DNA of 64,000 nt from positions 744,001 through 808,000 of the forward strand of contig CP073216.1 in NCBI GenBank assembly GCA_020342235.1. Reading direction: 5' to 3'. Both the position numbers and the translations under genes were made by a program. Under the pieces are notes generated by a model, which did not search any database, had not been told where the DNA came from, and was given only the letters and a program-made list of their open reading frames with translations. Each line of letters opens with the position of its first letter. The stretch's first letter is position 1. The stretch comes from Saccharomycopsis phalli (taxonomy: Eukaryota > Ascomycota > Saccharomycetes > Ascoideales > Saccharomycopsidaceae). Below are positions 1-64,000 of this stretch, one piece after another.

Positions 1-3000
1 ACATCGTCACTAAGAAGAAGTATAATGGAAAGTTCTCTGAGAAAAAGTATCAAAATGTTGAGGTTGAGAACCACAAGTAAGACACCTATAACGGAGAAGC
101 AATTCTACGTTGTAATGTACTCACTGAGTAAGACAACTAAGCGGTTATGCTGTTGTAATAACCAGTGAAACTCATAACAATAGGATCTTATAAGGGAATA
201 TTATCTGATACAAAGAGAGGATATTTCCGTAGTTCAAGGGAACAACTAAATCAATCCAATCATCACTACCGTTCCGATTATTCACTTATAAAGGAACAAA
301 AACTCATCTATAATTAACTAAATATCTGAGTATAAGTTTGTAACGATGTCACACTCAATGGACGAGGATATAGACATCGACACAAAAGAATGAAGGAGAT
401 CTCAAGGTTTGCAAAGGATGTAGGAAGAAGGGTTTCCATACCATCAAGAATTGCAGGGTTGCAAAAATGAGAGATGCTAAGGATAAGTCAAACAGGAGGC
501 CTCGTAAATAAAGACGGTGCCAACTGGGTCTTTAAATACAGGATAGGAGAGAAAGAATTGGAAGACTTAGGCACTTCGGTCATGTTGTTGGATACAGGAG
601 CGCAGGCTACTTTAAGTACAAAGTTGGACTTGTTCACAGACCTTAAGGATGAAGTTATCGATTGTCAACCACTAGGGTACGGAGGCTTCAAAGCTACCGG
701 ACCAGGCAACATCAAGATTCCTATAGGAGATTTACACATTACAGTCAAGGGTTATTACATGAAGAAAGAAGATGTGGGGCAAGACATTTCAATCCTTTCC
801 CTAAATGATATTGCTGACATACAAGGGATCGATGTTCAGGTATTAAGAAATCCCCATATCTCATATAACGGAAATTCTACCCCGTTGTTACGGACTTCAA
901 GAGGAATGCTTTATATTAAACTCAATAAAGAGGTGCTGTCTTCTTTTGTAAGCATGTCCCACCTGACTATTCTGGAGGCGCTACTAATACACCAAGCCAA
1001 TGGACACCTACATCCCATCACTTTGGTGAAACTGGCTGGGGATCTCAAATTATCAAAACGTGAGATCCAGGTGCTTAAGTCCTCTAAGATCAGTTGTCAA
1101 GACTGTTTAAATGCAAATGTGAAAAAGATAAGTCCAAAAGGGTCCTTTCACCCGAAAGCCAGTGGTCCGAGACACACATTACATGCTGATTTAGCGTGGA
1201 TCGGGAAAGCTACGTTGTTGGTAATGCTCGATGAGTATAGTAAGATGCTTGATGTTAGGGTGATACCAACGAAGAACTCGGCACAAGGAGTTATTGAAGA
1301 AGTGCTAAGCAAGGGGTTCAAACGCTTCTATTCTGATCAAGGAACGGAATTCAGTTCCAAGAGTTTTATGAACTTCCTAGTCAAGAATAACATTGAGAAG
1401 GTCAAACTTGCTCCCAACTCGAGCAAGCTCAATGGTCTTATTGAACGATATGTGGGTGTGGTAAAGCACAAGGTGAGTGTGATTGTGGCAAGTTTAAGAG
1501 GAGGCAGTCCTAATCCAAGATGGCAAATACTGGATGAAGACATGATGAAATATTATCTCCAAGACATTTTGAGTCACGTGGTATACCAGTACAATAGATT
1601 GCCAAGAGCGCGTGATGGTTTGATTCCCCTTAAGAAACATAACGGCTCTGATGTGGTCCAAACAATAGACAGGCGATCACTTCATGTGTTTGGATCCAAG
1701 GTATACTACAATAAGGGAACGGAGAGAAAGCAAAATCCGATGATCCCCAACAGGATCGGAAGATTCATCGGCTGCCTAAAGGACGTTGTGGGGTACGTTA
1801 TTGAAGATGCGGTAACTGGCCATCGCTACATTACCTCCAACGTGAAGTTTGATCCTCATGAAACAATTTTGCCAATGCCAATCTTACCTAGAGGCAGAAA
1901 GAGTGAAGTTATCCAAGATTTGTCACCACAGACGAGAAAACGGACAAAAGGAAGTGAGATTTCTCAAAGCGAAGGAGAGACGGTTCAAGAAATTGAAAAA
2001 GAAAATGCAGGTTACTACTTCGATTCACTATCTGCAGGTGAATCACAAAACAACTCCAACCTTGAACCGTCAGAACCTGTCCAGAGGCTGATCATCAATG
2101 AACACAATGAATCTATTCAACAAGCACCTAAGAGAGTGAAGAACCAGTTAGCTATCGATGGTAATGATGCGTTATTTAATGGCCATATTAAGAAGTTGAC
2201 TAGAGATGATCGAGCGAATAGACAGGAAGCGAGAGAAAAAGAGATTCTTTCTCATCAGGCGTATGAAACGTTTGTACCAGTGGAGGTGCCTGATAAGACT
2301 AGTTTAATGGGAATGACTTGGGTAGACAAGAGGAAGAGTGAAACGCTTTACAAGAGTCGATTAGTGTTGAGAGGAGATCAAGTTGATCGGTATCAAGAAT
2401 ATGGGTACGAGGGAGATGTCTACTCTCCTACAGTACGACCGACACCGATCCGCATTTTGCTTACGTTAGCCATTAAGGAAGGGTGGTGTCTCGCCCAAGC
2501 TGATGTAAAAACTGCGTTTCTCAATGCTAAACTCCCAGAGGGTACCAGTGTTCTTGCACAACCACCAAGAGAGGTAATTGAAAAGTTGAAAGGCAGACCC
2601 AAACATGGACACAAGTGGGCACTCAAAGTACAGAAAGCCATTTATGGTTTGAAGGAAAGTCCAAAAGCGTGGTATGAACATTTCAAGAAAATCCTCAAAG
2701 AATTAGATATGGAGGAAATAGCGCCAATTCTCAAATCCATTTATCTGAACCCTACAAAGACTATGATTGTGGTAGTTTATGTTGACGATATACTAGTTGT
2801 GGGAAAAAATCGCTCAGAAGTCGACAATTTTTTGAAAAGAGTGGGGGACAGGGTAGAATTGACGATATTAGGATTTCCAAAATGTTTGCTTGGTATCGAG
2901 TTGAAGAAAATGGATCCAAAAGAAGATACTGAGGGGACATTAGTGTGCCGAAATGGATTGATAATGTGCAGAGAACGAGAAGACGAAAGTCGGATTCCGG

Positions 3001-4770
3001 AAGTAACACCAGTTCCAGCACGAAAGGTAAAGTCAGTACCAATCCATACGTACGTGAATATTGACCGGAACAATGAGGAAAGTAAGTATAAGAACTTTTT
3101 GAAATTTACAGGAATCTTAAACTATGTCCAGGGAGCTTGTCGACCAGATTTATCGTTTGTCGCATGCTATCTCTCATCCATGGCTCTGACGAACTATCTC
3201 GAAGTCTGGTACAAAGTTAGGGATGCCATGCATTACTATCTTAGCACTCAAAGATTTGGTATTAATATCAAGCCAAGAGACCGACCTACGAGAATAGAAT
3301 TGTATTCAGACGCTTCATACCTTGGCGAAAAGAACGAGGAGTTGCCCCAGTTTTTGTCTTCATATTACGGCTATGTGGTAAAGGTTCACGGGGTGCCTGT
3401 AACATGGAGGTCAAAGAAAACTGATAAACAGGTTAGTTCTACAACGGAAGCTGAAATTTTAGCGCTTTACGAAGGTCTGCTGGCAGCTCAGGAAGTTGAA
3501 GACTACACAAGCTTACTACTCAACGCTATGGGAATGGAGCAAAGGATGAGAAAGACCCGAGAAGACGATAACGACTTTAGGACAAAAGAAAAGATAACTG
3601 CTTACGTGGATAGTCAACCTGCCTTGTCTAAAGTTACACGTGCAAAGTTGGGTCAAATGAAATATGTGGCGTATTGGAGAAAAATTGAAGATCTTGCAGC
3701 TGAGGGACAATTGGAATTAAAGTATGTCCCAACCGCGGAGCAGCAAGCGGACATGTTTACCAAGCCGAAGGCATTTACCACGAATGGTATAACATGGATA
3801 GATGATTTGAGGAGTATAAATATGCATGCAGAATAAATACTCAAATCAAGTGGACTTAATCAACCCACAATGTACATATTCGTTATTGTTAGTGCACAAG
3901 ACGGTGACGAATATGGGAGTCACTCAATACGACACTCCAGAGTACGAGGAAGGTCTTGATGGCTGTACCAAACGAAGCTTTCGTGTCGGGACAAACCATC
4001 AGATAGCAAAGATAGTCGGTTCGACAATGGATCCTTCAACTCCTGAGTCACATGGACTGTGCTATCTCTGTTGTCAAGAGCTTACTTGCGGCGAGTCCAC
4101 CTGTAAGATAAGATCAGAATCACTCAACCAGATGTCTGAATTACACTGTGAATGGTAAACACAGAGGACATCATTCGCAACCAGTTTAAGGAACAAAAAA
4201 TGTCTCTCGCGAAGACAGCCCTAGGAACTGATAGCGCGAAAATGCACGGGTTTTTCGGTGCGGTAAAAGTCCCACTCGAACCATAGTTTATTGGACGTTA
4301 CAATTACTATGGGAAGTCTCTTGGAGAGTTCCTCCCCGTCGGATAACTTACGTCATAGGATATACATTTCTTCTAGGAAAATAATCTTTCTGATCAATCG
4401 ATTACTTTTCAAAAAGAAGAGGGCATGTCGTGGTTAACAACCACTGCAGAACAATTTCACCTGTACGACGTCGGTGTCGGTAAGAACATTACCGACTCCC
4501 GGTGTTGATAAGACTGAATACTCCAATTCCAGTTATATTGGAATTGATATTATTGGAAGATAATATTCTGATAAGAGATGGAGAAAGTCTATATAAGGAG
4601 GGGTTCTCTTCTTATAGAACACACAATTCAACTGAACAGTTCAGCTAGATATTATATCTAGCAAAGCCCAATCCGGTTATCCAAATCCTAAAGGAACAAA
4701 ACAAATAATTAAGTAGTTTATAGTTCACATAATACTATGTCTATTTCAGGCGATACTATTAACTACGACA
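1..4770 (+). mobile_element. Ty1/copia-type LTR retrotransposon, left end outside the window
   Basis: A Pseudoviridae/copia-type element on the plus strand. A CCHC zinc-knuckle segment of the gag type is readable at about 395-455. It is followed by a pol region at 474-3836 with domains in copia order: protease, integrase, reverse transcriptase, RNase H. After pol comes about 0.9 kb of non-coding DNA with a TATAAGG box near 4593 and a palindromic segment near 4645-4665, which fits an LTR-type promoter region. I could not pair two LTRs because the element starts outside the window, so the right boundary is approximate. The pol region looks whole, which suggests a fairly young copy. It lies downstream of the 3' end of the ABC transporter gene. 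Confidence 0.85.
474..3836 (+). CDS. copia-type pol polyprotein (protease-integrase-RT-RNase H)
   Basis: A pol region of 1120 codons belonging to the Ty1/copia element. Visible parts in order: a retropepsin-type DTGA motif near residue 40; an HHCC zinc-binding segment around residues 170-215; an integrase core with the usual acidic residues (LHADLAW, YSDQGTEF, NGLIERY) around 235-325; a reverse transcriptase with the YVDD box near residue 768; and a C-terminal RNase H (LYSDASY) ending in a KYVPTAEQQADMFTKP segment typical of copia elements. Integrase before RT separates copia from gypsy elements. It looks whole. In this family gag and pol are usually expressed as linked products that are processed by the protease. 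Confidence 0.9.
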   Translation: MLRISQTGGLVNKDGANWVFKYRIGEKELEDLGTSVMLLDTGAQATLSTKLDLFTDLKDEVIDCQPLGYGGFKATGPGNIKIPIGDLHITVKGYYMKKEDVGQDISILSLNDIADIQGIDVQVLRNPHISYNGNSTPLLRTSRGMLYIKLNKEVLSSFVSMSHLTILEALLIHQANGHLHPITLVKLAGDLKLSKREIQVLKSSKISCQDCLNANVKKISPKGSFHPKASGPRHTLHADLAWIGKATLLVMLDEYSKMLDVRVIPTKNSAQGVIEEVLSKGFKRFYSDQGTEFSSKSFMNFLVKNNIEKVKLAPNSSKLNGLIERYVGVVKHKVSVIVASLRGGSPNPRWQILDEDMMKYYLQDILSHVVYQYNRLPRARDGLIPLKKHNGSDVVQTIDRRSLHVFGSKVYYNKGTERKQNPMIPNRIGRFIGCLKDVVGYVIEDAVTGHRYITSNVKFDPHETILPMPILPRGRKSEVIQDLSPQTRKRTKGSEISQSEGETVQEIEKENAGYYFDSLSAGESQNNSNLEPSEPVQRLIINEHNESIQQAPKRVKNQLAIDGNDALFNGHIKKLTRDDRANRQEAREKEILSHQAYETFVPVEVPDKTSLMGMTWVDKRKSETLYKSRLVLRGDQVDRYQEYGYEGDVYSPTVRPTPIRILLTLAIKEGWCLAQADVKTAFLNAKLPEGTSVLAQPPREVIEKLKGRPKHGHKWALKVQKAIYGLKESPKAWYEHFKKILKELDMEEIAPILKSIYLNPTKTMIVVVYVDDILVVGKNRSEVDNFLKRVGDRVELTILGFPKCLLGIELKKMDPKEDTEGTLVCRNGLIMCREREDESRIPEVTPVPARKVKSVPIHTYVNIDRNNEESKYKNFLKFTGILNYVQGACRPDLSFVACYLSSMALTNYLEVWYKVRDAMHYYLSTQRFGINIKPRDRPTRIELYSDASYLGEKNEELPQFLSSYYGYVVKVHGVPVTWRSKKTDKQVSSTTEAEILALYEGLLAAQEVEDYTSLLLNAMGMEQRMRKTREDDNDFRTKEKITAYVDSQPALSKVTRAKLGQMKYVAYWRKIEDLAAEGQLELKYVPTAEQQADMFTKPKAFTTNGITWIDDLRSINMHAE

Positions 4771-5258
4771 GTTTGAATGGCTGATTTCCGTGTTTGGTAG
4801 GAAAATTCAGATTGTAATACTTCAACTTCAGCCGCATATTTGTGCACTTTAGCCTAAACGATAGATCGAAACTCTGTAAATTCATCTAGAGGAACCATAA
4901 CCTGTGTTGTATTTCAAAGTGACATCATACGCAGTATGATATAAGAGGATGGAAAATGTCTGAAGTCTTTAGCCGTGCATCCAACTCTAGATGGGTTGTA
5001 TTGTAAGACGGCTGGGCTTTACAATAAGCGAATGTATGTACAAAAAATAGTACGAATATAACTAGGTGACACAGTTTAAGATTTAGCGTGGGTCTAAGCA
5101 GGCGGAACTTTATATATCATTAGGCAGACAACCTTTTTCAGGCACTTGTATATTCAGGTACTTGTATATTCAGGTGGATCTTCCAACACCAGGGATCTAC
5201 ATTTGAAACAATAAATATTAAATTATGGCTACTAAAAATAGCAGTGTCCCAGCAAGGT
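4771..5258. other. Intergenic, 3' side of the ABC transporter
   Basis: There is no supportable gene. A short direct repeat of the type CTTGTATATTCAGGT occurs at about 5145-5175, just beyond the 3' end of the minus-strand transporter gene. The rest is plain AT-rich sequence. Confidence 0.6.
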
Positions 5259-8200
5259 CTAACTGGCTCTCTTTCCAGCACCCTTTGGAACTCTGGCCAA
5301 CCAATAGAAGAAAACGGTAGCAACCATGTTAAATGCAATGAATGCAACCAAGACACCGATGTTACGGCCAAGTTGCGAGTATTTGATATCGATAGCAGAC
5401 AAAAACTGGTCGGTGTTGCTGATGGCACAGAACAGACACTCCAGGAATGATTGCTTGCTGGCATCGGTCAAAAAGCCGCCAGCCTTCAGGATGTATGACG
5501 CCATGTAAGTTTGGCAGTTCATTCCCAGAGGAGGAGGGAACTTCAAGAACTCGTTAGCTGCACACACAACCAGAGAGTTTGCAATTCCAATGGAAAGCAT
5601 TGCGGCAACAAGGTACGAGAACGGATTGCATCGGTACATGAAGATCCAGAACCCTGGAAGAGCAGTGGCTGAGGCCAAGACACCACAGAAAATCAAACAC
5701 ATGGTGAAAAGCAAAGAAGTCAAGTTGGCGGCGGTGTCAGCAAGCTCCTGGAACGAGATACACAATTGGCCCATGGTCGAAGTGTATACATAAAACAAGA
5801 CAACGACGAACCACATCAAAGCTCCACGGCCATGCAAATCGCCCGCCTCGCTTGCGTTCCGGTAGAGACCCACTGGATAGTACCAGCAGAAGAAGGCAAT
5901 GGTACCGGTGAAGATTTGCCAAGGGACCTCGGAGGTGATTTGCGCGGTGATGAACGCGAACCAGGAAAACGTCTTGGAAGGCCGTTCACGGACCTCGTAC
6001 AAGTCCCGCTGGAAGACAAAGTTTGGCAAGTACTGCTGGACAAGGGTGTTGAAGATCATCATAAACATAAACACCGAGAACATCTGCGACTGGAGACCAA
6101 TCAACGTCTTCTCAGCCTTGAAGAACGCAAAACCATTAAACAACGACGTGGATACGGCCAAAAACAACTTCGAGTACGTGTAGTTTGGCGTTCTCCAAGT
6201 TTGCTCAAACACACGCCGGGTCACCAAGAGGTACTGTTTCCAGAGTGGCGCGGCATACGACTTGAACTTCTCTGGATTCTCGTCCACAGACAACTTGGCA
6301 AGCTCGACTTCCATGGTGTCCAACTCCGTTTGGAGCGACTGGTATTGCTTCGAATTCTTCCACACCTGATGGTAGTCCTGGGTCGAGTGGGACCCTGGAG
6401 CAGCACCAATGACTTCCAACATCCATTCGGCAGGGTTTGCGTCTGGAGGACATGCTGGCGCACCGTACGACTCAAAGTAGTCGATCATAGTCTGACAGTT
6501 TTCGCCCAAATCGCCAAAGTACACGGTCTGACCGCCCCGTTGCAAGAACAACAACCGGTCAAACTCCTGCATCAAAATCGCTGACGGCTGGTGGATCGTG
6601 CACAAAATCGCCTGCCCATGGTCGGCAAGCTTCCGGATCAACTGGCAGATCGACCACGCAGTCTGGGAGTCCAATCCCGAGGTCGGCTCGTCCAAAAACA
6701 CCAACAACTCCGGCTTGGCCACCAACTCAACACCAATGGTCAATCGCTTGCGCTGCTCCACGTTCAAACCTTCGCCGGCAACCCCGACGACGGCATCCGC
6801 GTACTTTCGCATTTCCAACAAGTCGATCACGTAATCCGCGTACTTGACCTTTTCCTCGTGCGACACGCTAGCTGGTTGCCGCAAGACAGCAGAGAAAATC
6901 AAAGCCTCGCGCACCGTGGACGTCGACAAATGCAAATCTTGCTGCTGGACATACCCAATCGACCGCTGGAACGACTTGTCCAACGAACGTCCGTTCACCA
7001 TGCGCACACCCTTTGTGATTTCACCCGAGGTAAGACGCTCCGATAACGCGTTCAACAACGTGGTTTTTCCCGCACCAGAAGCACCCATCAACGCAGTAAC
7101 CGTACCTGGCTTCACGTACCCAGAGACCTCGTTAAGAATGACACGGTCCTCGGACTTGATCTTCACTTGGTACGTCAAGTCGCGCCAGTGGAAAATGTGC
7201 TTGGTCTTGAGCTGCGACTTGTCACCCATGTTGGATGAGTCTCTGTCGTCGGCCAAGACGTCGGAAAGCTTCGCGTCGGAGTCGCCGGACTCGATGTCGC
7301 TCTTCTGCTGCTTCTTGAGCTGCTTCAAGGACTTCTTTTGGAATAGCAAAATCTCGCCCTTTTGCACCGCGCCACGGTTGAACTCACACAAGAAAATGTA
7401 CACACCCAAGAAAAACACGGCAAACGCAATCGTAATGCCAAAGTTCCGCCACTTGTGCACGTTGCTGTACTCAAACGACTGGCCAATGTACGCGTCACCA
7501 TCAATGAAATCTTGACCCACCACTGCGGAAACCGGGGTACAGATCCGGTTCCGTCCGTTGGTAGGATACCCTGGACCCGAAGGCACAAACTGGCTGCACG
7601 GGAACTTGCGGTCGTGGAATTCGTTGGCCACAAGCGACTCAAACGCGTACGCGATTGGGTCCACATAGTTGATCCAGCGGCACCACCCATGCATGTTTGG
7701 CGTTGGGATGACGAATCCAGTAAACACCGTCAAGGCCAACAACAACACCGAAGCCGGAGTCATGGCTTGCGGAAGGGAGGTGGTGGCGGCACCAATACTT
7801 CTAAACAAGTGCGACATGGAGATGGTCGCGGAAAAGTTGAAGAGGAGGTATGCAAAGAAATGGCCCGGGTCACGGCGAAGGTTCACCATGAAGTAGAAAA
7901 CGAGGTTGAACGAGATGGACATGAAGATCTTGGTAGGCATATCCGTGACGATGGACGCAAACGCATCGGCAGAAGGGTGGTACAACGCATAGGTCTTGTG
8001 CTTCTCGACGATGGAACGCGCCTCATAGAGCGAGAAAATCTCCAACAAACTGCCAAACGCGTTGAAGAGAATCGAGAAAAACAACGCGGCGGTCCGGAAA
8101 TAGAACGAGCCCGTGTCGGCTGGCAAGTTGTAAAACACAGACGAAATAAACAACGCCATCACCGAGTGACCAATCACCTGGAAGAGCGTGATGGACGGGT

Positions 8201-9692
8201 CGCCCTTGATCCGCTGGACGTTCCGCGCCATGATATACTTGACTTGCATGAGGTAGTTCACGGTAAATGGCGACTTTGGCCGTTGGCGGCGCGACTGGCG
8301 CGCGACGTGCGCGTTTTTAAAATTCTCCGCGCTCTCGGTGTTGTTTGCCGCGTTGTACGCGTCAATCTCCGCCACCAAGGCCTGGTGCTCCGGCGAGTTC
8401 ATCCAGTAATCGTAAAACTCCTTTGGCGACCGTGGAACCTTATTCTCGTAGCCCTTCTTGGCCACACGCTCCGAAGGCGCGGTGATGGACGTCAAGAAAT
8501 CAGCCGTGGTTTGTCTTTGTGGACACTCGTAGCCCATTTGCTCAAAGTACGCCTTGGCCTTGCGCGCATCGCCAAAGAAAATCTGGTACCCGTCATACAA
8601 CAACTGCACCTTGTCAAAGAGATTGTACGCGACTTGCGAACACTGGTAAATGGCAATCATCGGAGTGGTGTTTGTGATCACCGCCGACGTCTTGAGCGAC
8701 TTGATAAACTCCAACGCGGTCGCAGAGTCCAATCCACGCGTCGAGTTGTCCCAGCATTGCACTTTCGCACCGGAAAGCGCGACCTCGCAAATCGAAACAC
8801 GCTTCCGCTCACCACCAGACACTCCGCGGATGAAATCGTTTCCAACTTTGGTGTTCTTGGTGTGACTCAATCCGTACGTCGCCATAAACACATCAGTATA
8901 ATGCTGCGCATATTGGTCACGTGATATGCCCTCTGGACGGTTCGACGGGGTACGCATCAATGCTGCGAATTTCAAAGTGTCACCGACAGACAATTGCGGG
9001 AAGTGAGTCTCGGTTTCCGCACAATACACGACGTCGCCACGGTAATGGTCATGGATTTGCTTTGGGGTGATTCCGTCGTAGGTGATGACCGAGCCCTTGT
9101 CAATGTGGAACCCGTGAGTTTGCGTAGCAATCGACTTCAAAAACGTCGAGCAACCGGCTCCCGGCTTCCCGAGAATGACACACAACTCGCCCGGCTTGAT
9201 GAGTCCGTCCATTGGCTTTAAAATGTCAAACTCAGGCACTTTCTTCTTGAGCACATAGGTGTTGAGATAGTACTTGGCGTACTTTGGAAGAAAGTTGGCA
9301 AACGTGCTCTGATAGTCTGCCTCGGCGACGTTTCCATAAGCGCGGAGGTTCTTGAAGCTAACGCCCAAGGAGGATGGCTTATAATACTCGGTATCTGCGT
9401 CCATCAACTTCTTGAGGTTCATGACCCAGAACTTGGAGTCAAACGAGTCCGAGTTCGGATCCAAACGAGGATCAGAGTCGTCTCCTCCATGCGGAACCAT
9501 CCCTGGCACATCCGAGAAGGAGTAGTTGGAAATATGGCTCTGGACAGTGTGCAAAGTCGAGGACTTGCTCAACACTCTGGCCAAGTCCTTGACCTTGGCG
9601 GAAATATCATTGTCAAAGCCCTCATACGGAACAGCCTCATGATCTGAGGTTCCATCTGAGACGGGTTCGATGTGATCTTTCTCGTCACTCAT
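5259..9692 (-). CDS. CDR1: PDR/CDR-family ABC drug-efflux transporter (full length)
   Basis: A full-size ABCG/PDR pump of 1477 aa, the usual length for Cdr1/Pdr5, expected in the plasma membrane exporting azoles, other xenobiotics and lipids. The order is NBD1-TMD1-NBD2-TMD2. NBD1 shows the fungal-type Walker A with Cys in place of Lys (GKPGAGCS, about residues 175-182), a normal signature (VSGGERKR) and a Walker B with Asn (WDNSTRGLD). NBD2 has a canonical Walker A (GASGAGKTT, about 873) and Walker B (FLDEPTSGLDS) but a degenerate signature (LNVEQRKRL). This mirrored asymmetry is diagnostic of PDR pumps. The ATG at 9692 is followed by an acidic N-terminus. Only 146 bp separate it from the PPX1 stop, so its promoter probably extends into PPX1; a TATA-like ACATATAAGG lies about 50 bp upstream. 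The family call is secure; which CDR member it is remains uncertain. Confidence 0.95.
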   Translation of the reverse strand: MSDEKDHIEPVSDGTSDHEAVPYEGFDNDISAKVKDLARVLSKSSTLHTVQSHISNYSFSDVPGMVPHGGDDSDPRLDPNSDSFDSKFWVMNLKKLMDADTEYYKPSSLGVSFKNLRAYGNVAEADYQSTFANFLPKYAKYYLNTYVLKKKVPEFDILKPMDGLIKPGELCVILGKPGAGCSTFLKSIATQTHGFHIDKGSVITYDGITPKQIHDHYRGDVVYCAETETHFPQLSVGDTLKFAALMRTPSNRPEGISRDQYAQHYTDVFMATYGLSHTKNTKVGNDFIRGVSGGERKRVSICEVALSGAKVQCWDNSTRGLDSATALEFIKSLKTSAVITNTTPMIAIYQCSQVAYNLFDKVQLLYDGYQIFFGDARKAKAYFEQMGYECPQRQTTADFLTSITAPSERVAKKGYENKVPRSPKEFYDYWMNSPEHQALVAEIDAYNAANNTESAENFKNAHVARQSRRQRPKSPFTVNYLMQVKYIMARNVQRIKGDPSITLFQVIGHSVMALFISSVFYNLPADTGSFYFRTAALFFSILFNAFGSLLEIFSLYEARSIVEKHKTYALYHPSADAFASIVTDMPTKIFMSISFNLVFYFMVNLRRDPGHFFAYLLFNFSATISMSHLFRSIGAATTSLPQAMTPASVLLLALTVFTGFVIPTPNMHGWCRWINYVDPIAYAFESLVANEFHDRKFPCSQFVPSGPGYPTNGRNRICTPVSAVVGQDFIDGDAYIGQSFEYSNVHKWRNFGITIAFAVFFLGVYIFLCEFNRGAVQKGEILLFQKKSLKQLKKQQKSDIESGDSDAKLSDVLADDRDSSNMGDKSQLKTKHIFHWRDLTYQVKIKSEDRVILNEVSGYVKPGTVTALMGASGAGKTTLLNALSERLTSGEITKGVRMVNGRSLDKSFQRSIGYVQQQDLHLSTSTVREALIFSAVLRQPASVSHEEKVKYADYVIDLLEMRKYADAVVGVAGEGLNVEQRKRLTIGVELVAKPELLVFLDEPTSGLDSQTAWSICQLIRKLADHGQAILCTIHQPSAILMQEFDRLLFLQRGGQTVYFGDLGENCQTMIDYFESYGAPACPPDANPAEWMLEVIGAAPGSHSTQDYHQVWKNSKQYQSLQTELDTMEVELAKLSVDENPEKFKSYAAPLWKQYLLVTRRVFEQTWRTPNYTYSKLFLAVSTSLFNGFAFFKAEKTLIGLQSQMFSVFMFMMIFNTLVQQYLPNFVFQRDLYEVRERPSKTFSWFAFITAQITSEVPWQIFTGTIAFFCWYYPVGLYRNASEAGDLHGRGALMWFVVVLFYVYTSTMGQLCISFQELADTAANLTSLLFTMCLIFCGVLASATALPGFWIFMYRCNPFSYLVAAMLSIGIANSLVVCAANEFLKFPPPLGMNCQTYMASYILKAGGFLTDASKQSFLECLFCAISNTDQFLSAIDIKYSQLGRNIGVLVAFIAFNMVATVFFYWLARVPKGAGKRAS

Positions 9693-9838
9693 GTTGGATG
9701 AAGAAAAAAAAAACAGTCAAAAAGCTGGAATCGCAACGTTACATATAAGGCCCGATTACATATACTAGATTACATAACACGCCCCAAAGGGTACATGCAT
9801 ATGGAATTAATGTATCCTGCCCGTGCATGGGGGGCCTG

Positions 9839-10975
9839 CTATCTCCGGTTGAGACACCCGGACACCAACGGAGCAACTTGTTTACGGCTGGCGGCTAAGT
9901 TTAATTGGCTGTACGCACTAACTCCGCCAAACTCAATGCGGGGTTGCAACCCCAAATTAGAGCCAACCAATGTTTTGGTTACTTGCGCCGTCACCCCAGG
10001 GCTGCAAATGTCAAATACCGCCAACTCCCGGGAAAACTTCCCGGCTTCCGAGTAGTTTGTCATGAGTATCAAAACTGCCAAGCCCCTTTGACGGCCGAAT
10101 TCGCGGACCAGGCTTCTAATTTCGGCTAGTGTGAACCGATGTGAGGCCCAAGCAACCGACTTGACCATACTTGCAATTCCGACGGTAATAGGCTTTAGCG
10201 GAGATGCTGCGGCGGGCCCGACATCCTCCGGAGATGCCAATTCGTAGCTCTTAAAGTCCTTCCTGAGAATCTCGCCAAACGTCAACCGGTCAATGTTGGT
10301 CTTCTCCTGCAAAAGCGTGCCGTAAAACGTCGTCCAGTTAACTCCGTCAAGCGTGGCGGCATAGTGCTGGAACATCTCTTCATCATCGGCTGTGGCTTTG
10401 TACTGCAAGTTGGATGTATCTATGAGCACGGCTGCAGCAAGAAGGCTGCATGGTCCCTTTTCGTCCTGGCCCTGGCCAATCCAGTACTGCAGCACCACCG
10501 TGGAGCATGATCCGGCATGGGTAATGATCCGCGGCTCACAAGACTGATATAATCCTTCGTCCTTGTGGTGGTCAAGAATTCCCGTGATTTGCCCTTCACC
10601 AATGTAGAGCCACTTGGCAATGTTCGACTCGATCTTGTTGTGATCCACCAACACAATCTCCGTCTCCTGTTTCTGTTCCAGCGTGAGATTGTACAAATCG
10701 TCAATGAAACAAAGATGCTCCGATTCAATTTCGCATTGCCCCATCAAGTATTGCGCCTCACTCCGGAGATTCCAGTCTGCAGCCTCAAAGTTGAGCACGG
10801 GAATCGTGGGATTTCTTCCTCCGTGTTTCGTGTCGTAGTATCCATAACCAATGGCCGAAACTATCGAGTCCAAGTCCCCAGACTGGTTGCCTATGACTAG
10901 CTTGATCGGGAAGGCTTTCTCAGATGTCTTGAAGAGATTTAAAAGCTGTTTTGCTGACTTTAGGTATGTGTTCAT
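9839..10975 (-). CDS. PPX1: Exopolyphosphatase (DHH phosphoesterase family)
   Basis: Ppx1-type exopolyphosphatase of 378 aa, close to the yeast protein (397 aa), which removes terminal phosphates from inorganic polyphosphate. The metal-binding motifs of DHH phosphoesterases are visible: GNQSGDLDSIVSA near residues 29-41, VLVDHN near 110, and GILDHHKDEG near 134-143. The C-terminal half fits a DHHA2 domain. The start is the ATG at 10975. The gene lies upstream of the CDR-type pump on the same strand; such pairs in yeast are separately transcribed, so the adjacency need not be functional. No signal peptide is seen, which agrees with a cytosolic enzyme. Confidence 0.93.
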   Translation of the reverse strand: MNTYLKSAKQLLNLFKTSEKAFPIKLVIGNQSGDLDSIVSAIGYGYYDTKHGGRNPTIPVLNFEAADWNLRSEAQYLMGQCEIESEHLCFIDDLYNLTLEQKQETEIVLVDHNKIESNIAKWLYIGEGQITGILDHHKDEGLYQSCEPRIITHAGSCSTVVLQYWIGQGQDEKGPCSLLAAAVLIDTSNLQYKATADDEEMFQHYAATLDGVNWTTFYGTLLQEKTNIDRLTFGEILRKDFKSYELASPEDVGPAAASPLKPITVGIASMVKSVAWASHRFTLAEIRSLVREFGRQRGLAVLILMTNYSEAGKFSRELAVFDICSPGVTAQVTKTLVGSNLGLQPRIEFGGVSAYSQLNLAASRKQVAPLVSGCLNRR

Positions 10976-11857
10976 GGGGAATTTCTATACCTCTACCGTG
11001 GGACTTTTTTTTTTCACGGCACGCTTCTCACATGTGCCTCTTGATGTCAGGTCTTGGTACCTGGAAAGGTATGTATAAACTGTGCTACATGGGTACTCAT
11101 ATCAAGCAAGGCTATGGGCAAATCAGATCAAGCAAGCTATAGGCAATTCATACAAAGATATTCACTCCATAGCCATGATTCTACAACTTCCCCTCATTGT
11201 AACCACTCTGCCGTACCCCATCGCCTTTATTCTTTCTTGACCCACTCAAGAATAAACTTTTCCATGTCTTTAAATGCCTACTCAAGCTGTCTAATGTAAA
11301 GGCTGACGAATATATATTGCATTAACCATGTAATCACACAATGTGGCTGGCCAGTGACGTAACAGCAATCTTGGATCGATTCACTTAGTCATTGCTTTGA
11401 CCTATATAACTTAATCGTAGATTCAATCTACTCAGCTTAATCGTGGCTTCAATCTACTCAGCTTAATTGTGGCTTCAATCTACTCAGCTTAATTGTGGCT
11501 TCAATCTACTCAGCTTAATCGTGGCTTCAATCTACTCAGCTTAATCGTGGCTTTGATTCATCTCAATCATTGCTTCGATTCATCTCAATCACAGCCACAA
11601 TCTCTGCATTTACAGTATTCAGATCCGCTTACTTAATAACCACACAAGATGTATATTATGGTCTATATGATCGGCAAATCCTTAGATCTAATGCGTCAAG
11701 GATAAATATAGTCCTAAAGAAACTTAATGACTAGCCATAGCGACTGTTGGCCATGAAAAAAATATTGCTACACATAGTCAAAACTACTTCTTCTAAGGAA
11801 TATCTACCTTATAAAATGCATATTCTCAACTACACCAACCAAGCCCCAAGCGAATCC
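10976..11857. repeat. Intergenic region with a 26-nt tandem array
   Basis: PPX1 promoter side and SH3-gene 3' side. About 11412-11560 holds five to six copies of a 26-nt unit (AATCGTGGCTTCAATCTACT plus CAGCTT) with C/T variation at one site, grading into decayed copies up to about 11600. No gene is seen in the remainder. Confidence 0.85.
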
Positions 11858-12667
11858 TCAAAATGACAAGGTGCTTTTTTTAAATCCAGCTATACTATCG
11901 TTGGTGCTACACATGCTTTGTGCCGTATGGTTGTCTCCAGACAAGGTCGTAAAGCTGTCAGCATAACTCAATAACGACTCGTCAACGGTTTTGGTGGCAA
12001 ATGGCAACTCATCGCAGTATATATCCAAGTCTGAATTGTAGTACAATATTTCATTTTCTGGGCCCACCTGGGGAAGCCAGTAGATTTGTTCTTTTCCAAT
12101 CTTGCGCGACACCAAATCTTCTGCCTCTGAAAGACTGTATATTTTTACGTTGTCTTTTACTCTGCATTCCTTCATTCTGTCCAACGGATCTGTCCCATGG
12201 GTACTATCATTTGGCCTTGGCTTTGGTGCCGACTCCAGCTTTGTCTCTAGTTTGGTATCTAGCTTCGACTCCAACTTTGTCTCTAGCTTTGTCTCCAACA
12301 TCGTCTCCAACATCGTCTCTAGCTTCGGCTTCAGCTCCGAGTTTTGTAGAATCGTCTTCAATATATCCGTCAGCTTCGTAAATGACTTTGGAAACCATCC
12401 TCGAACCAACAGAAAGCCCTCCTTGAATACGATCCCGTCCCACCACCCCGAAGACGACTTTGCCATGACATAAACGAGGTCGTCCCGTCGTAGAGAAATG
12501 ATGTTTTTCTGCTCAGCGGCTCGGTAGTCGTACAAGACCTGCACTATGTCAATAGGCTTGACTGGTAGATGTCGGTAATTACCAAGAGCTTGCTCATAAA
12601 CAGCAGGTGATATGCCATTTTGCGAGCTCTCTTCATTGGATTTGACTGTAGAATGGGATACGGTCAT
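11858..12667 (-). CDS. Small SH3-domain protein resembling the N-terminus of Cdc25-type RasGEFs
   Basis: A 269-aa protein starting at the ATG at 12667. Residues about 40-100 form an SH3 domain (ALYDY-type start VLYDYRA, then GWWDG and RGWFP). The middle carries a run of heptad-like LETKLE repeats (about 115-150), likely a helical linker. Around residue 205 is a WW-like segment (WLPQVGP...YYNSDLDIY...ELPF) of a kind that, as I recall, follows the SH3 in fungal Cdc25/Bud5 GEFs. No RasGEF catalytic domain follows here, because the frame stops and only repeats lie downstream. It may be a stand-alone adaptor or the remains of a larger gene. The last codons include an A6 run. Family placement is inference; the SH3 call is firm. 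Confidence 0.75.
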   Translation of the reverse strand: MTVSHSTVKSNEESSQNGISPAVYEQALGNYRHLPVKPIDIVQVLYDYRAAEQKNIISLRRDDLVYVMAKSSSGWWDGIVFKEGFLLVRGWFPKSFTKLTDILKTILQNSELKPKLETMLETMLETKLETKLESKLDTKLETKLESAPKPRPNDSTHGTDPLDRMKECRVKDNVKIYSLSEAEDLVSRKIGKEQIYWLPQVGPENEILYYNSDLDIYCDELPFATKTVDESLLSYADSFTTLSGDNHTAQSMCSTNDSIAGFKKSTLSF

Positions 12668-13139
12668 GATACAGACAGTGTCAAATCCACATGCTCACAA
12701 TACCCGATGTATTCACATGGTGAGTACACGTACCCATAATTGGACAGCACCGTTGGAATGGCTTTATGCCTTAACGGCGACGATAAAAAACCGTTGGAGT
12801 TTACTAGTGGATTAATCAAGTTGGCCGTAGTGCAAACATAGTGCCCAAACATCCAAGGTGAGCATGTATTGAATTAGCCGAGTATACCTCTTTGACTACA
12901 TGGTGGACGTAAATTAAACCGGACAATGGAATGGAATATTCGTTTACGATGAAATGACGGGGCTGCGATGATTCACGTCACTTTATAGTCTGTATTGTTT
13001 ACAATTTATAGTCTGTATGATACCATATTTGGATATATAATGAATCGCAGTAGAAGGTAGAATGTGAATTGATTTAAGCTAAAGTGTAATTAAGTTAAGT
13101 TAAGTATATTTAGTTCTGTATTTAGCTATATATTGTCTC
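12668..13139. other. Intergenic, promoter side of the SH3 gene
   Basis: AT-rich sequence upstream of the minus-strand SH3 gene. A short TTAAGT direct repeat is present near 13090-13105. I see no gene here. Confidence 0.5.
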
Positions 13140-13470
13140 CGGAAACACGGTGATTCGACAGATATATTTTCACTCAGGAACATCCTGAGGCAGCATTCTA
13201 TTGAAGAAAACCCTTTATAACCCTAAACGGTTATATGGGCTGAAAAACTTCAATGGGAGCAGTGTTGTTAGTGGTTTAACGTGACTGGCTATTGGTTATG
13301 CGAGAAGCCTGGCCATCCTTCGGCTAAATGCCGGCGCTGAATCTCGTGACGATGGGCGCACGACTCGTCGGGGTCGTTCATTGCTCGTTTGCGAGACTTC
13401 CTTGTATTGCCGCCCTTCTGAGGCGTAGTATGCTCTTTCTGGAGACTTTCTTGAGTATTGGGGCGGTTTG
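13140..13470 (-). ncRNA. Candidate Pol III-transcribed structured RNA (unidentified; RNase P/MRP-like layout possible)
   Basis: About 330 bp of GC-richer DNA with several perfect short hairpins. They are CTCAGGA/TCCTGAG (13173-13189), ATAACC/GGTTAT (13217-13234), CGGC/GCCG (13321-13333), CTCG/CGAG (13384-13395), and a closing pair CCGCCC (13410-13415) with GGGCGG (13461-13466). No reading frame covers it. On the minus strand it follows directly on a tRNA-like A-box/B-box element, as the yeast RNase P RNA RPR1 follows its tRNA-like Pol III leader. A GGAAGTCTCG string after the closing pair recalls CR-I of RNase P/MRP RNA, but I found no convincing CR-V partner. An internal T5 run near 13245 could end a Pol III transcript early. 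Strand and ends are uncertain. Confidence 0.45.
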
Positions 13471-13550
13471 GTGGGGCTCGAACCCGGTAACTACCTCATG
13501 ATGCGCCCTCCATAAGGCATGAGGTGTTTTCCATTCGGCCAAACCTCCTA
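13468..13550 (-). promoter_or_regulatory. tRNA-like element with A box and B box (Pol III promoter or tRNA relic)
   Basis: Read on the minus strand, TGGCCGAATGG matches the A box and GGTTCGAGCCC matches the B box, about 55 nt apart. The outer GGTTTGG and CCAAACC are complementary. However, the D-stem does not form and the T-stem has only three clean pairs, so this is not a normal tRNA. An 8-bp inverted repeat ACCTCATG/CATGAGGT lies between the boxes. The best reading is an internal or leader-type Pol III promoter for the structured RNA beside it. The alternative is a decayed tRNA-Leu/Ser gene. Confidence 0.55.
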
Positions 13551-14021
13551 CCCCTAAAGTGTAATTACTTGACTATTTAAAGAAAGGCTGGATATAGTTG
13601 AAGAAGAGACTTTTGTTTCTGTTGGAAGGGAATGGATTGACCAGACCGTTGCCTTTGGAATTTTGGATCAGCCAGAATGGAGTCGAGAAGTGAAATGTCA
13701 CTTGTATTGGAATTTTTAAATTGTTTCATGTGGGTTGTAGTTAGAGCTACTTGTGAAACGACAAGTCATGATTGAGTGTAGAATTGTCATTAAACAGATG
13801 TAGAATAGTTCCAATGTTAATACTTCAAGGCCGCTTTTTAGTATTTCAAGGTTAATCTCAACCTAGTTGTATATGTTTAAGTTTAAAAATTGGGCAACTA
13901 TCATACAATGAACTTTGATGTATACAATCGGCGGATTTCCTACTCAATAGATTAATCAATAGAATATTTAACAGATTACCAACATACTATCAACACACTC
14001 CAGCCGATTACCAACACCACA
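13551..14021. other. Intergenic, 3' of the mitochondrial carrier gene
   Basis: AT-rich, with a few short imperfect direct repeats (ACTTCAAGG-like near 13820-13850). No gene is seen. Confidence 0.5.
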
Positions 14022-15338
14022 CTACTCACTCAACCTGGTTCTCATAATTTCAAAAACCAACAACCCAATACTAGTGGCAGGAATCGTGGTTGCAACATTA
14101 CGAAAAAAACCCTGGTACGACCACTGCCACCAGCTCAAATTCTTGCTAGTCTGAATCTTGAGAATCGTAGTCAAGGTCTCCAAATACGACTTGTAATACA
14201 CATTCAAAAACGGGTTTGCGGTGATTTTCTTGTACCAGTACTTCACCAAGAACGCGGACTTGTTGATGCGGGTCAAGCTGGGCTGGAAAACCCGCGGAAA
14301 CTCGTCAACATGCCGGATGAATTTCCAACGACTTGGGTTATAATCCGGGGTCTGGCGCTCGGGGACCGTCAAGTTGTAGTAGTCCAATGCCTCGAGGCGG
14401 GACAAGTGGATCTGCTGGATTTTCGACAAGGGAAACTGGATCACTTGAAGCACAACGGCGGCAGAAGCACCGCCAACCAATATAAAGCTGGACTTGAGCA
14501 CCTGGTACTTGCTCTGCTGGTCGGCTAGGTTCTGGGGCGGCTTGGAGAAGAACCAGCCCAAGTAGTTGTACTTGAAGTGGCGGAACCAGTTGATGGACTC
14601 GACGGTGCGGTTGAACAACTGGTTCTTGACCAACTCAAACGTCGAGAAGTAGAATGCAAACCCCACGGACTCCTTGATCACGCTGAGGCCGAACCCCGCA
14701 AACACGCCCATGACGCCGATGTTGCGGAGTTTGTACACGCCGTACTTCCACAAGTTCTCGTGGTGCAGCGAAATGAGCTCGGCGGCCGAGGAACGGGTAT
14801 ATATCGCGTCGATCGGCGCAGCCACAAGCGACTGGAACGCACCGGCCACAAATCCGGCGCGGAACGTGTCGGCCATCCGTGGTTCCATGACGTTACGCAC
14901 GGAAATCGAGTAGTCGGTGGAGAAAGTCGAAACCATGGTCAAGTATGTTGTGTACAAGACAAGCCCGGTGAAGCTGTTTGCCAATAGCGGCGGCAAGACG
15001 TTGTCGGGAATGTACTTCCAGCCGTTTTTCTTGACGGCCTGGACCAAAAGCGCAATGCTGCTGTGCTTGAAGAAGTTGTAGCGCACGCGGGGCGATTTGA
15101 AGGCGGGGTTTGCGTGCAATTTCGAGTCGCTGGCCGCGTCCTTGTGCTCCAAATACAACCGGGTGTATGCCATATAATCGAATCTTGACGGCCGGAACAA
15201 CTTGACGGGTGTCCGCAAGTACAACGCGGAAAATTGGTAGGTGAGTGCCCGTATCCCGCCGCTGATGGCGCCAATGGCCTGGTTGTCGTGATTCGTGAGC
15301 TTCTGAGGACCGTCGGTGCCATTTTCCGTCGTGCCCAT
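14022..15338 (-). CDS. Mitochondrial carrier (SLC25) family protein, divergent
   Basis: A 438-aa protein, longer than the usual 300-aa carrier. The second repeat carries a carrier signature of the P-x-D-x-x-x-T-R form (PIDAIYTR, about residues 172-179). A weaker copy occurs later (QFPLSKIQQ, about 300), which fits degenerate threefold repeats of the inner-membrane carrier fold. Several hydrophobic segments are spaced accordingly. The substrate cannot be told from sequence; it could be one of the uncharacterised fungal carriers. The start is the ATG at 15338. It is divergent from VMA4, sharing an intergenic region of only 104 bp. Confidence 0.75.
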   Translation of the reverse strand: MGTTENGTDGPQKLTNHDNQAIGAISGGIRALTYQFSALYLRTPVKLFRPSRFDYMAYTRLYLEHKDAASDSKLHANPAFKSPRVRYNFFKHSSIALLVQAVKKNGWKYIPDNVLPPLLANSFTGLVLYTTYLTMVSTFSTDYSISVRNVMEPRMADTFRAGFVAGAFQSLVAAPIDAIYTRSSAAELISLHHENLWKYGVYKLRNIGVMGVFAGFGLSVIKESVGFAFYFSTFELVKNQLFNRTVESINWFRHFKYNYLGWFFSKPPQNLADQQSKYQVLKSSFILVGGASAAVVLQVIQFPLSKIQQIHLSRLEALDYYNLTVPERQTPDYNPSRWKFIRHVDEFPRVFQPSLTRINKSAFLVKYWYKKITANPFLNVYYKSYLETLTTILKIQTSKNLSWWQWSYQGFFRNVATTIPATSIGLLVFEIMRTRLSE

Positions 15339-15442
15339 GCCTCAGGGTTTGTGCTGATGGGCTCATCCAAACACTAGCATGGTGCACGGGTGTATGGGCT
15401 ATCATGTAAATTCCACAACACTTTAGACACACGGATACAAAC

Positions 15443-16239
15443 ATGCCAGCCAGCAGTCATGCTTTGAGAGATGACCAGGTACGTTATTACCGGCGAATCC
15501 GCCACGGAGCACGGCTCTTGCCGATCACTAACCGCAGGTCACCAGCGAACTCCGCAAGATGGAGGCGTTCATCAAAAAAGAGGCGGACGAAAAGGCCAAG
15601 GAAATCAGATTGAAGGTGAGTTTTTCCCATCCAGGTTCGCGGCTACTAACACAAGAATAGGCAGACGAGGAGTATGAGATTGAAAAGTCCAACATTGTCC
15701 GTTCAGAGACCTCGTCGATTGACAAGCTGTACGAGCAAAAGTTGAAAAAGGCCGAGTTGGCCCAGCAAATCACAAAGTCCACCATTGCCAACAAAACCAG
15801 ATTGAAGATCTTGGCTGAGCGCGAGTCCATCTTGGAGGAAATCTACTCCAGCACCGAAGCCGAGTTGCGCAAAGTAACAAGCGACAAGCCCCGCTACAAG
15901 GAGCTCTTGAGCAAGTCCATCTTGGAGGCGCTCTTCACGTTGTCGGAGCCAAAGGCGCTTGTCAAGGTCAGAGAAGCCGACAAGGACATTGTCAATGAGC
16001 TCATTGACTCGGTGTCCTCTGAATTTGAACAAGCCGCCAAGTTCAAGGTCGACATCCAGGTGGAGCAAGAATACTTGACTGAAGCCGACATTGGTGGAGT
16101 GATTGTGTCAAACGCCAGCGGGAAAATCGAGGTCAACAACACCTTGAAAGAGCGCTTACACATTTTGGCCGAGTCGGCGTTGCCAGCAATTAGATTAGAG
16201 TTGTTTGGCCCTTCGCAGACTAGAAAGTTTTTTGAATAA
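15443..16239 (+). CDS. VMA4: V-type ATPase subunit E, three exons
   Basis: Peripheral-stalk subunit E of the vacuolar proton ATPase V1 sector. Exons are 15443-15478, 15538-15615 and 15661-16239, giving 230 aa against 233 aa in S. cerevisiae. The intron at 15479-15537 is 59 nt (GTACGT...CACTAAC..CGCAG) and that at 15616-15660 is 45 nt (GTGAGT...TACTAAC..AATAG). The joined frame reads an N-terminal helix (ELRKMEAFIKKEADEKAKEI) then EIEKSNIVR, QQITKSTIANKTRLK and a C-terminal NNTLKERLHILAES...PAIRLELFGPS, matching Vma4 closely. The ATG at 15443 heads a 12-codon first exon. The gene is convergent with the MRS2-type gene, with 69 bp between the stops. Confidence 0.96.
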
Positions 16240-16308
16240 GCCGGTATATATCTATATATTTACATGCACTGCTTGTTGCCCTGTCCCCCGGTAGGCCATT
16301 TACACGCG

Positions 16309-17517
16309 CTACTTGTTGCCCTGTCCCTCTATAAGCCATTTCCAGGCCATGACCCGCTGTTTCGGATCAAACTCCCGACGACGCACCCACGGCATCCAGG
16401 CACGCGGATCACGTGACTCTGCAACACCACGTGACCTCGTCCAGGTGCCGGACATTGTCAAGTGTTCAACGGAGCGGAGTCGTTTGAAGTTGATGAATGT
16501 GATTCCGAGGGCCGAGAGAATGGATGCGCCGACAATGAGCGAGAAACCCACCACGGAATCTTCCATGAAGTTCTTCAAGTTCATGCCGTAGAATGCAGGA
16601 AGCGTGGTTGCTACCGTAAACCCCAAGGTGTAGATGGTGACTTTCAAGTCGTACAACATGAGCGAGTTTCTGTTGGAGTCAAGGATGATGTTGACAATCT
16701 CCTCGGTCGACTTTATATCGGAGATTAGCGAGCTAGCCTGCTGCACAAACTCGTCGCACTGTTTGTAGTAGTTTTCGAGCAAGATTTCAATCTCGTTAAA
16801 GTTGAAGTCGTCCAACATGTCAGAGTCGTTGGGGACTTCAAATACCTTGCTGAGGTACATTCCGCGCAAATCCTCGTCGGTCTCTAGCAACTCGTCAAGC
16901 ACATCTCTAATAAGAAGGGCTTTTTGGCAGTACCTACTTAGGGCCTTGGAATGTATGAGCAAGTCGCGTAATTTCGACCGGTCAATCTGGTTCTCCAACA
17001 GCGTGAGGATCTCGGAACAGATGTTGATGTGCTCGTTCAAGTCGGTTTCAAGAAAGCTCATGACGTTGATGAGAATCGACTCTAGTGCTTTGAACTCGAA
17101 CGACGTGTTGTGGTTAATGTTGATTTTCAACTTGTCTTGCAAGTCGTAGATAAAGAGCCCGATCCGCTTGATTGACGAAATGTCCGAGGTGTCGAAGATC
17201 ATGATTGAGTCCTTGTGGATGATGGACTTGATGTGCAACAAATTGACTAGTATACAATGCAGCCGCACGGCAATCGTCGGCACCACATCGATGGAGCTGT
17301 TGTCGACTTTCCGGAGGTCTCGAGGGTAGAGTCCATTTACTTTTAGAAACTCCATCTTGGGGTACTTTTTGGACATGCTTGTGATTTCGCCGTTGACGTT
17401 GATGGCAGTGCAACTGACATAGTTGTCGTTGGATGGTTTAGGAAGCTGTGCGTATTTTGAGTAAGGAGCATGAAGAAGTCTTGATCTGGGTAGGAAGGTT
17501 CGAAGGGGAGCGAACAT
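16309..17517 (-). CDS. LPE10: Mitochondrial inner-membrane magnesium transporter (Mrs2/Lpe10, CorA family)
   Basis: A 402-aa CorA-type channel. The C-terminal part has two membrane segments; the first ends with the invariant YGMN motif (about residues 309-312) followed by an acidic loop (FMED), and the second begins VVGFSLIVGASI. The N-terminal half is a soluble helical domain typical of Mrs2. A basic, Arg/Ser-containing N-terminus (FAPLRTFLPRSRLL) fits a mitochondrial presequence. The length is nearer Lpe10/Mfm1 (413 aa) than Mrs2 (470 aa), so the paralogue choice is a guess. The start is the ATG at 17517. Two CACGTGA(C) words occur inside the 3' coding end near 16413 and 16428. Confidence 0.9.
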   Translation of the reverse strand: MFAPLRTFLPRSRLLHAPYSKYAQLPKPSNDNYVSCTAINVNGEITSMSKKYPKMEFLKVNGLYPRDLRKVDNSSIDVVPTIAVRLHCILVNLLHIKSIIHKDSIMIFDTSDISSIKRIGLFIYDLQDKLKININHNTSFEFKALESILINVMSFLETDLNEHINICSEILTLLENQIDRSKLRDLLIHSKALSRYCQKALLIRDVLDELLETDEDLRGMYLSKVFEVPNDSDMLDDFNFNEIEILLENYYKQCDEFVQQASSLISDIKSTEEIVNIILDSNRNSLMLYDLKVTIYTLGFTVATTLPAFYGMNLKNFMEDSVVGFSLIVGASILSALGITFINFKRLRSVEHLTMSGTWTRSRGVAESRDPRAWMPWVRRREFDPKQRVMAWKWLIEGQGNK

Positions 17518-19018
17518 GTGGATGAGATTTTGTTAAAAATGAGATATGCACCGCCAAACTGGTATACCGCCACACTGCCACACTGCCACACTGCCACACT
17601 GCCACACTGCCACAAACACGTTGCACTGCCACAAACACGTTGCACTGCCACAAACACGTTACACTGCCACCACAACCGCCACATGTACACAAACAGCAAA
17701 ATAATACCAAAAAAAAACAAAAACAAAAAAATAACTACCCAATTCACATACACAGTTGACGCGAAAAAAAAAAAAAAAATAGAAAAGAAAAAAAAAATAA
17801 TAATACAAAACGCAGAGAACCCAAATGGACGCTATACAAAAAACCCAACGCCAATCTTCGTATCTTCCCCAACGCCAATCTTCGTATCTTCCCCAACGCC
17901 AATCTTCGTATCTTCCCCAACACCAATCTTCGTATCCTCCCCAACACAATGTATCCCGCCATTTGTAATAATCTACCGAAATGACTACGGCAATGACTAT
18001 CGAAATCCAAGTGCAGAAATTGTACCGGCAAATGCACTGCGCAAACTTTAATTGACTGGCTCACTGTGCGGTAGATGACCGTGACTCAGACAAGATTCAG
18101 GGGTTTGAAGATCTGGCCTTAAAAGATTGTGATTATGCGGCTTGGCATTACGGAAGAAAATATAAATTGCTTGAATGCGGTGCGGATGCCAATACAAACG
18201 GCTAGCTGTACCACGAGGGTATACACAAGTAGGCAGCGCAATAATATTGTACGTTTGGCTGTACATGAAATATAGTTTTACTTAGCGTAGGCAGTTATAC
18301 ATCAAAGTCATGGAGTACGATTATGACAGGCGATGAAAAATTAATATTTTGGATAAATATGCACGTTGAAAAAGCAGCCGCAGGAGGCAACGACAACAAC
18401 ACCCGAATGGAAACCCAGCGCGACAAGAAGTAGCTGCCCAGCTGATTAGATGGCCACTTTGTGTAAAAGGGAGTGGCCCCCCTGATCCCAAAACAGGAAA
18501 CAACTGTCTTCGCCATGCAAGCGAAATATCGAAGCGTGTGAATCAATGTTTGTTTGAAAGCAAAATGACATTCCGGGAAATATACTCCAAAACACGCGGC
18601 GGCTTGCCAACTATGGCAACCTGCTTGGATTGAGTACCAAAACCACAGTGAAAAGTCGCAACGGGAGGCGCCCTGTGCGACAGGCCCATAAAAAGCTTGC
18701 AACAGGAAAGGAAAATAATATAATAAATATGATTAATATATAAAAAATTGCTGAGCACCAGTGGGAGTGTTTCACCCTGTAGGTCTGTCTTGCATGGACT
18801 CACAAAGGCTAGACCCGCAGCACTAGCCCACCGAAGCAGGCAGTTCAAGGATTATCAAATTTTCGGTCACAAAGTAAAATCAGCGCGAGGACAGAAGACG
18901 AGTAATTGACGCTCGCCGCCAGGAAACCCAGAGTCTCTGCCCAAATAACGTGTCTGTAGCGGACAAGCGACATAGTGATACACCCACGAGGCCACCGGTT
19001 TATGAACTGCGGCAAACA
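17518..19018. repeat. Divergent intergenic region with microsatellites
   Basis: About 1.5 kb between MRS2/LPE10 (minus) and the next plus-strand gene. 17571-17668 holds an 8-nt array (ACACTGCC) that passes into a 19-nt array (ACAAACACGTTGCACTGCC). 17764-17800 is almost pure A. 17844-17945 holds four to five copies of a 24-nt unit built on CCAACGCCAATCTTCGTATC. The remaining 1 kb shows no gene. Open frames here are by-products of the repeats. Confidence 0.85.
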
Positions 19019-22000
19019 ATGTCGAGCAACAACAACCCCAAGCGACGTACCGGGCACCAAGCGACGCCGGATTTCCTGCCGCACGACTGTCAGGTCATCC
19101 AGTACATGACTGCGATCTCGCGGTTGGACAACTTTCTCTCGGCGTTGCCGCGGTTGGTGCGCAAGGTAACGATACTCAACCCGAAGTACACGAGCGACGG
19201 GCTGTATGTGCCGATGGCGAACTACATCATCATGATGACCGGGTACGCGCTCAATTTGAATGTGCAGACTGGGGACTTGGTGAATGTGCTTGCTGGCGGC
19301 AATGTGCTCCATGAGAATGACATGAGCAACATCCGGCTCTCGGATCAGGGTGCGCAGTTGTTGACCCACAAGCGCACCGACTGCTTTGACATTGCGCGCG
19401 CCAGCTACAACTACAAGGCGCTCTACCGGTTCAAGAGCGCCATCACGCTTGTGCAGCAGCTCCAGCGGCTTGCCCTCATCTCCAAGGCGTTTTACCAGAC
19501 TCAGGTGGACGACATTATCCGGAAGCAGGTGCTCCGTCTGGGGAAGCCGCCGTTGGCGTACGCCGAGTTGTTGGAGGACGTGGTGGACAGCGACATTTTC
19601 AACTTGTCCAACTTCTTTTTGAACCTCGAATCGCTCGAGACGTTCCAGCGCGACTTTGACGAGAACCTGCAGCGCATTGAGTTCCAGTTTGCCGGGCTCC
19701 CGTACTTTTTGCGGTCGGTGCACATGTACTTGCGCAGCATCAAGGGCCTAATTGCGCCGTACCACCGGTTTCTCCAGGATAAGTCCACCGAGAACTTGAT
19801 CACGTTGCCGCATGCACAGCACTCGTTCCAGCGCATCTGCGCGATCTTGTTGCGCATCATCGACCTCTATGTGTCGCTCAAGCGCTTCAGCAGCTCCTTG
19901 CACCCGTTGGACTTTAAGAGCTTTCTCCACCCTACAGGACGCACCACCATCGTCAACGCATGCTGCGTCGAGTCGTTTGCCGTCAACATGAAAAAGTTCC
20001 ACTACTGCTTCAGCGACGAGATCGACAGCGTGGTGTTCCTGCCGCTCAAGACGCTCAACCGCGCCGACAGCAACTTGGTGGTGAACGTCGAGAACATGTC
20101 GCGGCTCGCGACCCGGGCGGTCAAGAACTTCAAATTGCTCGTCAACATCTACAACGTGTTGAAGTTGTTCTACAATGAGTACTTGCTTCTCATCAACGAG
20201 GAGGTTGAGTTGGCGGTGCAGGCTGCACCCCCGCTCCAGAACACCCCCGACTGCACGCCGCTGAGCCGCTCGTCGGAGTTCAGTCCGCTTTTGGACAGCG
20301 TCTCGGGCCACTCCAAGACAAACTCCACCGGCTCGCTTGTGAGCGAGACGTCCACGCGCGGAGGCAAGCGCAGCATGGCGTATGCCGCGGGGCGCACCAT
20401 CTCGTACCCACGTGACGTGCAGAGCAACTACCAGCTGAACAGCAGCGTGTTGGCGGAGGAGAAGCATGCGGCCGCGCTTCTCAACCGCATGTCGCCCAAA
20501 AAGCCCGAGTGCCGCACCCCGACCAAGCAGGCCGGATTGGGCATTTTCCCGGACTTGGCCAAGCCCAAGGACGGCATACTCAGCCGCATGTCGCCCACAG
20601 ACTTGCTCAAGCGCACAAAGAGCTTGACGCGCACCCGGATCTTTAAGCGGGGCTCGATTGACGGGTCGCCGAGGGTTCGGGGCGAGACCGATGGACTTGC
20701 AGCTGATGGATTTGCATGTGATGGACTTGACTTGAGGCCAGTTGATTTGAGGCAGGATGAAATTGGTTTGGGGCATGGTGAAATCAAAATGAGGCTGTTT
20801 GATTTAAAAAACACATTTGACTTGACCAAGGTCTCGCCTCAACGAGGCATGGGCGGTCTCAAGGCGCCCTTTGACTCTCCAAGCCCGTTTATCCTGTCTG
20901 TGAATCCAACAATTGGCAATTTGCAATCCAATTTGCAGTCCAACTCTCTGGATAATTCACCTCTGGCCCACTCCAATGTGCCCCAGCTCAGTCTGCAGGC
21001 TTCCGATTCCCTTCCTCAAAGTGCACCACCCAGCCGAAACGACTCGTTTGGCTTACAACCCACCTTTGAGACCGAGGGAAACACATTCAGCGCCTTGGAC
21101 GAGAATCTAAAGGAGATTGTCGACATGATCTCCCGCTCAGATAACCGCGAGTTGGACAACTTCAGCCTGCTGCTCTTCCAAAACAGCCCGGCTCTCAATC
21201 TGTCGTACAAGCCCCAGGCTCAGCCAAACGACAACGATGTGGCCCAGTCGCAGTATTTCTTGCGCATTCAGGAGACGTTCAAAAACATCAAGACCAACAA
21301 GTTGGCCGGGGAATCTAGCAGGGCTGGAGAACCTGATTATGTTGATGCCATGGAGTTTGATTTGGCAAACGGCAAGGAGAAGCTTGCGGTGGACGAAAAG
21401 AGCGAGCGAGACGTGCGTAAGAGCAAGGTCATGAGCAAGATTCTCGATGCGCACGAGTACTCGGCGATTCTCAGTTATCTTTGTATAGAGGAGGGTTCTG
21501 AGAAGGAGTATGAAAGACGTCCGTTGGAGTCTGTGGAGGAGGGTTCCGAGAAGGAGTACGGAAGATATCCTTTGGAGCGTGTGGAGGAGGGTTCTGAGAA
21601 GGAGTACGGAAGACATCAGCTGGAGCGTGTGGAGGAGGGTTCTGAGAAGGAGTACGGAAGACATCAGTTGGAGCGTGTGGATGAGGGCAGTTATGAAGAG
21701 GAGCCAATGCCACCAGCTCGGAGTGCAATGAGGGGTGTACAGGGACCAAAGATGCCAAATGGAGCAACAAGGGTACCAAAAAGTACACCACAAGGCACAA
21801 CATGGCGTACCCCAAAAGATGAAACATGGGGTGCACCTCAGGGTACACCAAAAGATGCAACATGGGGTACAACACAGGGCACACCTCAGGGTACTATTCT
21901 TAAGGACATGATACAGAAGCAGGACAATATGTATAGTCATAAGGAGCAGAATAAACCCCAGAACACCTTCCGCAACACCCAACCGCAATTCAGCCTTTCT

Positions 22001-22864
22001 CACAACATCCTCGACAACTCCAGCCTCGACAAGGATCTCGATCAAGACTCGGATCTCGACCCAGTGGAGTCGCGTGAGTACTTGAGCAGCCACTCGCTTG
22101 GTTCCGATAAAAGCCAGTCAAGCAAAAGTCAGTCCAGCAAAAGCCAGTCAAGCAAAAGCCAGTCCAGCAAAAGCCAGTCCAACAGAACCGAATTCACCAC
22201 TAGCAAAACCGAATTCAGCACCAGCAAAACCGAATTCAGCACCACCAAATCACATCTCAGCAACTCCACCGAAACTGCTTACCCTGGAACCAGCAGCACC
22301 CTTGACGAATTCGACACGGCTCCTCACCAGTACCAGTGGAACCACTGGAAATTTGACTCCAGCAACAAGGAAAACGAACGGCAGGGCAACGGCAACTCAC
22401 GAAGACAGTACGGCCATATTTTGTCCGATTCGTCCGGGTTCTATGAAAGCAGCATCAACAGCAACGCCGAGTCCCGCGGGAAACCATTGTTTGACAACAA
22501 GATCCTTCCCGATCTTCCAGCAAAGAAGACAGTGCGTTTCCATGAGGACCTGGACCCAAGCAAAAAGTCCATGACCAACATCCTCCGGTTGGACTATCGG
22601 GCGCGCCGCAGAAACGTCTTGACCACTGGGAAGGACGATGATATCCACCAGCCGGCAGTGGTGTTTCACAAGATGCGCGTGGAGCGAATCGATGTGGACG
22701 ACCGGCCGATTACCAATGGACGTCGAGGCGATGATGGAGAGTTGTGGCTGGATCTGCAGCTGGACGACGTGATTATTTCGCATGGCGGTGAGGATGATAA
22801 GCTTTTCAAGTCGACGAGTACAAAGCGGCTTGCGTCCAAGTGGAAGAAGCTTACTTCGAGGTAG
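19019..22864 (+). CDS. Large uncharacterised protein with a PP1-docking motif and tandem repeats
   Basis: The protein is 1281 aa from the first ATG at 19019. I do not recognise the family. Residues 1-410 are ordered, helical and leucine-rich (HDCQVIQYMTAISRLDNFLS onward) and look like the conserved part. The rest is low complexity. It includes four copies of a 16-aa repeat (EEGSEKEYGRHQLERV type, 21487-21690), QGTP-rich and SSKSQ-rich tracts, and FSTSKTE repeats. Near residue 1169 is KTVRF, a textbook RVxF motif for binding the PP1 catalytic subunit (Glc7). By length and motif a Gip3/Her1-type Glc7 partner is possible, but this is only inference. The last codons seem to have seeded the downstream 3' array. 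Confidence 0.8.
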   Translation: MSSNNNPKRRTGHQATPDFLPHDCQVIQYMTAISRLDNFLSALPRLVRKVTILNPKYTSDGLYVPMANYIIMMTGYALNLNVQTGDLVNVLAGGNVLHENDMSNIRLSDQGAQLLTHKRTDCFDIARASYNYKALYRFKSAITLVQQLQRLALISKAFYQTQVDDIIRKQVLRLGKPPLAYAELLEDVVDSDIFNLSNFFLNLESLETFQRDFDENLQRIEFQFAGLPYFLRSVHMYLRSIKGLIAPYHRFLQDKSTENLITLPHAQHSFQRICAILLRIIDLYVSLKRFSSSLHPLDFKSFLHPTGRTTIVNACCVESFAVNMKKFHYCFSDEIDSVVFLPLKTLNRADSNLVVNVENMSRLATRAVKNFKLLVNIYNVLKLFYNEYLLLINEEVELAVQAAPPLQNTPDCTPLSRSSEFSPLLDSVSGHSKTNSTGSLVSETSTRGGKRSMAYAAGRTISYPRDVQSNYQLNSSVLAEEKHAAALLNRMSPKKPECRTPTKQAGLGIFPDLAKPKDGILSRMSPTDLLKRTKSLTRTRIFKRGSIDGSPRVRGETDGLAADGFACDGLDLRPVDLRQDEIGLGHGEIKMRLFDLKNTFDLTKVSPQRGMGGLKAPFDSPSPFILSVNPTIGNLQSNLQSNSLDNSPLAHSNVPQLSLQASDSLPQSAPPSRNDSFGLQPTFETEGNTFSALDENLKEIVDMISRSDNRELDNFSLLLFQNSPALNLSYKPQAQPNDNDVAQSQYFLRIQETFKNIKTNKLAGESSRAGEPDYVDAMEFDLANGKEKLAVDEKSERDVRKSKVMSKILDAHEYSAILSYLCIEEGSEKEYERRPLESVEEGSEKEYGRYPLERVEEGSEKEYGRHQLERVEEGSEKEYGRHQLERVDEGSYEEEPMPPARSAMRGVQGPKMPNGATRVPKSTPQGTTWRTPKDETWGAPQGTPKDATWGTTQGTPQGTILKDMIQKQDNMYSHKEQNKPQNTFRNTQPQFSLSHNILDNSSLDKDLDQDSDLDPVESREYLSSHSLGSDKSQSSKSQSSKSQSSKSQSSKSQSNRTEFTTSKTEFSTSKTEFSTTKSHLSNSTETAYPGTSSTLDEFDTAPHQYQWNHWKFDSSNKENERQGNGNSRRQYGHILSDSSGFYESSINSNAESRGKPLFDNKILPDLPAKKTVRFHEDLDPSKKSMTNILRLDYRARRRNVLTTGKDDDIHQPAVVFHKMRVERIDVDDRPITNGRRGDDGELWLDLQLDDVIISHGGEDDKLFKSTSTKRLASKWKKLTSR
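21487..21690 (+). repeat. 48-nt in-frame minisatellite
   Basis: Four copies encoding a 16-aa unit (EEGSEKEYGRHQLERV type) inside the large PP1-motif protein gene. The copies differ mostly at the RxPLESV/RHQLERV end. Because 48 is a multiple of three, copy number can vary without breaking the frame. Confidence 0.9.
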
Positions 22865-24108
22865 ATGGAAGGTTACTTGAGGTAGGTGGAAATGGAAAGA
22901 TTACTTTGAGGTAGTTGGAAATGGAAAGCTTACTTTGGGGTAGTTGGAAAGCTTACTTTGAGGTAGTTGGAAAGCTTACTTTGAGGTAGTTGGAAAGCTT
23001 ACTTTGAGGTAGTTGGAGATGGAAAAGTGAATGGTGATGGTGAGGTGAATGGTGATGGTGAATTGATAATTGGTGAATTAATAATTAGAAAGAAAATTGG
23101 TCAATAGATAATTGGAAGAAAATTGGTAAATTTATAATTGGAAGAAAATTGGTAAAAGAAAATTCTCACCAAGAATTTACACAACCACTCGCTTAATAAC
23201 AATTCACATTATTCGCTTAATAACTCGCGCATCGGAAGAATTTGCGCTAAAACGGACTTAACACAACTCGCTTAGCGGAAAAACTCACCCAGTAGTGGAT
23301 TTTGTGGATATTCCCACAAGACTCAATGTACAGTGGTGCATCTTTTATCTAGTCTAGATAGATTTATATGTATATTAATATCTGGAATAGTACATGTATA
23401 CTTTGCATCGAAATATACAGGCCATATATAGCCCAATCAGTTGGACATTACCAGATGCAACATCCATCACAAGCACATCCATCACGAGCACATCCATCAC
23501 AAGTACAATTGCAGTTGTTCAAATCACAACAGACCAAATTTTACTGCCAGGCCAGATTTCCGTCTCTTTATAGAGGAAAAAAAAAGCGTAAACCCATTGG
23601 CATTTGTTGGAGAACTAAAGCCTGTGCCTCACAGCAACACAGTGTATGCTTCCAAGAGTCCCATATAATGAGACTCGGCCTAAGAATCATATCTACAACA
23701 CATTTGGCAATCTCTTCGGATGACTTTCCCAAAGGGTTTCCTCCGGAAATCCATTCAATGGCGCCGTACCTAGTTTTCAAATGGGGAAATGTCCGTCACG
23801 ATTCCTGGAGCATGGTACAACTATAGTATAAATAATATTATTATTTAAGCTAAAAGCCTGGATCGCAGCCAGCACCCAAAATATTTTCTGATCCATCCAC
23901 TACAAACTGGAGTCTCCGTCCAAAATACATTGCAAATAATTCCGCGCCAGATTTACCCCTCTTGCTATCTAATCTTTTGCAGCTTGCGATTTTCCCACAA
24001 CGCGCGCTTACATAAGCTGCGGCCCCAATATGCGAGTGGAGCCTTGTGGTATGTGAGGTCCGCGGTCCAGTTATATATACCCAATGATGTGCTTTGGACG
24101 GACTAGAA
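22838..24108. repeat. 3' minisatellite seeded at the stop codon, then intergenic DNA
   Basis: From the stop codon at 22864 to about 23012 there are five to six copies of a 23-nt unit of the type TTGGAAAGCTTACTTTGAGG plus TAG. The last eight codons of the upstream gene are themselves a copy. 23030-23170 is a run of decayed AATTGGT-rich repeats. 23460-23510 holds three copies of a 15-nt CATCCATCACAAGCA unit. A TATA box (TTATATATAC, about 24071) serves the next gene. No other gene is convincing. Confidence 0.8.
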
Positions 24109-25125
24109 ATGATATTAGTCCGTGTGATTACGGGTGTAGCTTTGATACTATTTGCAAGCACGCTTCCCTTGCCGGCAGGAGAAGTGGCCAAATTGGCCGA
24201 GATTATCAACGAGAGACTTTTGCCGCTCCATGTGGCGCCAATTAGTCCCGCAAAGGGGACAAAAGTGTCGATGGAGGTGCAAACAGGGCCGGAATTAGTA
24301 CACCAGCCACAGGTTTCTGTGCCAAAGAAGGTTGATCTGGCGGTTCAAGCTGCAACACCAATGAAGGTTTCACAAGAAATCCAAGCTGATTCACCAGTGG
24401 TGGGATCAGTATCGGGGCAAGGAGTTCAAGCCAATCCAGTTCCAGTATCGGGGCAAGGAGTTCAATCCAATCCAGCTCCAGTGGCAGGTCAAGGAGTTCA
24501 AGCTGATTCTGCACCAAAGAAGGTTTCACAAGAAATTCAAGCTGATCCAGTTCCAGCTATTCCAGTTGCTCCAGTTCCAGCTGCTCCTGCTGCTCCAGTT
24601 CCAGCTGCTCCAGCTGCTCCTGCAAATCCAATTGTTCAGGCTCCAGCTGCTCCAGCTGCATCAGCTGTCAAGGCTCCAATTGCTCAGGCCCCAATATTGG
24701 TGGATCAGGCAGTACAAGCAAACCCAATAAAGGACACAGCAGCACGGCCGGTGTCTGTGGTCGAGCCTTCGGGAACTGTAAACGACAAGAAACCTGTTTC
24801 GTCGCCAGGTCCAACAGCAGAACCGGGCCAGGTGGCGACTATTCCAAATACCAAGACTGAGTCTGTGGAGGTGAGTACGCGGTCGATTGCGCCGTCAGAC
24901 CGGCGGATCAATTACATTTATACGGGGGCGGGATTGATTTTGGTGGCTGACTTTGTGCAGAGTGGCATCAACTCGTGGATTCTGGCAGGGCTGACGCTTA
25001 GTTCGACGTTTATAAAGACGGTGCAGACGTCGCTGTTTATAGTAGACCCGTGTGTTATTGCGACGTTGTCTGGGGTGCAATCGGATAAGCTTGCAAGTGC
25101 GTCTTCTGCCTGTGCTGCAATGTGA
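24109..25125 (+). CDS. Orphan secreted-type protein A (Ala/Pro/Gln-rich, C-terminal two-Cys module)
   Basis: The protein is 338 aa from the ATG at 24109, chosen because the upstream in-frame codon is TTG and the TATA box lies only about 38 bp before it. The N-terminus (ILVRVITGVALILFASTLPL) looks like a signal peptide. The middle is repetitive, with GQGVQ(A/S)NP and APAAP blocks. The C-terminal 75 residues are hydrophobic and end in VDPCVIATLSG...SSACAAM, shared with the next gene downstream (DPCQIATMSG...SACSAV). The two aligned Cys residues could pair. No family is recognised; a cell-wall or secreted protein is inference. Several codons in the hydrophobic part are CTG, so true hydrophobicity is lower if CTG is serine. 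Confidence 0.7.
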   Translation: MILVRVITGVALILFASTLPLPAGEVAKLAEIINERLLPLHVAPISPAKGTKVSMEVQTGPELVHQPQVSVPKKVDLAVQAATPMKVSQEIQADSPVVGSVSGQGVQANPVPVSGQGVQSNPAPVAGQGVQADSAPKKVSQEIQADPVPAIPVAPVPAAPAAPVPAAPAAPANPIVQAPAAPAASAVKAPIAQAPILVDQAVQANPIKDTAARPVSVVEPSGTVNDKKPVSSPGPTAEPGQVATIPNTKTESVEVSTRSIAPSDRRINYIYTGAGLILVADFVQSGINSWILAGLTLSSTFIKTVQTSLFIVDPCVIATLSGVQSDKLASASSACAAM

Positions 25126-26186
25126 ATAGAATTAGTATTAATGAGATGATAATAGGATGTAGGATGGGTGATGTAAATGTGATGACAATAGGATTTAAAA
25201 TGAATGAGATGATAATATGATGTAGGATGGGTGAGGTAATAGTAACGGATTTAAGATGAGTGTGATGATAATAGAGGGTGTAGGACGGATGAGATGAACG
25301 AGATGAATATAAAATGACGAACGAGATGGGGAATGTAGATTGGCAATAGAATGAATATGGCTTATCAAAGGCAATAGAATAATATTCAATGATTATGGCT
25401 TATCAAAGGCAATAAAATAATATACAATGATTATGGCTTATCAAAGGCAATGATTCAATGCGCAATGATTATCATTACTACGGAAATACAACATGGCTTG
25501 AATGTGATTCAAGGAACACGGAAAAATGTAGCAGATACTTGCCTAGCATGGCATATACCAGTTTGATAATTACTAAATGATCAACTAAATGATCAACTAA
25601 ATGATCAAGAAATGATTTACTCTGTTCGGCAACGGTACGCTGACTCTGATGAGAATTGTGTACATTTCCCATTGCTAAATTGTGGCCGGGAATTTCTGCT
25701 TATACGTGTAGTTCATGATATTCTCATGTTTCTCATACTTCTCACAATGTTCGTTGCCAATAGTCTTCCGAAATTACCAAACATGGCCATGTTTGATGAC
25801 GCCCTATCTACAATGATCTCGTTTGATACCCCACACGCTACCTACTCGCTTCTCACTCGCACCTACTTGCTTCTCACGATCCAAATCACTTTGCCATTGC
25901 TCTCCCCGGATGCACACTTTTCGCATTACACTATTCCACACCACACATTTCCGCACCACACATTTACATACGAACCAACACTCCCATCTACACACAGTCA
26001 CCATCCACAATATACCCGGATCTGTCCCAATTAGTCTAGTGCCGATCCATGTCCTTGCAGAGAAGGTCAGTGCGCACAAATAGGGTCTCTGGAGGTCTTG
26101 CGAGGCTCTATTCCGTATCATTAGACTGCATACATCAGAGCCATATCATTGCCGCATGTCCGTAAACAAGTGGATCCCGTATAAAT
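25126..26186. repeat. Intergenic DNA between the two orphan paralogues
   Basis: Starting right after the stop codon, 25129-25270 carries repeats of about 37 nt built on GATGATAATAGGATGTAGGA. 25365-25450 repeats CAATGATTATGGCTTATCAA. 25575-25612 repeats CAACTAAATGAT. Both strands are pyrimidine/purine biased at 25800-26030. A TATA box (GTATAAATAT) lies at about 26179. No gene is supported. Confidence 0.75.
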
Positions 26187-26219
26187 ATGTTCTCCTTCCC
26201 AGGAGCTGATATGTTCCCC

Positions 26220-27197
26220 ATGCAATCTCAATGGGTGCTGCTTCTACTACTACTATGTGCCATTGTGGCCTCGCTTGACAAGCTCAAGCTTCCACTAGAC
26301 GTGGCAAAAGAAGAACTTGCTGGTACCTCAATTCTCACACTGCTCACAAAGTCATTTGGTGGAGGTACAGGCGGGAAAACACCGCTCCTGAGTCCTGTAC
26401 AGGAGACGTTTCAGCACGGCACTAGTGGAAAATCCCCACTAGCGAGTAGTCAGGCAGTGCAGCCCGGCACCATTCCGGTGAATGAAATTCCGTTGGTTGC
26501 TGATAAGCCGGTGGGTGGTGTTGTACAAGGAAGTGTTGCACCTGTAAGTGTTGGTGCTGGTGTTGATGCTGCATCTCCACCTTCTCCGGTTGCACCAGCC
26601 GCACCAGCCGCACCAGCACCTCATCCACCTCCTTCTCCTGCTGCTCCTGCTGTACCTGCTCCTGCTCCTGCTGCCCCTCCTGCCAACCCCCCAATAAAAC
26701 AAACTGCCGATAAATCAACCGACACAGGCTCCGACTTGCCCAAGAGAATCACCGCCGAAAAAGGCGTGGGCACGTCGGACGATCGCAGTCTGGGGTCGAG
26801 CGTCGCTGCCGGAGCCGGCGGAATAGCCATTGGTGCGACGGCACGAGACGACGGGCCGTCGGCGGCGGAGGAGGTGCGGCGGAAGTCGATGCAGATTGGT
26901 AACTACGTAGTGATTCTCTCGGGAATCCGGTACCTCTACACAATCGTAGAGAGCCACGTTGCGGCGATCAAGCAAGGCACCGTGATTTCGTCGGTGAGCT
27001 ACATGACCACACGCACCGCAACCGCGCTCATAACCGACCCGTGCCAGATTGCGACCATGAGTGGGATTCCGGGCAAGTATATTCGGTCGGCGGTGTCGGC
27101 GTGTTCTGCGGTGCCCCTGGCAGGAGCGCAGGGCAACGTCACGGTGGTGGGCACCCCTGTCCCCGTGACCTTGGTGCTTTCGCTGGCCAGCCCATGA
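26220..27197 (+). CDS. Orphan secreted-type protein B, tandem paralogue of A
   Basis: A frame of 336 codons is open from an ATG at 26187, but that ATG overlaps the TATA box (TATAAATATG). The ATG at 26220 (MQSQWVLLL) is the better start and restores the roughly 40-bp TATA-ATG spacing seen for paralogue A; 26211 is also possible. A signal-peptide-like N-terminus leads into a variable region, a Pro/Ala tract (about residues 120-165) and a C-terminal hydrophobic module with DPCQIATMSG and SACSAV that matches A. The C-terminus is some 20 residues longer than in A. The function is unknown; tandem duplication is clear from the C-terminal module and from the shared layout. Confidence 0.7.
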   Translation: MQSQWVLLLLLLCAIVASLDKLKLPLDVAKEELAGTSILTLLTKSFGGGTGGKTPLLSPVQETFQHGTSGKSPLASSQAVQPGTIPVNEIPLVADKPVGGVVQGSVAPVSVGAGVDAASPPSPVAPAAPAAPAPHPPPSPAAPAVPAPAPAAPPANPPIKQTADKSTDTGSDLPKRITAEKGVGTSDDRSLGSSVAAGAGGIAIGATARDDGPSAAEEVRRKSMQIGNYVVILSGIRYLYTIVESHVAAIKQGTVISSVSYMTTRTATALITDPCQIATMSGIPGKYIRSAVSACSAVPLAGAQGNVTVVGTPVPVTLVLSLASP

Positions 27198-27819
27198 CTT
27201 TGTGGTTTTGCGGCTCGTGACTTTATGCTTCGTTGGCCCGTGACTTTGCGGTTTCGCGGCTCGTGACTTTATGCTTCGCTGGCCCGTGAGATTATACTTC
27301 GTTGGCCCATGACTTTGAGGTTTAGCTGGCCCGTGACTTTATGCTTCGCTGGCCCGTGACTTTATGCTTCGCTGGCCCGTGAGATTATACTTCGCGGCCT
27401 GCGACTTTATACTTTGCTGCCCGTTAGATTATACTTTGCTGCCCGTGACATAGTTCACTGCCCGTGACATAGTTCGTTGCCCGTGACTTGTTCTGCTCGT
27501 GATTTTGTCCTTGGTAACCGGTAAAGTGCGCCATTGGCACACCCCTGAATTCCGTTCTCAGCGAGAAAGGCATCAAGGGGTATTTACTACATAATGATAA
27601 TAGACGCTTCCTCTGGGATATGCGCGCAGCTGTTTGCTGTGGCCTTGTAACTGCCGCTAACCGGCAGAGGGTGGAAACTTTGTCAATGTCTCAGATACAA
27701 CATACGAGTGAAATTTCTTCGCAAGCTAATTTCGTGGATTCCTCCAGTATTCCTATATACACCTCAAGCAAGGGCCCCAGTCTCCTGCCTCACAAATACT
27801 CCGGCTGGTGCCTGTTAGA
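27172..27819. repeat. GC-rich 23-nt array beginning in the last codons of protein B, then intergenic DNA
   Basis: 27172 to about 27500 holds 12 or more degenerate copies of TGCTTCGCTGGCCCGTGACT plus TTA. The first copy overlaps the final codons and the TGA of the orphan gene. 27500-27819 is the promoter side of the DYRK kinase gene and shows no gene. Confidence 0.85.
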
Positions 27820-30800
27820 ATGCTGGACCGCCGTCACCGTTTAGACAAGCACTTTCGCTCCAAGAAAAAACGATCCTCAAACGAAAGCCCCGCCCTGCGC
27901 AAATTCATCCTCCATCCGCAACAGCGTGGCCACAGCCGCAAGATTATCGCAAAAAGAACCCTCGACCCTTCCGCAAGCCCCTTGCAAAACCCTTCCTCGC
28001 CTAGCGGTTACGAGCACACTGCAGCCCCCTCAGGAAAATCAAACCGCCTCCTCCACCCTCAATCCGGCCCAGGGCAATCCCCGTTTCTTGCTGGCCACAT
28101 CGACCCGTCCTACTACTACCTGAAATCGGTCCGCCGCGCTTCTCATCGGCACAAGCCGCATGCACATCTGGACCACAGGCGCATCCCCATCATCTTCCCA
28201 GACTCACTGGCTCAAGAGTCCCACAATCTCCAGCAGATTAGCTCCCTCCACCGCTCGCCCTACTTCTTGCTCAACATTGGAAACACGGGATCAAACTACG
28301 TCAGTATGAGCCTGGTGCAGAACTCAAAGCAGGTCCCCTCCTATCTCAGGGAAACCGCGTCCTCAAAGCTAAGGAGAGACAAGTCCCGCCTCAAGTCCAC
28401 AAAGAGCCTCCAGAAGCTCCCAAAACGCCGCAATAAGGAGCTCCCGGCGCTTCCTACATCGGACCCTGCCTCGGACCACTCGGTTATCCGCAGCAAGTCA
28501 ACGGTTTTCCAGCCGACTTCCGCTTCCATGGCAAAGGCGTCGGTGCCGAATTTGCGTGGTGCCAATGAAAAACAGGGCGCGTCTCTGCCGGTGGAGCCGT
28601 TGGTGGATTTGCCAATGGATTTTCCAGTGGATTTGCCAGTGGATTTTCCATTGGATTCGCCAGTGAATTCGCCAGTGGATTCGCCAGTGAATTCGCCAGT
28701 GAATTCGCCAATGGATTCGCCATTGAATTCAAAGATAAGGAGTAATTCAAGAGATGATTTGAGAGGTGATTTAAAGCCAAGGGCCAATTCAAAGCCAAGA
28801 GCAAATTCAAAGCCAAGAGCAAATTCAAAGCCAAGAGCAGACTCAAATTCAAGAGCAAATTCAAAGTCAAGAGCTGACTCAAAGCCAAAAACTGACTCAA
28901 ATTCAAGAACCGGCTCAAAATCAAAACCCAATTTAAAACCAAAAACCGAATCTCCATCAAGAGCAGCCTCAAAGTCCCAGTCCGAATCAAAACTACCATC
29001 AAATCCAAACCTATCCAATTCAAAATCATTATCCGTCTTAAAGTCCCAGACTGGCTTGGAAATACGCTCAAAATCCCCTCCCAAATATTCATTCATCCCT
29101 GAATCCATTTCTCAGCTCAACGCCCAGTCGTTCTCCGACTCCATATTTGAAGCTTTTATTCCAATTACCGAGGATTCCGCAATTGCCGAGAAATCTTCAT
29201 CTCTCAAGAAATCCTTTTCAATCAAGAAATCTTCATCTCTCAAGAAATCTTCGTCTCTCAAGAAGTCTTCATCAATCAAGAAGTCTTCATCTCTCAAGAA
29301 GTCTTCATCAATCAAGAAATCTTCATCAGTCAAGAAATCGCCAATTGCTGAAAAGTCACAATCTGCTGAGAAATCTCCAGTCGCTGAGAAATCCCCAATT
29401 GCCGCGAAATCTCCAACGGTGCGGAAATCTTCCCTCAAGAAAACTTCGTCCCTCATGAAATCTTCTTCCCTCAGGAAATCCTCTTCTCTCATGAAAGCTT
29501 CTTCCCTAAAGAAATCGTCATCAGTCAAGAAATCTTCATCGGCTCACATCCTATCAACTGCTGAAAAATCTCCAACTGCTGAAAAATCACAACCTCCAGA
29601 GACATCTCCAGTTGCTCAGAAATCTCCAGTTGCTCAGAAATCTCCAGTTGCTCAGAAATCTCCAGTTGCTCAGAAATCTCCAGTTGCTCAGAAATCGCCA
29701 GTTGCTCAAAAAACCCCAACTATGCAGAAATCCTCATCCATCAAGAAAACCCCACTTGCTCAAATAAAATCGCCAACTGCCCAGAAATCCCCATCAACCC
29801 AATCAACCCAGTCATATTCCCAATCACAGTTAGACAGCATATCCGTGTCCTTGTCAAACTTCCGCAAACTGACCTTCCTCCCAATCAGAGACTCACTGTA
29901 CAAGTCGCAAAATAGTCTCGAAGCACCGTACGGTCTGAGTGTGTCGTTCCTCAAGGACTACAGCTTTGATACCGAAATTACAAAGCTTGTGGAGACAATC
30001 AACCTTCATGCTGATGAGGAAAACAAGCGCGAGTCGCCTTTGAACCAGACCCGCGCCGCCAAGACGCCGCAGAATCAGGACAAGGCCGAACACAATGTCA
30101 CGGCGAAAAAGAGCACCACTATGAAGAGCTTTGTTGCCATTGAAAAGGACGAGACGTTTGAGAGCAACTCATGCATGCCTATTGTGCTGGACAGAAAATT
30201 GTTTGACGGCACCAAGAACCACCGGACGTTTGTAAAGCCAGCAGCGGTTGAAGTGGGGACTGCGCGTGTTGTCACATCAAAGGCTTCGATGGAGTTCAAG
30301 CTTAGCAACAATGGCTTGAAGAAGAGCGCGACCGCAGGAAACATGCACAAGACCTTGGTTGGAGGGGTCAAAAAGGCAATCAAGGGAGCCTATGAAGACC
30401 CTGGGCACAAGAAGTTGCTCCACAATCTCAAGTGCGAGAGAATCGGCCGGGAACATGGTCTGCGGATCCACTCGTTGAACGAGCTTTTCCGGGCCCTTGC
30501 GTCATTCAAAGAAACCAAGGATATTGTTGCTGAGTGGGGAAGCAAGGAGAGCGGAGCAGGGCAGAATCCAATGCTTGCAAGCGAGTTGGTGGAGAACAGT
30601 CACCAGTTCCGGTCGTTGAATGTTTATGAAAAGGGAGAACTTTCGCGGAAGAGCCTTGTGTACTACTTGAAGTTGGCCAACAAGGAGCGGATCGACGTGC
30701 AGATTTCAAACTTCAAGCAAAACTTTGGCTTTGACGACGAGCACAAGAACTACATTGCCGTCGTTGGCGACCACATTGACTATCGGTACGAGATCTTGCA

Positions 30801-31758
30801 GATTCTCGGAAACGGCAGCTTTGGTAACGTGCTCAAGTGTAAAGACCACAAGGAAAACCGGGTGGTTGCGGTCAAGGTCATCAAAAACGAGATGCAGTGG
30901 TCTCTCCAGGCAGTATACGAGATCAAGGTGTTGAAAAACTTGCAGTCTTCGTCCAATCCACATGTGCTCGAGTACATTGACCATTTCAACTTCCGCAGTC
31001 ACATGTGCATTGTTACGGAACTTCTTTCGGTGACGCTCTTCCAGGCAATTCAGGCGTCGAACTACACGGGATTTTCGCTAGAGATGGTTGCCATCTGGGG
31101 CAAACAGATGATGCAGGCCCTCGAGTATATTCACAGCAACGGCATCATCCACTGCGACTTGAAGCCAGAGAATATCATGATGGTTTCACCAATGTCGATG
31201 GAAATCAAGATCATTGACTTTGGCTCCGCATGCTACGAGAACGAAACGTCCTACTCATATATTCAGTCGCGTTTCTATCGAGCTCCTGAGGTGCTCATTG
31301 GAGCACGGTACTCTACGAAAATCGACATTTGGAGCACAGGATGCATCCTTGCGGAGCTCTACACAGGAGAACCGTTGTTTGCCGGTGCGGATGAAAGCCA
31401 GCACTTGGCGTTTCTAGTAGAGATCTTGGGACTTCCTAGTCGGGTGATGATCCAGAAGCTTCGGGCCGAGTTGCGAGTAAAGGGACCGATTGACAAGTTG
31501 GAAGAGAACCAGAAACCATATACTATGATTGATTTGGTGTTTGACAGCGACGGTGAGTTGAAGCCGTCGGCATTGATCCAGCGGAATCGGCGCCACATTC
31601 CCCATTCTAAAGACTTGGACACAATCATTGTGCCAAAGAGCCGGCAGGCCAAGGCACTCTTGAACCTCGTGACCCAGTGCGTCACGTGGAACCCTTTTAC
31701 CCGATTGGGTGCGGCAGAGCTCTTGCAGCATGATTTTTTCCTGATGATTAACGACTAA
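27820..31758 (+). CDS. POM1: DYRK-family protein kinase, Pom1-type, with long repetitive N-terminus
   Basis: The protein is 1312 aa from the ATG at 27820 (the frame upstream opens only with GTG). The C-terminal kinase domain runs from about residue 988 to 1310: ILGNGSFGNVLKC, AVKVIKNE, HCDLKPENI (Cys as usual in DYRKs), DFGSACYE, and the YSYIQSRFYRAPEV activation loop with the DYRK Y-x-Y. Just before it is a DH box (DEHKNYIAVVGDHIDYRYEI), the hallmark of the Dyrk2/Pom1 class rather than Yak1. Residues 1-900 are basic, Ser-rich and full of repeats: PVDLPVDF, NSKPRA, KKSSSLKKSSSI and VAQKSP blocks. In fission yeast Pom1 marks cell ends and restrains mitosis; whether that holds here is unknown. 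S. cerevisiae lacks an obvious orthologue. Confidence 0.9.
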   Translation: MLDRRHRLDKHFRSKKKRSSNESPALRKFILHPQQRGHSRKIIAKRTLDPSASPLQNPSSPSGYEHTAAPSGKSNRLLHPQSGPGQSPFLAGHIDPSYYYLKSVRRASHRHKPHAHLDHRRIPIIFPDSLAQESHNLQQISSLHRSPYFLLNIGNTGSNYVSMSLVQNSKQVPSYLRETASSKLRRDKSRLKSTKSLQKLPKRRNKELPALPTSDPASDHSVIRSKSTVFQPTSASMAKASVPNLRGANEKQGASLPVEPLVDLPMDFPVDLPVDFPLDSPVNSPVDSPVNSPVNSPMDSPLNSKIRSNSRDDLRGDLKPRANSKPRANSKPRANSKPRADSNSRANSKSRADSKPKTDSNSRTGSKSKPNLKPKTESPSRAASKSQSESKLPSNPNLSNSKSLSVLKSQTGLEIRSKSPPKYSFIPESISQLNAQSFSDSIFEAFIPITEDSAIAEKSSSLKKSFSIKKSSSLKKSSSLKKSSSIKKSSSLKKSSSIKKSSSVKKSPIAEKSQSAEKSPVAEKSPIAAKSPTVRKSSLKKTSSLMKSSSLRKSSSLMKASSLKKSSSVKKSSSAHILSTAEKSPTAEKSQPPETSPVAQKSPVAQKSPVAQKSPVAQKSPVAQKSPVAQKTPTMQKSSSIKKTPLAQIKSPTAQKSPSTQSTQSYSQSQLDSISVSLSNFRKLTFLPIRDSLYKSQNSLEAPYGLSVSFLKDYSFDTEITKLVETINLHADEENKRESPLNQTRAAKTPQNQDKAEHNVTAKKSTTMKSFVAIEKDETFESNSCMPIVLDRKLFDGTKNHRTFVKPAAVEVGTARVVTSKASMEFKLSNNGLKKSATAGNMHKTLVGGVKKAIKGAYEDPGHKKLLHNLKCERIGREHGLRIHSLNELFRALASFKETKDIVAEWGSKESGAGQNPMLASELVENSHQFRSLNVYEKGELSRKSLVYYLKLANKERIDVQISNFKQNFGFDDEHKNYIAVVGDHIDYRYEILQILGNGSFGNVLKCKDHKENRVVAVKVIKNEMQWSLQAVYEIKVLKNLQSSSNPHVLEYIDHFNFRSHMCIVTELLSVTLFQAIQASNYTGFSLEMVAIWGKQMMQALEYIHSNGIIHCDLKPENIMMVSPMSMEIKIIDFGSACYENETSYSYIQSRFYRAPEVLIGARYSTKIDIWSTGCILAELYTGEPLFAGADESQHLAFLVEILGLPSRVMIQKLRAELRVKGPIDKLEENQKPYTMIDLVFDSDGELKPSALIQRNRRHIPHSKDLDTIIVPKSRQAKALLNLVTQCVTWNPFTRLGAAELLQHDFFLMIND

Positions 31759-32472
31759 TACAGTGATGTACACTAATTAATAAAAGTCTTGTACATTCAT
31801 ACAGTTGTACTGTAATCCAGTACTGTAGTTTGATACACAGTGTTGTGTCTATAACATGTAGCCAAGTCTCCTAGGATCGGCGGTAGCTTGTTTCAGACAC
31901 TACAAAATCCCAAAACCGTCCATGCGGGAAACAGAATCCCCCAAGCTGTTTCAGACTAAAGAATGAACGTAGCTGCCTGTTTTAGAATAATCGAAACAAT
32001 AGAACAATCATGAGGGATAAGAACAGACGCGAACAGACGCGAGCAGTTAGAGAACAGCATTGTTTCATTTATGTTTTACAATTTTCATTTCTTATTTGCT
32101 TTCTTGTAGTCTGGTAAATTACCTTTCCAGCCGGTAATATACTTTTTTAGCCGGCAAAATACTTTTCCAGCAACTACTTTTCCAGCCGGAAATATTCTTT
32201 TCCAGCAATTACTTTTTCAACCGGCAATATAGTTTCTTAGCCAGCAATATACTTTTCCATCAATTACTTTCTTAGCCAGCAATATACTTTTCCATCAATT
32301 ACTTTCTCAGCCAGCAATATACTTTCCAGCCCACAATGTACTTTTCCGGCATTAACCTACTATTCCATATATCTTGCCGTGTATTCATTACTATTACATC
32401 GATATTCATGGGTATTCATCACAATCGTACCCTGCAGCGTACCCACCTAAATCATCACATCATCCATAATCA
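31759..32472. repeat. Convergent 3' region with a CAGCAATATACTTTTCCA-type array
   Basis: Between two convergent genes. About 32110-32345 holds roughly eight to ten irregular copies of a unit built on ATTACTTTCTTAGCCAGCAA followed by TATACTTTTCC. The pyrimidine-rich strand is plus. There is no gene. Confidence 0.8.
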
Positions 32473-35400
32473 TTAATATATCGGCGATTTCGGCTGAAAC
32501 CGGTTAACTATCCCGTGGAACATATCGCTCACTGGCGTCGTCGGCAAATCCTCGTGACTCACAACCCTCACAATCGACTTCCGGCGATCCTTGTCATCTT
32601 CAAATCGCACATCATACGACTCTTCGTCCTCATCAAACTGCGAGCCCATGTACGGTGCCATTCGTCGATCATTGTACAGAGTAGACAAACTCGCCGCACT
32701 AGAGTTGAGGGTGTTAGCATACGACTCGTTGATTGAAGACTGGCGAACCGTAGACTGGCCAGAAGAAACAGACTGTCGGCCCTTGGACCCTTTTGGACCC
32801 TTTGGTGGCTCGCCCATGACCTCGAGAATCGTGTCGTCAAGCTCGACGTTCAAGATATCCGTTGGCGTCACCATGGTGCCACGGAACAACTTCGAGTCCT
32901 TTTCCTGGTACTTGTTGTAGATGTCAATGATGCTCTTGCCGTTGACGTTGGTGCGACTAATATCGTTGTACACTCCATTCCGCACCACTGTGCTGGTGGT
33001 TGTCGCCATTGATTGCCGGTTAAAGTTCTTCTTGTGCCGGTTGATGTACCGTTCGTACGTAGATCCCATGGTGTCGTCCTGTAAACACGTGTGGGCGGCC
33101 TTCTTACCCTTGTCGCTTTTCGTTGCGTAGTACAAGTCGTTGGTGCGCTGTCCGTTGGTGACAAAGAAGTTCTTGTTGAGCAACACCAAATCCGCAGTAT
33201 CCTCGTCGATCTGGCTGTCCAAATGCCGTCGCCGTTCGCCCCTCAGTCTCACACTAGTACGCGAAGACTCCAGAGGGTTTGGTTCATCGCAGCTATTGGC
33301 CGAATAGTATGGGTTGGACGTCCGTGTGTTTGAAGTATGGATCGTACGAGATGATGTCTTGTGCAACTCGCGTTTCTGTCGCTCCTGCTCTCTGAGTTTC
33401 TGCTTGATCCGTTCCTTGACCATTCTTTTCTCGTCGTGCAACAGATTTCCTGAGCGAATTGACCCGTTTGACCGATTGTTGACCGAGCTATGTACCGACC
33501 GACTGTCGAGGCTATGAATGTCGCTTTCAAACGACTTTGCAAATGGTGAGAGGCGCGATCTGGAAGAGTGGTTGTGTGACAAGATGGACGATGCGCTGGA
33601 GTTTGGTGTCGACTCGCTCTTGTAAATTGCTTTTGGGTATGCCTTGTGATTTGCCTTGGAGTCTGTTTTGTAATTTGCCTTGGAGTCTGTTTTGTAATTT
33701 GCCTTGGAGTCTGTTTTGTAATTTGGCGTAGAGCTAGTCTTGTAATTCACCTTGGAGTCTGTCTTGTAATTTGGCATAGAGCTAGTCTTGTAATTTGCGT
33801 TTGTGTCTGTCTTGTAGTTTGCTGTGGAAGTGTTCCTAAAATCTCCCATAGCATCAGCCTTTGCTTTGGAGCCAGTCTCGTAATTTTCCGTGGCATCGGT
33901 CCTGAAACTTACTTTCCGATCACCCTTGAGATTTACCTTGGAACCAGCACTGAGATCTATCTTGGAACCAGCACTGAGATCTATCTTGGAACCAGCACTG
34001 ACATTTACCTTGGAACCAGCACTGAGACTTATTTTAGGGTCTGGCAATGTATCGGCATTGGTGTGTTTAGGACCCAAGTCCGTAATGAGACTGTTAAGAC
34101 GGGAAGTAGTCTCTGAAATAAAGTCATCGAGGAAGCCATTGGAGACGTCAAGTTCACCCAAGAAATTCGGCGTAGCATTTGGAAAGGGCATTGATCCGGC
34201 GGACAATGGTGAGGATGCTTTTGGGGATGACATATTTGGAGATGACATTTTTGGGGATGACATTAACGGCGGAGATACCAACGGAGAAGACGTTTTTGGG
34301 GATGACATTAATGGGGAAGACCGGTGTTGATGGGGTATTAGTGGAGAGGAGGTCTTTGGAGAAAAGCTCGCTGGAGAGGATACTTTTGGAGAGGTCATTG
34401 GAGAAGATGCTTTTTGGGAGGAAGACATTGGAGAAGGGGTAATTGGGGAGGATGTCTTTTGAGATGCAATTGGAGGGGAAGCCTTTTGAGACGATGCAAT
34501 TGGGGGGGAGGCCTTTTGAGACGATGCAATTGGAGGGGATGTTTTTGGAGACGATGCGACTGGAGAGGATTCAGTTGGAGAGGATTCCTTTGACGAGAAA
34601 GATTCTGAGGGATATGAAAAAGTTGTTATTGTAGGATCATATGTGACGGTCTTGGTTGAGCCAGAACCAGACTTTTTATAGACACTCAGCTGGGGTATTG
34701 GTTTGGTTTGAGTGCCTGCTGAAACACTACCGGAAACTGACTTGTTTATTGGTTTCATAATCAACTTGGCAGGTTTAGCAACTGGTTTATCTTCTTTGCT
34801 ACTCAGTTCCACTGGCTTCATGATTACTTTAGGAAGTTTGCTTAGAGAAATTTTCTTCTTGAGTGGCTCGACTATTTTGAGTGGCTCGATTATTTTGACT
34901 TTTTCGACTTTCTTGACTGGTTCAACTTCTTTGATTGATTCGACTTGCTTAACTGGTTCAGCTTGCTTAACTGGTTCAACTTTCTTGACTGATTCAACTT
35001 TCTTGACTGATTCAACCTTCTCTGACCCAACCTTCTCTGATTCAACCTTCTCTGACCCAACCTTCTCAACTGACTCAACTTTCACAACTGGTACAACCTT
35101 CTTGGACAGCTCCACTTCAGTATCCAGGTCCACTAACCGAATCACTTCCACAGGCACATCCATACTTATCATACTCTCCTGCCTCGTTTCCCGTGCAGGT
35201 TCGCCTTCCAAGTTGGGCGTATTCTCCCGGCTTGTCTCCTGAATTGGCTCCATAAGAGGAATCTCATTCACCAACAGTGAGTCTTCATCTTCAAACGGAT
35301 TGGTAAAACCCGTGTATGCCTGCTCGTCAAAAATGCGGTCCTCTGACATCTGTGACGTGCGGGAAGGCTGTCTAGAGTGGCTGTCAGGATAGTAGCTCGA

Positions 35401-36558
35401 AGGACGGGAGTAGCTTGAGTTCTTGCTTGGCAGAATATCTTCATTGACGCGCGGGGTCTCGATGTAAACCATTTCTTCGTCCTTGCTGGCAACCAACTCG
35501 TTCAAGTCGGTTTCCAGGCCAATATTGTTGATAAACAAGTCCAACTGAGTGTTGATGGAACGGGTCTTGAACTTCCGGGACACCGAAGGCGCGAGCTCAG
35601 GCTTTGGCATCGATACTGGCTTGTCAAGGTCCATGGGAGACAACTCTGGGAGCCTCACTGTGGTGGTTTGCGCGTTCTGTAAGATGCTCGAGTCCATGTC
35701 GATGTCCAAAGTGACTTCACTGGCAGCAATGCTGTGGCGAGGCTCCAGGATCGGCTCACCGGTTCGCATCGGGTTTCTGGCCGGGATCTCGAGTACGGAA
35801 AGACGCACTTTGGACAAGTCCACATTGAGCGGCGGACTCTGGGTGTAGGAAAAGGGTGACTTGTGTGCCTGGAGCGTGGACGGCGAGAGGTCCTGGTGGA
35901 TGGTGGAAAACCCTGTGAGGGGACCGGACAAGTCCTCTGAGGAAGAGCCATGTGCGCTGACTGCGGACGTGTCGATCTGGGGCTTCATTTCCAATTTGAG
36001 CGGTGCTGGAGAAGACACCACCACTGGGGTCACGTCCTGGAGATCGATCTCGGAGAAGTTGACGTAGTTTTCTGTGTCGTTGGCAATGTCCAAGCGGAAA
36101 TACTCGTCGCCGGTCGCACTGCTGGACTCGGAGAGTGCAGGTTCGTGGGGTCGTGGCACACTCTTTTGCGGACGGTGACGGAACGACTTGAGCTTGCGGC
36201 CAAACTTCTTGATGGTGCCGTCGGCAAAGAGACCCTTCTTGGCCGGTTTCTTTTCGTCGGCCACGTAGTTTGGCGAGGAGTTGGGCGTGGTCTCGGGGGT
36301 GAGACGCTCGATCTCGGCGGAGTTGCTGCTGCCGGCGTCGGAGCCGCTTCTAAATCGTTGGGATTCGGCGATGTCCTCGGAGTTTTGGATCGCGCTGTCC
36401 AAGTACGAGTTGAACTTGTCGAAGCCGTAGTCATCATCGAACTCCATATAGCTGAGATTGTCGTCTGAAGCCTGGGGTACGGACCCGGGAATAAGAATGT
36501 CTAGCGTGAAGCTTCCGTTGGACGAACTGACATCACGATGGCCCTGGATCAAGGACAT
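32473..36558 (-). CDS. Large uncharacterised Ser/Lys-rich protein with many internal repeats
   Basis: The protein is 1361 aa from the ATG at 36558. I do not recognise it. The N-terminus is acidic (YMEFDDDYGFDKFNSYL) followed by a basic patch (KKFGRKLKSFRHRPQK) that could bind membranes or 14-3-3-type partners. The middle is a series of repeat blocks: KVESEKVGSEK/VKKVEPVKQ (around residues 490-540), SSPKTS/PPIASSQKA (about 640-780), SAGSKIDL (about 840-880), and NYKTDSKA (about 905-970). A more ordered Arg-rich C-terminal part (MVKERIKQKLREQERQKREL, then GSTYERYINRHKKNFNR and DIYNKYQEKDSKLFRGT) is the best candidate for a conserved core. A polarity or cell-cortex scaffold is a guess from composition only. 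Confidence 0.8.
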   Translation of the reverse strand: MSLIQGHRDVSSSNGSFTLDILIPGSVPQASDDNLSYMEFDDDYGFDKFNSYLDSAIQNSEDIAESQRFRSGSDAGSSNSAEIERLTPETTPNSSPNYVADEKKPAKKGLFADGTIKKFGRKLKSFRHRPQKSVPRPHEPALSESSSATGDEYFRLDIANDTENYVNFSEIDLQDVTPVVVSSPAPLKLEMKPQIDTSAVSAHGSSSEDLSGPLTGFSTIHQDLSPSTLQAHKSPFSYTQSPPLNVDLSKVRLSVLEIPARNPMRTGEPILEPRHSIAASEVTLDIDMDSSILQNAQTTTVRLPELSPMDLDKPVSMPKPELAPSVSRKFKTRSINTQLDLFINNIGLETDLNELVASKDEEMVYIETPRVNEDILPSKNSSYSRPSSYYPDSHSRQPSRTSQMSEDRIFDEQAYTGFTNPFEDEDSLLVNEIPLMEPIQETSRENTPNLEGEPARETRQESMISMDVPVEVIRLVDLDTEVELSKKVVPVVKVESVEKVGSEKVESEKVGSEKVESVKKVESVKKVEPVKQAEPVKQVESIKEVEPVKKVEKVKIIEPLKIVEPLKKKISLSKLPKVIMKPVELSSKEDKPVAKPAKLIMKPINKSVSGSVSAGTQTKPIPQLSVYKKSGSGSTKTVTYDPTITTFSYPSESFSSKESSPTESSPVASSPKTSPPIASSQKASPPIASSQKASPPIASQKTSSPITPSPMSSSQKASSPMTSPKVSSPASFSPKTSSPLIPHQHRSSPLMSSPKTSSPLVSPPLMSSPKMSSPNMSSPKASSPLSAGSMPFPNATPNFLGELDVSNGFLDDFISETTSRLNSLITDLGPKHTNADTLPDPKISLSAGSKVNVSAGSKIDLSAGSKIDLSAGSKVNLKGDRKVSFRTDATENYETGSKAKADAMGDFRNTSTANYKTDTNANYKTSSMPNYKTDSKVNYKTSSTPNYKTDSKANYKTDSKANYKTDSKANHKAYPKAIYKSESTPNSSASSILSHNHSSRSRLSPFAKSFESDIHSLDSRSVHSSVNNRSNGSIRSGNLLHDEKRMVKERIKQKLREQERQKRELHKTSSRTIHTSNTRTSNPYYSANSCDEPNPLESSRTSVRLRGERRRHLDSQIDEDTADLVLLNKNFFVTNGQRTNDLYYATKSDKGKKAAHTCLQDDTMGSTYERYINRHKKNFNRQSMATTTSTVVRNGVYNDISRTNVNGKSIIDIYNKYQEKDSKLFRGTMVTPTDILNVELDDTILEVMGEPPKGPKGSKGRQSVSSGQSTVRQSSINESYANTLNSSAASLSTLYNDRRMAPYMGSQFDEDEESYDVRFEDDKDRRKSIVRVVSHEDLPTTPVSDMFHGIVNRFQPKSPIY

Positions 36559-39500
36559 GCTGAACAGACCTGATAATTTAGTGAAAGAAACACCTTTTTG
36601 CCGGTGGTACTGGCCTAAATTTTAACGAAACTGCCTGATGCACGGATCATGCGAGTTTAGTTTTAGTCTGCTTTGCTACATAGTACCCACATTGATGAAA
36701 CAAGCCGGCCCAGGACTCTAGGTAATCATCGCTGCAAGTGCCAATAATCTTGCCGGGGAGAGTTTTTGCAAAAGCTTCTGTGGCAAAGACCCATCTTTAC
36801 CCAATGTGTCTTTACCGGACCTGGCTGCCGGTGTTTTACTCTGGGGTGGTTGGTGCTCCAGCAAAATGCCCCAAAGGCATGTCGACGTCAATAAAAATGA
36901 CAATGGACAAAATAGTCACAAACGGTCAATCCACACCAGTCAATAATTATATGTGCATGCGTCAAAGCAATCAGCGTGTTGTTTCATTATTACTCCATCC
37001 CCATTTAAAGTTGGTGGTTGTGGGGCCCTGGTGGGACATATCGACACGCGCTAAATTCAACGCTAAAGCACCAGTTGAATATCCAAGATCTAATTTAGAA
37101 TACAAGTCAATACAAACTACACAAAATGTCAATACAACAGCGTATAAAAAATTTTCATCCCTTGTTCTTCCATCACCTTCCATGCCGACTCACTACCTTC
37201 CCTCATCTCTTTTCCTTACTAATCACCTGATTACTTTCCCAATGTGGTTTCCCCGAGTAACTTAGCCCCTCTGCTTAGCCTCTCACTAGCTTCTCCCTCC
37301 CTCTCTTCCTCGCTAACTCCTTTTGTTCCATTTCTGCAACGGTGCACCTGTCAAACCCACAACATTCGTCTCTACTCCTACACATGTCCTTTTTGACTTC
37401 GCATTGCACTCTCCTTCTGCTCGTAAAACCAAAGTGCTTTACCTCGGGCTACAATACATCAACCATTTCCATACCTCCTTTTAATATCTCCTGCCTATCG
37501 CCCTCCTCTGAGTCTCGGGTATTGCTCGTAAATAAACTTAAAATTCGACGCACTCGACAACGCTGTCTCAATTGCCATTCCAGTTTTGGAAAGTACGCTC
37601 AAATCTATCCATACTAGGAATGCACCTAGACAATAGACTCACATTCTAAAGCAGGATTTTAATCCCCCTCTAGTCTATATTAATATATCCGTATATATAT
37701 ACAGACAAAAATCTACACCCAATATTCACCTCACAGGCGGCCTAAACTTTTTACGTATGCCCCATATGTGGAATCAAGCTCTGGATAATACCAACCACTT
37801 GCGTAGTCTTTAATCTGTTACAAGGGATGATCCTAGTAGTCTCAGTGTCCTATTGTCGTGCAACAGTGGGGGAATACCCGCGACAATTCTATCCCGAAAA
37901 CAATACTTCACTCAGACTGTTGCCATCGATGACTTTCTAGGATAGCGTTATTGTTTGTTGTTGTTTCAGAGTTTCCCTACGTGAACATCAAAACAAATTG
38001 TTACAGGTTGAAATAGCATGTAATGTTTCCAGTGGTTCCCTAGCTGTTGTATTGAAAATCTTTTTTCCAAATGGAACAGCACAGATGTAGTTCGGATGAC
38101 TGATGCCGATATTATTTAGTATTCGTTTTTGAAATGCCTGAATAGTGATTAGTGCCGATACGCAAATGGAGCTAGAATAATTATGGAATTTCCAGTCTCC
38201 CAACAAGGCCAGAGTCTAAATACGTCGTATTAATTTACAGCTACTGTACATGGCCCCTGCTTGTACTCATTGGTTCGTGTTTATTGATTAATGTTTATTG
38301 GTTATTAGTATTGATTACTACTCACTGACATAAACCAAGACCATTCCTGCCAGAATTACACGTACTGCAGAAACTGCTAACTTTAAACCTGATTTTGAAT
38401 TGCGTTGAACATTTCCAGTGGACCCTGAATATACACCGTATCCCTGATCCAAGTGTTACTAAATGTCTATCCAAAAGCTTGACATAATTCTCATTAGAAT
38501 AATAATACTGCTTACATCATCCGCGGTCACAATAGTATGTGATATAATATTTTGTCATGAGATTTACCCAAAAAACTACTGGTATTGTTAAAGCCATGAT
38601 GATCCCAAAACGTCATGGCCAAGACCATGACATCAGGGTAATATTGTTTGTACATGCAAACAGACGCTTGGAACTTTTCAGCCTACTGCAGCATCCTTCA
38701 AATGCATCTGGCCTGCCAATCTAGCCAACTTTGAATGTTAAGCCGACACAGAGTATTTAATATAATATAGAAATGAGAAAAGCATATTATGATGCAATAT
38801 TTCACGAGAATATTGTGGTTAAAAGATTTAATTTGTTTGTACAATTTTTCCTAGGCGTGGCTCACCTTTTTGTCTGGGAATGACATGAAGCCCAAGACAG
38901 AACCAAAGATTGAATTGGAAGCCAATAAGTCGGCTGAATCAAGAATTTGTATCAAGGATCTCATGTAATACATGTAACCAAAGAGTCCAACTCAGACTAG
39001 CGATACATTGGTACCTGATCTACCTGACATTGGGCAAGTTGGAAAAGCATTTTCTGCAAGATGCGACACTACGTTAAAAGAAAAAATCTAAATGTACATA
39101 AAATCATGTGGATACAATACTTGATCCCATGGTTGAGGAAGATAAGAGTACATTTCTATAGTGGTTCTGTGTCTTTTGGAGCCGGAAACATTTCCATGAC
39201 GTCTTACTTGACCAACTTTTCGGTTGATGGACATATATTGACCATTACAGCACCAACTTTTACTGATATTAATTCCTACGGCGTGATTTACAGCGCAAAT
39301 ATTGGTATAGACCGAATTGCTTTAGAGTTTGTGTTATCAGGTTAACTTCCATTTAACCAAGAGTACGAGTGGCTTTTTCAAGTGTAAACTGACTTTTCTT
39401 GAATAGTCGAACGATGTTTTGGGTATTTTGCCAAAATATATCTTGGTAACTATATTACAATTTGTCAGATGTTGCTCAATATTCGTGATCAACAACTTGA

Positions 39501-40511
39501 TTTGCGCAAGTGCCCTGCACCTTTTAAATCCAAAACACTCTACATGTCTCATAGGGGTTCATGAAAATTTAAAAATAAAGCTTACCAATTACCAAACCAA
39601 TTACCAAAACCAATCACCAAGCCAATTACCGAAACCAATTACTAAGATCATTTTGCAGCTGATAGTCACTTGTGATCGGTGACTTGGCCACTGACGATCT
39701 CATCCTTTAATTTCGTCTCTTCTGAAGGCCCTATTTCCTGTAGACGTTGACTGGGTTAGTAAAAACGTGAGAAATGGCAACGCACCTATTCAAAAGTTTC
39801 TTGGAGTAAATTAACTTCTGTGGGCAAGGAGAAATGCCAATGTTATCAGAAGGAGAGAAGTATCGTTTTTGTCTAGAATTAATTACTGTAGTTGGACTAT
39901 CTGGTACTTACTGTGCGGCAAGACGTGGAGGTCTTTTATCTGACATGTTTATTTGTAGGAAGGATTAAATGTTTTTTATGACAGTGATGACATGTTCCTA
40001 TTTAGGAAATACGGATTGGAGTCATTAAGTTTAAGAGCACGAAAAATAGATGCAATCAATGGCTAAGAAGATTTGAAAAAGAGAAGGCGAATTGAAAATT
40101 GAAGAATTAAACAAGAATTGAAAATTGAAGAATTAAACAAGAATTGAAAATTATAGAATAAAAGAAGAATTGAAAATTATAGAATAAAAAAAGAATTAAA
40201 AATTAAAAGAAAATTAGAAAAATTGTAAATCAAAGTGCATTGGATTCATAAAGATGCGAGACAGGGAAATAAACAAGCATAAATATGACCATGGATATCA
40301 AGATCTCAAGTCTCTCCTTACACCATAATACACTTGTTTCTTGTACACAAATTACGTTCGTTCCCTGGAAAATTTTCATAATACGCGATAGACTGTTTGA
40401 TAAGCGGTATACTACCTTAGAATGTGCATATCCATGGATGGGCATTGAATGAAAAAATGCAAGGCACCTGCCCCTGGTGTGTAAAAGTTTCATACGTGGA
40501 AGTATCTCAAG
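36559..40511. other. 4-kb AT-rich gene-poor region (candidate regional centromere or relic zone)
   Basis: No convincing gene in nearly 4 kb between two divergently transcribed genes, against a background of dense coding. 37160-37620 is markedly C/T-rich on the plus strand. 38230-40230 is AT-rich. 39582-39650 repeats CCAATTACCAAAACCAATCA-like units, and 40090-40205 repeats a 26-nt GAATTGAAAATTGAAGAATT unit. An open frame at 39061-39345 (94 aa, beta-rich, ending IDRIALEFVLSG) and a short broken frame near 38855-38970 (NDMKPKTEPKIELEANKS) look like remnants of coding sequence that I cannot name. Small gene-free AT-rich centromeres are known in the CUG-Ser yeast Clavispora lusitaniae; that identity is inference. 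Confidence 0.5.
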
Positions 40512-41000
40512 ATGAAATTCAGTACGTTGTTTGCCAAGTCCAAGAACCCAATCACTGATGCTGTCTCAAATAACTCTCTGGAGATGTTGTCTCTTTTAAC
40601 ATGTGATACACATTTCCACACCGACTCTGAATTGTCTGCAATCCACGAATTGTGTATGACACCATCAATAATTTCTAGTGACAGTGAGCCAGCCGTGCAC
40701 AGCAAGAAGCCGTTGGTACAAGAAACGGGTCTCCCTAAGCCAATGAAATTCACCACCATTGGCATGAAAACGGTGACTGCCAATGCGGTCCAGCCTCTTC
40801 CAGAGAAGTCCAAGCGGAATTCGCATCGGTTTTCCAATATCCATCCAAACTATAAAATCAAGCGGTTGCCGGTGCTGTCCATCGAGTCATTGAACAAGAC
40901 TTTTAACGAGTTTGTTGGAGAAGATGCGTTGCAGTACAAGTCGTTGGACCCAAATTCCCAGGCTGCATATATTCTTGAGCCAAGAGCCAAGTCTAGCTAA
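40512..41000 (+). CDS. Small uncharacterised protein (162 aa)
   Basis: ATG at 40512, stop at 41000. I do not recognise it. The sequence is hydrophilic, with no signal peptide or membrane segment. The N-terminal half is Ser/Thr-rich (MKFSTLFAKSKNPITDAVSN) and the C-terminal half looks more ordered (IKRLPVLSIESLNKTFNEFV then LDPNSQAAYILEPRAK). Codon use and composition resemble the neighbouring host genes rather than the AT-rich flanks, which argues for a real gene. It lies at the edge of the 4-kb gene-poor stretch, with no clear TATA box. Confidence 0.6.
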   Translation: MKFSTLFAKSKNPITDAVSNNSLEMLSLLTCDTHFHTDSELSAIHELCMTPSIISSDSEPAVHSKKPLVQETGLPKPMKFTTIGMKTVTANAVQPLPEKSKRNSHRFSNIHPNYKIKRLPVLSIESLNKTFNEFVGEDALQYKSLDPNSQAAYILEPRAKSS

Positions 41001-42147
41001 AGAGACCTTTTCTGGCCGTGGACCAGGCGATTTATAATTGCCTAGAGCCAATTTGCAGGGCATTTTTGGAGCAATTGGCAATTTTATTAGTGTGCGTTAT
41101 ATAGTGTTGCCTTTACTCTTTGCTTCATATCTCAATCACTTCTCTCCTCTTTGCTACAGTTGTCTATACCTTTATTACCCCTTGTTTATTTTCAAATTCA
41201 TTCAAGCCTTGTTTCTAATAAACTTCCTTATGCTATTACCTACCTTAGTACTTCCTGAACCAAGCAAGCTGTTCCAATAACTGTATTGCAATGAATAACA
41301 ACAGTCGAGATTATAAATTTTCTACTGGTTTATGGGTCCCGAATGGGAAATGCTTTTGATTGATAAAGAGGAAGCATTTGGAAGAGGAAGAGGAAAATAC
41401 TAAATATTTTACGGAATCGCCCGTTGACCAAGTACCATTAGGTGAATGTAACGATATGTTAGAACTTGAGGACAGAGCATTGGCCTTTGGCGGGGGTTTT
41501 TTTTGAGCAAGTGGCAATTTACAATAATTTAGACACTCGTATTACCAGTTGGAAATGCTATACGTCACTGAATAATGTCAAAAAAGTTATTACAATGGGT
41601 AAATCCAGTAGACCCAGCCACCAGAAGGACCATCAATGCATGTAATGTTCCAACAGGACAATGGTTACTTCTCCATACATGATTGTTTCTCCACAACATC
41701 ACAATATATACATCTAACCAACAAACGTATACGGCTAAATTTGGCAGCTGGCATTTCTTGGCACAAAGTGGCCACACTATGGTGATTAGCTCGAAATGAT
41801 GTATTGACGATGAGACGAACAGATGAGACTATTTATTCAACACATAACGAGCCGATTTTCCTGCAAACTAGTCTCCTACTTGATTCACAGTCGTTACTAC
41901 CTGGAATTTGCACGCGAAAATTTTCCCAATGGACAGTAGTGACACATGAAAAAATAATTGAGGAGCACCCAAGAGCAATAACCATTATCAATAATCGAGC
42001 GCTGTTGCTGCTTATTCTTCCCACGAATTACCAAGAACACATCCAAATCATCTATAATTCAGGTGCCAGCATTCTATTACGGTGTCCCACCCCCATCAAC
42101 GTTGGAAATTTCAATCGCGGGCGCATCATCTTGCAGACAATAGTACC
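41001..42147. other. Intergenic, upstream of HTM1
   Basis: About 1.15 kb. A small frame at 41291-41506 (see separate entry) is the only coding-like trace. Otherwise it is AT-rich and featureless; overlapping short frames near 41804-42151 have no coding character. Confidence 0.5.
41291..41506 (+). pseudogene. Possible small gene interrupted by an in-frame TGA
   Basis: An ATG at 41291 opens 22 codons (MNNNSRDYKFSTGLWVPNGK...) to a TGA at 41357-41359. The same frame then continues for 48 more codons with protein-like composition (KRKHLEEEEENTKYF, then GECNDMLELEDRALAFGGGFF-type ending) to a TGA at 41504. The acidic second half looks coding, but no homologue is recognised and no intron signals flank the first stop. 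It could be a pseudogene, a read-through case, a sequencing error or chance. Confidence 0.25.
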
Positions 42148-44595
42148 ATGAAAACACTGGCTCTCTGCCTTTGGAGCCTTCTTGCGGTGGCCCAGCAGGC
42201 TCTTTGTGTCGCCATCAGCAACAGATATGTGTACGATCCGGTGTTTGAGTCGGCGACGTTCAACGAGTCGCACATGCACCTGCTCCGGGCAGAAACCAGG
42301 CAGTTGTTTCTCCACGGGTACAATTCGTATCTCCGACACGGTTTTCCCGCCGACGAGGTCCGGCCAATCAGCTGTGTGGCGTACGGAGCAGACAGGAAGA
42401 ACAAGAAGGATCTGCGGAATGACGTTCTTGGGAACTATTCGGTGACACTCTTGGACAGTATTGACACGTTTATCGTGATGAACGACCGGCCTGGGTTCCT
42501 CAAAGCAGCACAGCTAGTGCGGGACCATGTGAGCTTTGACACTGACTCCACTGTCCAGGTGTTTGAGACCACGATTCGGGCGTTGGGCAGCTTGCTCACA
42601 TGCCACTTGTACGCTTCGGATCGGCAACGAGGATTCCACATTGACGACTACGACGACTTCTTCCTTGTATTGGCGTACGACTTGGGCTTGCGGCTTCTTC
42701 CTGCCTACAATACCAAAAGCGGCATTCCGTATCCCCGGATCAATCTCAAGTATGGGGTCCATGCTGTGGACAGAAGCCTTAATTCTGAGACCAATACTGC
42801 CGGAGCAGCGACGCCGATGCTCGAAATGACGCTTCTATCGCGACTAACTGGCGACCCGTCCTTTGAGGACGCCTCAAGACACGCATACATGCTCTTGTGG
42901 GAGTCGCGTACCAGCCTCGACTTGCTTCCAAGCTCGCTCAACGTGTCTCCGCGGCAATGGGTCGAGACTTTTACAGGGATAGGCGCGAGCATCGACTCTT
43001 TCTACGAGTATGCGTTGAAGGGTGCGATTTTGTTTGACGACGACGTGTTGTTGGACGTATGGCATTCGTCGTACAAGGCGTTGCTGACGTTTCTCAAGAG
43101 CGACTGGCTCTTTATCAACGTCAACTCAGAGACGGGCAACCCGTACACCTTCTGGGTCGACTCTCTCAGTGCGTTTTTCCCTGGGCTTCAAGTTCTTGCG
43201 GGAAAGGTCTCAGATGCAGTGCACTTCCACACGGTGTTTCTCAAGATATGGAACACGTTTGGATCTATTCCAGAGCGCTGGAGCTTCCGCCCATGGGCTC
43301 CAACTGTCCACGGGATCATTGATCTCGAGTGGTATCCTCTCCGTCCGGAATTTATTGAGTCGACATACCATTTGTACCGGGCCACCAGAGACCCGATGTA
43401 TCTCCAGGTGGGGCTTCGGGTGCTCCGCGACTACAAATATCGATTCCAGGCGCGGTGTGGGTTTTCAGGGATCCAAGATATTCGGACTGGCGAGGCCCAG
43501 GACCGGATGGAGAGTTTTGTGTTGAGCGAGAGTCTCAAGTACTTGTACTTGTTGTTTGACGAGGACAATGCGATACATGGGGATGCTTCGAACGTGATAT
43601 TTTCTACCGAGGGCCATCCGTTGTGGCTCAATGAGTCCATGGTGATTCCTTACGAAGAGGAAGAGGATGAGTGGAGGACAGAAGAAAAAAGAGAGCGAGG
43701 AAAAACGGCAAGGGGAGACAACCACAAGACAAATTGCTCTGTTTTACATTCGTTTTCCGAAAAGTTTGCCCACGTTCCTTCCATGGAGTCGTTTCGAGAC
43801 TTGTACGGTTCAGGGACCAGTGTGCAGCAAAAGCTCCATAAAAAGCGGCTCATGGCCAAGCTAAGGAACGTCCCAATGGAGGGCGTGGCTACGAGCGACG
43901 GCGATTTTGGATGGGCCTCTGAGACCTGTGAAAACGTGCTGCGGCCGTACTTGTTTTCGAACCTCATGGGCTGGGACATGTTCTTTGAGGTCGATGGACG
44001 ATACAACAACAGCTTTGTGAGCCCCGGGTATTTGCAGGCGCAAAACTACAGTGCCATGGAGTTGGACCATGGGTTTTATACCCGGTGGAGTGACTGCTCG
44101 CGGCAGCAATGTAAGCGACGAGCTACGAGCGACGGGTTTGAGTTGATATTTGGTGCTCCGGAGGCCATCCGGCACGCCCAAGTGGATGTGATTACGAATT
44201 CGAGCACATTCCGCAACCATACTGTTTCTCCGGGCGATCTTTGGGTCCCGTTGTTGAAAGGTGTCCGGGCCCGGATGGAGTCGCTTGTGTCTGGAAAAGT
44301 GGACACAAGCAATGGGATTGTGAGCAAGGAGTACATTGCGCGGGTCCGAAAGCATGCCCTAGAGATTGATACGCTTGAGTTTCGAGATTTGGCAGGGTCC
44401 TGTGACGCTGGGTCGGTGCCGAAGGTGCTCCGGGTGACGATCTTGAACGGGCGGCGGATTGGGCCGGAAACCACGGTGTGGGTGCTGGAAGCGAGTTTCC
44501 AGCACGCGAATGAGGAGGAGTTCCCTGTTCGGATTGGAAAAGACCGCCGGGTGTTGTTGAAGGAGGATCCGATTGCCAACATGAAGGTGTACTAG
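42148..44595 (+). CDS. MNL1: ER degradation-enhancing alpha-1,2-mannosidase (GH47, EDEM type)
   Basis: Htm1/Mnl1 of 815 aa (S. cerevisiae 796 aa), an ER-lumen GH47 mannosidase that trims N-glycans on misfolded glycoproteins and so marks them for ERAD, in complex with Pdi1. The ATG at 42148 gives a signal peptide (ALCLWSLLAVAQQALCVA); the frame upstream opens only with GTG. The GH47 domain spans about residues 30-500: HMHLLRAETRQLFLHGYNSY near the start, SCVAYGADRKN, NYSVTLLDSIDTF, and the closing FSTEGHPLWL near 486. The C-terminal 300 residues (SETCENVLRPYLFSNLMGWD and onward) are the Htm1-specific region. An acidic/charged insert (EEEEDEWRTEEKRERGK) lies around residue 510-525. No retention signal is seen at the C-terminus. 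Confidence 0.95.
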   Translation: MKTLALCLWSLLAVAQQALCVAISNRYVYDPVFESATFNESHMHLLRAETRQLFLHGYNSYLRHGFPADEVRPISCVAYGADRKNKKDLRNDVLGNYSVTLLDSIDTFIVMNDRPGFLKAAQLVRDHVSFDTDSTVQVFETTIRALGSLLTCHLYASDRQRGFHIDDYDDFFLVLAYDLGLRLLPAYNTKSGIPYPRINLKYGVHAVDRSLNSETNTAGAATPMLEMTLLSRLTGDPSFEDASRHAYMLLWESRTSLDLLPSSLNVSPRQWVETFTGIGASIDSFYEYALKGAILFDDDVLLDVWHSSYKALLTFLKSDWLFINVNSETGNPYTFWVDSLSAFFPGLQVLAGKVSDAVHFHTVFLKIWNTFGSIPERWSFRPWAPTVHGIIDLEWYPLRPEFIESTYHLYRATRDPMYLQVGLRVLRDYKYRFQARCGFSGIQDIRTGEAQDRMESFVLSESLKYLYLLFDEDNAIHGDASNVIFSTEGHPLWLNESMVIPYEEEEDEWRTEEKRERGKTARGDNHKTNCSVLHSFSEKFAHVPSMESFRDLYGSGTSVQQKLHKKRLMAKLRNVPMEGVATSDGDFGWASETCENVLRPYLFSNLMGWDMFFEVDGRYNNSFVSPGYLQAQNYSAMELDHGFYTRWSDCSRQQCKRRATSDGFELIFGAPEAIRHAQVDVITNSSTFRNHTVSPGDLWVPLLKGVRARMESLVSGKVDTSNGIVSKEYIARVRKHALEIDTLEFRDLAGSCDAGSVPKVLRVTILNGRRIGPETTVWVLEASFQHANEEEFPVRIGKDRRVLLKEDPIANMKVY

Positions 44596-45083
44596 TTTTG
44601 CTGCAGCGGCACGTCTGATTCTGTAGGAGCATGCATCTCTGTAATCTGAGTGGCTGCTGTTATTACTGGAGCAAAAAAAAACAAGCAGCACGCACTGGTT
44701 CCTTTGTAGAAAATTTTTTACCCATTTCGCCGTTGTTGCAGGGATACTGTTGCAAGAGTATATTGAATAGGGAATCCCAGACAGATTAATACCAACGAGC
44801 CGGAGCAGCGACGAGGCTAGCAACAGAGCAGAGCAATAGCAAGGAGCAAGATAGTGCCAAGCTCTCAGACAAGATTAGACAATTGGACAAGAACTAGTAA
44901 GGACTAGAGAAGTGTCTAGCAAGAAAAGTGTCTGGCAAGAAAAGCGTCTAGCAAGAAAAGTGCAGCAAAAAAACGTCCAGTGAAAAAAAAAAGCCACAGC
45001 CATTGGCAAGAATCCGAGCAACCAGACGATATAGGACGATATCCCCAGGACTACGCCACCATTTCAGCCGCACAACCCACCAC
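44596..45083. repeat. YPK1 upstream region with 18-nt repeats
   Basis: Intergenic between HTM1 and YPK1. 44905-44965 holds three to four copies of an 18-nt unit (GTCTAGCAAGAAAAGTGT type), probably in the YPK1 5' leader. A poly-A tract is at 44983-44992. No gene is seen. Confidence 0.7.
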
Positions 45084-47087
45084 ATGGCCCTTTCCAACTT
45101 CTTTTCATTCAGCAAGGCCTCCCAGGAAAAGGATAAGCTCGACGAGCAGCCGCAAAAGACCGTCAACACCTCGGTGACCAAGTTCCCTCTCAGCGTGATT
45201 TCGCCGCCATCCACCACGGCTATCAACACAAACACATCGAATGCGTACGGCCAGACGTCCATCAACGGGAACTTTGGCGGAGACGTGTCCCAGTTTGGCT
45301 CTGACAGCTTTCTCACCTCGCAATTGTACCACAGCCCCGAGACTCAGGCCCAGCCTATTGCCACGGCCATCCGCATCGAGGCAGAGTCAGACATCCCTCG
45401 GGGGGTCTTGAAGGTCAGCATTATTCGTGCCCAGGGACTCAATGTGACTCCGAGCTCGAAACCGTATGTGGTGTGCACCTATGAGACCGCAGAGGCCATC
45501 AGCGATGGGCCAAAGGAGAATGAAAAGTCAGAGGCAGGCGACGACGAGCTGCAGCGCGGCGCACAGCCTCAGATGATCCACCGGCCGATTTATTCGCGCC
45601 AGTCGTCGAACCAGTTCTTGCACACGTCGTCGACCAACATCGATGCGTCGAACCCAAAGTGGCAGCACGAGGCGACGTTTGACGTGGTCAGCGCCAGTTC
45701 AGAGTTGGAGGTGTGTGTCTACGATGGCTCGAACGAGGGGTTTTTGGGCAAGGTCACCTTGAAGCCAAACACCCTTTCGTCCAAGGGGCACATGGACTGG
45801 TACGTGCTCCAGCCACGGAACGAGTATGAGCAGGTCCGTGGCAAGATCCAGCTCCAGTACCACTTCAATCCCGTCTCCAAACGGCACTATGCCCCAGACG
45901 ACTTTGAGATCATCAAGATGCTTGGCAAGGGCACCTTTGGTGAGGTGTTCCAGGTGAAGAAACGCGACAGCAGCAGGGTCTATGCCATGAAGGTCTTGGA
46001 CAAGAAATACATTGCCAAGAAGAAGGAAATCGCCCACACTTTGGGCGAGCGCAACATCTTGATCGCCGCCAAGGGCCCGTTCATTGTGCCGCTCAAGTTC
46101 ACGTTCCAAACCCCGTCCGACTTGTACTTTGTCTTTGACTACATGGCTGGCGGTGAGTTGTTCTTCCACCTCCAGAACGAACGCAAGTTTGGCGAGGAGC
46201 GCACCAAGTTTTACATTGCAGAGTTGGTCTGTGCCTTGGAGCATCTCCATGACCAGGGGGTCATCTACCGCGACTTGAAGCCGGAAAACATCTTATTGGA
46301 TGCCAACGGGCACATTGCCTTGTGCGACTTTGGCCTCTCGAAACTCAATCTCACCGACGACACTGCAAAGACATTCTGTGGCACCACAGAGTACCTTGCC
46401 CCAGAGATCTTGTTGGACGAGAACGGATACAACAAGATGGTCGACTTCTGGTCGTTGGGCGTCTTGATCTTTGAAATGTGCTGTGGCTGGTCGCCGTTTT
46501 ATGCCGACACCGTCCAACAAATGTACAAAAACATCGCCTACGGCAAGGTCAAGTTCCCAAAAGACGCACTCTCGCCAGCAGGACGTGCCTTTGTAAAGGG
46601 CTTGCTCAACCGTAACCCAAACCATCGTCTTGGCTCCAAGGGCGACGCCAAGGAGCTCAAGGAACATCCATTTTTCTCTGACGTCGACTGGGAGTTGCTT
46701 CTTCAGAAGAAAATCCCACCACCATTTCGCCCCCACGTCTCGGGCGACTTGGACACATCCAACTTTGACCCGGAGTTTACACAGAACACAGGCTCTGCCA
46801 TTGGTAACAAACTTCGCATGGCGTCGACCCCGCTCAGTCCGCGGTTCCAGGCCAACTTTAACGGTTTCACATATGTTGACCCAAGCTTGCTTGAGCAGGA
46901 GAACTACGTGGGCACCTATAAAAAGTCGGTGTACAAGGGTCCTGGATCGTTGATTCCGGGAAACCCAAACCTTCCACCAGATGAGAATGTCATTGACGAG
47001 GATGAGGAGCTCAATGACATGATGGATATGGACGAACCTCCGATTCGGTCGCCGGATGTGGACGACTTTGATGTGGAGTTGGAGTGA
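45084..47087 (+). CDS. YPK1: AGC-family protein kinase Ypk1 (SGK type)
   Basis: The protein is 667 aa from the ATG at 45084 (the frame continues 27 codons upstream without ATG); Ypk1 of S. cerevisiae is 680 aa. The N-terminal region includes a C2-like stretch (GVLKVSIIRAQGLNV...). The kinase domain begins near residue 270 (MLGKGTFGEVFQVKK), with VYAMKVLDKK, YRDLKPENILLD and DFGLSKLN. The PDK1 site lies in TFCGTTEYLAPE (about residue 430). Turn motif MASTPLSPRF (about 580) and hydrophobic motif FNGFTYVD (about 591) are the TORC2 sites. In yeasts this kinase acts below TORC2 and Pkh1/2 to control sphingolipid synthesis and membrane homeostasis. All catalytic residues are present. Confidence 0.96.
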   Translation: MALSNFFSFSKASQEKDKLDEQPQKTVNTSVTKFPLSVISPPSTTAINTNTSNAYGQTSINGNFGGDVSQFGSDSFLTSQLYHSPETQAQPIATAIRIEAESDIPRGVLKVSIIRAQGLNVTPSSKPYVVCTYETAEAISDGPKENEKSEAGDDELQRGAQPQMIHRPIYSRQSSNQFLHTSSTNIDASNPKWQHEATFDVVSASSELEVCVYDGSNEGFLGKVTLKPNTLSSKGHMDWYVLQPRNEYEQVRGKIQLQYHFNPVSKRHYAPDDFEIIKMLGKGTFGEVFQVKKRDSSRVYAMKVLDKKYIAKKKEIAHTLGERNILIAAKGPFIVPLKFTFQTPSDLYFVFDYMAGGELFFHLQNERKFGEERTKFYIAELVCALEHLHDQGVIYRDLKPENILLDANGHIALCDFGLSKLNLTDDTAKTFCGTTEYLAPEILLDENGYNKMVDFWSLGVLIFEMCCGWSPFYADTVQQMYKNIAYGKVKFPKDALSPAGRAFVKGLLNRNPNHRLGSKGDAKELKEHPFFSDVDWELLLQKKIPPPFRPHVSGDLDTSNFDPEFTQNTGSAIGNKLRMASTPLSPRFQANFNGFTYVDPSLLEQENYVGTYKKSVYKGPGSLIPGNPNLPPDENVIDEDEELNDMMDMDEPPIRSPDVDDFDVELE

Positions 47088-47759
47088 TATGTACAATGAA
47101 TATCAAGTAGTATAGGTATGGTCTGGTATAGTATTGTTTGGTCTGGTATTATTCATTGTGATACAGTATTTGGTTACTGCTGGTGGTTTTGGTGACTTTG
47201 GCTATTTTGGTGACTTTGGTTATTTTGGTGACTTTGGCTATTTTGGCTACGGTTGGCTTATTTAGTTACTATTGGTTTATTACTATCGTTTTATTACTAT
47301 CGTTTTATTACTATCGTTTTATTACTATCGTTTTATTACTATCGTTTTATTACTATCGTTTATTTACAATTGATTTATTAATTATCGTTGATATATTCAA
47401 TTGTAACAAAGTCACTTGTCTATTTCACTTTTTGATATAAATCCCCGGCTTCTATCATGTCTTGGATAGCTCCACATTTCAGCTTGTTGATTGCAACATA
47501 ACCCACAAGGCACATTTCAAACATGAGGCGTAGAGGAAGACTTTTCGGAAACGACGGCAATATATTTTGGCCAAGTAGATTTTTTATTATTTCATTGTCA
47601 AGGCTATAGCTATATTTTGACTATGTAGTCTTTTCGCATAGTAGTTATATTGCGTTACTGTTGAAATATGAAGCTTGTACCCATGTCAGACTGGTATTTT
47701 TAGGACATTCAGTAGACTTGGCTTGTACTGTAAAACTGAGGTGATAAAGTCTGTATGTA
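47088..47759. repeat. YPK1 3' region with short tandem arrays
   Basis: 47183-47260 repeats a 21-nt unit (GGTGACTTTGGCTATTTT type); 47273-47360 repeats a 16-nt unit (TATTACTATCGTTTTA type) about six times. Beyond these no gene is seen. Confidence 0.8.
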
Positions 47760-48130
47760 ATAATAATAATAATAATGTTTATTTACTTCTATAGCTATAC
47801 TAGGCTCCCCAGAAGGGTGAGATTGATATTTCACCGTCTAAAAAAAACTAAGGACGGCGCCGCTAATTTTTGAGTCGAGAAAAAACCCTTTGAATGGGGA
47901 TAAAAACTTTTGACTTGATCTTTAAGGAACTGTTGAAGAGAGATGACTCAGAAAAAGCTGTGAAGTCTCGCCCCGGGAGGGACTACCTGCCCGGCCGCCC
48001 TTCTTGTGTACTGTGAAAGGAAAAGGAATCTACCCATCCAGCACTAACGTGTAGAAACCTATAAGAGAATGAACTGATTTTGCGTCTGTAAAGAGGCGGT
48101 GAATCTGCGCTCTGGTTGTGAGGTCTTTGC
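47760..48130. ncRNA. Possible structured RNA segment (weak)
   Basis: After an (AAT)n run at 47758-47776 the sequence becomes GC-richer with local hairpins: GGTGA/TCACC (about 47815-47837), CCGTC/GACGG (about 47835-47858), and a very GC-rich palindromic block at 47966-48000. An AATTTTTGA string resembling an Sm-binding site lies at about 47863-47875. No known snRNA landmark (U1 5' end, U5 loop, U2 branch-recognition region) is visible. Strand and ends are unknown, and it may be plain intergenic DNA. Confidence 0.25.
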
Positions 48131-48898
48131 CGATTGTGTGATGATAATAGGCAAGACGGAGTCGTGATTATGTTTCCATTATGATATGATTACGCTGATT
48201 ATGCTAATACGCTGGTAAGCTGGTACATTGGTAAGTTGGTAAGCAGGTACATTGGTAAGTTGGTACATTGGACTGGTACATTGGGCTGGTACATTGATAA
48301 GCAGGTACATTGGGCTGGTACGTTATACACTGATACACTAATTAACCATTGATCAAATATAGATCAAACACAGATTTCGCAGATGGACTAATTCACTAAT
48401 TCACTAGTTACACTGCTTACACCTGAAACACAGATCAACACCCCTATATTCAAACACCTCTAATCCAAATCATAAAATTGTATATCCCAGCTCAACACTG
48501 GATATCCAAAAATTCAACACTGGATATCCAAAAATTCAACACTGTCATGTCCATCTCCCACCTAGTAAACCACATTTAACATTGATCCACTACACTCTGC
48601 AGTGACACGACACGCGCTCTGATTGGCCAAGCACAGATATCGATGACGTTGATTGAAAATTACAGCCGTTCCAGGGATGAATCCGGCACACTACAGCCTC
48701 GCCTACAATTTATGTACACGAACACAAGCACACGACCTCCCCGTATGAACCACGGACCTTCTATTGCCACAAACCACCATGTAGCCCGCCTGGAGTAGCC
48801 AACGACTCACTGGGCTATGCCCTAAACACATGTCCATCAACGTGCGCGTGATCATGTGGCCAGGAGCATTTGAAAAAAAAACGGTACCTTGAGCAGTC
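48131..48898. repeat. SKN7 upstream region with short repeats
   Basis: 48205-48325 has irregular repeats of GGTACATTGGTAAGTTGGTA; 48490-48545 repeats CACTGGATATCCAAAAATTC. No gene is seen. A poly-A tract lies at 48872-48880 just before the SKN7 start. Confidence 0.7.
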
Positions 48899-50587
48899 AT
48901 GAAGCCCACCGTACAAATTAAAGCCGAGCAGGAGAACGAGTTGCGGCCGGGGGCTAGCCAGGGGTCGACGGACTTTGTCAAGAAGTTGTTCCAGATGCTC
49001 GGGGAGGAGTGCTACTTCAGCGTGGTGCGATGGACTAAATCCGGTGACAGTTTTGTGGTGTTGGACACCAACGAGTTCACCAAGGAGATCTTGCCAAAGC
49101 ACTTTAAGCACAGCAACTTCCTGAGCTTTGTGCGGCAGCTCAACAAGTACGATTTCCACAAGGTAAAGCTCACCAACAGCGAAAGGCTCATGAAGAACTA
49201 CGGCAACGGGGTATGGGAGTTTAAGCATCCGGAGTTTAAGCGAGACAACCGGGAGGCGCTCGACAACATCCGGCGAAAAGGACCTATCCAGAAGAAAAAC
49301 GGCGACGACTACCTGCACGAGGCGATTTCTGCGCTTCGCCGAGACATTCTGAGTCTTAGCAGCGACAACTCGATGTTGTTTGACGAGCTCCGCTCGATGA
49401 AGACAAAGTACAATGGCGTCGTGGAGACGTTGTTGCAGATCAAGATGGTCAACGACAAGTATCGGGACTCGCTTGCGACTTTGATGGGGTGTGTGTCTGG
49501 GTCGGGGATCAAGGTTCCGGCGTTGGACCTTCCACTGTTGTCGTCTGTCGGTCTGGGTATGGGTCAGACGATGAATCAGGGGCAGGGGCATATGAATCAG
49601 GGGCATATAAGTCTGGTACCAATAAACCAGGGATCGATAAACCAGGGATCGATAAACCAGGGATCGATAAACCAGGGATCAATAAGTCTGGGATCAATAA
49701 GTCTGGGACCAATAAACCAAGGATCAATAAGTCTGGGACCAATAAACCAGGGATCAATAAACCAGGGACCAATAAATCAAGCCCCAATAACCCAAGCCCC
49801 AATAACCCAAGCCCCAATAACACAAGGCCAGATAAACCAAACCCAACTGACCGTCTCCAACGTGCCAAACATCTCCCCGAGCGTGCCTAACATGCCCGTC
49901 CAAAACGTCCCAGCTGTAACAAACGTCTCACCCGTTCCCACGTCAACAGAAAGCCAGTTCCACGTGCTTCTCGTCGAGGATGACGTCGTCTGCATCCAGC
50001 TATGCCGCAAGTTCCTCATGAAATACGGCTGCACCGTCGAGATCCTCACCGACGGACTTGCCGCCATTTCCACCGTCAACACGAAAAACTACGACTTGGT
50101 GCTCATGGACATTGTCATGCCCAACCTTGACGGTGCCAGTGCCACGCTGATCATCCGTCGATACGACAGCACAACCCCAATCATTGCCATGACAGGCAAT
50201 ATCAAGGACGACGACTTGATGGCGTATCTCCGCCACGGCATGAGCGATATCTTGGCCAAGCCTTTCACCAAGGAGGACTTGTACTTGATCCTCGAAAAAC
50301 ACTTGAAGCAGCGCACTCCTGTCTCCCAGCAGCGCAGAGGTCTGGCCGGTCCGCCCCAGCAAGAGCCGTCTGCTTCCTCACACTCTCGTCATCCGTCCCA
50401 GCTGGACGGAAAACAAGACAACACCCTGCCAGATAAGCCAATGGGCGCCACTCCGCCTGCGATTCAGCGACCGGGGATGTTGATTCCGATGACGGGGGCA
50501 ATGCCTATGATGCCTCTCAATGGGTTGGAGCCGATTGGTGAGGTTGTCATGGAGCCACAGGGGAAGAAGCAGAAGCTTTCCAATTGA
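48899..50587 (+). CDS. SKN7: Skn7-type transcription factor: HSF DNA-binding domain plus response-regulator receiver
   Basis: A 562-aa nuclear response regulator of oxidative and cell-wall/osmotic stress, at the end of the Sln1-Ypd1 phosphorelay. Residues 20-115 form an HSF-type DNA-binding domain (FVKKLFQMLGEE, then SFVRQLNKYDFHKVK), followed by a coiled coil (about 140-190). A middle region is built of INQGSINQG/ISLGP repeats (about 225-310). The receiver domain spans about 355-480 (VLLVEDDVVC), with the phospho-acceptor Asp at residue 404 in LVLMDIVMP and the conserved Lys in ILAKPFT. In-frame CTG codons at residues 75 and 417 sit where relatives have Ser or Ala, supporting CUG as serine. 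The last codons and stop resemble the repeat unit that follows. Confidence 0.96.
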   Translation: MKPTVQIKAEQENELRPGASQGSTDFVKKLFQMLGEECYFSVVRWTKSGDSFVVLDTNEFTKEILPKHFKHSNFLSFVRQLNKYDFHKVKLTNSERLMKNYGNGVWEFKHPEFKRDNREALDNIRRKGPIQKKNGDDYLHEAISALRRDILSLSSDNSMLFDELRSMKTKYNGVVETLLQIKMVNDKYRDSLATLMGCVSGSGIKVPALDLPLLSSVGLGMGQTMNQGQGHMNQGHISLVPINQGSINQGSINQGSINQGSISLGSISLGPINQGSISLGPINQGSINQGPINQAPITQAPITQAPITQGQINQTQLTVSNVPNISPSVPNMPVQNVPAVTNVSPVPTSTESQFHVLLVEDDVVCIQLCRKFLMKYGCTVEILTDGLAAISTVNTKNYDLVLMDIVMPNLDGASATLIIRRYDSTTPIIAMTGNIKDDDLMAYLRHGMSDILAKPFTKEDLYLILEKHLKQRTPVSQQRRGLAGPPQQEPSASSHSRHPSQLDGKQDNTLPDKPMGATPPAIQRPGMLIPMTGAMPMMPLNGLEPIGEVVMEPQGKKQKLSN

Positions 50588-52025
50588 TAGTGTGGGAAGA
50601 GATTCAATTGATGAGATAGATGACAGAGACGAAGCTTCCAATTGATATGATATATGACAGAGAGCAGAACTTCCAATTGATGAGGTGGGAAGAGATTCAA
50701 TTGATAAGATAGATGACAGAGCAGAGCTTCCAATTGATAAGATATATGACAGAGATGACAGATATGAGCAGTGATGATACAGAATAAAGAATAGAAATGA
50801 TAAACAGATAAAAGACAAGACGACCACAATGGACATGGTCAATAAACAGAACTGTACAATATTATGGAGGGCAATAAAATACTGTACAATACTATATAAT
50901 ACAATACCATACATTTCTGTATAAAAAATACAACACAATACAGTTTTTTCACTATACAATACAATGTATCTAGCACCACTTGTACAATACCAACTCACCA
51001 ACACTATAGTCAGCTACATAATTCCTTTGTCTTGTTATAAACACTCTAAAATACCTTCAGCAATACCCTTGGACGAGTCCCACCATTCAAGCACCAACTA
51101 AATTCCCATCCTTTTCCACTCTAACATTTCGTACATATCATGACAGGCCTGTTATCCAAACTTTGAATGAAACAATACTGGCTCTTGTCAATTCCATACT
51201 AGCTGTTGTCAATTCCATACTAGCTTTTACCAATCCACGCTACTGAATTCGCTCGTCACAAATCCACCTTTGAATATTCTAATCTACATTAGACCAGCTG
51301 GACCACATGCAATTTACCTGGGACAGACGGATCCAATTACTCTTTTCTCCGTTGATTTACAATTCCTATGACCGCAAATCAATGGAGCCATATGCAAATC
51401 GATTGACAGACTAAATTGAAGGAAAATCCTACCGTAGCTTAGTATTAGGCTTATGCCAGGCTAATTGGAGGAATCAACATGGAATTACATTAGTTTGAAT
51501 AACTATGTTCGTATTAATTATACTCCAATTAGTAGTATATTGAAAATAAATAAATAAAATCAACTTAAATTAAATAATTTCAACTAAAATCGGAATTCTA
51601 CCGCTATATGAATCGGCAGTGAGTGTATCACGTGACCACCGCCTAGACCTGTACTGTGTATGACAGTGTCAAGTATATAGTGACACTTTTTCAGTAGCAT
51701 ACTAATCGTCCCAATGGTTAGTCCAAAGAATCCAAATATGTATTGTTAATCCAAATATATATTACCAATCCACATATGTATGTACAAGAGAATCTATGGA
51801 CCAGTTAGACTGTCTCCAAAGTGATGGGCAATTGTAAACCAAGTTTCCATTTGCTACTGAACATTCACCACCTTTTAGACACCAATATTGACAATGAAAC
51901 TGTTCTTCACCACCACCTGAGAATGGACGATATACTCACCACCATTTATATTGTGATACCAGTTCCCCATTCCTGATACACTGACACCTTTAGATCGTGC
52001 TACCAGTTTTCCATTCCTGATACAC
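50560..52025. repeat. 3' array seeded at the SKN7 stop codon, then AT-rich intergenic DNA
   Basis: 50565-50765 repeats units of the type GCAGAGCTTCCAATTGATAA alternating with GAAGAGATTCAATTGATGAG and a GATAGATGACAGAG spacer. The first unit is the final SKN7 codons plus TGA/TAG region. 50860-51000 is rich in ACAATAC. 51540-51600 is very AT-rich. A single CACGTGAC is at 51629. No gene is seen. Confidence 0.8.
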
Positions 52026-52605
52026 TCACGCCACTTTTACTTTTAGATCGTGATACCGGTGCTCCAATTCCTCAATATGATCCTTGTGATCCTCTGGTGC
52101 CTGGTCTTGGCGCAACTTTAAAATCTTTGGGTTCAATTCCTTTGGTAGAATGTAATCATCCAACTTGACATTTTGCTCGTTCAATTTTCGGCGAATGTAC
52201 TCGATCTCGTCCTGCAACGCCTTGATATCGTCCTCCATAGACTCGCTTCGCTCATTCTGCTTCCGTCTTGCCTTGTATGCCTCATACACAATGATGGACC
52301 CTGCAACTCCGAAAATAAACGTCTCTCCAAGAAACGTTGCGCCATCCTCGATGGCCTTGCGATCGTTCAAAGGCCGCACTTTTACGTTTTTCTGCCCCAA
52401 GAGCGACATTCTGAGCCGGATATCCATGGTATGGAGCAGCTGTGCAATGTAGATACAGGTTCTCCGGAATCGGGGATGCTGCACTGCTTGCGACTTGAGC
52501 GTAAGCTGCGGTTAGAAGGTCCTAGAACCACGGAATACTCACCGATACCGGCTTGGCCATCTGCCGGAGCGCCACCGCAAGAAGCTTGCCTACAATGCCG
52601 CTCAT
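52026..52605 (-). CDS. OPA3-family mitochondrial protein, two exons
   Basis: OPA3-like protein of 180 aa. Exon 1 is 52605-52543 (21 codons, MSGIVGKLLAVALRQMAKPV) and exon 2 is 52505-52026. The intron (52542-52506) is only 37 nt, GTGAGT at one end and CTAACCGCAG at the other. The spliced frame reads ...KPVSLTLKSQAVQHPRFR, then CIYIAQLLHTMDIRLRMSLLG, matching the OPA3 N-terminal pattern (KPIA...IKAQAKQH...F, then IAQ-LH...DMRLRM.LLG). A hydrophobic segment (FLGETFIFGVAGSIIVYEAY) and a C-terminal coiled coil follow. OPA3 proteins sit at the mitochondrial membrane; their exact role is unsettled. Without the intron the protein would lose its conserved first 21 residues. Confidence 0.9.
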
Positions 52606-52799
52606 TGAAGGTTGTGCCACACTTTGCTCGAGACATAGGCACAGTTACCCGGTATAAAGGATGATGGTGGTTGCGGGACTGCATTGGTGGAAATTACAAT
52701 TGTTTGATAGTTTCTACATATATTTTCTACACAGTGATATTACTTTATATTCACTCTATATATATATGCCACACCGGCTTCTCCAGTGTAATGCTTCCG

Positions 52800-53150
52800 C
52801 TAACTTTCCTTGTACTTTGGCTGAATCTCATAGGCATTTGGCCCAGGAAGCTTGGCCTTACCATGGCGACAATGCTTGTGATCTTCGTCGTCCGAGTCCG
52901 ACGACATCGACTCGGTGTCCGACTCAGAGCACGACTGCTCCTCATAGTCGCCCAGTGGCGTAAAGATACAACATATCTTGCTTTTCTTCTTATTCATAAA
53001 CTCGTTGTCCACGGTATCTTCGGTCCATGCCACATGGCGCTGTGTTCTTTCCGACGGCCCGGCATCACCGGTAAGCCGCAATTCGCGCACGGGTTCGCTT
53101 GTAGTAGTAGTAGTGGTGGTGACAGCGTCGTCTTGAGCTGGTTGTTGCAT
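52800..53150 (-). CDS. YPI1: Type 1 protein phosphatase inhibitor Ypi1 (inhibitor-3 family)
   Basis: A 116-aa protein, slightly shorter than S. cerevisiae Ypi1 (155 aa). The family core is clear: [20 protein letters not shown] followed by ICCIF, containing the PP1-docking HVAW (RVxF-type) motif and the Cys pair typical of Ypi1/PPP1R11. A Thr-rich tract (seven Thr) precedes it, and an acidic Ser/Asp-rich segment with an [18 protein letters not shown] tail follows. It binds and regulates Glc7/PP1 in the nucleus. The ATG at 53150 is used. Its promoter holds three CACGTG sites. Confidence 0.93.
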
Positions 53151-53843
53151 CTTGAGAATTTATTTCCACACGTGATTATTTCGGTTACAGCACATGTGAC
53201 GTGCAACGTGATTCCATCAATTGCACGTGACGCGTATCCGGGCCCCTGACACACGTGACGTGTGAATGGAGCTGTCAGGCACTGGGCTGTTTAAGCTGGC
53301 TGGCGGGGTACGGATTAGTTGCATGGCTGTTTGCGGTTGGTATGAAAATAATTTAGTACGGCGCATAGCTAGTTTAATTTTTTTAGAATGTCTAAGAGCT
53401 AAGAGTTGGATCTCACACCTCAAGGACTGGTCTATTGTTTATTGGAGAAACGTCGAGAAAATTGACTTTTGTTCTTACCTACTGCGGCTAGGAGTAAGCA
53501 TTAGCGTACAGCATAGCGCGTTGCTACTACGGCTGGTCTCTGACCGGGTGTGAGCTGTTGCAAGAGAACAGGCAATGGAAAAGGAGCGGAAGAAGAGGGA
53601 GGTATTGCACATTATTGGATTTAGAACAATCCCAAAGTTTAAAAAAAAGCAACGGAGGTGGAACGTGCTTTGTGGGGAAGATCCTGGCCAGAAAAAATGC
53701 ACCTGGAGGATAGTCTGCAGTTGGGTGCACGATACCCAAAGGGGCAGCCAAGGTACAGAAACTGTTTTTAGCCTGTGTCTGAGTGTATAACACCAGTGGC
53801 ATTTCCAAATTTTAGCAATTTGTCAGGACACGACATTTGCCTA
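53151..53843. promoter_or_regulatory. Divergent promoter of YPI1 and GPx-like 1 with CACGTG cluster
   Basis: Three CACGTG palindromes at 53169-53174, 53224-53229 and 53252-53257, most followed by A(C), plus several TGACGTG/ACGTGAT half-matches within 100 bp, directly upstream of YPI1. CACGTGA(C) is the Cbf1-type bHLH site in yeasts. An ACGCGT word overlaps at 53229-53234. The remaining 550 bp up to the plus-strand gene shows no gene. Confidence 0.6.
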
Positions 53844-56024
53844 ATGAGCCAGCGATTTCTCTACCAGATGCCAGTGACCCCGCGCGACTGGGATACAGAC
53901 TCGCCCAGATCCAGTCGGTCGCGGAATTTTTTTTCATTTGAGTCTGAATCAGTGTCAAGCTTGAAAACACCTGATACTTTGGTGTTTGATATGGGAAAGG
54001 GTGTGCGGGAATCAACGTATGACGACGATATCGATGATATCATTGATGATTATGCCGAGACCCAGTCGACATTTTGTCCGGAGCGGAATGAGGATTATGG
54101 AGCCGACAAAAATGACGGCTGGGAGTATTTACGGAGTAAAGGCAGACGGAGTGGAGATCGACAATGTGGAGAGAGGTGTGGTCAGGGGAGCCGATTTCAG
54201 GAGAATCGGCTTCAGGGGAATCAGTCTCGGAGAGAGGTATATGCTGCATATCAGGAAAAACCGAAGCACCATGGACGAGAGAGACTGGGATATCAAGGAC
54301 GAGAGAAACTAGGATATCAAGAACAAAAGAAATTGGAATATCATGGACAAAAGAAATTGGAATATCATGGACAAAAGAAATTGGAATATCAAGGACGAAA
54401 GAGACTGGGATACCAAGGCCAAGGGAATCACGAATATCTTCGAAAACAAAAGTATTCAAGAAATCACGGGTATCAAGAAAGTCTTATGAGTCGGGAGAGC
54501 CTAGACCAAAGTCTCGATCAGAGTCTGATTCAAAGCATGGACATAAGCCAAACAGATCAGCAATATCCAGAAAATCAAAGATATCCAAGAAATCAAGATT
54601 ATCCAGCAAACGGGTATTATCAAGAAAGTCTATTGAGTCTAGAGAGCACTGACGAAAGTCTTGGCCAAAGTACTGGTCAGCATCTTGACCAATTTCTGGA
54701 CCATACTATGGACGAATGTCTGGATATAAGTTTGCTCCATGACACTGTACTTGTCGATGAGTCCTATAAGACAGGGAAACAAAGCAAGGATATTGAAATG
54801 AAAAGCAAGGACGTTGAAATGGAACAAAAGAAAGCAATTGAAGAAAAACGGCGCCAAAAAGAAATTAAAGTGAAGCAACTCCAGAAGAGAATTAGAGCGA
54901 AGCAGCGTGAGAAAAAAACTAGAAGACAGCTTCAAAAGGAAACTGAAACAAAGCCTCAGAATGAAATAAAATCCCAGAATGAAACGAAGCCTCAGATTGA
55001 CATGAAATCCCAGAATGAAATGAAATCCCAGCATAGAATGAACCCTCAGAATGAAATGAAATCCCAACATAGAATGAACCCTCAGAATGAAATGAAATCC
55101 CAGCATAGAATGAACCCTCAGAATAAAATTGAAATGAATCCACCCCAGAGAAACGCATCTGAGGGAATCATTCCCCGAGAAAAAGCCCAACTGTCGGTAA
55201 AACGTGCCCGCAGACAGTCAAGCATCTGCCAGGACGTCATTTCTATTGTCAGTGAGGACCAGAAGCGGATGTCTTTCTCGCTTCAACCGGCAAATGAGTT
55301 TAGCATGTACCGAACACAAATCTTGGCAACAGAAAATGCCCAGTATAGGGCAAACGATTTCCAGCCCTACGATTCTCCACGGAGCATCATCGGCAGTGAT
55401 TTTTACCAGCTCACTGCGGTGGATCTTCGGGGAAACACGTTTGATTTTGGGCAGCTACGTGGTAAGGTGGTGCTTGTGGTTAACATTTCGTTTGATGGGA
55501 AGCTTGCCTCAAAGAATTTCCGGTTTCTTAACCAGCTTCAGGATAAGTACTCGGGTAGATTAGTAATTATTGGATTTCCTTGCACCCAGTTTAAGTTTTC
55601 GCACAGCCGAAGCACAAGCCTACCTCTGATTAGCGAGACACCCAAGGCTACACATTCGCGCTGGGATTCGACGTTTACCATGGCGACGGAAAGCACACGA
55701 AATGCGGAGATAGTGGAAGGATTAGTGTGTGAACGGGCGTTGCGGTTTCCGGTGTTTAACGAAGTGAAGGTGAATGGTCGGCGGACGTCGAACATTTATA
55801 CGTACTTGAAGAACGAAAAGAATGGGGTGTTTGGTACGAAATTTATCAAGTGGAACTTTGAGAAGTTTATTGTGGATCGCCATGGAAACGTACACAAGCG
55901 GTTTTCATTTCTCAAGAATGTTGGACAGATTGAGCAGGTTGTGCAGAGCTTGGTTGAAGAGGATGACGTGACAATTAATCAGAATCACTCCTTGGTGGGG
56001 TTTAATGAGGATATGTTTACGTGA
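53844..56024 (+). CDS. GPx-fold protein 1: disordered Lys/Gln-rich N-terminus fused to a peroxidase-like domain lacking the catalytic Cys
   Basis: The protein is 726 aa from the first ATG (53844). Residues 1-510 are polar and repetitive: a YQGQ/KKLEYHGQ block (about 150-200), then QKE/KPQNEMKSQHRMNPQ repeats (about 370-430). Residues about 515-720 follow the glutathione peroxidase fold: DFYQLTAVDLRGNTFDFGQL, GKVVLVVN, IIGFPCTQF, FPVFNEVKVNG and IKWNFEKFIVDRHGNV. Of the GPx tetrad, Gln582 and Trp670/Asn671 are kept, but the loop that should carry the peroxidatic Cys reads SFDGKLAS (residues 549-556) with no Cys. Cys629 aligns with the resolving Cys. A 27-residue insert precedes it. It is likely a pseudoenzyme; partner and location are unknown. 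A second GPx-like gene follows on the same strand. Confidence 0.85.
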   Translation: MSQRFLYQMPVTPRDWDTDSPRSSRSRNFFSFESESVSSLKTPDTLVFDMGKGVRESTYDDDIDDIIDDYAETQSTFCPERNEDYGADKNDGWEYLRSKGRRSGDRQCGERCGQGSRFQENRLQGNQSRREVYAAYQEKPKHHGRERLGYQGREKLGYQEQKKLEYHGQKKLEYHGQKKLEYQGRKRLGYQGQGNHEYLRKQKYSRNHGYQESLMSRESLDQSLDQSLIQSMDISQTDQQYPENQRYPRNQDYPANGYYQESLLSLESTDESLGQSTGQHLDQFLDHTMDECLDISLLHDTVLVDESYKTGKQSKDIEMKSKDVEMEQKKAIEEKRRQKEIKVKQLQKRIRAKQREKKTRRQLQKETETKPQNEIKSQNETKPQIDMKSQNEMKSQHRMNPQNEMKSQHRMNPQNEMKSQHRMNPQNKIEMNPPQRNASEGIIPREKAQLSVKRARRQSSICQDVISIVSEDQKRMSFSLQPANEFSMYRTQILATENAQYRANDFQPYDSPRSIIGSDFYQLTAVDLRGNTFDFGQLRGKVVLVVNISFDGKLASKNFRFLNQLQDKYSGRLVIIGFPCTQFKFSHSRSTSLPLISETPKATHSRWDSTFTMATESTRNAEIVEGLVCERALRFPVFNEVKVNGRRTSNIYTYLKNEKNGVFGTKFIKWNFEKFIVDRHGNVHKRFSFLKNVGQIEQVVQSLVEEDDVTINQNHSLVGFNEDMFT

Positions 56025-57047
56025 GAATGCCGTTTAGGGTGCATGTCATGACTGGAATGCCGCTTAGGGTGTATGTCATGATTAGAATGCCGCTTAGGAT
56101 GTGTGTCATGATTAGAGTGGTTACATAGAGTGTGTGTCATGATTAGAATGGCTACATATTTGACGGTCATGATTACGCACGAATGGTTACATAGGATGTG
56201 TGGCGTGAACATGGTATATGGACGTATTGATGGTCATGCTATACGGAAGTGTTAATGAATGTCTTTCATCAGATACGTGGAATGCGTTTCGTGGAGCGTG
56301 ATAATGGCATGATAATGGAGGTATTAATAATAGATAAGTTAAATGAGAGGGATGTCTGGGACATATTTTATGGATGTGATATATGAGACACTTTACATAA
56401 GGATGCTTGCATTAACTCATAAGGTTTGCAAGTCTAAGAAGGTTATAGTTGTAAGAAGCCATTAGCTGCTAACTTACACAGTTATAAATCCTTCTTTGGT
56501 AAAATATAGAATTTAAAGGCAGTCGGAAATGGGTATGGATATGGTTTGGGTATTAAGAGTATATGGTTTGGGTATAATGAGTATATGGTTTGGGCATAGT
56601 GCGGAAATAGTGTTGATGTTTAACATTGTGGAAACATTAATGTGTAAACACTAATCTGGCAATAGCAATCTGGAAAGAACAATATGGCAAAAACAATATG
56701 GCTGTGATAATGTGGCAATAGCAATCTAGAAATAACAATATGGATATAGTTCAGCAATCTGGGAATATTTTTGCATAGTTTGCATATATATGGATTATAA
56801 TTTGGGAACACAATGGGGAATAATGAGATGGATATATATTACACTTGTAAGAATTTCTTGACACAACGCCAAGAATAATATTCATATGCAAATTCCAAGA
56901 ATAGCAATTCAGGGTGACTGAATCCTGGAGCTTGGGCTGTCTTACCCAGTGTGTCTTGTACCGAGGCATGCATAAAAACCTTAATTTGAACAAGCGACTC
57001 TTGGAACCAACCCCGAATATATAACCGCAACTCTAGCCTGATTCCAC
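56025..57047. repeat. 3' array abutting the stop codon of GPx-like 1, then intergenic DNA
   Basis: From the stop codon, 56023-56145 holds four copies of a 30-nt unit (GAATGCCGCTTAGGGTGTAT plus GTCATGATTA). 56535-56600 repeats ATATGGTTTGGGTATAATGA-like units and 56640-56745 repeats CAATATGGCAAAAA-like units. A TATA box lies near 57017. No gene is seen. Confidence 0.8.
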
Positions 57048-57980
57048 ATGTCCAGCACAATATTTTCGGAAGAATATTTCGACGCAGTATCGTGGCGCGA
57101 TGATCAGGAAGCGTTCCTGGTTGTAGCACGTAACCACCGGCCCAAACCTAACATTCTCAGGGTCTCAGTGAACTCATTTGAAGAGATGCTTTCTCATCCA
57201 TTACTGCCTCTGAGCGCAACTCTGGTGGGCGACACGCAAAGCACCTTGGCTGATTTCTATGGAGAGCACTGTTACGACACAAAAATCCCCTTGGAAAGTC
57301 CTGGAAACTATGACTGGGTATCGAGTGTGTCACGACAGTGCACAACGCGGTCCGAGAGAAGCTTAGGGAAGGAATCGCAATATCTGAAGAGTGTGTCGTG
57401 GTCGGGAATGCGGTCATTTCTTCTCTCGCTCCACAAGACGGTCGACGAGCCTCTGTATCTGGACTTTTACGATCTTGAGTGTGCATTATATGACGGAACA
57501 ATGTTTAGTTTTGCGTCTCTCCGTAACAAGGTGGTTCTTATTGTGAATACTGCGTCATTCTGTGCTTTTCGGAAGCAACTCCTTGAGTTGCGGCTGCTCA
57601 AGGAAAAATACGCCGATGCTGGATTTGAAATAATTGGGTTTATGTCTAACAGTTTTATGCAGGAGCCATTTGACTCTATTCGAAGCGGAGAGAAATACTG
57701 CACAAAGTATGACTTGAATTTCCCAATAATGGAGAAGGTCAAGGTCAATGGTAAGCACATGTCGCCGGTGTACAAGCACCTCAAGAACTCAAATGTGCCT
57801 GGAAGAATAAAGGACCTCAGGCCCGAGGAAGGGAACTACGGTGGGGATGAAACATTCTCCAAGCGCGTGCGGTGGAACTACGAGAAATTCCTTGTAGACC
57901 GGAATGGTAACGTGATACGGCGATTTCGACCGATTGTGAAACCGACTGAGCTTCTGAGATACATTGAGGAGTTGCTCTGA
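57048..57980 (+). CDS. GPx-fold protein 2: peroxidatic Cys kept, catalytic Gln lost
   Basis: The protein is 310 aa from the ATG at 57048, against about 160 aa for a normal yeast Gpx; the first 138 residues are an extension of unknown type. The GPx domain reads DFYDLECALYDGTMFSFASL, KVVLIVNTASFCAF, EIIGFMSNSF, NFPIMEKVKVNG and RWNYEKFLVDRNG. Cys172 aligns exactly with the peroxidatic Cys (SKCGF in Gpx3), Cys218 with the resolving Cys, and Trp276/Asn277 are kept. The normally strict FPC-x-Q-F motif is FMSNSF, so Gln is Ser202 and its Cys is gone. A 16-20 residue insert precedes the RWNYEKF strand. It could be a weak or altered thiol peroxidase or a redox sensor. It lies about 1 kb after GPx-like 1 on the same strand. 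Confidence 0.87.
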   Translation: MSSTIFSEEYFDAVSWRDDQEAFLVVARNHRPKPNILRVSVNSFEEMLSHPLLPLSATLVGDTQSTLADFYGEHCYDTKIPLESPGNYDWVSSVSRQCTTRSERSLGKESQYLKSVSWSGMRSFLLSLHKTVDEPLYLDFYDLECALYDGTMFSFASLRNKVVLIVNTASFCAFRKQLLELRLLKEKYADAGFEIIGFMSNSFMQEPFDSIRSGEKYCTKYDLNFPIMEKVKVNGKHMSPVYKHLKNSNVPGRIKDLRPEEGNYGGDETFSKRVRWNYEKFLVDRNGNVIRRFRPIVKPTELLRYIEELL

Positions 57981-58157
57981 TGAATGGGGAAAGCAGGGTT
58001 AGGCCCAGGCTCTGTGCGTCGTTGCAACCTTCTGCATATTTCTGCACAGAGGACAAAATTTGATAATTCCCACGTTTGCAGGGATTTCGTACCTGTACCT
58101 TATCAACGGTACTGACATGTAATTTGTTTAGAATGGTAATAAATATTTTTTCACACA

Positions 58158-58718
58158 ATGGCACACTACTTTCTCAACAACGGTTCCATTGATTCGTTGC
58201 AGTCTGACCGCGGAATTCTTGGTGAGTCTGCCACAATCAAGATAAGCGTTTACGACCATGAAATCGACACCCATGACTTTGAGTCGCTCGCGCAACCAAT
58301 TCGCGACAACCGTCCTTTTCACCCGCAACGAAGTTTCACCACCAGCACGGTTGGCGACTTGTCTAGCAGCCTGCAAAAAAAGACCCACAAGAAGGGCTAC
58401 AGTATTTCCGCAATGGAGTCTGTCACATGTATGATCCTTGACGATAAGCCGTTTTCTTTCGAGCCAGCAACGATCCAAGCTGTCCGCGGGAAAAAATCCG
58501 ACCCTAGTCTCCAAAAGACAAAGCTGTCCTCACACAGCACGTTTGGCACCATATCCTTGCCTGGACGTAGTCACAGTGTTTTGGGCAGCAGACTGAACAG
58601 AAAGCTGGCCAATCTTTTCAGAATGGGGTTTTCTTTTAAGGCGTTGAAGGCAGGTTCCCGCGACCCTGACATGATCACAAACTCAAAATTGGACAAGTAC
58701 CGTGGGCAAAAAGTGTAA
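58158..58718 (+). CDS. Small uncharacterised protein (186 aa)
   Basis: ATG at 58158, stop at 58718. No family recognised. It is Ser-rich and basic toward the C-terminus (SRLNRKLANLFRMGFSFKAL, then LDKYRGQKV). The centre has motifs such as KKGYSISAMESVTCMILDDK. No signal peptide or membrane span. It lies 177 bp after GPx-like 2 on the same strand, so a shared context with the two GPx-like genes is possible but unproven. Confidence 0.6.
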   Translation: MAHYFLNNGSIDSLQSDRGILGESATIKISVYDHEIDTHDFESLAQPIRDNRPFHPQRSFTTSTVGDLSSSLQKKTHKKGYSISAMESVTCMILDDKPFSFEPATIQAVRGKKSDPSLQKTKLSSHSTFGTISLPGRSHSVLGSRLNRKLANLFRMGFSFKALKAGSRDPDMITNSKLDKYRGQKV

Positions 58719-60204
58719 GCCAAGTGGGGCGTGAAAAAGTGAAACGTGGAGTATCCAAAGTACCAAGGTGGAATAGCCAAAGTACCAAGGTGGCTATTTG
58801 GATAATGAGTGATTGGGCAGTGAAGCAGAATGGTTGCCTAGGAGTGTATGGTTACTGAATCGTGAAGTATTATGGTATAATCTGTGATGACACCAGCCAT
58901 TTGAACGGTGTGGTTGGTGATATGTTCAGTGTGGCTGGTGTATTATACTTGACATGTTTGCGTGATTATGTTCATGCTTCACTGGCGTTTCGTATCTAGT
59001 TAATGTTTAATGTTGGTGTTTAATAGTTGGTTAGTGTTTACTGTTGATGATTAATAGTTGATTAGTGCTTAATATTGATGTTTGATGTTGGTTAGCGTTT
59101 AATACTCGTGTCTAATGTCGACTTTTAATTGAAGTTTAATGTTGGTGTTTAATATTGAAATTCAACGTTGGTGTTTAATGTGGTTGTGTTCAATATTGGG
59201 TAGGTACTATTAAAGTTCAATGCTGGCTAGTGGGTACTATTAAAGTTCAATGTTGGCTAATGTCCAATGACAATGTCCGATGACAATGTCCAATTGTCAG
59301 TTAGTGTTCCATGCTGGTGTTTAATATTTAGCCATCGTTGTTATGTCTATGCCAGATCACCAGTCAGTCTGAAAATTTGCCTGTTGTGCATGATTGGTAC
59401 TTTGCGGTACTTTGGAATTGTTGTCAAATGTATTAGTATCAATGTATTAGTATCAATGTATTAGTATCAATGTATTAGTATCAATGGCAGAACCCATGTA
59501 TGACAAATACTCATCACTAGTCTAATTTCTAGTGTTCTAGTTTAATTGATTTGAATTCCAGCTCAGCCCAGTGGTAGTTCAACTTTATCCTAGTTATAGT
59601 CTGATACTTTATCCTGGATAAGCTATTCCCGCTGGTGCTTAGTAGCCTGTTGTTCAAACATGCCTTTATTTTATCGCATATTATTTTTGCAGCTGTATCA
59701 TATCCTTGCCAGTATAATAGCTTGCCAGTATAATAACTTGCCAGATAGCCGTAGCCTTGCCTCATTTCGATTATAGCCCTGTTCCAGTTCAATGGTACTA
59801 TTATAGCCTAGCTCTAGTCATGTCTAAATCTTATTCTCGCCTTATCTAATCCTTATTCCGGCCTTATCTAATTCTTATTCTAGACCTTACTCTAGTCTGT
59901 GCTGTCTTGTCTAGTCCTTTTCTGGTACTATCCAGCCCCCGTGCCACTGTACATAGCCCAGGTGGCCCCATACGTCACCATCTTGAAAAACCGTTGCAAA
60001 AATTCTCACCTGATACACTAGGATACATCCCTCACACCGTTTCTTCGGCTAATCTCTGTAGAGAAGAAAGTTTCCAACTGCTTGCGCCCCCACGCTGTGC
60101 AGCCAGAGCTTAGTAAGCGCTAGATCGGGGGCGTGCACCAACATTGCATCTCTAGCCTCTGTCCAGGTATATAAAGAGCATGGCTGCTGGAAAAAATTTT
60201 CAAC
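58719..60204. repeat. Intergenic, many short decayed repeats
   Basis: 58750-58800 repeats GCCAAAGTACCAAGGTGG soon after a stop codon. 58990-59260 is a long decayed array of GTTGGTGTTTAATATTG-like units. 59429-59483 holds four copies of CAATGTATTAGTAT. A TATA box (GGTATATAAAGAG) lies about 35 bp before the next ATG. No gene is seen in this 1.5 kb. Confidence 0.75.
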
Positions 60205-60837
60205 ATGCTTTCGGACAGAAAATCAGGTAAAGGAGGACTTTTGGGAGGTGTCAAGCAGGACTTGATTAACAGAGGCAAGGAGTTTTTCAACAATGCCCTG
60301 AATTCAGGTAAGCCAAATGGCATGCCTCAAGGTCAAAATGCACAAGATAACATGCAATCTGGCAACATGGCCTCTGATAATATGGCTTCTGGTAACATGG
60401 CCTCTGATAATATGGCTTCTGGCAACATGGCTTCTGATAACATGGCTTCTGATAACATGGCTTCTGATAATATGGCTTCTGACAACATGGCTTCTGACAA
60501 CATGGCTTCTGGCAACATGGCTGCTGATAACATGAGATCTGCTAATATGCAATCTGACAACATGCAATCCTCTGGTAACATGGCTTCTGATAACATGGGA
60601 TCGGGAAATATGCAATCCTCTGGTAACATGCAATCTGACAACATGGCTTCTGACAACATGCAATCAGCACAAGGCTCCCAGAGATCCGCCCAAAACGACC
60701 TTCCACCAAACCCACCAAGTTACCAAACCCCTTGTGAGGCTTGTCAACAGAGACGTTGTTGCTGCGAGAAAATGGGAAAGAGCCGTCGTGAGAGATTGAC
60801 TCAGAAGTTAAACTTTCTTAGAAACAAACGTGGATAG
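60205..60837 (+). CDS. DNMAS-repeat protein with Cys-rich tail (210 aa)
   Basis: ATG at 60205, about 35 bp after a strong TATA box. A basic/Gly start (KSGKGGLLGGVKQDLINRGK) is followed by some 20 copies of a 5-aa repeat (DNMAS/GNMAS/NMQS, 15-nt DNA units, residues about 45-155). Then comes a PPNPPSYQTPCEACQQRRCC segment and a basic tail ending FLRNKRG. The repeat is very hydrophilic with regular Met, and the CxxC...CCC cluster could bind metal or be palmitoylated. No family is recognised; it recalls stress-induced hydrophilins only in composition. A strong TATA box fits inducible expression. Confidence 0.7.
   Translation: MLSDRKSGKGGLLGGVKQDLINRGKEFFNNALNSGKPNGMPQGQNAQDNMQSGNMASDNMASGNMASDNMASGNMASDNMASDNMASDNMASDNMASDNMASGNMAADNMRSANMQSDNMQSSGNMASDNMGSGNMQSSGNMQSDNMASDNMQSAQGSQRSAQNDLPPNPPSYQTPCEACQQRRCCCEKMGKSRRERLTQKLNFLRNKRG
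60340..60665 (+). repeat. 15-nt in-frame minisatellite (DNMAS array)
   Basis: About 20 copies of GATAACATGGCTTCT and variants within the 210-aa gene. Because of the repeat, long open frames also appear on the opposite strand; these are not genes. Confidence 0.9.
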
Positions 60838-61786
60838 ATTCACAAATTAATAGCACTTTTTAATAATACGTATAATTGCAATTGTAGTATTGGTTGGTAT
60901 ATATGGGGTTTCTTTGGTACGAAATACTTGGGTTTCTTGTCATGTGTAGTAAGATTTACTTACTAAAGTAGACGTTTAAAGATAGCGTGGACAATTACTT
61001 CCTACAATAACTAGGTAGTTGTCACAGAACATTTTAAAATACATTAAATCAGCCAAGTAATTTAATCAACCTCGCATATGTCATGATGACCAGGATTAAA
61101 CAATGGGCATCAAAGAGATCTACAAATTTTACCCAATATGGTTAAAACACAAGGATTAAAAATCAGGGAATAATATCATCTTTCCTTATCGGGATAAAAC
61201 TCTAGGTGCCATCCATTTTAGTAAAATGTAAACTCAAAACTCTGATCAATTGGGAGACCATGAGGTTTCTCGACACATCCCTATAAATGTACACAACACA
61301 CTCACCAGATTTACGACACTAAACATTATAAATTATACACGTCAGAAATTCTTCAATTATAAAGGACAGATTGCTCAATTTAAGGTGCTGCTGTATATAA
61401 AAGAAAACAAGAAATAAACATGGAAAATATACGTTAAAATTGGCAAGATAAAATATGTAGTTAGTACCCAAAACATTTTTGCCCTGACCATTAAAGGCTT
61501 AATTACTACAGATACAAATAAACAACTTTATCATTGCTTTAAAATCCTGCTGGATATTGGCTATTTTAAATTATGCATTTATACAAACACCTCAAATGAC
61601 TGTATTAGATTGACTTCAAAAAGCTACCGACCCAATGTTTAATAATATATAGCAACACATGTACATTAAAAGATTGATATTAGTTATTTGTATTAATGTT
61701 TGTACCTTGACAGTCTTCATACTTGTCTAGGCTGTTCCATACCTCGCAACTTATATACCTCCTAATACATCTTCTATCCCAAACAC
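60838..61786. other. Intergenic, AT-rich
   Basis: About 950 bp between the DNMAS-repeat gene and the 3' end of NUP120. Very AT-rich, with short A/T runs; no gene, repeat array or structured element is evident. Confidence 0.5.
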
Positions 61787-64000
61787 TCATGACTCCATCT
61801 TGGCAGACAACTCATCCAATTTAATTATTTCATACTCGTTCTCACCATAACCGTACATATGGTCCAAGTTCTGGGCCCTGATCCACTTCTCATTCTTGTC
61901 CTTGAGCGACCGTAATAAATTAGTGATAATCGTATACAATTCTGCTACCACGTTATCCTGCCTGGCACACAATCGTGCAAACTTAGACTGGGAAAGATCG
62001 ACAAGGGACAGGTTTTTTTTCAGATGACTTTCGAGGTAGCTGTACTTGTTAATGTACTGGTACAAGGACTCACATGCACCTCTTAAGTCGCCGTGGTTCA
62101 ATCTCCATGAGTACAAGATCTTAAAGTACTTCAATGCGCTGTCAAGTCGCTGGTTGATGACGGCTAGCGACAACGACGGCTTGAAATTGAAGTCGATGGA
62201 GTTGCCGTTGTTGAACAAGATTCTGTCAATGCTCGTGGAGTCGCTGCTCGAAAAACTATATGTAGTGAGATATTTCAAGTCGTTTGACTGGCTGATACCG
62301 TTGACAAACCCTCTGAGAGTCTTATATCGGGCCTGTAGGTCCTTGGGCTGGACTTTTGAGAGGGCCGAAAATGCCTCATCAAAGTCCTGTAACGACAACG
62401 CAATGTCGAAAAACGTCATGTAGTGCTGCTCGTTGTAGTCACCTTTGAGACCCAACTTCACCAAGGCCAATGCGTCCGAATAATAACCTGCCTTGCTGAA
62501 CTGGACTGCCAATAAGTGGTAGTAGTCGGCCAAGTTTGTGGTCTGAACAAGGTCCGAGATCTCACTGACCACGTTTAATTCAGAAGAAGTCGCCTTGTAG
62601 CCAATTACTTCTTCGGAAATCGCGACAAATTGGCTTCGGGCCTTACCGGAAACTCCGGTGCAAAGATATGTGTATGCCTCGAGTAGCTTGTAAAAAGGCG
62701 CGGTGGAGGTTTTTGAAAAGTGCGCAAAGAGCCGGTTTCTAACGGTGTCGCCGTCATTTCTTCGGAGAAGCTCATTGGCCACTGCATATACAAACTTGTC
62801 GTCATTGATGAAATGGAACAACGACCCTGGGTTCCCGCCAAAATGGCCACGAGCCACGGTCTCCAACAAACAAGTATCTTTGGCATCTGACAAGGCAAAA
62901 AACGCAAGCTGGATGCGTTTATATATTGAGATTGCGCCGTTCAAAATCACTAACATGGTCTCCTCGCTGAAGTTTAAGATAAATGTAATCAACAAGAGAT
63001 CGTAGTACACGTCATCGAAAATCACCAACAACTGCCGAAACACAGCCAAATCAAAATCCTTCTTCAACTGGCCCACTTCAGAATCACTCGCAGTCGCTAG
63101 ACCCACGCTCCGTGGGTACTCAATCAAGTACCCAATGGTCTTGAATGCCTCTGGAATATCGTTCAACTCCGACATCAACGTCTGCAAGGTGGTCTCGGAG
63201 ATCTTCCCAGCAAGACAATCGTCAAATATATCTCGCGAATACTTGACCACCGACCCAGAAACCGGCTCGGCTAGACGCGTCCGCACCGCAATCAAAATGT
63301 CGGTGGGGATGGAGTACTTAAAGGATGATATCACATGTATGAAGCGTAACATGTCGCTGTCGGAAGAGACTCCGCAACGCTTTTTGAAGTCGAATTCGGG
63401 GCTTCCTGGGGTAGAGAGAAGCGACACTTCCGTGGACTTGCTGCGGTTCAAGTACAACAACTCGATTGCCTCGTTGATTCGGAGCACAGAAAAACCGTAC
63501 TTCTTGCCGACAATCGCCTTGTTGCTGACGTAGCCTAACGACAAAGACTCGTTTTCCAACTTGGTAAACTCCTGGCAGAGCGACTCGAAGTTCCGCCACT
63601 GCTTGGCGATATCCTCCTGCGAGCTGACAATCTTCCCAAGTAGGACTGGAATCTTCTCCCGATACGGCAAGTCAATTGGGATTCCGCTGCCGCTGGCAAA
63701 GTACTTTTTCTCAAACAATGCCAACGCGGTCTCGATGCTGAGCTCAGAGTATGCCCCGCTATCCACGATTTTCTCCATGTAAAACTCCGAGTCGCCCTGC
63801 GAGTTGTCATACGGAAAATTGCTTGGATGGGTGTCGGCCAAGATTTGGGTGTTCAAATTGGACTTTGCCCACACCGACAGGCCGTCTTCGAAGATGGTCA
63901 ACAACTGGTACACCGAGGAAGTGCTGCTTTTGAGAAGCACAGCCACATTCATCCACGGCTTTTTCTCGTAGATATCCCGCAGCAAGAACGTGGACCCAAG
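61787..64000 (-). CDS. NUP120: Nucleoporin Nup120 (Nup160 family), C-terminal part, runs off the right edge
   Basis: The frame is open to the window edge (about 737 codons shown) and ends with the TGA at 61787. Nup120 is a scaffold of the Y-shaped (Nup84) complex of the nuclear pore, with an N-terminal beta-propeller (outside the window) and a helical C-terminal part, which is what is seen here. The clearest signature is SWRLNHGDLRGACESLYQYI (about 130 residues from the C-terminus), typical of Nup120/Nup160, with earlier helical repeats such as ADYYHLLAVQFSKAGYYSDA. The real start lies outside the window; an apparent start near 63985 is not real. Confidence 0.85.
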   Translation of the reverse strand, partial: LGSTFLLRDIYEKKPWMNVAVLLKSSTSSVYQLLTIFEDGLSVWAKSNLNTQILADTHPSNFPYDNSQGDSEFYMEKIVDSGAYSELSIETALALFEKKYFASGSGIPIDLPYREKIPVLLGKIVSSQEDIAKQWRNFESLCQEFTKLENESLSLGYVSNKAIVGKKYGFSVLRINEAIELLYLNRSKSTEVSLLSTPGSPEFDFKKRCGVSSDSDMLRFIHVISSFKYSIPTDILIAVRTRLAEPVSGSVVKYSRDIFDDCLAGKISETTLQTLMSELNDIPEAFKTIGYLIEYPRSVGLATASDSEVGQLKKDFDLAVFRQLLVIFDDVYYDLLLITFILNFSEETMLVILNGAISIYKRIQLAFFALSDAKDTCLLETVARGHFGGNPGSLFHFINDDKFVYAVANELLRRNDGDTVRNRLFAHFSKTSTAPFYKLLEAYTYLCTGVSGKARSQFVAISEEVIGYKATSSELNVVSEISDLVQTTNLADYYHLLAVQFSKAGYYSDALALVKLGLKGDYNEQHYMTFFDIALSLQDFDEAFSALSKVQPKDLQARYKTLRGFVNGISQSNDLKYLTTYSFSSSDSTSIDRILFNNGNSIDFNFKPSLSLAVINQRLDSALKYFKILYSWRLNHGDLRGACESLYQYINKYSYLESHLKKNLSLVDLSQSKFARLCARQDNVVAELYTIITNLLRSLKDKNEKWIRAQNLDHMYGYGENEYEIIKLDELSAKMES

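Follow-up and report, generated by a model that had tools for sequence, protein, structure and literature searches.

GPx2, the second of two adjacent genes of the glutathione peroxidase (GPx) family in the 64,000-nucleotide stretch of Saccharomycopsis phalli DNA that we analysed (the window), is, judging from its sequence, probably a working 2-Cys thiol peroxidase situated beside a pseudo-peroxidase, GPx1. In the alignments GPx2 has the complete catalytic tetrad of Cys172, Gln205, Trp276 and Asn277, whereas GPx1 retains only the Trp and the Asn. The original prediction held that the two copies had suffered complementary losses. Nothing about them is complementary, since GPx2 has all four tetrad residues and GPx1 has none that GPx2 lacks; this central inference fails because the tetrad Gln had been misplaced, in the CNQF motif instead of QEP.

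Tandem genes of the GPx family

Both genes are real and both belong to the GPx family. GPx1 (53844..56024, 726 aa), a pseudo-peroxidase with a long N-terminal extension, and GPx2 (57048..57980, 310 aa), a 2-Cys GPx with a complete tetrad, are uninterrupted ORFs arranged in tandem on the + strand with 1,023 bp between them. Frame disruptions, which would have pointed to decay, were found in neither, GPx1 staying open and in frame throughout its 726 codons. Both proteins match the Pfam family PF00255 (GSHPx) above its gathering cut-off of 27 bits (GPx1 1.4e-17, 63.7 bits; GPx2 3e-24, 85.1 bits), and for both the top PDB sequence match is yeast Gpx3/Hyr1 (3cmi; 3.2e-27 for GPx1 and 1.2e-29 for GPx2). 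Aligned to each other, the two domains score 177, whereas the best of 500 shuffles reached 58; together with the Pfam E-values, this rules out chance as the source of family membership.

The thioredoxin-like GPx fold is present in the predicted models of both proteins. The GPx1 domain (residues 518-706, 55395..55961, + strand) is supported by profile and PDB matches, the model and Foldseek, where its best match is 2wgr (2.0e-15) followed by Hyr1 3cmi (2.9e-15). For the predicted GPx2 domain (residues 139-310, 57462..57977, + strand) the top Foldseek match is 2p5q (1.1e-16), and the 50 matches listed, Hyr1 included, are chains of the GPx family or of designed GPX4. Across residues 141-310 the GPx2 model scores above 90 in 10 of 17 ten-residue blocks, with dips at 201-220 (67, 73) and 251-270 (52, 49); the block containing Cys172 scores 82.

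The catalytic Gln and the two active sites

Assignment of the catalytic Gln decides how both proteins are read. By alignment, the tetrad Gln (Gpx3 Gln70, equivalent to human GPX4 Gln81) is that of F-G-x-Q-E-P and not that of P-C-N-Q-F. In the aligned Gpx3 fragment C36, C82, W125 and N126 have the indices 34, 80, 123 and 124, a constant shift of 2, from which the CNQF Gln is numbered Q66 and the QEP one Q70. Human GPX4 has Gly at position 79, two before Gln81 (accessible part of PMC7869902), which fits F-G-x-Q and not P-C-N-Q. Our comparison set consisted of 114 fetched relatives (107 in a second count), and the sole fungal relative compared was Gpx3; the Cys, QEP Gln, Trp and Asn columns are each kept in 113/114, and the CNQF column is Gln in 109/114 and Glu, Asp or Asn in the other five. 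The tetrad Gln is readily mistaken for its P-C-N-Q-F neighbour, which is why the correction made here matters.

The five GPx2 residues named in the original prediction (C172, S202, C218, W276 and N277) all lie where it placed them, yet Ser202 (AGT, 57651..57653, + strand) does not mark the loss of the strict Gln, as had been claimed: it occupies the CNQF column (Gpx3 Q66), which is not the catalytic one, and the tetrad Gln is present as Gln205 (CAG, 57660..57662) within F-M-Q-E-P. The peroxidatic Cys is Cys172 (TGT, 57561..57563), and Trp276-Asn277 (57873..57878) complete the tetrad. The resolving-type Cys218 (57699..57701), in the column of the poplar Gpx5 Cys, falls in one alignment in a column that is almost always Cys and lies within a predicted helix spanning 211-221; in another alignment it falls one column after Gpx3 Cys82, whose column is occupied by Tyr217. 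Cys218 is a putative resolving Cys in what the alignments and the model suggest is helix alpha-2. The surroundings of the GPx2 active site have nonetheless changed. Ala173 adjoins Cys172 at a position that is Gly in 114/114 relatives, Met199 replaces a Pro kept in 107/107, Arg175 replaces a Thr kept in 98/107, and the loop ahead of Gln205 is shorter by one residue; taken with the fast evolution of the gene, these changes suggest that activity may be poor.

GPx1 has lost considerably more. Q582, C629, W670 and N671 are all at the positions originally named, and the peroxidatic Cys is missing as predicted, its column (Cys in 113/114 relatives) being occupied by Gly552 (55497..55499, + strand), whose codon, GGG, would need two substitutions to encode Cys. 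Gln582 (55587..55589), although correctly located, is the CNQF Gln (Gpx3 Q66) and is not catalytic, because the tetrad Gln is that of QEP. The latter is absent from GPx1: Thr615 occupies its column, residues 584-634 contain no Gln, and an insert (residues 584-617, 55593..55694), modelled at pLDDT below 50 across most of residues 587-613, replaces the catalytic QEP loop. Cys629 (55728..55730), called a resolving-type Cys, exists but lies two positions past the Gpx3 resolving column, which is Leu627 here, and one past the column common to GPx2 Cys218 and poplar Gpx5. Trp670-Asn671 (55851..55856) are kept. These residues support the earlier view that GPx1 is a pseudoenzyme bearing a large extension. 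In the available portion of a study of rice-blast Hyr1 (PMC3077360), the unmutated protein partially rescued yeast hyr1-delta and Cys-to-Ala mutants of either redox Cys did not; by analogy with these failures, a protein without the peroxidatic Cys would not be expected to work.

N-terminal extensions

Large N-terminal extensions precede the fold in both proteins, as had been noted, with lengths of 517 aa (originally given as about 510) and 138 aa. That of GPx1 (residues 1-517, 53844..55394, + strand) is of low complexity and carries in-frame repeats with periods of 18, 21, 36 and 48. All 517 codons are free of stops, while every one of the five remaining frames has 11-40. The period is divisible by 3 in 4/4 of its repeat arrays versus 14/43 between genes (p = 0.017), a comparison in which the selection of ORFs for openness already favours frame-keeping repeats. 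A codon-usage test gave no coding signal in either extension; the GPx domain of GPx1 is coding-like. We conclude that the GPx1 N-terminus is probably coding and that this repeat-rich region is probably disordered. The GPx2 extension (residues 1-138, 57048..57461, + strand) belongs to no known family by Pfam; its 138 codons are all open, where the five remaining frames carry 2-6 stops each, and it is modelled at pLDDT 29-73 per ten-residue block.

Searched alone, the extensions gave no Pfam domain up to an E-value of 10. Two additional Pfam matches of whole GPx2 (E 0.068 and 0.27) are at chance level, and two NCBIfam matches to the GPx1 extension (EntB/EntC, about 6e-4) fall far below their cut-offs and are probably due to low complexity. 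Membership of the CUG-Ser clade is consistent with our observations, though not proven; CUG reassignment does not alter the catalytic residues, no CTG codon being present at any named active-site residue.

Interpretation of the pair and known systems

We consider it likely that GPx2 is an active Gpx3/Hyr1-type 2-Cys thiol peroxidase and GPx1 its neighbouring non-catalytic paralogue. GPx2 would then be a diverged fungal GPx-like enzyme in which Cys172, activated by Gln205, Trp276 and Asn277, is oxidised by hydroperoxide to sulfenic acid and subsequently forms a disulfide with Cys218, which would be re-reduced, most likely via thioredoxin. GPx1, of the same family and next door, should no longer catalyse the peroxidase reaction, as it has neither a peroxidatic Cys nor a tetrad Gln. 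If it acts at all, it is most likely a non-catalytic binding or scaffold protein, a role suggested by the retained Trp-Asn motif and predicted fold and by the long, probably disordered N-terminus. Yeast Gpx3 is an H2O2 sensor acting for Yap1 (accessible part of PMC6545440). That GPx1 is a maintained regulatory pseudo-peroxidase, a peroxide-sensing scaffold encoded beside its active enzyme, with a dead fold that would bind GPx2 or one of its clients (such as a Yap1/Cap1-type factor) and a 517-aa disordered repeat tail that would recruit or cluster partners, seems to us quite unlikely.

Several other explanations bear on the pair. GPx1 might be a decaying, functionless duplicate that has stayed open by chance or through recent loss. 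Its end branch in the tree is 3.93 (GPx2 2.71, median 0.51), it keeps just 21/36 strongly conserved columns (GPx2 29/36, Gpx3 36/36), and the codon usage of its N-terminus is not coding-like; against this, the 726 codons are unbroken, the repeat periods all keep frame, domain codon usage is coding-like, and losses are concentrated in active-site columns (9/14 versus 6/22 others, p = 0.04, with columns sorted by hand after the data had been seen). On balance we regard decay as a minor possibility. That GPx2 is dead too, leaving two independent pseudoenzymes, is suggested by its altered, shortened loop, Ala173 beside Cys172, Met199 and Arg175, but is unlikely given retention of both Cys together with the Gln, Trp and Asn and a domain model that is good outside two loops. 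A decayed GPx1 is compatible with an active GPx2, and the likelihoods attached to these explanations are not mutually exclusive.

In the tree, an AU p of 0.4 amid long branches neither favours nor rejects an origin of the two copies from one another by tandem duplication. The proposal that the copies lost different catalytic elements, so that a heteromer rebuilds one site or divides sensor and scaffold roles, draws on the pair being tandem, fast-evolving paralogues with changed active-site loops. Since the tetrad is complete in GPx2, the argument from complementary losses is unsupported, and most plant and fungal GPxs are monomers according to the accessible part of PMC8614756; we judge a heteromer of this kind highly improbable. 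It is also very unlikely that introns or errors in gene models or assembly account for the residue losses or the N-terminal additions. The extension of GPx2 is short with no codon signal, and the ORFs are known from the sequence of one assembly, yet Gly552 is two bases from a Cys codon, Ser202 is three from Gln codons, neither ORF has a frame break, and the open frame and repeat periods back the GPx1 extension.

The reading of GPx2 as an active enzyme beside a non-catalytic paralogue can be set against known systems. GPx2 shares the equivalents of Cys36, Gln70, Trp125 and Asn126 and a resolving-type Cys with S. cerevisiae Gpx3/Hyr1/Orp1 (3cmi) but differs in a second Cys one column later, 16 extra residues before the Trp and its 138-aa extension; GPx1 lacks Cys36, Gln70 and the Cys82-column Cys and has a 517-aa extension. 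Tandem yeast GPX genes are already known. As described in the available text of PMC11527291, Candida albicans GPX31, GPX32 and GPX33 lie in tandem and encode rather small proteins whose active sites are conserved; the authors grant that the three may contribute very weakly in the short term. The present locus resembles that array in that GPX genes stand side by side in a budding yeast, but it comprises two genes, both extended, of which GPx1 does not have an intact active site. A search of open-access titles and abstract openings found no description of a fungal GPx without the catalytic Cys, which is weak evidence. A long-tailed GPx paralogue without catalytic Cys and Gln would reveal non-catalytic uses of the GPx fold.

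Poplar Gpx5 (2p5q), the top fold match of GPx2, has its second Cys in the same column in a C-T-R/K-aromatic context, but is a plant enzyme with a deposited chain of 170 aa and no extensions like those of GPx1 and GPx2. An ORF (1926-2558) in IMG/VR locus L114 is likewise of the GPx family and without the catalytic Cys; unlike GPx1, it retains no tetrad residue, the four columns holding Tyr, Met, His and Ser, and, at 210 aa, carries no long tail.

Active-site residues of the tandem pair

GPx1 (53844-56024, 726 aa) and GPx2 (57048-57980, 310 aa) are tandem ORFs on the + strand separated by 1,023 bp. Both match the Pfam GSHPx family (63.7 and 85.1 bits; cut-off 27) and have yeast Gpx3/Hyr1 as their best PDB sequence match, and the predicted AlphaFold2 models of both, which used 71 of the 114 fetched relatives, have the GPx fold. 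Foldseek comparison with the PDB listed 50 matches for each model, all of them GPx-family chains or designed GPX4 variants.

The catalytic tetrad of GPx2 is complete (Cys172, Gln205, Trp276, Asn277). Its Cys218 shares a column with a Cys of poplar Gpx5 (PDB 2p5q) and with a nearly invariant Cys; in another alignment Tyr217 occupies the Gpx3 Cys82 column and Cys218 falls one position later. In GPx1, Gly552 stands at the peroxidatic Cys, the catalytic-Gln loop contains an insert, no Gln is present in residues 584-634, and Leu627 takes the place of the resolving Cys, the nearest Cys (Cys629) following two positions later; Trp670-Asn671 is retained. The original prediction held that the two genes have complementary losses, and every residue it named was found at its position in the ORFs; the residues show instead one complete member and one that has lost two of the four tetrad positions and the resolving position.

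That prediction cited the Cys36-Gln70-Trp125-Asn126 set of Gpx3 but put Gln70 at P-C-N-Q-F, whereas alignment puts it in QEP. Cys36 and Cys82 (numbered as in PMC6545440), Trp125 and Asn126 lie at index 34, 80, 123 and 124 of the aligned Gpx3 fragment, a constant shift of 2, and the CNQF Gln (index 64) is thus Gln66 and the QEP Gln (index 68) Gln70. For human GPX4, PMC7869902 gives the tetrad as Sec46, Gln81, Trp136 and Asn137 and also names Gly79, which lies two residues before Gln81 and so matches F-G-x-Q-E-P, not P-C-N-Q. The QEP Gln is kept in 113 of the 114 relatives and the CNQF Gln in 109, the other five having Glu, Asp or Asn there together with complete tetrads. The search patterns for relatives included neither the Cys column nor either Gln column; Trp and Asn counts are inflated because WN[FY] formed part of the patterns. 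Bacterial loci among the relatives are the best 80 of 589 confirmed.

Divergence and proposed roles

GPx2 is not pristine in sequence: Ala173 replaces a Gly present in 114/114 relatives, Met199 a Pro present in 107/107 non-redundant relatives and Arg175 a Thr present in 98 of these 107, and the loop ahead of Gln205 is shorter by one residue and the Leu245-Trp276 stretch longer by 16. When columns shared by 90% or more of the 107 non-redundant relatives are counted (36 in all), Gpx3 keeps 36, GPx2 29 and GPx1 21. GPx1 has changed in 9 of 14 active-site columns but in 6 of 22 elsewhere (p 0.04 by Fisher's test, with columns sorted after the fact). End branches in a quick tree are 3.93 for GPx1 and 2.71 for GPx2 against a median of 0.51; with both branches this long, an AU test of the two as sisters gave p 0.4, evidence neither for nor against that grouping.

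The residues suggest that GPx2 is most likely Gpx3-like: Cys172 would be oxidised by peroxide, Cys218 would then resolve it, and thioredoxin would reduce the protein (see PMC8614756 on plant and fungal GPxs). It could serve as a scavenger or a sensor. GPx1, judged by its residues, should be unable to run a peroxidase cycle, and is expected to be inactive because rescue of yeast hyr1-delta by rice-blast Hyr1 is reported to require both redox Cys (PMC3077360). Any role of GPx1 would presumably be in binding or scaffolding; alternatively, GPx1 may be a decaying copy.

A tandem GPX array is itself already known, since C. albicans GPX31, GPX32 and GPX33 adjoin on chromosome 6 (PMC11527291). That paper describes the C. 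albicans GPxs as rather small, with their active sites conserved. What is new here is GPx1, with its long tail and its lack of both Cys and Gln; the titles and abstract openings listed by our searches of open-access papers showed no fungal counterpart. A second dead-looking GPx came from a virus-labelled record, an IMG/VR contig (L114:1926-2558) encoding a 210-aa family protein with all tetrad columns replaced (Tyr, Met, His, Ser).

N-terminal extensions and repeats

GPx1 residues 1-517 contain zero stops versus 11-40 in each of the five other frames, and 4/4 repeat arrays in this extension have a period divisible by 3 (p 0.017 against intergenic arrays, four arrays being few). The extension is therefore probably translated. 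Such periods occur in 29/29 arrays inside 18 other ORFs of the window taken as genes and in 14/43 intergenic arrays, a comparison in which choosing ORFs for openness favours frame-keeping repeats. Codon usage of the extension is not coding-like, which may be a trace of repeat growth. The window holds 79 separate arrays, so the long repeat tail is less remarkable than it looks; repeat growth seems rampant in the S. phalli genome. One array of 30-bp units (56024-56150) overlaps the GPx1 stop codon by a single base, its last, where the array begins, and extends into the intergenic region.

GPx2 residues 1-138 have zero stops versus 2-6 in each other frame; a codon-usage test of this extension gave no coding signal and a Pfam search no family. 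The start context (CCAC-ATG) is similar to that of two other window genes, and initiation at Met121 instead would reduce the extension to a brief leader. For yeast Gpx3, a form with an extended N-terminus is reported from the mitochondrial intermembrane space (PMC5368413).

Neighbouring genes and CTG codons

Upstream of the pair, at a distance of about 3 kb, lies a SKN7-like gene (48899-50587) with HSF DNA-binding and response-regulator domains, an oxidative-stress-type regulator near GPx genes perhaps by chance. Its codon 75 (CTG) is opposite Ala in the three alignments listed, and GPx2 codon 303 (CTG) is opposite a Ser of Gpx3 in an alignment read by eye. Reading CTG as Ser raises the Pfam scores slightly (GPx2 from 85.1 to 86.7, GPx1 from 63.7 to 63.9). 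These alignments and scores are consistent with CUG-Ser decoding, a fit rather than a proof.

Just downstream of GPx2, a 186-aa ORF (58158-58718) has mildly coding-like codon usage and no Pfam match. A long ORF (474-3836, 1120 aa), with the lowest codon-usage score among the 12 training ORFs, resembles a Ty1/copia-type polyprotein in its motifs. Gene content marks the window as budding-yeast DNA: the product of the transporter gene (5259-9692) matches CDR1 chain 9iuk with 2122 bits, CDR1 chain 9s2c with 1870 and 7p03, presumably Pdr5, with 1869.
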